DNA from: Acidobacteriaceae bacterium | Lineage (GTDB): Bacteria > Acidobacteriota > Terriglobia > Terriglobales > Acidobacteriaceae | Assembly (NCBI GenBank): GCA_025356095.1 | Contig: JANXUR010000007.1 | Span: forward strand, 1-37,432 | DNA: 37,432 bases | Direction of reading: 5' to 3' | Part shown: positions 1 through 37,432 of the stretch, one piece after another | How the letters are laid out: each line of letters opens with the position of its first letter | Position numbering within the stretch: the first letter of the stretch is position 1 | The notes under the pieces: model-generated | What the model was told of the DNA's origin: nothing | The model's input: only the letters and a program-made list of their open reading frames with translations | Database searches by the model: none | Translations under genes and position numbers: made by a program

Positions 1-264
1 GCCCCAATGCCGGGAGTAGTTGTAGCGGCTGTCGGCGATCTTTTCCAGCAGATCGGCTTCAATGCCGGTTTCCTCTAGAATCTCGCGCTGGGCGGCCTGT
101 TCAGGGGTTTCGCCCGCGTCCACATTGCCTTTGGGCAGGCATAACACAGGGGGAAGCGCCGGGTTATGAACTCGCTCGCGCTGCACCGGTTCCATGGCGG
201 CAAACCACCACCGCCCGGCCATCCGCCGCAGCACTACGCCGCCAGATGAGAACTCTCGTATCAC
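1..264 (-). CDS. Nudix hydrolase (3' end cut off by window edge)
   Basis: The first 88 codons of a Nudix-family pyrophosphohydrolase are visible; the rest lies beyond the left edge. The translation contains a complete Nudix box, G-x5-E-x7-R-E-I-L-E-E-T-G-I, reading from GNVDAGE to REILEETGI, which is the Mg-binding catalytic loop of the family. It is preceded by a PALPPVLCLPKG strand, where the Pro-Lys-Gly is usual just before the box. The likely start is GTG at 264-262, because a TAA stop lies four codons upstream (276-274) and the nearer ATG runs straight into TGA. These enzymes cleave nucleoside diphosphates linked to another moiety; the substrate cannot be told from this part. The gene is divergent from the ABC exporter, with only about 36 bases between the two starts, so they probably share one small control region. 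Confidence 0.85.
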   Translation of the reverse strand, partial: MIREFSSGGVVLRRMAGRWWFAAMEPVQRERVHNPALPPVLCLPKGNVDAGETPEQAAQREILEETGIEADLLEKIADSRYNYSRHWG

Positions 265-300
265 CGCATCAAGTTAACAGGGAAAGGGCAGGGAAGTCAT

Positions 301-2313
301 GTGGTAGGGATATTGGGTGGCGGAGAGAGACAACAAAAGCACCCTCGCGCCCTCTCGCGTAATCTAAAGAGCGTGTCCCGTTCATTTATGCCGTCTTTGC
401 CCAGTGACCAAGGCCGTTCCCGGCGCGGAAGCTCCTCTGCGTCTGCCGCCGCAACTACCGACCCCTCCAAACCCAAAACTTCCACCACCAAGCGCCTGAA
501 AACCGTCTGGCCCATGCTGTGGGAGCTGATTCAACCCCGCCGCGGCGTGCTGGCGCTGGGCTTCTGCCTGATGATCGTCAACCGCATCTCTGGACTAGTG
601 TTGCCCTACTCCACCAAGTTCCTGGTTGATATCGTAATTGGCAAGCACAACATGGCCCTGCTCGCACCGCTGGTGCTGACTGTGCTGGCGGCCACGGCGG
701 TTCAGGGTGTCACCTCGTTCACCCTGACGCAGTTGCTCTCCAAGGCGGCACAGCGGCTCATCTCGGAGCTGCGGCAAAAGGTGCAGGCGCACATCGGTCG
801 GCTGCCGCTTTCCTTCCACGACGCTACCAAGAGCGGCGTACTCGTCTCGCGCATCATGACTGACGTAGAAGGTGTCCGAAACTTGGTTGGCACCGGGCTG
901 GTGGAATTTGTCGGCGGCGTGATGACTGCTGCGATTGCGCTGGTCGTCCTGCTGCGCATTAGCGCGGTAATGACCGGCATCACCTTCGCCTTCCTGCTTT
1001 GCTTTGGCTTGCTCTTGCAACGCGCCTTCAGCACCATTCGCCCTATCTTCCGTGAGCGTGGCAAGATTAATGCTGAAGTCACCGGACGCCTCGCCGAATC
1101 GTTGGGTGGCATCCGCGTGGTGAAGGGATATCACGCGGAGGACCGCGAGGAGCGCTCATTTGCTGGGGGTGTGCAGCGGCTGCTGGAGAACGTGCTGAAG
1201 TCGCTGACCGCCACTTCGGTGATGAGTCTTTCCGCCAGCCTGATGCTGGGCATGGTTGGTGCCATCATCATGTTTGTGGGCGCGCATCGCATCACGGCGG
1301 GCACGCTCACCATCGGCGAATTCTTTACCTACACGCTGTTCCTCGGCTTTCTCGCCGCGCCGATTTTGCAGATCGTTGCCATTGGCACGCAGCTCACTGA
1401 GGCCATCGCCGGCCTCGAACGCACGCAAGAGATACTCAACGAGCGGCCGGAAGATCAGGATCCCAATCGGACCGTCACGCTGAAGGAAGTGGAAGGTGAC
1501 GTGCGTTTCGACGATGTCAACTTCAGCTACGACGGCGTCCGCACGGTTTTGCACGATATGTCATTCCACGCGCCGCCGGGAACCGTCACCGCGCTAGTCG
1601 GCTCGTCAGGTTCGGGCAAATCCACCACCATTGGCATTATCTGCGCCTTTAATACGCCCACCAGCGGCCGCGTGCTGATTGATGGCACCGATTTGAGCAA
1701 AGTGCGCCTCGACTCCTTCCGTACCCGGCTCGGTGTGGTGCTGCAGGAGACGTTCCTGTTTGACGGAACCATTCGTGAAAACGTGGCGTTTTCGCGACCC
1801 GACGCGTCTGAGGCCCAAATCCTCGAAGCCTGCCGCATTGCCCGCGTGGATGAATTCGCCGAAAGCTTCGCCGATGGCTACGACACCGCGGTGGGTGAGC
1901 GCGGCGTCAAGCTGTCGGGCGGCCAGCGCCAACGCATCTCCATTGCCCGCGCTATTCTTGCCGAGCCGCGCATTCTGATTCTTGACGAAGCCACCTCCAG
2001 CTTGGACTCTGAGTCGGAGGCGTTGATTCAGGCCGGGCTTTCGTATCTGATGAAGGGCCGGACGACTTTCGTCATCGCCCATCGCCTTTCGACGATTCGC
2101 CGCGCAGACCAGATTCTGGTAGTGGAAGAAGGGCGCATTGTCGAGCGGGGCACCCATGCCGAGCTTTATGCTGCGGGTGGCCGATACTTTGATCTCTACA
2201 CCCGGCAGCATGGGTTGGAGACCAACTTGTTCCTAGCTCCCGGAGAAGGCGACCGCATACCGGAGGTGGCTGGCCCGGCGGCTGCCGGGGCACTCGCGAC
2301 GTTTAAAGCGTAG
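301..2313 (+). CDS. ABC exporter, fused membrane and ATPase domains (MsbA/multidrug type)
   Basis: A 670-residue half-transporter of the ABC exporter type, with a six-helix transmembrane domain (roughly residues 75-370) followed by a nucleotide-binding domain (about 400-640). The ATPase motifs are all present: Walker A GSSGSGKST near residue 434, signature LSGGQRQR near 538, Walker B ILILDEATSSLDSE near 555, and the H-loop VIAHRLS near 592. Such proteins work as homo- or heterodimers that flip lipids or export drugs or peptides across the inner membrane; the substrate is not predictable. The start chosen is GTG 301, which has AGGGAAG about five bases upstream. ATG 388 is the alternative and would remove a low-complexity Ser/Arg-rich N-terminus; it lacks a ribosome binding site. 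No partner ABC gene lies nearby, so a homodimer is likely. Confidence 0.9.
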   Translation: MVGILGGGERQQKHPRALSRNLKSVSRSFMPSLPSDQGRSRRGSSSASAAATTDPSKPKTSTTKRLKTVWPMLWELIQPRRGVLALGFCLMIVNRISGLVLPYSTKFLVDIVIGKHNMALLAPLVLTVLAATAVQGVTSFTLTQLLSKAAQRLISELRQKVQAHIGRLPLSFHDATKSGVLVSRIMTDVEGVRNLVGTGLVEFVGGVMTAAIALVVLLRISAVMTGITFAFLLCFGLLLQRAFSTIRPIFRERGKINAEVTGRLAESLGGIRVVKGYHAEDREERSFAGGVQRLLENVLKSLTATSVMSLSASLMLGMVGAIIMFVGAHRITAGTLTIGEFFTYTLFLGFLAAPILQIVAIGTQLTEAIAGLERTQEILNERPEDQDPNRTVTLKEVEGDVRFDDVNFSYDGVRTVLHDMSFHAPPGTVTALVGSSGSGKSTTIGIICAFNTPTSGRVLIDGTDLSKVRLDSFRTRLGVVLQETFLFDGTIRENVAFSRPDASEAQILEACRIARVDEFAESFADGYDTAVGERGVKLSGGQRQRISIARAILAEPRILILDEATSSLDSESEALIQAGLSYLMKGRTTFVIAHRLSTIRRADQILVVEEGRIVERGTHAELYAAGGRYFDLYTRQHGLETNLFLAPGEGDRIPEVAGPAAAGALATFKA

Positions 2314-2331
2314 AACCCAAAGCGCGAAAAA

Positions 2332-2393
2332 CCAAGTCGTAAAAACCAAGTCGTAAAAGCCAAGTCGTAAAAGCCAAGTCATGCAAACCAAGA
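2332..2393 (+). repeat. 14-nt tandem repeat, about 4.4 copies
   Basis: A unit CCAAGTCGTAAAAR is repeated head to tail at 2332-2345, 2346-2359, 2360-2373 and 2374-2387 (the last ends CATGCAAA), followed by a partial CCAAGA. It begins 18 bases after the stop codon of the ABC exporter and lies between it and the next gene on the same strand. The unit length is not a multiple of three and the array is not coding in any convincing frame. The role is unknown; slipped-strand length variation is possible. Confidence 0.9.
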
Positions 2394-2479
2394 AGTAGAA
2401 ATGGGGGCAGGGGCCGTCGCCTTGGTTGCTTAGCGCTTGCCCTGATTTCCCCCTTGGCAGGCTTTTCAAAGTTCATTGC

Positions 2480-2507
2480 CTGCAACTGGTGTTTCCGGGT
2501 GTATACT
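2480..2507 (+). promoter_or_regulatory. Weak candidate sigma-70-type promoter for the binding lipoprotein gene
   Basis: TATACT at 2502-2507 resembles a -10 element (TATAAT) and is preceded at 16 bases by CTGCAA, a poor -35 element. It would give a leader of about 75 bases that includes the hairpin at 2527-2544. This is a by-eye match only. Confidence 0.3.
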
Positions 2508-2526
2508 TCCGGGCGGAGAGGGCCTC

Positions 2527-2544
2527 AGGGGCAATCTTGCCCCT
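2527..2544 (+). other. Perfect 8-bp inverted repeat in the leader of the binding-protein gene
   Basis: AGGGGCAA and TTGCCCCT are exact reverse complements separated by two bases, about 45 bases before the start codon at 2590. There is no T-tract after it, so it is not a standard terminator. It could be a leader stem-loop or an operator. Confidence 0.5.
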
Positions 2545-2589
2545 CTTGGCTCACTGCCGCCGGTATCCGGCGAATGGTCAGGAGGCGCT

Positions 2590-3585
2590 ATGTCGCGTTC
2601 GCGAGTCATCCCCTTGCTGCTGTGCTGCAGCACACTGTTCTTGTTCACCAGTTGCGGTTCTCACCATGATTCCAAAGAGAAGTACTACCTCGTTACCACC
2701 AACAAAGGCATTCCCTACTGGCAAGGCGCGGTTGCCGGATTTCAGGCTGCGGGCGAAAAATTAAGGGTGAAGACGGTCGTCACCGGCCCCAACACCTTTG
2801 ATCCAAAAGAAGAAAGGGCGGCGCTGGAAGATGCCATTCAGTCAGGCGCAACCGGCATTCTGATTTCGGTCGCGGACCCCAAGATCTTGCAAGACAACAT
2901 TAATCAGGCTATGGCTGCGGGCATTCCCGTCATCACCATTGACTCCGACGCACCCGATAGCCGACGCCTCTACTTTGTCGGCACCAATAATTATCAAGCG
3001 GGTGTTTCCGGCGGCAAGCGGCTCGCCACAGAGCTTAAGGGCAAGGGCAATGTAGTGGTCTTCACCATGCCGGATCAACCCAATCTCGTCGAGCGCCTGC
3101 GTGGCTATCGCGATGCTTTGCAAGGTTCACCCGGTATCAAGATTACCCAGATTGTGGACATCCAAGGCAATCCTACAGTGGCCTTTGACACCATGAACTC
3201 CATCGTCGGCATGAAGGGCGAAAAGGTGAATGCGGCCGTGTGTCTGGAAGCACAGGCGGGCAAAGAGGTGGCCGCCGTACTTAACAACCATCACATCACC
3301 GATGTGACGGTCATCGCATTTGACACCGATGCGGACACGCTCGACTGGATACAAAAAGGCGTGATCGCCGCCACCATCGCGCAGAAGCCTTACACCATGG
3401 CTTACACCGGGCTGGTCGGGCTCGACACGCTGTTCCACAACAAACTGGAGCCACTCGATGCCGATTGGAGCAAGCGTGGCTTCTCGCCAGTTCCGGTCTT
3501 TGTAGATACCGGCAGCGGCATTGTGGACAAGTCGAACCTGGAGGGTTTTCTGGCGGCGCAGAAATCTGCTTCCGGTAACAAGTAG
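2590..3585 (+). CDS. Sugar-type ABC substrate-binding lipoprotein (Peripla_BP_4/RbsB-like), orphan
   Basis: A 331-residue periplasmic binding protein of the ribose/galactose type. The N-terminus is a lipoprotein signal peptide: a hydrophobic stretch ends in LFTSC at about residues 18-22, a good lipobox. After the Cys, the domain opens with YYLVTTNKGIPYWQGAVAGF and continues with DPKEERAALEDAI and AAGIPVITIDSDAP, patterns of type I binding proteins of the RbsB family. The start at ATG 2590 is set by an AGGAGG motif about five bases upstream and by the signal peptide; a longer in-frame extension to 2476 crosses the leader hairpin and is rejected. In this family the protein delivers a sugar to a permease and ATPase, but neither gene is present on either side. 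The flanking ABC gene is an exporter and cannot be its partner. The ligand is not known. Confidence 0.88.
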   Translation: MSRSRVIPLLLCCSTLFLFTSCGSHHDSKEKYYLVTTNKGIPYWQGAVAGFQAAGEKLRVKTVVTGPNTFDPKEERAALEDAIQSGATGILISVADPKILQDNINQAMAAGIPVITIDSDAPDSRRLYFVGTNNYQAGVSGGKRLATELKGKGNVVVFTMPDQPNLVERLRGYRDALQGSPGIKITQIVDIQGNPTVAFDTMNSIVGMKGEKVNAAVCLEAQAGKEVAAVLNNHHITDVTVIAFDTDADTLDWIQKGVIAATIAQKPYTMAYTGLVGLDTLFHNKLEPLDADWSKRGFSPVPVFVDTGSGIVDKSNLEGFLAAQKSASGNK

Positions 3586-3616
3586 TCGCGCGCCCCAGCT
3601 TCCGGTCAGGTGCCGC

Positions 3617-4144
3617 TCAAAACTCTATTTTGGGCGGAGCCTGATCGGCTCCGGTGCGACCCACTTCAATGAGCGCGCGGGCATAACTCTCTCCACGTAC
3701 TGGACTTCCTGCCATTCGCCGCAACTGCGCGATCTGGCCAGTATGGGTGAGCGCGTCGGCAATGGGGCCTTGGAACAACAACGCCGCCGGGCGTTGCAGC
3801 ACTGCGTCTGAGGCTAGAAAATCATCAAACTTGGTTAAGACCGCAAAAAAGCGCTCACACTCCTGAGCCCAAGGCAACGGCGCCGCAGAGTTCCAGCGCT
3901 CTTGCCCCAGCGCCTGAGTCAGTGCCCAATCGAACAAGTCGCCCATGTGCGCCAGAATTTCAACCGGCGAGCGGGTGCCTCCACTGCCGTCTCCGATGCG
4001 GAAGTCGGCAAAACCTGCGGGGCATTCACGCAAGGTTTTGGCAGCCCGGTAGGCGAGCGTCGCCAAAGTATGCCGCAGCAGTTGACGTGCTGGATCGTGC
4101 GTGGATTGCGCGTTCAAGGTTTCTGCGCTCAAGGTTTCTGACAT
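3617..4144 (-). CDS. DinB-superfamily four-helix-bundle protein
   Basis: A 175-residue protein with the look of the DinB/YfiT fold. It has the helix with SPVEILAHMGDLFDWAL near residues 58-75 and the helix DALTHTGQIAQLRRMAG near 128-146; the His residues in these helices are the usual metal ligands of the family. Members are metal-dependent enzymes such as thiol transferases, but most have no known reaction, and this one cannot be assigned a substrate. ATG 4144 has AGGAAGGAA about six bases upstream. It lies 50 bases downstream of the methyltransferase gene on the same strand and is probably co-transcribed with it. Its stop faces the binding-lipoprotein gene, convergent with a gap of about 30 bases. 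Confidence 0.78.
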   Translation of the reverse strand: MSETLSAETLNAQSTHDPARQLLRHTLATLAYRAAKTLRECPAGFADFRIGDGSGGTRSPVEILAHMGDLFDWALTQALGQERWNSAAPLPWAQECERFFAVLTKFDDFLASDAVLQRPAALLFQGPIADALTHTGQIAQLRRMAGSPVRGESYARALIEVGRTGADQAPPKIEF

Positions 4145-4194
4145 TGCTAGTTCCTTCCTGTTCGCGCCGGGGCGCTGATTTCAGCCTGAATCCG

Positions 4195-4968
4195 TCAGCT
4201 GTCATGCTTCGGTGAAGTCAGCCGCCCAAAGTATACCCGAGTGTCATAGTCCACGGTGACCGTGCCATTGCGTTGATGGCGATCGAACAGGTTTTGCATC
4301 GCATCCATCATCGCCACATAGTTCGCATGGCCTTCCTGCGGCATGTAGCTGGCAGAAAGCAGACGCCCGCACAGGGCAGCAAAATCCACCACCTGCCGGT
4401 ACTCCACTCGGCGCAGGGTAAACGGGTGCGGCGCGAAAAACGGCTGGATGTGCCGCATGTAATTCTCATAGCGCACTTGGCTGTAGTCCGTGCCAAAGCG
4501 TGTGATCAGGGTCTCCAGATCGGCGAGAAAGGGCGTCTCGGTGAGTTTGCGGAAGTTCCAGACTAGCACCACCCAGCCTCCCGGTCGCAGAATGCGCTGG
4601 AACTCAGCCTTGGCAGCGGCACGATCCATCCAGTGGAACGACTGGGCGGCAGTGACGAAGTCCACACTGGCATCGAGCAAGGTGGTGGCCTCACCGCGTC
4701 CGTTCACACTGGTTAGGTTTGGGAACTCTGCCAACTCCTTTTCGCCCGCAATCCGCATGGCTTCATTCGGCTCGACCGCGAACACGCGATTGCCATTGCG
4801 AGCAAAAAACTGCGTCAACAAGCCCGTACCACTGCCTACATCTGCTATCACCGACTGCTCCGTTAGGCCACAAGCTGTGCGGAGAACATCGAGGATTTCT
4901 GGGGGATAGCTGGGGCGGTAACGGACGTAATGGGAAACGCGCGAAGAAAACCTCTGTGTGTGGTCCAC
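4195..4968 (-). CDS. Class I SAM-dependent methyltransferase
   Basis: A 257-residue methyltransferase of the small-molecule class. Motif I, VIADVGSGTGLLTQFFA, binds S-adenosylmethionine, and the acidic end of beta-2 is in FAVEPNEAM. The later ATTLLDASVDFVTAAQSFHWMD and LRPGGWVVLVW are the standard motifs after it. It opens with QRFSSRVSHYVRYRPSYP, the usual N-terminus of this subfamily. The chosen start is GTG 4968, because AAAGGAAAG lies about seven bases upstream and the family's N-terminus begins right there; ATG 5013 would add 15 residues without a ribosome binding site. The methyl acceptor is unknown. It is the first gene of a two-gene minus-strand unit with the DinB-like protein. Confidence 0.85.
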   Translation of the reverse strand: MDHTQRFSSRVSHYVRYRPSYPPEILDVLRTACGLTEQSVIADVGSGTGLLTQFFARNGNRVFAVEPNEAMRIAGEKELAEFPNLTSVNGRGEATTLLDASVDFVTAAQSFHWMDRAAAKAEFQRILRPGGWVVLVWNFRKLTETPFLADLETLITRFGTDYSQVRYENYMRHIQPFFAPHPFTLRRVEYRQVVDFAALCGRLLSASYMPQEGHANYVAMMDAMQNLFDRHQRNGTVTVDYDTRVYFGRLTSPKHDS

Positions 4969-5128
4969 GGTGCAACTTTCCTTTAGTCGGATTACTTTCG
5001 ATAGCGCCAGCATGCAAACAACACATTGCCCAGAGCCTCAACTAGCTTAAGCTGAAAATGTAGGCGTCTCAACCCCGAGGAGCGCCGCTCCAGTTTGTCC
5101 CCGTGCAAACATCTCGGCAGGTGATGCA

Positions 5129-5482
5129 ATGCCCGATCCAAAACGAAAGAACAATCGTGTTTCGCTGTACTGTCTGGTCACCACAGATGGCAATCACGGG
5201 GGCCATTCCGCCTCAGCTACTCTCGCTAATCTGAGTCTCGGCGGCTGCTTTATTACCTGCGCTTCGGTGCCGCAACCCGGAGAACAGTTCGGCTTGAGTT
5301 TTACCGCACTGGGGCATGATGTGAAGGCAGCGGCAGTGGTTCGCTGGGTTCAGCCCGGCCTGGGCTATGGTTGCCAGTTCATGCGTATGGACCTCCGCTC
5401 GTCGCAGGGCTTGCACGGCATTGTTTCCCGGCTGCGAGGCGAATATATGCCCATGCCCGAAATGGTTGCCGCAGAGGACTGA
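5129..5482 (+). CDS. PilZ-domain protein, probable c-di-GMP receptor
   Basis: A 117-residue single-domain PilZ protein. Both halves of the cyclic-di-GMP binding signature are present: R6-x3-R10 (RKNNR) near the N-terminus and NLSLGG (the [D/N]xSxxG motif) near residue 34, followed by the beta-strands ending VVRWVQPGLGYGCQFMRM. Known PilZ proteins of this size bind c-di-GMP and regulate pili, exopolysaccharide or motility by contact with a partner. No partner gene is adjacent; the type IV pilus genes are about 7 kb downstream. It is divergent from the methyltransferase gene, with a 160-base gap, and 96 bases upstream of the flavin-binding protein gene. Confidence 0.85.
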   Translation: MPDPKRKNNRVSLYCLVTTDGNHGGHSASATLANLSLGGCFITCASVPQPGEQFGLSFTALGHDVKAAAVVRWVQPGLGYGCQFMRMDLRSSQGLHGIVSRLRGEYMPMPEMVAAED

Positions 5483-5532
5483 GGACGATTGTCTCGCTTT
5501 CTGCGGTGGGATTCGATGGCTCTGCTACCATC

Positions 5533-5550
5533 GAGGCGGAGATCCGCCTC
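5533..5550 (+). other. Perfect 8-bp inverted repeat between the PilZ and PNPOx genes
   Basis: GAGGCGGA and TCCGCCTC are exact reverse complements separated by GA. The hairpin begins 50 bases after the PilZ stop and ends 28 bases before the next start codon. No T-run follows, so a canonical terminator is unlikely. It resembles in size and position the hairpin at 2527-2544. Confidence 0.5.
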
Positions 5551-5578
5551 ATTTCCCGTCAAGGAGCGTTTCATTCTC

Positions 5579-6256
5579 ATGGCTTCCACTCCGCCCGCCG
5601 CTTCCTCCCCGCGCACACGCCTACTGCGTGAGCCGCAAAGGGCCGTCTATGACCGCGATCAGGTATACCGCATTCTCGATGAAGCGTTTCTATGCCACGT
5701 CGGCTTCACGGTGGACGGCCAGCCCTTCGTTATCCCTACTTCGTTTGGCCGTGCGGACGACCTGCTCTACATTCATGGCTCAGCTGCAAGCCGTATGTTG
5801 CGCCATCTCGATCAAGGCATTCCTGTTTGCGTGGAAGTCACGATTCTCGACGGTCTAGTGATGGCGCGGTCCATCTTTAACCACTCCATGAACTACCGGT
5901 CAGTCGTCCTACTCGGCACTGCCACCATGGTTACCGACCCCGGCGAGAAGTTGGAAGCTCTGCGCCTGCTTTCCGAACACATCATGCCTGGTCGCTGGGA
6001 CGACGTACGCAGCCCCAACGAGAAAGAGATGAAGGCAACTTCGGTGTTTCGTCTGCCCATCACGGAGTTTTCCGCCAAAGTAAGCAGCGGCCCGCCCGAA
6101 GACAACGAGGAAGACTACAGCTTCCCTTGCTGGGCCGGTGTGGTGCCGATTCACGAAATCGCGGCAGCACCGACGACCGATCCGCGCACCCCGGTGGTCA
6201 CTGACCCGCCAAACTACGCCACACATTACAAACGCGGCAAGCGCGCCGAGCAGTAG
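5579..6256 (+). CDS. Pyridoxamine 5'-phosphate oxidase-family flavin-binding protein
   Basis: A 225-residue protein of the split-barrel FMN-binding fold (PNPOx-like, COG3467/NimA type). Visible hallmarks are the early helix YDRDQVYRILDEAFLCHVGFTVDGQPFVIPTSF-like segment (residues about 21-57), the LLYIHGSAASRML strand and helix, and MNYRSVVLLGTATMVTDPGEKLEAL. Relatives bind FMN or heme and reduce small molecules; the substrate here is unknown. ATG 5579 is chosen over an in-frame upstream start at 5489, because AAGGAG lies 12 bases before it and the longer form would read through the inverted repeat at 5533-5550. The C-terminal 30 residues are Pro/Thr-rich and look disordered. Confidence 0.82.
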   Translation: MASTPPAASSPRTRLLREPQRAVYDRDQVYRILDEAFLCHVGFTVDGQPFVIPTSFGRADDLLYIHGSAASRMLRHLDQGIPVCVEVTILDGLVMARSIFNHSMNYRSVVLLGTATMVTDPGEKLEALRLLSEHIMPGRWDDVRSPNEKEMKATSVFRLPITEFSAKVSSGPPEDNEEDYSFPCWAGVVPIHEIAAAPTTDPRTPVVTDPPNYATHYKRGKRAEQ

Positions 6257-6333
6257 CTTCGACTGCCCGCGATACAATCGGTGGAAGACGTTGTATGCCA
6301 GACTGCCTCACGGGCCCACAGCGCCTTTCAGAA

Positions 6334-6365
6334 CGAATGACCGACGAATGACCGACGAATGACCC
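6334..6365 (+). repeat. 11-nt tandem repeat abutting the rodA start, with overlapping micro-ORFs
   Basis: CGAATGACCGA is repeated at 6334-6344 and 6345-6355, with a third partial copy CGAATGACC from 6356, ending just before rodA ATG 6366. Each full copy opens a five-codon reading frame ATG ACC GAC GAA TGA (6337-6351 and 6348-6362), and the stop of each overlaps the next ATG as ATGA. No Shine-Dalgarno sequence stands in front of rodA. Whether these micro-ORFs are translated is inference only. Confidence 0.75.
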
Positions 6366-7454
6366 ATGGCCCGACTTGCATCTATCCGCGACTTTGACTG
6401 GGGACTGCTGGTATACGTCCTGCTGATTTGTGCGCTGGGTGTGGTAGAGATTCATTCCGCCACCGTTGGGACAAAGTTCGCCGGGTCAGAGACAAAACAG
6501 ATTTACTGGATCATTGCCGGGCTTGTGGTGATGTACATTGTGAGCAACATTAGCTACCACGCGCTGCTCGACCGAGTGCCGTGGATGTATGGCATTTCAC
6601 TGGTGGCGCTGCTGGCGGTGAAGGTGTTTGGGGCGACGGCGCTGGGCGCGAAACGCTGGATCCGGTTGCCGGGCGGAACCCACTTTCAGCCGTCGGAGTG
6701 GGTGAAGTTGATTCTGATTTTGGCGATGGCCAAGTATTTTTCGGACAATCGCAGTTCTGAGCTGTCGTGGGCAGATTTTTTAAAGGCGGGGACGCTGGTC
6801 GGTTTGCCGATGCTGTTGGTGCTGTCACAGCCAGATTTGGGTACCGCCCTTACCTACGTGCCGGTTGCGATGATGGGGCTATTTTTGGGCGGCTTGCGCT
6901 GGAAGCAGGCCGGGATCGTGCTGCTGGTGGTGGTGGCCGTCTTGCCCGTGGCTTACTTCAAGCTCAAACCCTATCAGCGCGAGCGGTTGACCAGTTTTGT
7001 GGCTCCAGAAGCCGATGCCAAAGGCTCGGGCTATCAGGTGACCCAGTCGCTGATTGCGGTGGGGTCGGGCGGTTTGTGGGGTAGCCCCACCAAGGGGTCG
7101 CAGACCCATTTGTCGTATTTGCCGATTCCGCAGACCGACTTCATCTTTGCAGCCTTTGCCGAAGAGCGGGGCTTTGTGGGCGCGATGGCGGTGTTGTTGC
7201 TATACTTTTTAGTGCTGATGCGTTTGACCAGCCATGCCCAGACGGCACCTGACCGCGCTGGGGCGTTCATCGTAATGGGCGTCTTTGCGGTACTGGCCTT
7301 CCACATTCTGGTCAACGTTGGCATGGTGGTGGGCTTTATGCCGGTGACCGGCATCCCGCTGCCGCTGATGAGCTATGGCGGCTCATCGGTGCTGTTTATG
7401 TTTTTGGCGCTGGGAATTGTGATGAATGTGCGTATGCGCCGATTCGTGAGCTAG
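6366..7454 (+). CDS. rodA: Rod-shape-determining protein RodA (SEDS peptidoglycan polymerase)
   Basis: A 362-residue polytopic inner-membrane protein of the SEDS family, the glycosyltransferase that polymerises lipid II into glycan strands for cell elongation together with a class B penicillin-binding protein. The key residues are present: FQPSEWVKL with E111, and QTDFIFAAFAEERG with D258, which matches the catalytic Asp of RodA. The GxPLPLMSYGGSS motif near residue 330 ends the protein as in RodA/FtsW. The length is usual for RodA and shorter than FtsW. Its partner genes (mreBCD, mrdA) are not in the window. The start follows an 11-nt tandem repeat and lacks a clear ribosome binding site. 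Confidence 0.95.
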   Translation: MARLASIRDFDWGLLVYVLLICALGVVEIHSATVGTKFAGSETKQIYWIIAGLVVMYIVSNISYHALLDRVPWMYGISLVALLAVKVFGATALGAKRWIRLPGGTHFQPSEWVKLILILAMAKYFSDNRSSELSWADFLKAGTLVGLPMLLVLSQPDLGTALTYVPVAMMGLFLGGLRWKQAGIVLLVVVAVLPVAYFKLKPYQRERLTSFVAPEADAKGSGYQVTQSLIAVGSGGLWGSPTKGSQTHLSYLPIPQTDFIFAAFAEERGFVGAMAVLLLYFLVLMRLTSHAQTAPDRAGAFIVMGVFAVLAFHILVNVGMVVGFMPVTGIPLPLMSYGGSSVLFMFLALGIVMNVRMRRFVS

Positions 7455-7995
7455 AGGAAGCGTCATCGCGCGATTGGCGTTTGGAGAGGCTGGGCTGGAG
7501 CCCGCAGTGAGCGCAGTTTATTGGCACAGGTTTCGTCGAGATCATGACGAAAAAGAAAGTTTTTGGCGGCGCGGCAAGTTCGAGCTGTAGCCGTAAGTGA
7601 TTGATTTTACGAGCTCTGGTAGAGAGCTTGGCACGGAAAAATTACGCTGCCCTCGCGTTTACGAGGGCACCCCGGCTGGAACAAACGCCTAAGTATTGCG
7701 GCGGAGGCCGGACAGGATTGCAGCCAGATGTCGCCGGGCAGGTAACGGCCCCTTCTTCCAGAGCATGGGAAGGAAGAGCGGTCACAAAACCCGACATTCT
7801 CTGGCCTTGGTGGAGCGATAGGCTGTGCACGATTTTGATTCATCTGGCGCAAGAGCTTACTTTTGCGAGTTTTGCAAAGTGAGTATGAGCTTGGTGTAGT
7901 TGGTTCGTGAGCATCGCCCCGTTACAGTCCTTACCGAAAACCTCGTTCCTTGGCCGGTAGCACGGCGTCCGCGTGGCGCGTGCTTCGGAGTCCAA
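7455..7995 (+). other. 541-base stretch between rodA and the RNase gene
   Basis: No convincing gene is seen. An open frame at 7601-7882 begins with TTG, has no recognisable domain and a poor amino-acid profile. The stretch holds a 7-bp hairpin (GCCCTCG, loop CGTTTA, CGAGGGC) at 7649-7668. The RNase start codon at 7996 has GGAG five bases upstream, so the 3' part is probably its promoter and leader. RNase E of E. coli regulates its own mRNA through its leader, which is a reason to keep this region in mind, but no similar structure can be shown by eye. Confidence 0.5.
7649..7668 (+). other. Hairpin in the rodA-RNase intergenic region
   Basis: GCCCTCG (7649-7655) and CGAGGGC (7662-7668) are exact complements with a six-base CGTTTA loop. 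No T-run follows. It could be an RNA leader structure. Confidence 0.45.
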
Positions 7996-10900
7996 ATGAA
8001 TAAGGAACTATTTGTCACCTCGACGCCACACGAAACCAAAGTGGCGATGACCGAGGATGACCAGCTCGCGGAAATCTACCTCGAGCGCGAAAACGAATAC
8101 ATTCTGGCCGGTTCGGTTTACAAGGGCCGGGTCACCCGCGTGTTGCCCGGCATGCAGTCGGCCTTTGTGGATATTGGCCTGGAGCGCGATGCCTTTCTTT
8201 ACGTCTCCGATTTTTTCGAGATGGAAGAAGAGGACGAAGACTTGGAAGCGGCGGTGGCCAAGAGCCGTCCCGTGATACTGGCGTCACCGAGCGTACCCGC
8301 CAGTTATACCGAGGTAGAAGAAGAGGTTGAGGAAGGCAGCGACTTGGAAGCCGCCGGGCTCGACGCGGGCTTTGACGGACCCGATGAAGGCGATGAAGCT
8401 GACGAACTTGAGGAGTACCAGTCTTCGACGGCTGTGTCGCAGGCATCCTCCACGATTGCCGGAGGATCGCATGCAACCGGAGAGGCCGGAGGCCGCGATG
8501 GTAGGGGCCGCCGCCGCCGCCGGGGTCGCCGCAGTCGCCCCGCCAACGATGGCAGTCCGGTTCCCACGGAAGCGACGGCCGACGGTAGCTTGTCGCCTGA
8601 TTCACCAGTGGATTCGCAAGCCGACTCGCGAGCGGATGCAAGAATCGAAGAGGATTCTGCGCCGCGCTCTTCGGGGAAAGCGTCTTCCGCCGCCACCTAT
8701 TCCCCCGAGCGGCCTACATCTTACGCGCCCATGGTGTTGCCGGGTGAGTCGCTCTCGAAATATCGCCAAAAAAATCCGCCCGCCCCGGCGGCCCATGCCG
8801 CAACAATTGAAAGCGTCCCTGAGGTAGAGGCTGCGCAAACTCCTGTGGCGCGCGTGGAGGAGCCGCAACCGGCAGTGGAAGCCGAAGTAGCAACCGTGCC
8901 GGTGGCGCCAGTGGTTAGCGAGGAACGAGCCCCGGTGCGTCCCTCGCGGCGCGCGATGCCAGCGTATGCGCCCATGGTGTTACCGGGCGAGTCGCTGAAG
9001 AAGTATCGTCAGGTGGCCCCGGAAGCACCTGTTCCTGTTGCCGAACCGGAAGCCATGGTGGAAGCCATGGTGGAAGCCGCTACCCCGCCGGTCGCTGAAG
9101 CTTCGCATGCCGAGCATGTGGTTGCGGAAGCGGTTGCCGCAGAACCCGAGCCAGTGCACCCAATTGCTGCCCCTGAGCCGGAAGCAGCAGGGGCGATTGA
9201 GCATCATGAGGTAGTGGCAGCCGAGTCGGAAGCAGCGGTGCGTCGCGCGTATGTCGCGCCGTATGCAGAAGTGCATCCGGGTGCGCCTGCGGGGCATGAG
9301 GCGGTGGTTGGGCACGGTGTGAGGACTGAGCATGCCGAACACACTGAACACACTGAACACACTGAACACACTGAACACACTGAACACACTGAACACACTG
9401 GGATCCCTGAGGCTGCAGTGCTCGCCGCATTTGCTCACCCTGATGTGGTTGAAGCAGACGACGACTCGGCTGAACGCGAAACGTCTGTTGTGGAAGGAGT
9501 GCAACAAGCTGAGCAACAAGCTGCGCCGCCTGTTGCCGAGGCCGTTGGCGAAGTCGCCGAACCGACGCACCCAGAAAAGGTCTTGGAGACGCATTCGCAC
9601 TCCGTTGAGCACGCGCATTACGAGGCACCACAACCCGTAGGCGACCACCACGAGCCCGCCCTGATTGCAGGCACGAACGAAGCGGACGACGATGACGACC
9701 AGAACGACGAGGACGACGAGGACGACGAGCCGCACTTCTCGGAGTTGACGTCTGCGTTGCCGCCCGACGTTTCGCCTACCGACTTTGCTGAACAGCGCGC
9801 TGAGGCTGAGCGCGAAGCGGCCCGCATCCTGCCCGGTGGCGCGATGACAGAAGAAGAGATTGACGAAGAAGAAGCCGAACTGCGCGCCTATGGTGCGGAT
9901 TCAGATGAAATGGGCTTCGATGATCTGGATGAATTCGAAGAAGAGACGCAGGAGGCCACCAACTTCGTACGCAGTGCCAAGGCTGGCCTAGGCGACGATG
10001 CGGACGCAGACGAAGGCGAAGACGCGGACGAAGACGACTTTGAGGACGAAGCAGGCGACGCAGACTACGCAGACGACGCAGACGAAGCAGGCGACGAAGC
10101 CGACGAAGCACAAGAAGAAGCCGAGCGTCTGGCTGCGGGAGGGTACGAGTCTGGTAGCGCCGAAGTACGTGCACCCGGTAGTGCACGCTTCCAGCAGCGG
10201 GCACGCCGCAGCGGACGCGACCGCAACGACCGTGGTGATCGTGGCGGAGACCGTGGCGGGCAGCGCCGAGGCGGCAAAAACAGTGGCGCGCCGCGCCGCT
10301 TTGCTGGACGCCGCGACAGCGGTCCCCGGCCCTTAATCAGCGACCTACTGAAAGAAGGGCAGGAGATCATAGTCCAAATTGCCAAGGAGCCCATTGCCAA
10401 AAAGGGCGCGCGCATCACCAGCCACATCGCGCTGCCTGGAAGATTCTTGGTTTATATGCCGACGGTGAATCATGTAGGCGTGTCACGCAAGATTGCTTCG
10501 GACGAAGAGCGGTTGCGGCTCAAGAGAATTGTTGTGAGCGAACGCGAAAACGGTCAGGGCGGCTTCATCGTCCGCACCGCAGCGCAGAATGCTCCGGAAG
10601 AGGAATTGCGTGCCGACATTCGCTTCCTGAAGAATTTGTGGACGGAGATGAAGCAGCGCGCCGAAGGCAAAAAGCCGCCTACCCTCATCTACCACGATTT
10701 GAACGTGGTAGAGCGGGTGTTGCGTGATCAGGTGACGCGCGACTTCACCACCATTTGGGTGGATACCGAGGTGGAATATGAGCGGGTGCTGCGCTTCGCC
10801 CAACGCTTCCAGCCCTCGCTGGTCAAGCGCGTCAAGCTGTGGTCAAAGAACACCCCGCTGTTCGATCAGTTTGGCGTGACGGATGACTTTAACAAGGCGC

Positions 10901-11532
10901 TGAAGGCCAAGGTATGGCTGAAAAATGGCGGATACATCGTCATTAACCAAACCGAAGCGCTGGTGGCGATAGACGTGAACACGGGCAAATACGTGGGCAA
11001 GACGGCGCGTCTGGAAGACACCATCACCAAGACCAACGTGGAAGCATGCGCAGAGATCGTGCGGCAGATTCGGCTGCGCGATTTAGGCGGCATCATCATC
11101 CTCGACTTTATTGATATGGATGAGCGCCGCAACAAGGCCAAGGTTATGCAGTCGCTGGAAGAGGCAATGAAGAACGATCGCGCCCCTTCCAAGATTCTCC
11201 AGTTCAACGACTTCGGCCTTGTGGCCATTACCCGCAAGCGGGTGAAGCAGTCGCTGGAGCGCACCGTAGGTTCGTCGTGCGAATACTGCACCGGCACCGG
11301 CTATGTGAAGTCGGTGACCACAGTATGCAATGAGATTTACGTGGAAATGCGCAAGATCACGCACCAGTTACAGCAGAAGAGCGATGTGATGCTGCGCGTG
11401 CATCCTGAAGTTGGCAAGATGCTCAAGTCGCAGAATGGCCGCTGGATTCAGGAACTGGAAGAACTGACGTCCAAAACAGTGATTGTGAAGGGCGACCCGC
11501 TGCTGCATCAGGAACAGTTCGACATCGCGTAG
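7996..11532 (+). CDS. rng: RNase E/G family endoribonuclease with a ~700-residue insert in the S1 domain
   Basis: A single-strand-specific endoribonuclease that processes rRNA and mRNA. Residues 1-74 begin as normal RNase E/G (NKELFVTSTPHETKVAM, then GSVYKGRVTRVLPGMQSAFVDIGL of the S1 fold). At about 75 the S1 domain is interrupted and resumes at about 780 with ISDLLKEGQEIIVQIAKEPI. The catalytic core follows, with metal-binding D993 (VAIDVNTG) and D1037 (IILDFIDM) and the Zn-link C1095/C1098 (CEYC). The protein ends soon after, like RNase G. The insert has an acidic first part, YAPMVLPGESLSKYRQ at 243-258 and its near-copy with K for S at 324-339, (EHT)7 at 448-468, long Asp/Glu runs, and an Arg/Gly-rich tract just before the S1 domain resumes. 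ATG 7996 has GGAG five bases upstream and matches the family N-terminus; a GTG at 7900 is rejected. Confidence 0.95.
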   Translation: MNKELFVTSTPHETKVAMTEDDQLAEIYLERENEYILAGSVYKGRVTRVLPGMQSAFVDIGLERDAFLYVSDFFEMEEEDEDLEAAVAKSRPVILASPSVPASYTEVEEEVEEGSDLEAAGLDAGFDGPDEGDEADELEEYQSSTAVSQASSTIAGGSHATGEAGGRDGRGRRRRRGRRSRPANDGSPVPTEATADGSLSPDSPVDSQADSRADARIEEDSAPRSSGKASSAATYSPERPTSYAPMVLPGESLSKYRQKNPPAPAAHAATIESVPEVEAAQTPVARVEEPQPAVEAEVATVPVAPVVSEERAPVRPSRRAMPAYAPMVLPGESLKKYRQVAPEAPVPVAEPEAMVEAMVEAATPPVAEASHAEHVVAEAVAAEPEPVHPIAAPEPEAAGAIEHHEVVAAESEAAVRRAYVAPYAEVHPGAPAGHEAVVGHGVRTEHAEHTEHTEHTEHTEHTEHTEHTGIPEAAVLAAFAHPDVVEADDDSAERETSVVEGVQQAEQQAAPPVAEAVGEVAEPTHPEKVLETHSHSVEHAHYEAPQPVGDHHEPALIAGTNEADDDDDQNDEDDEDDEPHFSELTSALPPDVSPTDFAEQRAEAEREAARILPGGAMTEEEIDEEEAELRAYGADSDEMGFDDLDEFEEETQEATNFVRSAKAGLGDDADADEGEDADEDDFEDEAGDADYADDADEAGDEADEAQEEAERLAAGGYESGSAEVRAPGSARFQQRARRSGRDRNDRGDRGGDRGGQRRGGKNSGAPRRFAGRRDSGPRPLISDLLKEGQEIIVQIAKEPIAKKGARITSHIALPGRFLVYMPTVNHVGVSRKIASDEERLRLKRIVVSERENGQGGFIVRTAAQNAPEEELRADIRFLKNLWTEMKQRAEGKKPPTLIYHDLNVVERVLRDQVTRDFTTIWVDTEVEYERVLRFAQRFQPSLVKRVKLWSKNTPLFDQFGVTDDFNKALKAKVWLKNGGYIVINQTEALVAIDVNTGKYVGKTARLEDTITKTNVEACAEIVRQIRLRDLGGIIILDFIDMDERRNKAKVMQSLEEAMKNDRAPSKILQFNDFGLVAITRKRVKQSLERTVGSSCEYCTGTGYVKSVTTVCNEIYVEMRKITHQLQQKSDVMLRVHPEVGKMLKSQNGRWIQELEELTSKTVIVKGDPLLHQEQFDIA
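9337..9399 (+). repeat. 9-nt in-frame tandem repeat, 7 copies, encoding (Glu-His-Thr)7
   Basis: GAACACACT is repeated seven times without a mismatch from 9337 to 9399 within the RNase insert (residues 448-468). Because the unit is nine bases, gain or loss of copies keeps the reading frame. The perfect identity of the copies suggests recent expansion. The surrounding residues HAEHT extend the pattern imperfectly. Confidence 0.95.
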
Positions 11533-11557
11533 GGGACGGCGTGTGTGTCGCAAGGTA

Positions 11558-11593
11558 AGCAAAGGGCCGGGGGAATTCCTCCGGCCCTTTGCT
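11558..11593 (+). terminator. Strong hairpin after the RNase gene
   Basis: AGCAAAGGGCCGG (11558-11570) and CCGGCCCTTTGCT (11581-11593) are perfect 13-base complements. The GGG/CCT flanks of the loop add three more pairs (one G-T), leaving an AATT loop. It starts 26 bases after the stop codon. There is no T-run, so termination may need Rho or the hairpin may chiefly protect the 3' end. Confidence 0.75.
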
Positions 11594-11951
11594 CTGGGAC
11601 GATTCCAACCCGAAGTTCGCGGATCGAACGGGTTACCAGAGACCCCACCGACTACCAGTTCGCAAAGACTAAGGTCTGCTACCAAAGTCGCCAGACACTT
11701 CTGAGCAGCCTCGTCACGACCAAAACATCCACCACCAGAAGGCACAATGTTTGGCGTGTGCTCGGAAGGACGCCTCTGTTCTGGCATTTCCGCAGCCAGA
11801 AAGCGGCTCCAACCCTCACCTTGCCCGGTTTCTCCGGTAACCCTCCGCGTACCTTCGTGATTTAGCCCCCGCTGGTGCCCGCCGATTAGTCTCATGTGTG
11901 GCAGCAACAATTTGCCGCAGTCAACGGACTGGCAGAGAGGTGGAGTTGGGT
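11594..11951 (+). other. 358-base stretch between RNase hairpin and pilus operon
   Basis: No gene is recognised. Open frames here (11545-11865 on plus, 11368-11991 on minus) show no domain and overlap the RNase end or its hairpin. A small dyad GTTCG-CGGAT-CGAAC lies near 11617-11631. The promoter of the helix-turn-helix-pilMNOPQ unit should lie here, but I cannot point to convincing -35/-10 boxes. No tRNA cloverleaf and no c-di-GMP riboswitch consensus is seen. Confidence 0.5.
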
Positions 11952-12146
11952 ATGAATGAAGCGCGTGAGGTGATGAATTTGCGGGAGGCATCGGATTACT
12001 TAGGGGTGAGCCCGGATGCGCTCTACAAATATTTGGCAGAAGGCCGGATTCCGGCGTTCAAGCTGGGCAACCGCTGGAAGTTCAAGAAGTCGCGCCTTGA
12101 TGCATGGATGGAGCAGCAAAGCGTGACGACGGGCAACGAGGGCTGA
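11952..12146 (+). CDS. Small helix-turn-helix DNA-binding protein (excisionase/MerR-like, HTH_17)
   Basis: A 64-residue protein made of one winged-helix domain of the excisionase type. MNLREASDYLGVSPDALYKYL forms the helix-turn-helix and IPAFKLGNRWKFKKSRLDAWM forms the wing and last helix, the classical pattern of this family. ATG 11952 follows GGAG about seven bases upstream. It ends seven bases before pilM, so it is the first gene of the pilus operon. No integrase or other phage gene is near, which argues against a phage excisionase and for a cellular regulator or a DNA- or protein-docking role. Its target is unknown; regulation of the pil operon is an inference from position. Confidence 0.85.
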   Translation: MNEAREVMNLREASDYLGVSPDALYKYLAEGRIPAFKLGNRWKFKKSRLDAWMEQQSVTTGNEG

Positions 12147-12153
12147 AGAAGAG

Positions 12154-13278
12154 ATGGTCTGGCCTACCCCATTCCGAAAGAAAAAGACACTGGCAGGCGT
12201 AGACGTCGGCTCGGCAGCCATCAAAGTGGCCGAACTCCGCCGCTGCCGGGGCGGGCTCGAGGTGTGGCACGCCGGGCTGGCACTGCTGCCAGCAGACGTA
12301 ATCGTGGATTCCACCGTAGCCGACAGCGCCACGTTGGCCAATGTGCTGGTTCACCTGCTGGAAGAAAGCGAGGCGGTGTCGCGGACGCTGGTCGCAGGAG
12401 TGAGTGGCAACTCAGTCATCGTGCGCAAACTGACGCTCCCGGCAATGCCAGAGCCTCAATTAGGCGAAGCTGTATTACGCGAGGCTGGGCAGATCCTTCC
12501 CTTTGGACTTGACGAAGTGGATCTTGATTACCACGTTTTATTCGACCCGGCAACCGAGGGCGAGCTTGCCCGGCAAGCGCAGAACGCCGCCGCCCCAGTC
12601 CTTCGTTCGGATACGGCAGGCTCTACGATGGATGTGCTGTTGTGTGCGGCTCGCAAAGAAAAAATCATGAGTTATAGCCACGTGTTGGCGTTGGCGGGCT
12701 GCGTGGTGGAAATTGTTGACCTCGACGTGCTCGCCTTGCAGAATTGCTACGAATATAACTACCAGCCCGCCGATGGCCTGGTAGTCGCGCTGTTGAATAT
12801 TGGCAACCGCAGCATCAACCTGAGTGTGGTGCGGGGCACCCGGCCATTGTTCACTCGAGATATCGCCGCTGGTGGACACCACTACACCGATGCCTTGCAA
12901 AAAGAGTTTGACGTGAGCGAAGAAGAAGCTGAACAAATGAAGTTGGGCGAGCTACCGGGTGCAAACGCCGAAGCAGTTGCAGCAATTCTGCGGCAGGTGA
13001 ACCAGATAGTAGCTTTGGAAGTCCGCAAAACGCTGGACTTCGCACGCATGACGGTGGGCGACACCATGGAGCGAATGTATCTGGCGGGTGGCGGGGCGAG
13101 GACTCCCGGTATTGCGGCTGCTCTGGAACAAGAGTTCGGAATTGCGGTGGAAAACTTGAACCCACTGCGGAGGATTGGAGTGTCTGGTAACGGTCCCTTA
13201 GCCGCGCTGCTGGCCAAGCATCCGGAACAGATGGCGGTGGCCATAGGCCTCGCCTTGAGGAGCGTTGACCAAGCATGA
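12154..13278 (+). CDS. pilM: Type IV pilus assembly protein PilM
   Basis: A 374-residue cytoplasmic protein of the actin/FtsA-like ATPase fold. Phosphate-binding motifs are visible: GVDVGSAAIKVAEL near residues 15-28 (phosphate 1), LNIGNRSINLSVVRG near 218-232 (phosphate 2) and MYLAGGGARTPGIAAAL near 308-324 (adenosine). In known systems PilM binds ATP and the cytoplasmic N-terminal tail of PilN, linking the motor to the inner-membrane alignment complex. It starts seven bases after the small helix-turn-helix gene and overlaps pilN by four bases (ATGA), so translation is probably coupled. The length agrees with the family. Confidence 0.93.
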   Translation: MVWPTPFRKKKTLAGVDVGSAAIKVAELRRCRGGLEVWHAGLALLPADVIVDSTVADSATLANVLVHLLEESEAVSRTLVAGVSGNSVIVRKLTLPAMPEPQLGEAVLREAGQILPFGLDEVDLDYHVLFDPATEGELARQAQNAAAPVLRSDTAGSTMDVLLCAARKEKIMSYSHVLALAGCVVEIVDLDVLALQNCYEYNYQPADGLVVALLNIGNRSINLSVVRGTRPLFTRDIAAGGHHYTDALQKEFDVSEEEAEQMKLGELPGANAEAVAAILRQVNQIVALEVRKTLDFARMTVGDTMERMYLAGGGARTPGIAAALEQEFGIAVENLNPLRRIGVSGNGPLAALLAKHPEQMAVAIGLALRSVDQA

Positions 13279-13847
13279 TTCGCATCAACTTACTGGTAAC
13301 GGGGGCGGGGGCGGCGGAGCATCACCGGGCCCTGCCGGTGGCACCGAATCCTCAGTCGTTGCGGCCCTTTCTTCTGGCATTTGCCTTGGTGGCCACCGCA
13401 AATCTCGGCTACTATCTGTGGCTGCAGCAGGTAGCTTCGGAGGTGGCGCAGAAAACCGTAGTGGAGCAGCAGCACAATCAGCAGCTCGCGCAAGTCAAGG
13501 CCCGCTTCCTAACTCGGCAGGAGGAAGCCGAAGAGTATCGCAAACGGGTAGAAGTTATAGAGCAGTTGCGGACCGCCCAAGCCGGACCCGCTACGCTGTT
13601 GGACTTACTTGGGGATACCGTTGGTGGTAACCACTCGGTGTGGCTGACTGCGGTGAAGGACAATGGCAATAGCATTGACCTGAACGGTCAGGCGGCGACG
13701 CCTGAGGCGCTGACGGCCTTGATTGCAGAGTTACAACGCTCCGGTTACTTTCGCACAGTAGAGATTCATGAGTCCTATCAAGACAACGGCGGCAGTGCCG
13801 GAGCACCGTATCAATTTACATTGAGCTGCGAAAAAGGAAAGGTTTAG
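13275..13847 (+). CDS. pilN: Type IV pilus assembly protein PilN
   Basis: A 190-residue bitopic inner-membrane protein. It begins MIRINLL, the conserved PilN tail that docks on PilM, then has one membrane helix at about residues 30-52 (LRPFLLAFALVATANLGYYLWL), a coiled coil (about 55-95, Glu/Gln/Arg-rich) and a C-terminal alpha/beta domain with VWLTAVKDNGNSIDLNGQA, typical of the fimbrial-assembly family. It overlaps pilM by ATGA at 13275 and lies 13 bases before pilO. PilN pairs with PilO to form the periplasmic ring of the alignment complex. Confidence 0.92.
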   Translation: MIRINLLVTGAGAAEHHRALPVAPNPQSLRPFLLAFALVATANLGYYLWLQQVASEVAQKTVVEQQHNQQLAQVKARFLTRQEEAEEYRKRVEVIEQLRTAQAGPATLLDLLGDTVGGNHSVWLTAVKDNGNSIDLNGQAATPEALTALIAELQRSGYFRTVEIHESYQDNGGSAGAPYQFTLSCEKGKV

Positions 13848-13860
13848 GCGCGGAGAAGTT

Positions 13861-14499
13861 ATGGCAAGCTGGAGCCAAAGCAAGGCCTCAACCCGATGGG
13901 CGATTGCGGGACTAGCGCTCGCCGCTGTTACGGTGGGACTATATTTTCTGGTCTATGCGTCGGAAGCCACGGCGAATCAGGAAGCAGAGCACCATTTACA
14001 CGTACTAGAGACGGAGAACGTCGAGTTAGAGCGCTTCCGCCCTCGCCTGCTCGAACTAGAAGGGCAAATCTCGCTGCTGAAGCAGAAGATGCAAGAGGGC
14101 CAAAGAGTGGTGCCCGATGAAAAAGAGGTGGCTGCACTAATGGACAGCCTAAGTCGGGAAGCACATAGCGCGGGCATTGAGGTGCGCCGCTACACGGCGC
14201 GACCGGTGGCGCAGCATGACTACTATGCAGAGGTTCCCTTTGAATTGGAGTTAGATGGTAAGTACTACAACCTGCTGCAGTTTTTTCAGAAAGTGGCTGC
14301 GATGAATCGGCTGGTGAATATTAGCGCCCTGCAGCTCGCTTCCACCCAGAGTCCGCAGGAGGCCAAGGCGAAGCGCACCTACCACTACGGAGCGGGAGAG
14401 ACAGTAGTGGCTACCTGTGTAGCCACAGGGTTTTACGGGCAGAGTGCGCCACCGCCACCTGCAGCCAAAGCAGGAGCTGCAGGGGTTGCACGGCCATAA
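13861..14499 (+). CDS. pilO: Type IV pilus assembly protein PilO
   Basis: A 212-residue bitopic inner-membrane protein with a short cytoplasmic N-terminus, one membrane helix near residues 18-38 (WAIAGLALAAVTVGLYFLVY), a coiled coil (about 42-85) and a ferredoxin-like periplasmic domain containing YAEVPFELELDGKYYNLLQFFQKVAAMNRLVNI, the standard PilO signature. ATG 13861 has GGAG about six bases upstream. It forms heterodimers with PilN. The C-terminus is Ala/Pro-rich. Confidence 0.92.
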   Translation: MASWSQSKASTRWAIAGLALAAVTVGLYFLVYASEATANQEAEHHLHVLETENVELERFRPRLLELEGQISLLKQKMQEGQRVVPDEKEVAALMDSLSREAHSAGIEVRRYTARPVAQHDYYAEVPFELELDGKYYNLLQFFQKVAAMNRLVNISALQLASTQSPQEAKAKRTYHYGAGETVVATCVATGFYGQSAPPPPAAKAGAAGVARP

Positions 14500-14558
14500 C
14501 CGATGCATCTGGCTGCTGAGTAACGTAAGTATATGTGGTACGACCGGGGAGAGACGCG

Positions 14559-15131
14559 ATGGATAGGGATGCGGAATTGATGGCGGAGCTCAGGTGGCAC
14601 CAAAGCGCATGTGCGATTGTAATTCTAACCGGATGGATGTTGAGTGTTGCTGCACTCCCGGCGCAGGACCCACCGGGTAGCCAAATGGGATTGCCCCTGC
14701 CCGCGAAGATACGCTTGACGACCGCAGCGACCGCCGCCCCAGCACCCCCAGCGCCCCTAGCGTTGCCTGAAGCAATACAGAGAAGAGACACGTCGGAACC
14801 TGACTCTAGCGTGACAATCGCACGAAGAGTACGCCGCGACCCCTTTCTGCGACCGGAAGTAGCTAGTCCCGGTGTGTTGCGTTGCTCCGGCAAAGGATGT
14901 TTGGTGGCGGAGGATCTGACGGTGCGCGGGGTCGTACAGTCTTCTACAAGAAACTTCGCGATTGTAGTGGACACTGCTGGGCGAGTGTACTTTCTGGGCG
15001 AGCGAGAGGCAGTACGTGGGGGTGTGGTGGAACGAATCGCCGCCGACGGTATTGTGTTTCGTATGCAACAACCCGGCAAGCCGGCGCAGCGCTTAGTGCG
15101 GCATTTGGCCAATGTAGGTGATTTGCAATAG
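14559..15131 (+). CDS. pilP: Type IV pilus assembly protein PilP-like, lacking a lipobox
   Basis: A 190-residue protein in the PilP position of the operon. The C-terminal beta-domain (about 100-190) contains LTVRGVVQSSTRNFAIVVD followed by VYFLGEREAV, typical of PilP, which contacts the PilN/O dimer and the secretin. The N-terminus has a hydrophobic segment (about 18-36) ending SVAALPAQDP, which looks like an ordinary signal peptide or anchor. There is no Cys after it, whereas PilP in the classical systems is a lipoprotein. ATG 14559 has GGGGAGAG about six bases upstream and is preferred over GTG 14535. The middle part is Pro/Ala-rich, as in the family. Confidence 0.82.
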   Translation: MDRDAELMAELRWHQSACAIVILTGWMLSVAALPAQDPPGSQMGLPLPAKIRLTTAATAAPAPPAPLALPEAIQRRDTSEPDSSVTIARRVRRDPFLRPEVASPGVLRCSGKGCLVAEDLTVRGVVQSSTRNFAIVVDTAGRVYFLGEREAVRGGVVERIAADGIVFRMQQPGKPAQRLVRHLANVGDLQ

Positions 15132-15176
15132 TGTGTTGAGAAGCGGTTGGTGTGAGCCAAAGGAAAAGAGAGAGTC

Positions 15177-17087
15177 ATGACCAGAGCTACTCTAGTTCGG
15201 TGCCGGTTCGTGATACTACTGGCGCTAATGCACAGCGGCACAACGGGGGCGTTGGCGCAACCCGTAGCTCTTCGTGTGCAGAGCGTCAGCGTACAAGGAA
15301 CTGGGGAATCTGCAACGGTGCGCATCGCCAGTACGGGCGAACTGCATCCGGAAATTGCCATGCTAGCGGCGCCACCGCGTTTAGTGATTGATTTGCCAGG
15401 GGCCGCTCTGGCTGCCTCATTGCGCAATAGCTATCCGCACAGTGGCGGGGTGCGCGCGCTCCGCGTGGCCATGCATACGTTGGCCGATGGCAGACGGGCG
15501 GCGCGCATTGTGGTTGACCTGGATGAGTCGCGAGAGTATGCCGCGACAGGGGGAGCATCAGAGCTGAAAATTCGTTTGGGCCCTGCGGCCGCTCCGGTGC
15601 TTACCTCTGTTCCAGATCTACGACTCTTGCAGTTAGCTGCCTATCGTCCCGCCACGGCGGCGTTGGGCGGGCTTGCGATGCAGGGGGAGCGAGTTGCGGG
15701 CGATCGGTTGCCAGTTCCGTCTTCTGGTTTGCCTGCAGTTGCCACAGTTGCCGCCGTCGCGCCGGGTACTTCGCTGCCAGCACCGGGAGTGGTGGGCGCT
15801 GCACCGAAACACGAGGCGCAGCCCGAGATAGCTTACTCGCGGTTTGCTGGATCTCCGATCTCGCTAAACCTGCGTGAAGCCGACTTGCGAGACTTCTTCC
15901 GCATGATTCATGAAGTAAGTGGACTGAACGTAGTGCTGGAACCAAATGTCAAAGGCACACTAACCATTGTGCTGGACGCAGTACCGTGGGATCAGGCGCT
16001 GGATATTGTTCTAAAAAATAACGATTTAGGGCTGCAACGGGAAGGTAATGTCCTGCGGATTGCGACTTCGGATGCAATCAAGAAAGAAGCGGAAAACCGC
16101 AAGGCAACTCAGGAAGCAGAGGCACAGGCGATTGGCAAAATCAACAGCACCCGGTATTTAAGTTATGCCAAGGCAAAAGAAGTGGCGGCCGTAGTAAAGA
16201 AATTTGTAAGTAGCCGGGGCGACGTAATAGCCGACGACCGAACCAATGCGATCATTGTGAATGACATTCCCGGCACCATGCCAGCGATTGATGCTTTGGT
16301 GAAGCAGCTCGATCGCAAAACACAGGAGGTGGAGATCGAAGCGCGCGTCGTGGCTGCTACTCGCAGCTTTGCGCGGGATATTGGTACACAGCTAGGTTTC
16401 GGATTTGGCAACGCCAGTACTGCGCTTGGCGGTGCATCTGCGGTAGGGAATTCGCCGATTCAGACGCCGAATTTGCCAAAGCAATACATCACAAACGGTA
16501 CAAATCAGATACCGCTCTTCTCGAACTTAGGGGTTACGTCGCCCACCAGCGGACTTAGTCTGCTTACCGCGACCACTGGATACCAAGTTGACGTGATTCT
16601 TACGGCGGCGGAGTCGGCTGGCTTGTTGAAGATTCTCTCCCGTCCCCGCGTGGTCACGCAGGACAACATTCAGGCGGTGGTCAAGCAAGGGGTACGGGTA
16701 CCGATTGTAACTCAGGCGCAACTCAACGGCCCTCCCACGGTCAACTACGTGGACGCATTCCTCCGGCTTACAGTCACTCCGCAGATTACATCAGAAGGTA
16801 CCATCTTTCTGAATGTAGATGTTGAAAACACCACGCCAGATTTTGGGCATACGGTGCAGGGCAACCCGTCACTCATTACGCAGCAGGCAACCACGCAAAT
16901 ACTGGTGACGGATGGCGGCACGGTTGTGATCGGCGGGGTGATTCAAACCACAAACTCGGTCAACACATCGCAAGTGCCTCTGCTGGGCGACATCCCGGTT
17001 TTGGGGAACCTGTTCAAGCGGCGAAGCGTCAGCACCTCGAACCAAGAACTGATTTTCTTCATCACACCCAAGATCATTCAAACGTAG
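15177..17087 (+). CDS. pilQ: Type IV pilus secretin PilQ
   Basis: A 636-residue outer-membrane channel protein through which the pilus passes. A signal peptide ends near GALA at residue 27. One AMIN domain (about 29-130) contains IAMLAAPPRLVIDLPGA and binds peptidoglycan. A secretin/TonB short N-terminal domain (about 222-297) contains ISLNLREADLRDFFRMIHE and LNVVLEPNVKGTLTI. Next come the N-domain with RYLSYAKAKEVAAVVKKF and the C-terminal secretin beta-barrel gate, ending with VPLLGDIPVLGNLFKRR, a diagnostic secretin motif. The start ATG 15177 has AAAAGAGAGAG just upstream. There is a single AMIN domain, while some PilQ proteins carry more. It is the last gene of the operon. Confidence 0.94.
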   Translation: MTRATLVRCRFVILLALMHSGTTGALAQPVALRVQSVSVQGTGESATVRIASTGELHPEIAMLAAPPRLVIDLPGAALAASLRNSYPHSGGVRALRVAMHTLADGRRAARIVVDLDESREYAATGGASELKIRLGPAAAPVLTSVPDLRLLQLAAYRPATAALGGLAMQGERVAGDRLPVPSSGLPAVATVAAVAPGTSLPAPGVVGAAPKHEAQPEIAYSRFAGSPISLNLREADLRDFFRMIHEVSGLNVVLEPNVKGTLTIVLDAVPWDQALDIVLKNNDLGLQREGNVLRIATSDAIKKEAENRKATQEAEAQAIGKINSTRYLSYAKAKEVAAVVKKFVSSRGDVIADDRTNAIIVNDIPGTMPAIDALVKQLDRKTQEVEIEARVVAATRSFARDIGTQLGFGFGNASTALGGASAVGNSPIQTPNLPKQYITNGTNQIPLFSNLGVTSPTSGLSLLTATTGYQVDVILTAAESAGLLKILSRPRVVTQDNIQAVVKQGVRVPIVTQAQLNGPPTVNYVDAFLRLTVTPQITSEGTIFLNVDVENTTPDFGHTVQGNPSLITQQATTQILVTDGGTVVIGGVIQTTNSVNTSQVPLLGDIPVLGNLFKRRSVSTSNQELIFFITPKIIQT

Positions 17088-17161
17088 TCGCGGCAGGCGC
17101 CGTGCCTGCGGCATCGCAGCGGCGGAGGTTGGGCTGTGCCTCGCAGCCCGCCTCATCTTCC

Positions 17162-17181
17162 GGCATAATTTGGCATAATTT
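17162..17181 (+). repeat. Direct repeat GGCATAATTT, two copies in tandem
   Basis: GGCATAATTT occurs twice back to back, ending four bases before the M24 peptidase ATG at 17186. Each copy holds CATAAT, which resembles a -10 box, but no -35 is seen at a suitable distance. The AT-rich repeat may ease translation start, since no Shine-Dalgarno sequence is present. Confidence 0.6.
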
Positions 17182-17185
17182 ACAG

Positions 17186-18298
17186 ATGGACTTTGTTTCT
17201 CGTGTGCGACGGCTGCGGCCTCCGATGGTGGGGGCGCGGCTCGACTTACTGCTCATCACCCACCTGCCCGACGTTCGATATTTGTGCGGATTCACTGGCA
17301 GCGCGGCAGTGCTGGGGGTCACGCCGAATTCCGCGACGCTGTTCACCGATGGTCGTTACCGCGAGCAGGCGCGTTCGGAGGCGTTCGGGGTTAAGGTGGT
17401 GGTGGGCAAGGGTAGCGCGCTCACCGGCGCGGGGGCGTGGGTCGGCCGGTTCACAGCAAACATCAGTGGTCAAGGTGAAGCGGGTTCGATTCGCGTCGGC
17501 TGTCAGTTCGACTCGGTTACCGTCGCGATTCGCGACCGGGTGCGCGCTTTTTTGCCGACAAGCGCGAAGCTGGTTGATGCCAGTCTTCTGGTTCCCGGCC
17601 TGCGCCTGATCAAGGATGCTGATGAGTTGCGATGCATCCGCAAAGCGGTAAAGCTTGGCGATGACCTGCTTGGTGTGGCTCTAGACGCGATTCGCGCGGG
17701 AGTTCGCGAGTCGGAAGTGGCGGCGGCGATGGAGTATGAGGCACGTAAGCGCGGGGCGGAAGGAATGTCGTTCCCGAGCATTGTGGCGGCAGGGGCGCGA
17801 TCGGCACTGCCACACGGGGTGGCCTCGGGCGCGCGGATTCCGCGGCGGGGGTTCGTGGTACTGGACTTCGGTGTTATACTCGCGGGTTATTGCTCTGACA
17901 TGACGCGGACGGTGCACCTGGGCCGGACAACCGCGGAATCGCGGAATTGGTACGGGGCGGTACAAGCGGCGCAGCAGGCGGCGCTGGAAGCAGTAAAGCC
18001 GGGCGCGAGCTGTGGCGAAGTGGATGAGGCGGCGCGTAGTGTGTTGCGCAAGGCCAAGTTGGCAGAGTTTTTTACGCATTCCACCGGGCACGGTGTGGGG
18101 TTGGAGATTCATGAGATGCCCCGCATCGGAACGCGGCAGGAGGCGGTGCTGGAGCCCGGCATGGTGATCACCATCGAGCCGGGTATTTATGTGCCGGGAA
18201 GAGGCGGGATTCGGATTGAGGATATGGTGGCCGTGACACGCAAAGGCTGCGAAATTCTGACCCGGTCGCCCAAGGAACTGATCGAGCTATCACGATGA
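17186..18298 (+). CDS. pepP: M24 family aminopeptidase (Xaa-Pro peptidase)
   Basis: A 370-residue cytoplasmic metallopeptidase that releases an N-terminal residue preceding proline. The N-terminal creatinase-like domain includes LLITHLPDVRYLCGFTGSAAVLGV. The C-terminal pita-bread domain shows all five metal ligands: D227 (VLDFG), D238 (CSDMTR), H302 (STGHGVG), E331 (ITIEPG) and E345 (RIEDMV). The start ATG 17186 is favoured over an upstream in-frame 17102, because the extension is Arg/Ser-rich and unlike the family. It overlaps accB by four bases (ATGA), and in many bacteria a Xaa-Pro peptidase gene (papA/yqhT type) sits next to efp and accB. The symbol is by family only. Confidence 0.9.
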   Translation: MDFVSRVRRLRPPMVGARLDLLLITHLPDVRYLCGFTGSAAVLGVTPNSATLFTDGRYREQARSEAFGVKVVVGKGSALTGAGAWVGRFTANISGQGEAGSIRVGCQFDSVTVAIRDRVRAFLPTSAKLVDASLLVPGLRLIKDADELRCIRKAVKLGDDLLGVALDAIRAGVRESEVAAAMEYEARKRGAEGMSFPSIVAAGARSALPHGVASGARIPRRGFVVLDFGVILAGYCSDMTRTVHLGRTTAESRNWYGAVQAAQQAALEAVKPGASCGEVDEAARSVLRKAKLAEFFTHSTGHGVGLEIHEMPRIGTRQEAVLEPGMVITIEPGIYVPGRGGIRIEDMVAVTRKGCEILTRSPKELIELSR

Positions 18299-18771
18299 AT
18301 CAAAAAGAACTGAAAGAGCTAATCGAATTTCTCATCGAAAAGGATATCGCCGAGTTTGAGTTGGAGCGCGGCGACGTCAAGGTTAAGATCAAGCGTGCGG
18401 GCGAAGCCGTCGCTCCGGCTGAGGTGCGCTATGTGAGCAATCCAGTGCCGTCACCTCAGGCTCCGGTTGCTGCCCCGCAAGCGGCTATGCCGGGGGCTGC
18501 CGCTGGGCCAGCCGAGCCAGAAGAAAAGCTGCATCTGGTGGCGTCGCCCATTGTAGGAACCTTTTACGAGTCGCCATCGCCGGGTTCACCCCCGTTCGTC
18601 AAGGTAGGGGATCAGGTGACGGCGGGCCAAGTGCTATGCATTGTGGAAGCCATGAAGCTGATGAACGAGATTGAATCGGACGTCTCGGGCGAAGTGGTAA
18701 AACTGATGGCCAAAAACGGGCAGCCCATAGAGTATGGTCAGCCGCTGTTTGCTGTCCGGAGCTCCAAGTAG
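18295..18771 (+). CDS. accB: Acetyl-CoA carboxylase biotin carboxyl carrier protein AccB
   Basis: The 158-residue biotin carrier subunit of acetyl-CoA carboxylase. The N-terminal helix MNQKELKELIEFLIEKDIAEF and the KVKIKRA strand match AccB. A Pro/Ala-rich linker covers about residues 45-75. The biotinyl domain includes VASPIVGTFYESPSPGSPPF and the biotin acceptor K121 in VEAMKLMNEIESD. It swings between AccC, which carboxylates biotin, and the transferase subunits, which are not in this window. The start overlaps the peptidase stop (ATGA), so translation is likely coupled. Confidence 0.96.
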   Translation: MNQKELKELIEFLIEKDIAEFELERGDVKVKIKRAGEAVAPAEVRYVSNPVPSPQAPVAAPQAAMPGAAAGPAEPEEKLHLVASPIVGTFYESPSPGSPPFVKVGDQVTAGQVLCIVEAMKLMNEIESDVSGEVVKLMAKNGQPIEYGQPLFAVRSSK

Positions 18772-18820
18772 ATGTTGGAAGAGTCTTTTGCAACCTTTTT
18801 TCGCGCGCCCAATATAAAGC

Positions 18821-20167
<1,347 letters not shown>

Positions 20168-20209
20168 CCTCAGTATGCTTTGTGCGGGGTGGAGGTGAGC
20201 CACATCCTC

Positions 20210-20827
20210 TTGCCCCGCCTCTATCCCATTGTGGATGCCGCGTTCTTCCCCGAGCGGTCGGCCATGCTTGCATATGTAGAAGAGTTGCTCGGCGCAGGGG
20301 TGGCCCTGCTGCAATACCGCAACAAGTCAGGCGACGTGCGCCGCATGATGGAGGATGGTCTGGCGATTCGCGCGCTGGTGGGCGATCGAGCCAAGCTCAT
20401 CATGAATGACCGAGCGGATCTGGCGGTTGCGTCCGGGTTTGGCGGCGTCCATCTGGGGCAGGACGACCTTTCGCCCGCAGGAGTGCGGCGCGTCATCGGC
20501 CCCAGTCTCTGGCTCGGCCTCTCCACGCACAATCTTGAGCAACTGAGTCTTGCCGATGCGACTGACGCAGACTATCTGGCGATTGGCCCGGTGTTTGGCA
20601 CCACCAGCAAAGAGCGGCCTGACCCGGTGGTGGGGCTTGCGGGCGTTCGCGCTGCGCGGGCGCTGACGCGCAAGCCGCTTGTGGCGATTGGCGGCATCAC
20701 GCCACAAAATTGTGCCTCGGTCATCGCTGCCGGGGCGGACTCGGTAGCGGTGATTTCCGGCTTGCTGCCGCACCCGGAATTCTCTACCTTGAAATCAGTT
20801 GGGGCATTTCTTCGCGCTTTCATGTAA
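20210..20827 (+). CDS. thiE: Thiamine-phosphate synthase ThiE
   Basis: A 205-residue TIM-barrel enzyme that joins the pyrimidine and thiazole halves of thiamine into thiamine phosphate. Hallmarks are LLQYRNK (pyrophosphate site), KLIMNDRADLAVASGFGGVHLGQDDL, YLAIGPVFGTTSK and VAIGGITPQN. The preferred start is TTG 20210, as a full GGAGGTGA site sits 11 bases upstream and the family begins right after with PRLYPIVDA. An in-frame TTG at 20180 is possible, but its N-terminus has no support. It starts 42 bases after accC and may be co-transcribed with it, though the pathway is different. No TPP riboswitch is seen upstream. Confidence 0.9.
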   Translation: MPRLYPIVDAAFFPERSAMLAYVEELLGAGVALLQYRNKSGDVRRMMEDGLAIRALVGDRAKLIMNDRADLAVASGFGGVHLGQDDLSPAGVRRVIGPSLWLGLSTHNLEQLSLADATDADYLAIGPVFGTTSKERPDPVVGLAGVRAARALTRKPLVAIGGITPQNCASVIAAGADSVAVISGLLPHPEFSTLKSVGAFLRAFM

Positions 20828-20829
20828 AG

Positions 20830-20839
20830 TTCTTAAGAA
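20830..20839 (+). other. TTCTTAAGAA palindrome after thiE
   Basis: A perfect ten-base palindrome lies three bases after the thiE stop and 41 bases before the permease start. With flanking AAA/TTT and a G-T pair it could fold into a nine-pair AT-rich stem. It may be a weak terminator or an operator for the permease; neither is shown by the sequence. Confidence 0.35.
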
Positions 20840-20879
20840 TTTCATCGCTAGGGTTTTGCGCCAACTTGTGACCGACAAT

Positions 20880-22433
20880 ATGGACAATCGCGCGGCGACA
20901 GCCGCTTCTGCTGCTTCTACGGGCAACGAACCCGAGTTCGTTAAAGGTCTGGGCCTGACCAGTGCCACCACCCTGGTAATTGGGGCCATGATCGGCTCCG
21001 GCATTTTTGTGGTGTCGGCGGATATTGCCCGCTTGGTGGATTCGCCAGCGCTGCTGATTGGTGCGTGGCTGGTGACCGGTTTTATGACCTTGGCGGGAGC
21101 GCTCAGCTATGGCGAGCTGGCCGCGATGATGCCCAAGGCCGGCGGCCAATACGTCTATCTGCGCGAGGCACTGGGGCCGTTGTGGGGATTTCTCTACGGC
21201 TGGACTCTGTTTCTGGTGATCCAGACGGGCACGGCGGCTGCGGTGGCTGTAGCGTTTGGCAAGTTTCTGGGTGTTTTTTTCCCCTCGATTTCGGCGTCCA
21301 ACTGGATTTGGCATATCGCCCATGTTCCGCCGGTACACATTGGCGACATGGTGCTCGGCAACATGGACGTCGGCCTGAATACCCAGAATCTAGTGGCCGT
21401 GATCATGGTCGCGGTCATTTCTGGAATCAATGTGTTCGGGGTCAGGCTGGGTGCGGCGATCCAGAACATCTTTACTTTTTCCAAGACGGCTGCGCTGCTG
21501 GGCTTGGTGATTATCGGCGCTTTTGCCGCGAACGCAACGGCCATCGCTGCGAACTTCAGCAACTTCTGGCGCAATGCTGGCTGGGGCTCGTTGCACGGGG
21601 TGCAGGTAGGTGCCGGCGGGCCGACGGTAATGGTCGGGGTGCTAACGATTCTGGCGGTAGCGCAAGTGGGCTCGCTGTTCTCGGCGGATGCTTGGAACAA
21701 CGTCACGTTTACTGCGGGCGAGATCAAAAATCCGAGCCGCAACCTGCCGCTCTCTTTGGCGCTGGGTACGAGCATTGTGATTCTGCTCTACATCGCTGCC
21801 AATTTTGTCTACCTTGGAGTGCTGCCGCTTGCGGGCGACGCGCAAGGAACCACGATTCTGGCGCGCGGCATTCAGCACGCTTCCGAAGACCGCGTAGGCA
21901 CGGCGGTGATGCAGCAGATTTTTGGCGGCACAGGTGGCAGCTTGATGGCGGTCGCCATCCTTATCTCCACCTTTGGCTGCGTGAACGCTCTGCTGTTGGC
22001 GGGCGCACGCGTCTATTACGCCATGGCCAAAGACGGCCTGTTCTTCCAAAAGGTTGGCGTGCTGCACCCAAAGTACAAAACGCCAGCATTTTCATTGATG
22101 GTGCAAGGCGTGTGGACCTGCGTGCTTTGCCTCTCTGGCAGCTACGGGCAACTGCTCGACTACATTATTTTCGCGGTCCTTGTCTTCTACATCCTTACGA
22201 TTGCAGGGCTGTTCATTCTGCGCCGCACCCGGCCGAATGCGCCGCGGCCTTATAAGGCGCTTGGCTATCCATACATTCCGCTGATTTATGTGGCGATGGC
22301 GCTCTTTATTGACGTGATTCTTTTGCTGTATAAACCGCAATACACATGGCCGGGGCTGATTATCGTCTTGATTGGTATCCCTGTGTATTTCTTGTGGTCG
22401 CGCGGTGCGGAAGCGAAGCGCGCCGAAGGCTAG
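20880..22433 (+). CDS. APC-superfamily amino-acid permease (LAT-like)
   Basis: A 517-residue polytopic membrane protein with about 12 predicted helices, belonging to the amino acid-polyamine-organocation superfamily. The first-helix signature LVIGAMIGSGIFVVSADIA (substrate-binding Gly-Ser-Gly break) and SYGELAAMMPKAGGQYVYLREALG in helix 2-3 are typical of the LAT branch. The substrate is some amino acid, taken up by proton or exchange mechanisms; the exact one is not readable. Start ATG 20880 is preferred over GTG 20868 and the longer 20799, which would overlap thiE. It is followed by a second, different permease. The C-terminus is short and basic. Confidence 0.88.
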   Translation: MDNRAATAASAASTGNEPEFVKGLGLTSATTLVIGAMIGSGIFVVSADIARLVDSPALLIGAWLVTGFMTLAGALSYGELAAMMPKAGGQYVYLREALGPLWGFLYGWTLFLVIQTGTAAAVAVAFGKFLGVFFPSISASNWIWHIAHVPPVHIGDMVLGNMDVGLNTQNLVAVIMVAVISGINVFGVRLGAAIQNIFTFSKTAALLGLVIIGAFAANATAIAANFSNFWRNAGWGSLHGVQVGAGGPTVMVGVLTILAVAQVGSLFSADAWNNVTFTAGEIKNPSRNLPLSLALGTSIVILLYIAANFVYLGVLPLAGDAQGTTILARGIQHASEDRVGTAVMQQIFGGTGGSLMAVAILISTFGCVNALLLAGARVYYAMAKDGLFFQKVGVLHPKYKTPAFSLMVQGVWTCVLCLSGSYGQLLDYIIFAVLVFYILTIAGLFILRRTRPNAPRPYKALGYPYIPLIYVAMALFIDVILLLYKPQYTWPGLIIVLIGIPVYFLWSRGAEAKRAEG

Positions 22434-22482
22434 GATGGATTTGTTTACCTGAAGGCGAATGGAAACAGCGGAAATTGCGTCG

Positions 22483-22516
22483 TCAGTATGATCACCAAGT
22501 CAGCATGATCACCAAG
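22483..22516 (+). repeat. 17-bp tandem direct repeat containing TGATCA before the second permease
   Basis: TCAGTATGATCACCAAG (22483-22499) is followed directly by TCAGCATGATCACCAAG (22500-22516), differing at one base. Each holds the palindrome TGATCA, so the two sit 17 bases apart. The array ends 13 bases before the GTG start at 22530, overlapping the ribosome-binding region, which would suit an operator or a translational control element. Confidence 0.75.
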
Positions 22517-22529
22517 GGAGAGAAAACTA

Positions 22530-24005
22530 GTGGCGAGTTCACTGCTCAGAACAAAGTCAATTGAACGTTTGCAAGTGCAAGGTGAGAAGGCAGGGCTCAA
22601 GCGTACTTTGGGGCCGTGGTCGCTTACCGCACTAGGCATCGGTGCCATTATTGGTGCAGGCCTGTTCGTTCGTACGGCGGCGGCCATCGCAGAGCGGTCT
22701 GGTTCGTCGGTCACGCTCTCCTTCATTCTGGCGAGTCTGGGCTGTGCATTCGCCGGACTGTGTTATGCCGAGTTTGCTTCCATGATTCCGATTGCCGGGA
22801 GCGCCTACACCTACTCCTACACCACTATGGGTGAGTTGGTCGCTTGGATCATTGGGTGGGATCTGGTGCTGGAGTACGCGGTAGGTGCCGCGACGGTGGC
22901 TATCGCCTGGAGCGAGTACTTCAATAAGATCCTCCAACTGGTGGGGTTGCACGTTCCGTTCGAATGGTGCCATTCGCCGTTTGAAGTTATGCCCGGCACC
23001 AGTCTCCACGGGATCATGAATATTCCCGCAGTCGTGATACTGGGTTTGTTATCTGCTCTACTTGTGCGGGGTACGCAACAGTCCGCCTTCGTTAACAGCT
23101 TGATCGTCATCACCAAGGTCACCATCGTCATTATGGTGATTGTGGTGGGATGGGGCTTCATTAACCCGGCCAACCACACTCCGTATATTCCTTTGGCGAC
23201 CACCTACACGACGCCGCAAGGGATCACGCACCCGTATGGCGGCATTATGGGCATTCTAGGAGCGGCAGGCGTGGTGTTCTTCGCCTTCATCGGGTTTGAC
23301 GCGGTTTCAACCGCAGCGCAGGAGGCCAAAAACCCCAAGCGCGACATGCCCATCGCCATTTTAGGTTCGCTGGCCATCTGCACCATCTTGTATGTTTTGT
23401 TTTCGCACGTGCTAAGCGGCGTGGCGACGGTGGACGACTTCCGTACCGCTGGTAAGGAAGCTTCCGTCACCTTTGCCATTGCGAAGTACATGACAGGGTA
23501 TGCGTGGATGGCCAACTTTGTGACGGTTGCCATTTTGGCTGGGTTCTCTTCCGTCATTCTGACCATGCTGTATGGCCAGTCCCGCGTCTTTTTCTCCATG
23601 AGCGAAGACGGGTTGGTACCGAAGGTATTCTCGGATGTCCATCCCCAGTTCAAAACGCCATGGAAGTCCAACATTCTGTTCTTCCTGCTGACCTCAATAT
23701 TTGGCGGATTCATTCCGGAAGATGTGGTAGGGGAAATGACAAGTATTGGAACCTTGTTTGCATTTATTCTGGTCTGCGCGGGCGTTTGGATTTTGCGCCG
23801 GAAGCGGCCCGATCTGGAGCGGAGTTTCAGAGTTCCTGCGGTTGGCCTCATTTCTATTCTGGGGATTCTGGTTTGCGGCTCGATGATTTATGGCTTGGGC
23901 TGGACCAACTGGTTGCGGCTGATTGTTTGGCTGGCGATTGGCTTAACGATCTATTTCACCTACGGTCGCAAGCACAGCAAGCTGAATGGAACAGTGGCTG
24001 GCTGA
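22530..24005 (+). CDS. APC-superfamily amino-acid transporter (cationic amino acid transporter type)
   Basis: A 491-residue transporter of the CAT branch, with about 12 helices. RLQVQGEKAGLKRTLGPWSLTALGIGAIIGAGLF gives the amphipathic N-terminal helix and first-helix GxG break typical of CAT, while the helix containing FFAFIGFDAVSTAAQEAKNP is the conserved CAT signature near residues 248-268. Relatives import arginine, lysine or other amino acids; specificity is not known. The start is GTG 22530, with GGGAGAG ten bases upstream and a 17-bp direct repeat before it. It is about 95 bases after the first permease and is closed by a terminator at 24056. Confidence 0.88.
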   Translation: MASSLLRTKSIERLQVQGEKAGLKRTLGPWSLTALGIGAIIGAGLFVRTAAAIAERSGSSVTLSFILASLGCAFAGLCYAEFASMIPIAGSAYTYSYTTMGELVAWIIGWDLVLEYAVGAATVAIAWSEYFNKILQLVGLHVPFEWCHSPFEVMPGTSLHGIMNIPAVVILGLLSALLVRGTQQSAFVNSLIVITKVTIVIMVIVVGWGFINPANHTPYIPLATTYTTPQGITHPYGGIMGILGAAGVVFFAFIGFDAVSTAAQEAKNPKRDMPIAILGSLAICTILYVLFSHVLSGVATVDDFRTAGKEASVTFAIAKYMTGYAWMANFVTVAILAGFSSVILTMLYGQSRVFFSMSEDGLVPKVFSDVHPQFKTPWKSNILFFLLTSIFGGFIPEDVVGEMTSIGTLFAFILVCAGVWILRRKRPDLERSFRVPAVGLISILGILVCGSMIYGLGWTNWLRLIVWLAIGLTIYFTYGRKHSKLNGTVAG

Positions 24006-24055
24006 GGCGCAGGATCGAATCGTACGAGGCAGTGCTCACCAAAGAGTTGAACCAA

Positions 24056-24094
24056 TGGCCCCCTCTCACCGCGAGCGGGGGCCAATTGTTTTAG
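24056..24094 (+). terminator. Intrinsic terminator after the second permease
   Basis: TGGCCCCC (24056-24063) pairs with GGGGGCCA (24077-24084), with CTC/GAG pairing inside the loop, and ATTGTTTTAG follows as the T-rich tail. It stands 50 bases after the permease stop and just before the start of the potassium-channel gene, so it separates the two units. Confidence 0.8.
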
Positions 24095-24103
24095 AATCCA
24101 GCC

Positions 24104-25114
24104 GTGGCCTCTCCCTTTCGATTGCTGCGCAGTCTGCGCTTTCTGGGTGCCGCGCTATCTGCGGTGATCGCGATTGGTACCGTCGGCTACCACTTTCTGG
24201 AAGGCTGGAGCTATTTCGACGGCTTCTACATGGTCGTTACCACGCTGACCACGGTGGGCTATGGCGAAGTGCACCCGCTCTCGTTTCAAGGCCGTGTGTT
24301 CACCATCTTCGTCTTGATCTCAGGCGTGACGCTGGTGCTGTTAACCATTGGCGGCCTGACTCATGCTTTACTAGAATCCGAATTGCAATCGTTTTTTGGA
24401 AGGCGCCGTATGGACCGCCAGATCAGCCATCTTTCCGGACACTATATTCTTTGCGGAGCGGGCCGGGTAGGACGCAGTGTGGCCCGCGAATTGGCATCCA
24501 AGGGCGCAGCCTTTGTGGTGATTGACCAGAATGAAGCCAAGTTCGCGCAATGCGACCCGGGCTGGCTAACCATGAACGGCGATGCGACCAAAGAGGAGAC
24601 CTTGCGACTGGCGCGGATTGACACTGCGGGGGGCTTGGTTGCTGCCGCCACTACCGACGCCACCAATCTCTATGTTGTCCTCACCGCGCGCACGCTGAAT
24701 CCCAAGCTGCGCATCATCGCGCGCGCGAGTGAAGAGGATGCCGCGAAACATCTGCGGACCGCTGGCGCGGACTCAGTCGTGTCGCCCTATCACTTTGCCG
24801 GGCAGCGCATCGCCTACACGTTTCTGCGCCCCAACGTGATCAATTTCTTAGACTCTGCGACCATCAACTTGGGCATGGATTTGGAGATTGATGAGTTCAA
24901 CGTAAGCGCCTCTTCTCGCCTGGCTGGGCAAGCGCTGGGTACCTCTGGCATACGGCAGCAGAGTGGAGTGATTATTTTGGCGATTAAGCGCGACGGGAAG
25001 ATGCACTTCAACCCCTCGCCCGAAGACTGTCTGGAAGCGGGCGACTCGCTGATCGCTATGGGTCATACCGACGGATTGAAGATGCTCGGGCAAAACGCAG
25101 CGGGGGTGGCATGA
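24104..25114 (+). CDS. Two-helix potassium channel with RCK (TrkA-N and TrkA-C) domains
   Basis: A 336-residue K+ channel of the MthK/Kch type. Helix 1 (about 12-31), the pore loop with selectivity filter TVGYG at residues 50-54, and helix 2 (about 62-85) form the pore. Then follows an RCK domain: YILCGAGRVGRSVA, with G118-x-G120-xx-G123, binds nucleotide, and a TrkA-C domain (about 245-330, ending SLIAMGHTDGLKML) binds a regulatory ligand. The channel acts as a tetramer in the inner membrane. The start is GTG 24104, ten bases after the terminator's T-run; the ribosome binding site is not obvious. The stop overlaps the next start by ATGA at 25111. Confidence 0.93.
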   Translation: MASPFRLLRSLRFLGAALSAVIAIGTVGYHFLEGWSYFDGFYMVVTTLTTVGYGEVHPLSFQGRVFTIFVLISGVTLVLLTIGGLTHALLESELQSFFGRRRMDRQISHLSGHYILCGAGRVGRSVARELASKGAAFVVIDQNEAKFAQCDPGWLTMNGDATKEETLRLARIDTAGGLVAAATTDATNLYVVLTARTLNPKLRIIARASEEDAAKHLRTAGADSVVSPYHFAGQRIAYTFLRPNVINFLDSATINLGMDLEIDEFNVSASSRLAGQALGTSGIRQQSGVIILAIKRDGKMHFNPSPEDCLEAGDSLIAMGHTDGLKMLGQNAAGVA

Positions 25115-26703
25115 AGGTCGTTACCACAGCGGAGATGCGTGCGATTGACGCGGCAACTTCCGCGCGCTTTGGTATTCCGTCGCTCAGACTGATGGAGAAT
25201 GCCGGAATTGCAGTGGCGCAGTTCGCCCTGCAACGCTTTCCGCAGGCGGAGAAGATCACGGTCGTTTGTGGCAAGGGCAACAACGGCGGCGACGGTTTTG
25301 TCGCCGCGCGCAAGCTGAATGAAGCCGGACGGCACGTTCAGGTTTTGTTGCTGTCGCGTCCGGAGGATGTGAACGGAGATGCAGCGGAGATGCTGCGGCG
25401 CTTGCCGCATCGGCTGCTGCATATAGTTACCAGCGCGGCAGATCTGCAAGGTGACCCTGTTCGTCTCGCGCTGCGCGCGCCGCTAATCGTAGACGCGATT
25501 CTAGGTTCAGGATTTAACCCGCCGGTGGAAGGTCTTTACGCAGCCGTGATTACGGCGATCAACTCCGCGCATGGTAGCGTGTTGGCGGTAGATGTGCCGT
25601 CGGGCGCGGATTCTGACGCCACTCGTCCGCAAACCGGTCTGCTTGCACGCGCTGATGCGGTCATCACTTTTACCGCGTCTCGGCAGGCGCACGTGCTGAC
25701 GTCGCTTACCTCTGGTCCTGTGCTGGTGGCGGCTATTGGTTCGCCAGCAGAGGCCATCGTTTCGGAATTGTCCCAGAGCGTCATCACGCCGAGTCAGGTC
25801 GCAAAGCTATTTACACCTCGCTTAGCCGACGCCAATAAGGGGAGCTACGGTCACGTGTTCGTGGTGGGTGGTGCGTTTGGCAAGGCAGGTGCCCCGGCGA
25901 TGACCGGCATGGCAGCTTTACGCTCGGGTGCGGGGCTTGCGACGGTGGCGTGTCCGACCGGCATTGTGGGTACCGTCTCTGGTTTTATGCCGGAGTTGAT
26001 GACGCAGCCGATGCGCGAAACTGGGGAAGGAACCTTGGCGTCGCAGCAAGCGGGCTTCGATTTAACTCTTGGCGCGGCCGATGTTCTGGCGATAGGCCCG
26101 GGACTGTCGCGGCAAGCTGAGAGCGCGGCATTGGTGCGTGCATTGGTGCACTCCAGCAACGAGCGCATCGTATTGGATGCCGACGGGTTGAATGCATTTG
26201 AAGGGCGGTTAGAGGAGTTGCAAGCTGGGGGACGCGCGCTGGTGCTCACGCCCCATCCGGGCGAGATGGCGCGGCTAGCCGGTCTCTCCGTTGCCGAGGT
26301 GCAGGCGAATCGGCTGCAAGTTGCGCGGGCGTTTGCTGTGCGACATCAAGTGACACTCGTCCTCAAAGGGCATCGCACTCTCGTTGCATTCCCGGACGGA
26401 GAGGTTTACGTCAACACCACTGGGAATCCCGGCATGGCCACTGGCGGCACTGGCGACATGCTCACGGGCATGGTCGCGGGTATTTGGGCGCAACACGTTC
26501 GTGAGCCTGAGCAGCCTCGCGAGGCGGTGCTGGCGGCTGTGTTTCTGCATGGCTTGGCGGGCGATATTGCGCGGCAGCACGTTGGAGAGCATTCGCTCGT
26601 GGCTACCGATATTCTGGCCGCGCTGCCGGAAGCGATTGGCAAAGTGCGTACTCTTGCCGCGCTGCCATGGCAGCCGGTGTGCAACCATCTTTCGCTATGC
26701 TGA
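25111..26703 (+). CDS. nnrD: Bifunctional NAD(P)H-hydrate repair enzyme (epimerase plus dehydratase)
   Basis: A 530-residue fusion that repairs hydrated NAD(P)H. The N-terminal YjeF_N domain (about 1-210) interconverts the epimers; its hallmark is VCGKGNNGGDGFVAARKLNEAG with VDAILGSGFNPPVEG after it. The C-terminal ribokinase-like domain (about 235-510) dehydrates the S-epimer at the expense of ATP or ADP; GSYGHVFVVGGAFGKAGAPAM, LTPHPGEMARLAG and GNPGMATGGTGDMLTGMVAG are its binding motifs. The length matches the E. coli YjeF (NnrD/E) fusion. The start overlaps the channel stop by ATGA and the stop overlaps the tsaE start. The channel-Nnr-TsaE run looks like one operon. Confidence 0.96.
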   Translation: MKVVTTAEMRAIDAATSARFGIPSLRLMENAGIAVAQFALQRFPQAEKITVVCGKGNNGGDGFVAARKLNEAGRHVQVLLLSRPEDVNGDAAEMLRRLPHRLLHIVTSAADLQGDPVRLALRAPLIVDAILGSGFNPPVEGLYAAVITAINSAHGSVLAVDVPSGADSDATRPQTGLLARADAVITFTASRQAHVLTSLTSGPVLVAAIGSPAEAIVSELSQSVITPSQVAKLFTPRLADANKGSYGHVFVVGGAFGKAGAPAMTGMAALRSGAGLATVACPTGIVGTVSGFMPELMTQPMRETGEGTLASQQAGFDLTLGAADVLAIGPGLSRQAESAALVRALVHSSNERIVLDADGLNAFEGRLEELQAGGRALVLTPHPGEMARLAGLSVAEVQANRLQVARAFAVRHQVTLVLKGHRTLVAFPDGEVYVNTTGNPGMATGGTGDMLTGMVAGIWAQHVREPEQPREAVLAAVFLHGLAGDIARQHVGEHSLVATDILAALPEAIGKVRTLAALPWQPVCNHLSLC

Positions 26704-27134
26704 CGTCGGTGCAGGAATTTCTCACGCAATCCGCCGAGGAAAGTATCGCGCTGGGCGAGCGCATGGCCGCGCAGTTTACCCCGCCCAAGCTGATTCTGCT
26801 GCGTGGAGACCTCGGAGCGGGGAAGACTACACTCACCAAAGGCATCGCACTGGGGTTTGACGCGGCAGAGGCGGATGAGGTGACCAGCCCTACCTTCACG
26901 CTGGTGCATGAGTATCGTGGTCCCCAGGTGACGATTTACCACCTTGACCTCTACCGCATTGACACCGAGCGCGAGTTGGCCACGTTGGGACTGGAAGAAA
27001 TGTGCGCCGACAATGCGATCGTGTTGATTGAGTGGGGTGAAAAATTTCCGCGGCTGCTGCGCGAGTGCGACGCCGAAATCATCATCGAGCGCACTGGCGA
27101 AGATTCGCGAAAATTCGTTCTTCGTGCCAGATAG
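26697..27134 (+). CDS. tsaE: tRNA threonylcarbamoyladenosine biosynthesis ATPase TsaE
   Basis: A 145-residue P-loop ATPase required for t6A modification of ANN-decoding tRNAs, acting with TsaB, TsaD and TsaC. Walker A is GDLGAGKTT at about residues 37-45, and the family's SPTFTLVHEYRG, YHLDLYRI and IEWGEKFP follow. ATG 26697 starts seven bases before the nnrD stop; an in-frame ATG at 26667 would overlap it by 37 bases and is less likely. Neither start has a clear ribosome binding site, so coupling to nnrD translation is likely. tsaE next to nnrD is common in bacteria. Confidence 0.95.
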   Translation: MLTSVQEFLTQSAEESIALGERMAAQFTPPKLILLRGDLGAGKTTLTKGIALGFDAAEADEVTSPTFTLVHEYRGPQVTIYHLDLYRIDTERELATLGLEEMCADNAIVLIEWGEKFPRLLRECDAEIIIERTGEDSRKFVLRAR

Positions 27135-27149
27135 GGAGAGCGAAACCCA

Positions 27150-27182
27150 CCACAGAGGCACCGAGCATCCGTGTCTCCGTGG
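27150..27182. repeat. REP-like palindrome between convergent tsaE and fabI
   Basis: CCACAGAGGCAC (27150-27161) pairs with GTGTCTCCGTGG (27171-27182), twelve positions with one mismatch and one G-T, around a nine-base loop. The composition (CACAGAGGCAC and GTGTCTCCGTGG) resembles repetitive extragenic palindromes seen in many bacterial genomes. It sits in the 71-base gap between two converging genes and may end both transcripts. Only one copy occurs in this window. Confidence 0.55.
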
Positions 27183-27205
27183 CGGTCCTGGTCTTTGGAC
27201 TGCTC

Positions 27206-27985
27206 TTAGAAGCCCATCACGTTATAGCCGCAATCCACATAAATGGTTTCGCCAGTGATGCCGCTGGAAAGATCTGACGCCAGGAAGAGCGCAGTATTTG
27301 CCACTTCCACGGTTTCTACATTGCGGCCTAAGGGGGCTCGTTCGGAGTGGCCCTTCAGCATATCGCTTAGGCCAGAAATACCGCGAGCGGCGAGCGTCTT
27401 GATCGGCCCCGCTGAAATCGCATTCACGCGTATCTTTTGCTTACCCAGGTCGCTGGCCAAATAGCGAACACAACACTCCAGCGCAGCCTTGGCTACGGCC
27501 ATCACGTTGTAACGCGGCACCACTTTTTCTGCGCCGTAGTAGCTCATGGTCATGATGCTGCCGCCGTCTGTCATCAGAGGCGCGGCCCCACGAGCCACGG
27601 CTACCAGCGTGTAAGCGCTCACGTCGAGAGCTACCCGGAATGCTTCACGGCTGGTGAACACAAAATCATTGGTCAATGCTTCTGCCGGAGCATAGGCGAC
27701 GCTGTGCACCACCACGTCGAGTTTGCCGTAGCGTTCCTTGAGTGTCGCGAACAGCGCGTCCACTTCGGCGTCATTAGAAAGGTCGCACTGAAAGCTCTCG
27801 GCACCGGGCAGAGTGGCAATCAGGTCTTTGCTTTCTTGACCCAACCGTTCGTTTTGGTAGGTAATGGCAAGCTGCGCGCCCGCGCCATGCAATGCCTTAG
27901 CAATGGCCCATGCAATGCTGCGCTTATTCGCGACGCCGAAAACAACCGCAGTGCGACCGGTAAGGTTGGTGGGAGAATCTGACAT
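27206..27985 (-). CDS. fabI: Enoyl-[acyl-carrier-protein] reductase FabI
   Basis: A 259-residue NADH-dependent enoyl-ACP reductase, the last reducing step of fatty-acid elongation. The Rossmann start is TAVVFGVANKRSIAWAIAKAL. The catalytic and lid residues follow FabI: Y149 (SYYGAEK), Y159 and K166 (YNVMAVAKAALE), aligning with E. coli Y146, Y156 and K163; AISAGPIKTLAARGI is the substrate-binding loop. The YxxMxxxK spacing separates it from FabG-type reductases. ATG 27985 has GGAGG ten bases upstream; a long in-frame extension to 28168 has no family counterpart. Together with accB/accC it covers the entry and end of the cycle, but it is in a separate transcript. Confidence 0.95.
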   Translation of the reverse strand: MSDSPTNLTGRTAVVFGVANKRSIAWAIAKALHGAGAQLAITYQNERLGQESKDLIATLPGAESFQCDLSNDAEVDALFATLKERYGKLDVVVHSVAYAPAEALTNDFVFTSREAFRVALDVSAYTLVAVARGAAPLMTDGGSIMTMSYYGAEKVVPRYNVMAVAKAALECCVRYLASDLGKQKIRVNAISAGPIKTLAARGISGLSDMLKGHSERAPLGRNVETVEVANTALFLASDLSSGITGETIYVDCGYNVMGF

Positions 27986-28319
27986 AGGGAGAAAGCCTCC
28001 GGGCGATCGTAAAATCGCGAACCGACAGGATAGCAGGTCGCTAATGCTACTACTTCCTCGCGACCGCCAGTCCGCTCCAGACGTTGCTGATGGCGCAGAC
28101 CTTATGGTCCACCTATCCGGGCGCCAGAATGGCATGGTAAATTTCGTTTTCGGGCGATGCGCAACCAAGGCTTCCGCCCCATTTCAGGGAAGCAAGCGCG
28201 CTCGGGGCCATGCTCGGCATCCTAAATCAAGCGCCGGCGGTGAGGCCATCACTAGCGAGAGGTTATACTCACGATGCGCAAAGGCAGCAGGCAAAGCGAC
28301 AAAACATTAGGACATCAGC
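27986..28319. other. 334-base divergent intergenic region
   Basis: The region lies between the start of fabI (minus) and of the methyltransferase gene (plus). No gene or RNA is recognised. It should hold both promoters. On the plus strand TATACT at 28264-28269, 50 bases before the methyltransferase start, is a fair -10 box without a good -35. An open frame at 27864-28310 crosses fabI and shows no domain. Confidence 0.45.
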
Positions 28320-28979
28320 ATGGGTCTGAAACTGGGTCGGCTGTTCGGCAAAAAAAAGCTGAAGCAGGAACACAAGGTGCTGTCGCAGTTGCAGTCGCGC
28401 CATGAGGCTGTGGTGCCGGAGTATCATCGCCCGACGCCTGAGTGCCCTCATCCCGAACGCTGGAGCATGTACGACTCCATGACTGCGGAGGTAGAGGTAC
28501 TGGAATTTCTCCGCACCCTCGTCACCACAATCAAGCCAGAACTGATCGTGGAGACCGGCACCTTCAGCGGCATTAGCACGTTATGGATGGCGGAGGGCTG
28601 CAAGGCAAACGGCTTTGGCCGGATTGTGAGCTGCGAGTTTGATCCGCTGGTGTACGAAAATGCCAAGGCCCGCGTGGCGCGTTCAGGCCTAGCAGAATGG
28701 ATTGAGTTGCGCAACGAATCCAGCTTAGAGATGGCGGTGGAAGGGCGGATTGACTTGCTCTACAGTGACAGCGATTTGCCAATTCGGGAGCAGGAGGTCA
28801 GGCGCTTCCTTCCGCAGATCAACCCTTACGGGCTGATTTTGATGCATGACGCCAGTTCGCACTTGAAGGAAGTGCGTGCGGCAGCACTCAAGCTGGAGCA
28901 GGAGGGCCTGATTTCTGCCGTGCTGCTGCCCACACCGCGCGGGTTAGTGGTGGCGCAAAAGCGCGAAGGGCGCCGCTAA
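28320..28979 (+). CDS. Class I SAM-dependent methyltransferase (O-methyltransferase-like, Methyltransf_24)
   Basis: A 219-residue protein. Motif I is LIVETGTFSGISTLWMAE (about residues 75-92), followed by the acidic end of beta-2 in IVSCEFDPLVYENAKARVARSG and RIDLLYSDSDLP as beta-4. The late MHDASSHLKEV is typical of the cephalosporin hydroxylase/O-methyltransferase branch. The first 20 residues are basic (FGKKKLKQEHK) and might bind membrane lipids or nucleic acid. ATG 28320 has TAGGA about eight bases upstream. It converges with the sigma-54 regulator gene and their stop codons overlap in CTAA at 28976-28979. The substrate is unknown. Confidence 0.85.
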   Translation: MGLKLGRLFGKKKLKQEHKVLSQLQSRHEAVVPEYHRPTPECPHPERWSMYDSMTAEVEVLEFLRTLVTTIKPELIVETGTFSGISTLWMAEGCKANGFGRIVSCEFDPLVYENAKARVARSGLAEWIELRNESSLEMAVEGRIDLLYSDSDLPIREQEVRRFLPQINPYGLILMHDASSHLKEVRAAALKLEQEGLISAVLLPTPRGLVVAQKREGRR

Positions 28980-30406
28980 AACAGCGCGGCTCCGCGCCAA
29001 ATCCCGCGAGAGGACAACTTCGCGCCCTCTAAGGACGTCCCGCCCTGCGCATATTCCTTCAGCTTGTTATGCAGAGTCTTCAGACTGATCTGCAAGATTT
29101 CTGCCGCGCGGGTTTTGTTGTTGCGGGTGGCTTCCAGCGTCTTCAGGATAATGAGCCGCTCCGCTTCACTCACTGTGGTGCCGACTGTGAGGTGCACAGC
29201 ACTGGCATCGCCCGCCGTGTGCCAAGGGTTGGCTTCACCAAAATCAGGCGGCAGGTGGCGAGGTTCAATCAGTCCGCCTTCACACACAATAATGGCGCGC
29301 TCCAGCGCATTGCGCAGTTCGCGCACAGTGCCGGGCCAGTTGTGCAGTTGCAGCGCGCGCTTGGCCGCTTCACTTACGCCTGCCACTTGGCGGCTATGCT
29401 TGCGGTTCATCTCGTAAAGCAGAGTGTCAATCAAAAGCGGTACGTCGTCCATACGCTCGCGCAAGGGTGGCATGTGCAGGTCAAATACGCGCAACCGGTA
29501 ATACAGGTCGCTGCGCAATTGGCCTTCCGCAATGGCCTGCTGGGGAATTTTGTTTGTGGCTGCTAGGACGCGGACGTCCACCGCAGCTTCAGTCTTGCTG
29601 CCTAAGCGCCTCACTTTGCGATCTTCCAGCACACGCAGTAATTTGGCCTGAGTGGCTACGGGCATCTCGCCAATTTCATCCAACAAGAGCGTGCCGCCCT
29701 CGGCTAGCTCAAAACAGCCGATGCGACGCTCCATGGCACCGGTAAAGGCACCCCGCTCATGGCCGAAGATCTCGCTTTCGATCAGGGTCTCAGGAATGGC
29801 GGCGCAGTTAATCGCCACAAAAGGCCGGTTGCGCCGGGGACTCAACTCGTGAATCGCCCGTGCCGCGAGCTCTTTGCCCGTGCCGCTCTCTCCGGTAATT
29901 AGAACCGATGCCGTGCTGGGTGCGATCATTTCCACCAGCCGGAACAGCTCTTTCATGGGTCGCGAGCAACCAACCAGTGAGCCCAGTGAACCGCTGTCGC
30001 GGAGGCGGCGTCGCATGACTTCCTTTTCAATCTTGTCGTCATGCCGCTGCGAGGCGTTCTGTAGAATTGTTTGTAAGCGATTGAAATCAATAGGCTTGGT
30101 GATGTAGTCGTAGGCGCCGATGCGGATCGCCTGTACCGCATCTTCAATAGTTCCCTGAGCAGTGACGACGATGAAGGCGATGGTTTCGGTGTCGCCTTTC
30201 AGGCGGCAAAGCAGTTCGATGCCGCCCATGCGCGGCATTTGCAGACCCGATATCACCACTGTAGGTGACCAACTGGCGATGGCTTCGAGAGCGGCCAGTC
30301 CATCTGCTGTTGCTCTGGTTTCGTATCCCCAACCGGAGACGATCTCCGCGAGCCCCGTGCGTTCCTGTTCTACGTCCTCAACAATAAGCACTCTGCCAGT
30401 TTGCAT
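28976..30406 (-). CDS. NtrC-family sigma-54 response regulator with Asp-to-Gly receiver (G54)
   Basis: A 476-residue enhancer-binding activator. The receiver (1-120) has the acidic pair E10/D11, T82 (VVTAQ) and K104 (ITKPID), but the phospho-acceptor site is ISGLQMP: glycine at position 54 where D54 is expected, encoded by GGT. The AAA+ domain is complete: Walker A GESGTGKE (172-179), the sigma-54 contact loop GAFTGA (219-224), Walker B TLLLDE (239-244) and the DLYYRLRVFDLHMPPLRER sensor region. A Fis-type helix-turn-helix is at the C-terminus (NNKTRAAEILQISLKTLHNKLKEY). The tail of about 25 residues after it is extra. ATG 30406 follows GGGTGTGGA. No sensor kinase gene is adjacent. It should still activate sigma-54 RNA polymerase, but not through normal phosphorylation. 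Confidence 0.95.
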   Translation of the reverse strand: MQTGRVLIVEDVEQERTGLAEIVSGWGYETRATADGLAALEAIASWSPTVVISGLQMPRMGGIELLCRLKGDTETIAFIVVTAQGTIEDAVQAIRIGAYDYITKPIDFNRLQTILQNASQRHDDKIEKEVMRRRLRDSGSLGSLVGCSRPMKELFRLVEMIAPSTASVLITGESGTGKELAARAIHELSPRRNRPFVAINCAAIPETLIESEIFGHERGAFTGAMERRIGCFELAEGGTLLLDEIGEMPVATQAKLLRVLEDRKVRRLGSKTEAAVDVRVLAATNKIPQQAIAEGQLRSDLYYRLRVFDLHMPPLRERMDDVPLLIDTLLYEMNRKHSRQVAGVSEAAKRALQLHNWPGTVRELRNALERAIIVCEGGLIEPRHLPPDFGEANPWHTAGDASAVHLTVGTTVSEAERLIILKTLEATRNNKTRAAEILQISLKTLHNKLKEYAQGGTSLEGAKLSSRGIWRGAALF

Positions 30407-30417
30407 TCCACACCCCC

Positions 30418-30444
30418 CCGGGCCCTAAACTTGTTTAAACCCGG
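30418..30444. promoter_or_regulatory. Operator-like nested dyad upstream of the sigma-54 regulator
   Basis: TAAAC-TT-GTTTA (30426-30437) is a perfect inverted repeat, and CCGGG (30418-30422) with CCCGG (30440-30444) adds an outer pair. It lies 12-38 bases upstream of the regulator's ATG at 30406. Such dyads are often operators or autoregulatory sites, but the factor is unknown. Confidence 0.4.
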
Positions 30445-30585
30445 CCAAGCTAAAAGGGATGCGCGGCGGCAAAAATAATTCTGAAACTTGTAGGAAAGTC
30501 CAAAGAAGCATAGGTGCGAAGGCTGGCAGGAACAACTGATGGGTGGCGAACCGGGATACGCACGGGAGAGAGCGGCAGATTCCTT

Positions 30586-30613
30586 TTGATTCTAGGTGAC
30601 TTTGCTGTAGAAT
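30586..30613 (+). promoter_or_regulatory. Sigma-70-type promoter of the OmpA-like gene
   Basis: TTGATT (30586-30591) as -35 and TAGAAT (30608-30613) as -10 are separated by 16 bases. Transcription would start near 30620, giving a leader of about 88 bases before ATG 30708. This is the best promoter match noted in the window by eye. Confidence 0.55.
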
Positions 30614-30707
30614 TCTCTCACCAAGAGGTTACGGGTTGACTACAACGAAGGAATCAAAATTTTTGGTTGTGATGCCGAAGAGCACCTCAAGGGTCTGGAG
30701 GATTTCC

Positions 30708-32354
30708 ATGTCACACTGTTTTAGTTTTCGCACCGTTCGCTGGATGGGTATGGCGCTGGTGCTGATGAGTTTGGTTGGTGCTGCATTTGCGCAGCAGGAT
30801 GCTCCAAGGTCGGATCTGTTTGTGGGTTATGCCTGGTCGGATCCGGGTGGAAAAACACCCTTGGGCCAGGTACCTACGCAGAAGTACGGCTGGGGCGCTG
30901 ACTACACTTACAACCTCAACAAGTGGTGGGGCATTTCCGCCGACTTCGGTGGTCACTACCATACCTACTACAACACCACGACCGCGCAGATCGGTCCCCG
31001 CTTTATGTGGCGGACGGAAGGTCTGAACCTGTTTGCCCACACTTTGTTTGGTTGGAATCGTTTCTCCACGCCGGGTGGTGGTCAATCGGGTCTGCCGAGC
31101 AGCCCCAACGCAATCCACAACGGATTGGGTGCGACCTTGGGTGGTGGTCTTGACCTGCCGCTTAAGAAGTGGGTCAACCTGCGGATCATTGAAGCGGACT
31201 ATCTTTACGCGCACCACAACTTCCGCGACATCGCTGATCCTACGAACAATGCCACCGACCAGATTCGTCCAAACTTCGACGGCGTGCAACTACGCAGCGG
31301 TTTGGTCTTCAACTTCGGTGACCTCACGCCGCCTCCGCCGCTTACCGCAGTTTGTGCCGCCACGGGCAACACGGAAGTGTTCGCGGGCGAGCCGGTTAGC
31401 TTTACTGCAACGCCGGGCAACGTGATGAAGAATCACTCGGTCACCTATGCATGGGCTGGCACCGGTGGTAACGTGACGGGCAAGGACAATGCTGCATCGG
31501 TGGACACCACCGGTCTGGCTCCTGGCACCTACACGGTCACCTCGCGCGTTTCCGATGCCAAGATGAAGAAGGGTGGCGATGCTAGCTGCTCTTCCAGCTT
31601 TACCATCAAGAATCCTCCGCCGAAGAATCCGCCGGTTGTCAGCTGCACGGCGAATCCGAGTTCGGTTCAGGCAGGTGCGCAGGTCAACGTGACTTGCACT
31701 TGCACCAGCCCGGATGGCGTGCCGGTTTCGGTTGCCAGCTGGACCACCACCGCAGGTAAGCTCTCGGGTAGCGGCGCTAGCGCTGCTCTGGATACGACCG
31801 GTGCTGGAGCTGGGTCGGTTACGGTCGGCGCGGTTTGCACCGACTCTCGCGGTTTGACTTCCAACGGTTCGGCCCACGTGACGGTGGAAAATCCTCCTCC
31901 GCCGCCAGCCAAGCCGGTTTCCAGCAAGCTCAACGAGTGCGCGTTCCCCAACAAGGTTAAGCCGTGGCGCGTAGATAATGCGTGCAAGGCCATCTTGGAT
32001 GACGTAGCACTGCGCTTGCAACGGGAAGCGGATGCCAAGGCAACTGTGATTGGCTACGCCGACGCAAGCGAGAAGATGGCCAAGAAGGGTAAGAAAGCCA
32101 AGAATGCCAACCTCGCAGCAGAACGCGCGGTTGACTCCAAGGCATACCTGACTGGCGAAAAGGGTATTGATGCTGCCCGGATTGACACCAAGACGAGCGA
32201 TGCGGATGGCCAGAAGGCCGACTTCTACATCGTCCCGGCGGGTGCTGATGCCGTCAGCGAAGGTACCGCGGTGGACGAGACGAAAGTCATGGCCATCCCA
32301 GATCACCCGAAACCGATGGCCAAGAAGAAGATGGCCAAGAAAGCTGCCGTGTAG
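30708..32354 (+). CDS. Outer-membrane protein: beta-barrel, two Ig-like domains and OmpA C-terminal domain
   Basis: A 548-residue envelope protein. A signal peptide (1-28) ends GAAFA-QQ. Residues about 35-204 look like an eight-strand barrel of alternating aromatic strands (FVGYAWSDP, YGWGADYTYNLNKWWGISADFGG, VQLRSGLVFNFGD). Two Cys-containing Ig-/PKD-like domains follow (about 208-301 and 307-395), each flanked by Pro-rich linkers (TPPPPL, NPPPKNPP, NPPPPPAKP). The OmpA-type domain (about 408-510) keeps D452 (GYADASE) and R473 (LAAERA), equivalent to peptidoglycan-binding D271/R286 of OmpA. The C-terminus is a Lys/Ala/Met-rich tail (KPMAKKKMAKKAAV). ATG 30708 has GGAGG six bases upstream; the longer frame from 30636 is rejected. 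It has its own promoter and terminator. Confidence 0.9.
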   Translation: MSHCFSFRTVRWMGMALVLMSLVGAAFAQQDAPRSDLFVGYAWSDPGGKTPLGQVPTQKYGWGADYTYNLNKWWGISADFGGHYHTYYNTTTAQIGPRFMWRTEGLNLFAHTLFGWNRFSTPGGGQSGLPSSPNAIHNGLGATLGGGLDLPLKKWVNLRIIEADYLYAHHNFRDIADPTNNATDQIRPNFDGVQLRSGLVFNFGDLTPPPPLTAVCAATGNTEVFAGEPVSFTATPGNVMKNHSVTYAWAGTGGNVTGKDNAASVDTTGLAPGTYTVTSRVSDAKMKKGGDASCSSSFTIKNPPPKNPPVVSCTANPSSVQAGAQVNVTCTCTSPDGVPVSVASWTTTAGKLSGSGASAALDTTGAGAGSVTVGAVCTDSRGLTSNGSAHVTVENPPPPPAKPVSSKLNECAFPNKVKPWRVDNACKAILDDVALRLQREADAKATVIGYADASEKMAKKGKKAKNANLAAERAVDSKAYLTGEKGIDAARIDTKTSDADGQKADFYIVPAGADAVSEGTAVDETKVMAIPDHPKPMAKKKMAKKAAV

Positions 32355-32384
32355 GAGCTTCTGCTCCTGCTGGGCAAATAAAAT

Positions 32385-32420
32385 AGAGGCTGACCGGGTT
32401 CCCGGTCAGCCTCTTTTCTT
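32385..32420 (+). terminator. Intrinsic terminator of the OmpA-like gene
   Basis: AGAGGCTGACCGGG (32385-32398) and CCCGGTCAGCCTCT (32401-32414) are a perfect 14-base stem around TT, followed by TTTCTTGTT. A small hairpin GGAGC-TTCT-GCTCC at 32354-32367 precedes it directly after the stop. It is the most typical terminator in the window. Confidence 0.92.
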
Positions 32421-32545
32421 GTTGCGGAGATACTTGGCTCTCGCTTCGACCCAAGCTTCCCTCTGACTTCTGCTTCCCCAACCTAGTTGGTGCCGGTGGT
32501 ACCTCTGGCTGTGTGAGCTCGCTGACAGGGCGGTAATATTAGGAT

Positions 32546-34555
32546 ATGCGCTTTCGTTTTGGTGGTTGGTTCTCCTCTCTACTTCTCGCGGCAGTGTTTG
32601 TGGTGGTGCCTTGCACCTTCGGTCTTGCCCAGTGGACCCGGATTGGGCCGGAGGGCGGCGATGCTCGCTCTCTTACCCTCGACCCGCAGAATGCCGACCG
32701 CATCTACATGGGAACTAGCTCTGGCGAGTTGTACCGGTCGCAGGACGCGGGACGCAGTTGGGCGCTGCTCGCGCGATTGGGCGGAGATGACTTCGTCCTC
32801 GACCATATTGCGCTCGACCCCAAGGACGCTAACGCCATCTACGTAGCCACGTGGAACGTGCTGGAACAGCACGCGGCCGGTGACATCTTCCGCAGCGACG
32901 ACGAAGGTAAGAGTTGGCAGCTGTTGCCGGGGATGCACGGCAAATCGGTTCGGGCGCTGGCCGTGGCGGCGAGCGATTCACATACGCTGGTGGCGGGCGC
33001 TACCGACGGCGTCTATCGCAGCAGCGATCGTGGCGACCACTGGGAGCGGATCTCGCCTGCCGGGCACGCCGATATCAAGAATCTGGAATCCATCGCCGTA
33101 GACCCAAAAAATGCGGATGTGGTTTACGCCGGCACCACGCATTTGCCGTGGAAGACCAGCGACGGTGGCAAGAGTTGGACCAACATCAAGAACGGTGTGA
33201 TTGACGACTCTGATGTTTTTTCCATCATCGTGGATCGCACCAATTCCTCCGTTGTTTATGCCAGCGCATGTTCGGGCATCTATCGCACGGAGAATGGCGG
33301 CGAGGTGTTCCGCAAGGTGCAGGGCATACCCTTTTCGGCGCGCCGCACCCGTATGTTGAAGCAGGATCCGGCCAATGCCCAGATGGTTTACGCGGGGACT
33401 ACAGAAGGCCTGTGGCGCACGAGCGATTCCGGCAAGACATGGTCGCACCTGACCGCATCCAACGTGATCGTCAACGATATTTTGATTGATCCACGCAATC
33501 CCGCGCGAGTTTTGCTGGCCACAGATCGGGGCGGGCTCTCGCTGAGTGAAGATGGCGGTAAGACCTTCGCCGCATCCAATCGCGGATTTTCCCATCGCAC
33601 CGTGACCGCTCTATTGGCCGACCGCCAAGTATCTGGTTCGCTGTTTGCGGGTGTGGTGAATGACAAAGAGTTTGGCGGCGTCTTCCGCTCCACCGATGCG
33701 GGTGCCTCTTGGTTCCAGAGCAGCAAGGGGCTGGAAGGTCGCGACGTTTTCGCGCTGCGGCAGTCTCCAGAAGGTTTTATTCTGGCAGGCACCGAACATG
33801 GCGTTATGGTGTGGTCGCAAAAATTGTCGTCATGGCAAACCGCCAATCGTGTGGTGACGCACACCGCAGCGGTGAAGCGGCCAGCGACTAAGTCAAAAAG
33901 GGCGGCACCGGTAGCTTTGGCGAAAGAGTCTGTGGCAACCATGGCGGCGCGAGTGTTTGACCTTAGCGTCGAAGAGCCCACTTTGTGGGCAGCCACTTCT
34001 GCTGGCCTGTACTCCAGCATCAACAATTCGGTGGATTGGCAGAAGGTAACCAGCCTGAGCGCGACTTCCCTGGTCGCAGTGAAGTCACGCGGAGCGAAGG
34101 TGTTTGCCACCGGCCGCGCGGAAGCCCATCTATCCGAGGATAACGGTGTTACTTGGAAGCGGCTCGAACTGCCGGGTCTGGCAGCCATTCGCAGCATCGC
34201 GTTTACACCCAATGGTCATTTGTGGATCGCCGCGCGGGAAGGCCTCTACCGTTCCACGGACGATGGTGCCAAATGGGAGCGCATGGCCGGTGGCCTACCC
34301 ACGCATGAAATCACCGCTATTATTTTTGACCAGCCCAGCGGGCGATTGTTGCTCACCTCCGCTTCCACCAATATGTTGTGGCAAAGCAGAGATCAGGGCC
34401 AGACGTGGGATCGCGTGGGTGACACGGGATACCGACTGAACGGTGCGACGGTGGTCAACGGCCGCATTATTGCGGCCACGGGATTCAACGGCCTGGTCGC
34501 CAGCGCACAGAATGCCTTGAGTGCTGCCGTTGCGAATAGCGGCTCCACTCAATAG
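32546..34555 (+). CDS. Secreted Asp-box beta-propeller protein (BNR/VPS10-like)
   Basis: A 669-residue exported protein. A signal peptide ends around FGLA-QW (residue 28). About a dozen Asp-box hairpins of the form S/T-x-D-x-G-x-S/T-W/F recur every 38-52 residues, for example SQDAGRSW (65-72), SDDEGKSW (117-124), TSDGGKSW (204-211), TSDSGKTW (292-299), SEDGGKTF (334-341), STDAGASW (382-389), SEDNGVTW (530-537), STDDGAKW (570-577) and SRDQGQTW (614-621). A less regular gap at about 430-490 includes a basic, Ala-rich linker, suggesting two propellers. The Asp-box is structural, so no enzyme activity can be claimed; relatives include sialidases, sortilin-like receptors and photosystem assembly factor Ycf48. 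It follows the OmpA-like gene's terminator and is transcribed on its own. Confidence 0.85.
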   Translation: MRFRFGGWFSSLLLAAVFVVVPCTFGLAQWTRIGPEGGDARSLTLDPQNADRIYMGTSSGELYRSQDAGRSWALLARLGGDDFVLDHIALDPKDANAIYVATWNVLEQHAAGDIFRSDDEGKSWQLLPGMHGKSVRALAVAASDSHTLVAGATDGVYRSSDRGDHWERISPAGHADIKNLESIAVDPKNADVVYAGTTHLPWKTSDGGKSWTNIKNGVIDDSDVFSIIVDRTNSSVVYASACSGIYRTENGGEVFRKVQGIPFSARRTRMLKQDPANAQMVYAGTTEGLWRTSDSGKTWSHLTASNVIVNDILIDPRNPARVLLATDRGGLSLSEDGGKTFAASNRGFSHRTVTALLADRQVSGSLFAGVVNDKEFGGVFRSTDAGASWFQSSKGLEGRDVFALRQSPEGFILAGTEHGVMVWSQKLSSWQTANRVVTHTAAVKRPATKSKRAAPVALAKESVATMAARVFDLSVEEPTLWAATSAGLYSSINNSVDWQKVTSLSATSLVAVKSRGAKVFATGRAEAHLSEDNGVTWKRLELPGLAAIRSIAFTPNGHLWIAAREGLYRSTDDGAKWERMAGGLPTHEITAIIFDQPSGRLLLTSASTNMLWQSRDQGQTWDRVGDTGYRLNGATVVNGRIIAATGFNGLVASAQNALSAAVANSGSTQ

Positions 34556-34593
34556 CTGGGTGCTTAGAAGGCATGGAATGCAAGTTGGGTGAA

Positions 34594-34615
34594 AGCGGGG
34601 CGGCGACGCTCCGCT
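34594..34615. terminator. Hairpin between convergent propeller and glycosyltransferase genes
   Basis: AGCGGGGCG (34594-34602) pairs with CGCTCCGCT (34607-34615), with one G-T, around GCGA; ATTTGTTATT follows. It overlaps the stop codon of the glycosyltransferase (34614-34616) and follows the propeller stop by 38 bases. On the plus strand it looks like an intrinsic terminator. Confidence 0.5.
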
Positions 34616-36437
34616 ATTTGTTATTCGCCAGCACGATGGGCTGAACTTCAATCACGCTCGCTACCAGTCCCGTGCGGTGTTCCTCAAACACGATCCGGCC
34701 ATTGAGCATCGCTGCTGCCGCTGCAGAATCCACGTCACGATGGTAGTCGAAGAAGCGTGACTTCAAGCGATCCCACTCGGGCCGCAAGAACGGTAAAAGC
34801 GGCGTGGGCTCGTACTTCGTGGAAAAAACCAGCGCGACCTGAAAATCATTGCGCGCACCCGCCGCCAGCATCATCTCCGGAACAGTGAAGTTCTCGATGC
34901 GCACCACATTGCGCGGCTCGGGTACGTATCCGAGAAATGGACGGGTGAGTTCATCGGAAGCAGGCCAAGCCGTGAGCACCCGTTCCTTGGGATAGTGCTG
35001 CTGCAAATGCGTGATGCTGTCTTGCTGCAACTCGATGAAGTCGCGGTAGGCGAGATTATCCTCCGGCGAGAATTCGTAAGGCGGATTCCACAACCAGCCA
35101 ACGATCATAAAGGCGCATATCGCCACAGTGATTCGATTCCAGTGGCGAACACGTCGCCACAGCGTACTGACCCAAGGCAGTATCACCAGTGGAATCACAG
35201 GCAACATGTAGCGCGCCAGCACCGCGCCGCCGACGACGGCCATGGCGCTGATGTAGGCAAGGGCGACGACCAGTAAGGTGACTTGTATGGGAATGGCGAT
35301 TCGCGGTCGTACGCTGTTGCCCTCACGGAGCGCGGGTTTCCGCATGGCCCAGATCACCAGTCCTGTGAGCAGCCAGAGATGCTCGTAGCCGAACGTCTGC
35401 CAAATGCGAATCAGCAGTGCCAGTGCGATGCGGGCGGGCTGCATTGTGGCGGTCACGTTGTAGCGCACGAACTCGGGGTTGCCGAAGATGTATCCGGTGG
35501 CGGCGTAGTGATAGGCGAACCAAGCCGCGAGCGGTAGCGCGGGTAACAGCAAGGTCGCCATGCGCAGCAGGCGAGTACGCGGCAAATCTGCGGGCCGCAA
35601 AACCAAATTGGCGACGAGCGGTGTGTAGTCGCTGGCATTGGTTTGGCCGCTTGCGCCGGAGCGCCAAACCAGCAGCCACTGTATCGCTTCCCAGCAGAGC
35701 AGCGCGAGAGGCGCAAGAATTGCGGTTTCCTTTGCCAAAGCCGCCAGAGAAAACCAAAAGCCAGCCGCAAGGGTGCCACGAAGTGGTCCAGGAGCAGAAT
35801 GCAGAAAAGCTGGCAGACGAAAAAGAGAAAATAAATTCCTCTCGGGGCCTTGACGTCTCAGGGCCGCATTTTCCGTTGGCAATTCAGCCACGGTACCTAG
35901 CCAAGCACCTAGCCAAGCCCCCAGCCCCCAAATCGTGAACGCAGCAGCGGCCAAGTCCACGTGTGCCATTGAGCTCTGTGCAAAGTACACCGGATACAGC
36001 GCGGTGCAGGCTACCGTCGCCCAAGCGACAGAACGATTCGCCAAGCGGTGCGCTAGCCGAAACACTCCCGTGAGCGCGAAGGCCGAAACCGCCAGCATCG
36101 CCACTCGCGTCACGGTAATGCTGTAACCAAACAGCTTCCAGCAGGCGGCAAGCCACAGCATCACCAGCGGCGGATGCGCGTTGGAAAGCGTGGTGCGCGG
36201 GATCAGGTCGCCGAAAAGAAAAATGTCGCGCGCGGCAGGGATGTAGTAACCAGCTTCGTCCCAAAAATAGGGTAGACGCAAAAGCGGCCAATGCAGCAAC
36301 ACCAGCGCAGCGAAAAAGAACAGCCAGCGCAACAGCGTCCCGGCGAAGCCCTCCGCTGGCAGCGAGAAGTCGGCGAGGTAAGTCCCCGCTCGCGTTCGCG
36401 CTATTGGCTGCGGGCTGCGGGCTGTGGGCTGGTTCAA
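34614..36437 (-). CDS. GT39/ArnT-like polyprenyl-phosphate sugar glycosyltransferase
   Basis: A large integral membrane protein (about 607 residues from the start used) of the PMT_2 family, with about ten or more hydrophobic helices. The first periplasmic loop has YFWDEAGYY, holding the catalytic Asp-Glu of the family, followed by LSNAHPPLVMLWL, the conserved His-Pro-Pro. These enzymes take a sugar from a lipid-phosphate donor to a protein or lipid A in the periplasm. The start is uncertain: the frame is open to 36632, which would overlap the DUF3467 gene, so I take TTG 36437, which overlaps the DUF3467 stop (AATTGA). A TTG near 36332, just before the first helix, is an alternative. Pro/Ala repeats (ARSPQPIAR) mark the N-terminus. 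It is the second gene after DUF3467. Confidence 0.78.
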   Translation of the reverse strand: MNQPTARSPQPIARTRAGTYLADFSLPAEGFAGTLLRWLFFFAALVLLHWPLLRLPYFWDEAGYYIPAARDIFLFGDLIPRTTLSNAHPPLVMLWLAACWKLFGYSITVTRVAMLAVSAFALTGVFRLAHRLANRSVAWATVACTALYPVYFAQSSMAHVDLAAAAFTIWGLGAWLGAWLGTVAELPTENAALRRQGPERNLFSLFRLPAFLHSAPGPLRGTLAAGFWFSLAALAKETAILAPLALLCWEAIQWLLVWRSGASGQTNASDYTPLVANLVLRPADLPRTRLLRMATLLLPALPLAAWFAYHYAATGYIFGNPEFVRYNVTATMQPARIALALLIRIWQTFGYEHLWLLTGLVIWAMRKPALREGNSVRPRIAIPIQVTLLVVALAYISAMAVVGGAVLARYMLPVIPLVILPWVSTLWRRVRHWNRITVAICAFMIVGWLWNPPYEFSPEDNLAYRDFIELQQDSITHLQQHYPKERVLTAWPASDELTRPFLGYVPEPRNVVRIENFTVPEMMLAAGARNDFQVALVFSTKYEPTPLLPFLRPEWDRLKSRFFDYHRDVDSAAAAAMLNGRIVFEEHRTGLVASVIEVQPIVLANNK

Positions 36438-36733
36438 TTGATCGGCCCAGGAGCGCGCGCCTCCAACTGAATCTCGCCAAAGGCAGCTTCGTATTGCGAA
36501 AGGTTCTGCTGCAGAACGCCAGCCAGCGCCTTGGCCTGCTGCGGACTCAGGTAGATGCCTTGATAGTTGCGGATCTCTACCTGATCTTCCGCCGACTGTG
36601 AGAGCGTGCCGAAAACAAGAAAGAAGTCCCACACGCTGACGCGTACCTGCACGCTGTTGGCGTAGTTGTCGCGATATTCGTTGGTAGACGATATGGAAAG
36701 ATTGGGCTGTCCGGGATTAGAAAGTGAGCTCAT
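36434..36733 (-). CDS. DUF3467 domain protein
   Basis: A 99-residue protein matching the DUF3467 family: YRDNYANSVQVRVSVWDFFLVFG followed by IRNYQGIYLSPQQAKALAGVLQQNLSQYE. Its function is unknown; the family is a small alpha/beta protein found widely in bacteria. The stop (36436-36434) overlaps the probable TTG start of the glycosyltransferase gene, which suggests a two-gene unit. No ribosome binding site precedes ATG 36733. An unrelated divergent gene starts 139 bases upstream. Confidence 0.85.
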   Translation of the reverse strand: MSSLSNPGQPNLSISSTNEYRDNYANSVQVRVSVWDFFLVFGTLSQSAEDQVEIRNYQGIYLSPQQAKALAGVLQQNLSQYEAAFGEIQLEARAPGPIN

Positions 36734-36871
36734 GCAGTTAGTGTATCGGTTCAGTCACGCCCTGCGGAAGAGGGGCCGCCAAGGCTGCCGCCCGCCGTTG
36801 TGGCGGCCATTGCTTGCGTTTGCGGCGAGGCTCCTGTAAAACAGCTTCCGGCCTTAAGGGGGGCCTTCCCG

Positions 36872-37432
36872 TTGACTCTACCTAAAAAAACCCGCGAAAT
36901 GCACAGTCATCACTTCGACTCCACCATCTGGAACGACTTGCAGTTTCGCGATGACGACATTGTGATTGCCACGTACGGCAAGTCGGGGACAACGTGGACG
37001 CAGCAGATGATTGCTCAGATGCTTTTCGGTGGCGATCCCGACCTTTCCGTAGCGGAGATGTCTCCGTGGCTCGACCTGCGGGTGCCGCCGAAGCAAGTGA
37101 AGCTGCCGATGATGGAAGCGCAAACCCACCGCCGCTTTATGAAAACCCATTTACCAGTGGACGCTTTGGTTTTCTCGCCGAAGGCGAAGTACATCTATAT
37201 TGGCCGCGATGGCCGTGATGTAGTGTGGAGCCTCTATAACCACCATTCCAACGCCAACCAGAAGTGGTATGACGCCCTGAACCTTACGCCCGGCTTGGTT
37301 GGGCCGACGATTGATCCACCGCCTGCGGACATTCGCCAGTACTGGCGCGCGTGGTTGGATGGCGATGGCTTTCCGTTCTGGTCGCTGTGGGACAACGCCC
37401 GCTCGTGGTGGGCAATTCGCGAATTGCCCAAC
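36872..37432 (+). CDS. Sulfotransferase (5' part; continues past right edge)
   Basis: The first 187 codons of a PAPS-dependent sulfotransferase. The 5'-phosphosulfate-binding loop TYGKSGTTW is at residues 34-42, and the 3'-phosphate-binding motif IYIGRDGRDVVWSLYNH follows about 95 residues later, both complete. The enzyme should transfer sulfate from PAPS to a hydroxyl of a lipid, sugar or small molecule; the C-terminal half with the acceptor site is outside the window. The start chosen is TTG 36872, with AAGGGGGG about eight bases upstream; ATG 36899 is the alternative. The gene is divergent from DUF3467, with a 139-base gap. No PAPS synthesis gene is near. Confidence 0.88.
   Translation, partial: MTLPKKTREMHSHHFDSTIWNDLQFRDDDIVIATYGKSGTTWTQQMIAQMLFGGDPDLSVAEMSPWLDLRVPPKQVKLPMMEAQTHRRFMKTHLPVDALVFSPKAKYIYIGRDGRDVVWSLYNHHSNANQKWYDALNLTPGLVGPTIDPPPADIRQYWRAWLDGDGFPFWSLWDNARSWWAIRELPN

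Follow-up and report, generated by a model that had tools for sequence, protein, structure and literature searches.

A 707-residue insert in the S1 domain of an acidobacterial RNase E/G carries a strictly conserved peptide that suggests a docking platform

The stretch of DNA analysed here (the window) comprises 37,432 nucleotides, positions 1 to 37,432 of contig JANXUR010000007.1 in the Acidobacteriaceae bacterium assembly GCA_025356095.1. It contains a gene for an RNase E/G family ribonuclease with rodA as its upstream neighbour, and the following features are discussed below:

6366..7454, + strand: rodA, upstream neighbour (PF01098)
7996..11532, + strand: RNase E/G family ribonuclease, 1178 aa (ATG start at 7996, stop ends at 11532)
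7996..8211, + strand: N-terminal part and first S1 half, residues 1-72, ending LERDAFLYVSD (matched to E. coli RNase E ahead of the alignment gap)
8212..10332, + strand: 707-residue S1 insert, residues 73-779, predicted to be disordered (HMM anchors, composition and, weakly, AlphaFold2)
8500..8538, + strand: arginine-rich tract GRGRRRRRGRRSR, residues 169-181 (conserved island, pN/pS 0.231)
8722..8769, + strand: docking-type peptide copy 1, YAPMVLPGESLSKYRQ, residues 243-258 (core pattern match)
8965..9012, + strand: docking-type peptide copy 2, YAPMVLPGESLKKYRQ, residues 324-339 (core pattern match)
9337..9400, + strand: in-frame 9-bp tandem repeat, 7.1 copies, coding for (EHT)n (repeat detection)
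9844..9948, + strand: acidic islands TEEEIDEEEAE and DEFEEET, within residues 617-651 (conserved)
10156..10203, + strand: SAEVRAPGSARFQQRA island, residues 721-736 (conserved)
10204..10314, + strand: basic RG/RD-rich tract directly before S1 resumes, residues 737-773 (net charge +11 over residues 724-773)
10333..11529, + strand: second S1 half and remaining enzyme (PF10150 nuclease part, small-domain part), residues 780-1178 (Pfam domains; length after the insert like that of relatives)

The gene at 7996..11532 is the single RNase E/G found in the genome assembly by profile search. Its product scores 472 bits against the RNase E/G family model TIGR00757 (cut-off 326) and matches PF10150 over residues 813-1083 (E=8.9e-101, 337 bits versus a cut-off of 25.5), PF20833 covers residues 1095-1177, and the score against the RNase G equivalog NF008689, 492 bits, lies below the cut-off of 594. 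As a preliminary description of this DNA had stated, D993, D1037 and the CxxC cysteines C1095/C1098, which we take from E. coli RNase E to be metal ligands and the zinc-link, respectively, are all present; in an alignment of 50 sequences, neither aspartate varies, and each cysteine shows at least 90% conservation. The same description had placed an insert at residues ~75-779 (~705 aa) and had noted that it outweighs the remaining ~470 residues, which agrees with the HMM anchors: the insert spans residues 73-779 and, at 707 aa, exceeds what remains of the enzyme (471 aa), and these 471 residues are, judged by their sequence, an intact RNase E/G enzyme. There is no C-terminal extension in the window RNase E/G, as judged from the length after the insert, which amounts to 397-399 aa in 97 of 101 Terriglobia frames and 398-407 aa in 39 of 40 other Acidobacteriota. 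In its enzyme part and in having no C-terminal extension, the protein resembles RNase G (rng), and cell-shape genes adjoin both, namely rodA at the window locus (matched in 90 of the 95 loci with at least 5 kb upstream, out of 120 loci searched) and mreBCD in a Klebsiella rng record. However, Klebsiella rng possesses only 19 residues between the anchors, compared to 707 in the window RNase E/G.

The position of the insert within the S1 domain can also be seen in the alignment with E. coli RNase E (2bx2), in which two segments, residues 5-72 and 771-1110, are matched and separated by 7 chain residues. Order-promoting residues (W/C/F/I/Y/V/L) make up only 15% of the insert and D/E 24%, and the net charge per 50 residues ranges from -23 to +11, most stretches being net negative. 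Disorder and structure prediction had been proposed in the preliminary description. The composition is that of low order, and AlphaFold2 built residues 74-780 without secondary structure (means of 10-residue blocks ~29-46), but this model is weak evidence for disorder, since it is of low quality as a whole (mean pLDDT 50), the S1 half included. A fold search returned RNase E with TM-scores of just 0.11-0.15 by query length, and the domain arrangement in the model is therefore poor. For a relative, L077, the mean pLDDT was 62, and a confident S1 domain was built in neither model. Taken together, composition and these poor models suggest that the insert is disordered. Low-complexity and acidic-codon DNA repeats were observed within the insert region; the 9-bp repeat at 9337-9400 accounts for 21 of the 707 insert residues, and a run of its product is absent from every other parsed insert.

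When 64 relatives were aligned and the insert was scored in 445 windows of 15 residues, conservation was highest (0.91; median 0.40) at a peptide of the form GYQPI[IL]LPGES[IL]SKYR, which the preliminary description had passed over. We counted it by the core [LM]PGE[STNFA][LIVMR]x[KRV], a pattern composed after the sequences had been seen, and found it in every one of the 101 parsed Terriglobia inserts (99 of them distinct) with 1-3 copies each, compared to 0.04 of 101 inserts in a shuffled control. The core was found in 0 of 40 inserts of other Acidobacteriota, and the peptide is absent from all six outgroup records, which are plasmid or chromid records. LPGE is likewise present in 64/64 inserts parsed from other public records. 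Copies 1 and 2 in the window protein are identical in 15 of 16 residues, yet have only 8 of 16 codons in common, and the peptide is under selection, with a pN/pS of 0.124; the catalytic part has a similar value (0.147), three other blocks of the insert reach 0.58-0.67, and residues 1-72 have 0.062 (64 relatives). The exact DNA pattern of the peptide matched in 50 of 60 family genomes (reversed control 0/60), and variants were seen in all six readable genomes among those without it. All 60 hits of the exact pattern in these 60 genomes (35 + 15 read in frame, 10 placed by sequence or coordinates) fall within the RNase E/G gene, and by this pattern the peptide is therefore private to RNase E/G; that it might be common to other proteins is ruled out for the exact DNA pattern. 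Four spellings of the peptide gave no match in the papers searched, and to our knowledge no known RNase E binding motif resembles it. Six further islands, the arginine-rich tract among them, keep their order across the 64 relatives.

A survey of insert length in Acidobacteriota, also proposed in the preliminary description, gave 28-874 aa by HMM anchors. The size that had drawn attention to the window protein is real, but it is not peculiar to this genome, as 91 parsed inserts from the same family or nearest to it measure 394-874 aa; none of the 101 parsed Terriglobia inserts is shorter than 317 aa. In other Acidobacteriota, a different repeated peptide, FER[IV]xDD-like, occurs in 19 of 40 inserts, which were hand-picked from the best-scoring matches listed and hence lean to nearer relatives. 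A DNA pattern for this peptide matched 14 of 26 chosen genomes at 21 loci in total, of which 16 lie inside the RNase E/G gene, four in frames of 62-381 codons judged by eye as non-genes, and one in a 545-aa protein without a Pfam match over the cut-off.

Inserts at this place of the S1 domain are of a kind already known, as inserts of ~50-150 aa have been reported in alpha-proteobacteria and plants (PMC4245959, in part). By common anchors, the window insert occupies the same S1 place as that of alpha-proteobacterial RNase E (Caulobacter crescentus, PDB 4OXP) and of four alpha-proteobacterial records, from Tistrella (69 aa), Paracoccus (140 aa), Sinorhizobium (171 aa) and Methylobacterium (244 aa). 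These are ~3 to 10 times shorter, and 681-982 residues follow the insert in them, compared to about 400 in the window RNase E/G. At 707 aa, the window insert falls outside the ~50-150 aa range printed in PMC4245959, as do the 171- and 244-aa inserts among the four alpha-proteobacterial records. The alpha-proteobacterial insert is described in that paper as charged, predicted to be disordered and near a helicase-binding region, and a Caulobacter RNase E fragment, residues 1-274, which includes the S1 insert, binds the helicase RhlB (PMC4245959, same part). Plant chloroplast RNase E, likened here by description, has an insert of the 50-150 aa class in S1 as well, and deletion of the S1 insert greatly cut the activity of Arabidopsis RNase E (as stated in that part of PMC4245959). 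The preliminary description had held that its interest would fall if such inserts were long known; this applies to S1 inserts of ~50-150 aa near a partner site, but not to the size and content seen here, which are not known, and no description of an acidobacterial S1 insert was met in the portions of the literature searched. A table in a 2011 survey gives a 511-aa RNase E/G for the Fibrobacteres/Acidobacteria group, with no degradosome predicted from protein size (PMC3071783, in part).

A second comparison is with the C-terminal scaffold of E. coli-type RNase E, which is likewise long and disordered and is interspersed with short conserved peptides for binding, the motifs being 15-40 residues in length (PMC9848016, in part). 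Short conserved peptides in a region predicted to be disordered are also what we find in the window protein, but in S1 and not at the C-terminus. The motifs of the E. coli-type scaffold serve PNPase, enolase, RhlB and the membrane, and the window peptide is a candidate docking motif.

The strictly kept peptide suggests a docking platform. As the best explanation, and one towards which we lean somewhat, we propose that the insert is a degradosome-like docking tether placed in the S1 loop, whose docking codes differ between lineages, in keeping with the scaffold-like reading of the preliminary description. The insert would emerge from the S1 domain as a long flexible tether, next to the RNA-binding face of the one RNase E/G in the cell, and the 1-3 copies of the LPGES[IL]SKY peptide would dock a putative protein partner, possibly an RNA-decay enzyme. 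The Arg-rich tracts may hold RNA, and the acidic, partly helical stretches could space or tune the tether. In effect, the scaffold of the proteobacterial RNase E C-terminus would sit in the S1 loop here.

Alternatively, the insert might regulate the enzyme in cis, with the peptide clamping its own folded part or a neighbouring protomer, the acidic stretches mimicking RNA in the S1 cleft and the insert gating substrate access. This possible, though somewhat unlikely, role would fit the confinement of the exact DNA pattern to the RNase E/G gene as well as the gain in confidence at the peptide in the single-chain L077 prediction (block pLDDT 62 and 72, preceding blocks 27-40), both of which we also count in favour of partner docking; the gain may merely reflect conservation in the alignment, and no such rise was seen in the window protein's own model. 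The peptide copies also vary in number and in where they begin, 105-356 residues into the parsed Terriglobia inserts, and partner docking therefore fits better than a latch. One might also speculate that the charge blocks, strong as they are, and the Arg tracts form RNA-decay bodies without any specific partner, similar to the alpha-proteobacterial C-terminal disordered region; charge patches that alternate along the C-terminal region of RNase E drive BR-bodies (PMC12691583, in part). We regard this as unlikely, as charge composition needs no strictly kept 15-residue peptide and leaves the selection on it unexplained, and the window insert has a net negative charge in most of its 50-residue stretches.

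The range of lengths across the phylum, the fast evolution of most of the insert and its low-complexity DNA repeats could instead speak for a permissive loop that grew largely neutrally by repeat expansion and in which only the peptide and the Arg tract are selected, for a minor function. Against this decidedly improbable reading stand the lower bound on length in Terriglobia and the conserved order of the six further islands. Finally, the preliminary description had raised the concern that the gene was wrongly assembled across a repeat. The 9-bp and acidic-codon repeats and the 120 contigs of the assembly would be in line with an assembly or gene-calling artefact, and of 80 named records, 5 have the S1 and catalytic halves in different frames, so that errors of this kind may arise in the RNase E/G gene. 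However, an open frame of 920-1357 aa is present at RNase E/G in 44/44 same-family genomes among the matches listed in the phylum search, several on contigs >2 Mb, which makes an assembly error so very unlikely as to be negligible; the LPGE in the inserts from other public records also argues against it.

The set of RNA-decay genes was examined as well. In the window genome, a single PNPase and a single RNase J score above the cut-off, and a profile search found no match for RNase Y. Among 63 genomes picked by us, and with a threshold of 316 aa set after seeing the data, RNase Y is present in 0/40 genomes with an insert >316 aa versus 12/23 at or below it; RNase Y was over the cut-off in six of seven tested genomes without RNase E/G. 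Collapsed to 25 families, the association with insert length gave p=0.002. On the tree, RNase Y changes ~4 times. In a regression on log insert length, p was 9e-8, 0.003, 0.06 and 0.14 at lambda 0, 0.5, 0.9 and 1, with the best likelihood of the four at lambda 1 (p=0.14), and raw length gave p=0.22 at its best lambda (0.9). A trade-off between a long insert and the lack of RNase Y was therefore dropped as proof, because the association weakens when shared ancestry is taken into account.

Which enzymes cooperate in bacterial RNA decay is determined by RNase E scaffolds, the best-known of which are C-terminal tails of the proteobacterial enzyme; Acidobacteriota are common in soil. The C-terminal picture agrees with passages in PMC9848016 and PMC12691583. 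More tentatively than for the tether itself, we suggest that Acidobacteriota may have built the RNase E scaffold into the S1 RNA-sensor loop and not at the C-terminus, with separate docking codes in at least two lineages (LPGES[IL]SKY in Terriglobia, FER[IV]xDD elsewhere), so that, in cells lacking RNase Y, their one RNase E/G would present partners directly at its RNA-binding face. With this, a soil phylum has a candidate platform that is larger than the enzyme and lies inside its RNA sensor. The strictly kept peptide (GYQPIILPGESISKYR) is directly usable as bait, and the composition of an acidobacterial RNA-decay complex is therefore testable with one peptide.

The RNase E/G of the window is a single long frame, with the following features.

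7996-11532, + strand: RNase E/G open frame, 1178 residues
Residues 813-1083: RNase_E_G domain (Pfam, E 8.9e-101)
Residues 1095-1177: RNase E/G thioredoxin-like domain (Pfam)

When compared with solved structures, the protein aligns to E. coli RNase E in two stretches (query residues 5-72 and 771-1110), between which 2bx2 has 7 chain residues. Using two profile anchors built from a 50-sequence alignment (residues 1-72 and 780-1100), the insert spans residues 73-779 and comprises 707 aa, compared to 471 aa for the rest of the protein. This agrees with the preliminary description of an insert of about 705 residues at 75-779 and a remainder of about 470, and the metal-ligand aspartates and Zn-link cysteines described there as intact are likewise all in place in the sequence. 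In the AlphaFold2 model of the protein, which is poor overall, the insert lacks secondary structure. A fold search recovered E. coli RNase E, at 28-36% identity and a low TM-score, as well as 4oxp, the S1/5'-sensor structure from Caulobacter (E 1e-4).

In one search, the catalytic part was matched in 337 of 396 Acidobacteriota genomes, and in all 44 Acidobacteriaceae genomes listed, the source included, the match sits in a frame of 920-1357 aa. It was unmatched in G414, a 99% complete genome of the same family, reflecting either gene loss or an assembly gap. We examined 159 loci, derived from the phylum search and its follow-ups, 80 named public records and six plasmid records, and parsed 147; the other twelve were six loci truncated by a contig end, one 10-base stretch and five split frames. 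In these five (L083, L102, L129, L138 and L144, all among the 80 named records), the S1 half is in another frame than the catalytic half and the break falls inside the insert, which may be due to assembly errors or real frame breaks. Insert length was 394-874 aa (median 469, n=91) in the same family or its nearest relatives, with L071-L144 assigned to the family by 71-81% identity and record titles rather than taxonomy, 317-524 aa in nine other Terriglobia and 28-552 aa (median 288.5) in 40 other Acidobacteriota. A few genomes are represented twice, so that the 101 Terriglobia inserts correspond to 99 distinct ones. The outgroup had inserts of 19 (Klebsiella rng), 38 (Parabacteroides) and 69, 140, 171 and 244 aa (four alpha-proteobacteria). 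The longest belongs to the Methylobacterium bullatum RNase E (L256), which is encoded on a large plasmid, and exceeds the 50-150 aa that PMC4245959 gives for alpha-proteobacteria and plants. One family genome, G265, has two RNase E/G genes (L038 on C26 and L045 on C71), with inserts of 572 and 771 aa.

S1 inserts in RNase E are, as a kind, known already. At the same position they are described as sequence-variable, charged and predicted to be disordered; Caulobacter RNase E residues 1-274, insert included, bind the helicase RhlB, a helix of the Caulobacter insert extends into the predicted RNA site, and deletion of the plant insert greatly reduces activity (PMC4245959). Four alpha-proteobacterial records have 681-982 residues after the insert, whereas 397-399 residues follow it in 97 of 101 Terriglobia frames (353, 383, 391 and 407 in the other four). 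Among the 40 other Acidobacteriota, the part after the insert has 398-407 residues in 39 and 329 in one. As only about 400 residues follow, the insert is the sole room for a scaffold.

The window insert contains 24% acidic and 8% basic residues, is rich in Ala, Glu, Asp and Pro, and its net charge ranges from -23 to +11 per 50 residues. A perfect in-frame 9-bp tandem repeat (9337-9400, 7.1 copies), absent from every other parsed insert, is possibly length-variable through slippage. Amid a fast-changing background, seven islands retain their order across 64 relatives: an Arg-rich tract, the LPGES peptide, the acidic TEEEIDEEEAE and EFEEET, an EAQAEAE stretch, VRAPG and a basic tract preceding the resumption of S1. 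Over 400 random pairs from these relatives, pN/pS was 0.062 in the first S1 half, 0.147 in the catalytic part, 0.124 in the peptide and 0.231 in the Arg tract; three other insert blocks gave 0.58-0.67, values in which pN may be too high given their uncertain alignment.

The LPGES peptide (core [LM]PGE[STNFA][LIVMR]x[KRV]) is the most conserved of 445 15-residue insert windows (0.91 versus a median of 0.40). Over 131 copies the core frequencies are L 0.98, P, G and E 1.0, S 0.93, I/L 0.99, S 0.82, K/R 0.99 and Y 0.83, with P, G and E fixed and some other positions restricted by the search pattern itself. All 101 parsed Terriglobia inserts carry it (one copy in 74, two in 24, three in 3), compared to 0.04 of 101 after shuffling, and the core was found in none of the 40 other Acidobacteriota inserts. 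Both genes of G265 carry it. The two window copies (residues 243-258 and 324-339) are identical at 15 of 16 residues but share only 8 of 16 codons, and the second is therefore no fresh duplication. WDG[GV] occurs in 17 of 101 Terriglobia inserts, and in one family group (L036-L050) WDGG often precedes the second copy, which hints at a possible specialisation of the two. In the AlphaFold2 model of a relative, L077 (864 aa, LPGES at 182), blocks 171-180 and 181-190 have pLDDT values of 62 and 72, compared to 27-40 in the preceding blocks, and a helix is predicted at residues 387-411 (pLDDT ~82). This rise may indicate that the peptide favours a particular shape, or it may reflect conservation of the peptide.

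The peptide appears confined to the RNase E/G gene. Its degenerate DNA pattern matched 50 of 60 family genomes, the reversed control pattern none of the 60, and all 60 matches fall within that gene. Thirty-five lie on thirty fetched loci, 29 of which have the S1 half upstream in frame, while the thirtieth, at a contig end, continues into the catalytic part; fifteen more were confirmed in frame with the profile anchors and ten were assigned by sequence or coordinates. Among the ten genomes without the exact pattern, all six readable ones have variants (MPGES, LPGESLAR, LPGESLSR and LPGEALQK among them); the other four comprise one truncated gene, G414 and two genomes of low completeness that were left out.

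Outside Terriglobia, a second, FER-type peptide, [FYL][EQ]R[IVM]xD[DEHS], occurs at least once in 19 of 40 inserts and at least twice in 13, with 0.015 of 40 expected from shuffled inserts, and in none of the 101 Terriglobia inserts. It is present in 19 of 22 inserts of at least 279 aa. All these counts are descriptive, since the pattern was composed after inspecting 13 of these inserts and the limit of 279 aa was taken from the shortest carrier. In a FastTree phylogeny of the post-insert part of 63 enzymes, LPGES requires one change and FER two. The only other protein in which the FER peptide seemed plausible is a 545-aa acidobacterial protein (L220:1066-2703, G051), with FERITDDDD in a low-complexity stretch and no Pfam match above cut-off.

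Disregarding order and strand, rodA was matched in 90 of the 95 loci whose upstream sequence reaches 5 kb or more. Among loci extending far enough downstream, the HTH gene was matched in only 6 of 104 and pilM in only 6 of 98. A perfect 11-bp tandem repeat immediately precedes rodA (6333-6364) and a 14-bp repeat with 90% matches follows an ABC transporter gene (2327-2392). The enzyme is the sole RNase E/G detected in the source assembly, which has one PNPase and one RNase J above cut-off and no RNase Y match at E 0.001. RNase Y was above cut-off in 0 of 40 genomes with inserts longer than 316 aa versus 12 of 23 with shorter ones, an association that can be explained by shared ancestry.

For the Fibrobacteres/Acidobacteria group, a survey from 2011 tabulates a length of 511 aa and predicts no degradosome (PMC3071783). 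In the literature covered, which included few subscription papers, we found no report of inserts of such size or their spread in Acidobacteriota, of the two repeated peptides, or of a scaffold-sized S1 insert without a C-terminal scaffold. Noncatalytic regions of RNase E elsewhere act via motifs of 15-40 residues (PMC9848016). From sequence comparison, we infer that the LPGES peptide, about as strictly kept as the catalytic part, set in fast-evolving surroundings and present in one to three copies, has the look of a docking motif for a putative partner. The PNPase of the source genome (L227, C52:97354-99393) has an acidic and then RGG-rich tail, which is likely disordered, and is a candidate for contact with the RNase E/G insert.
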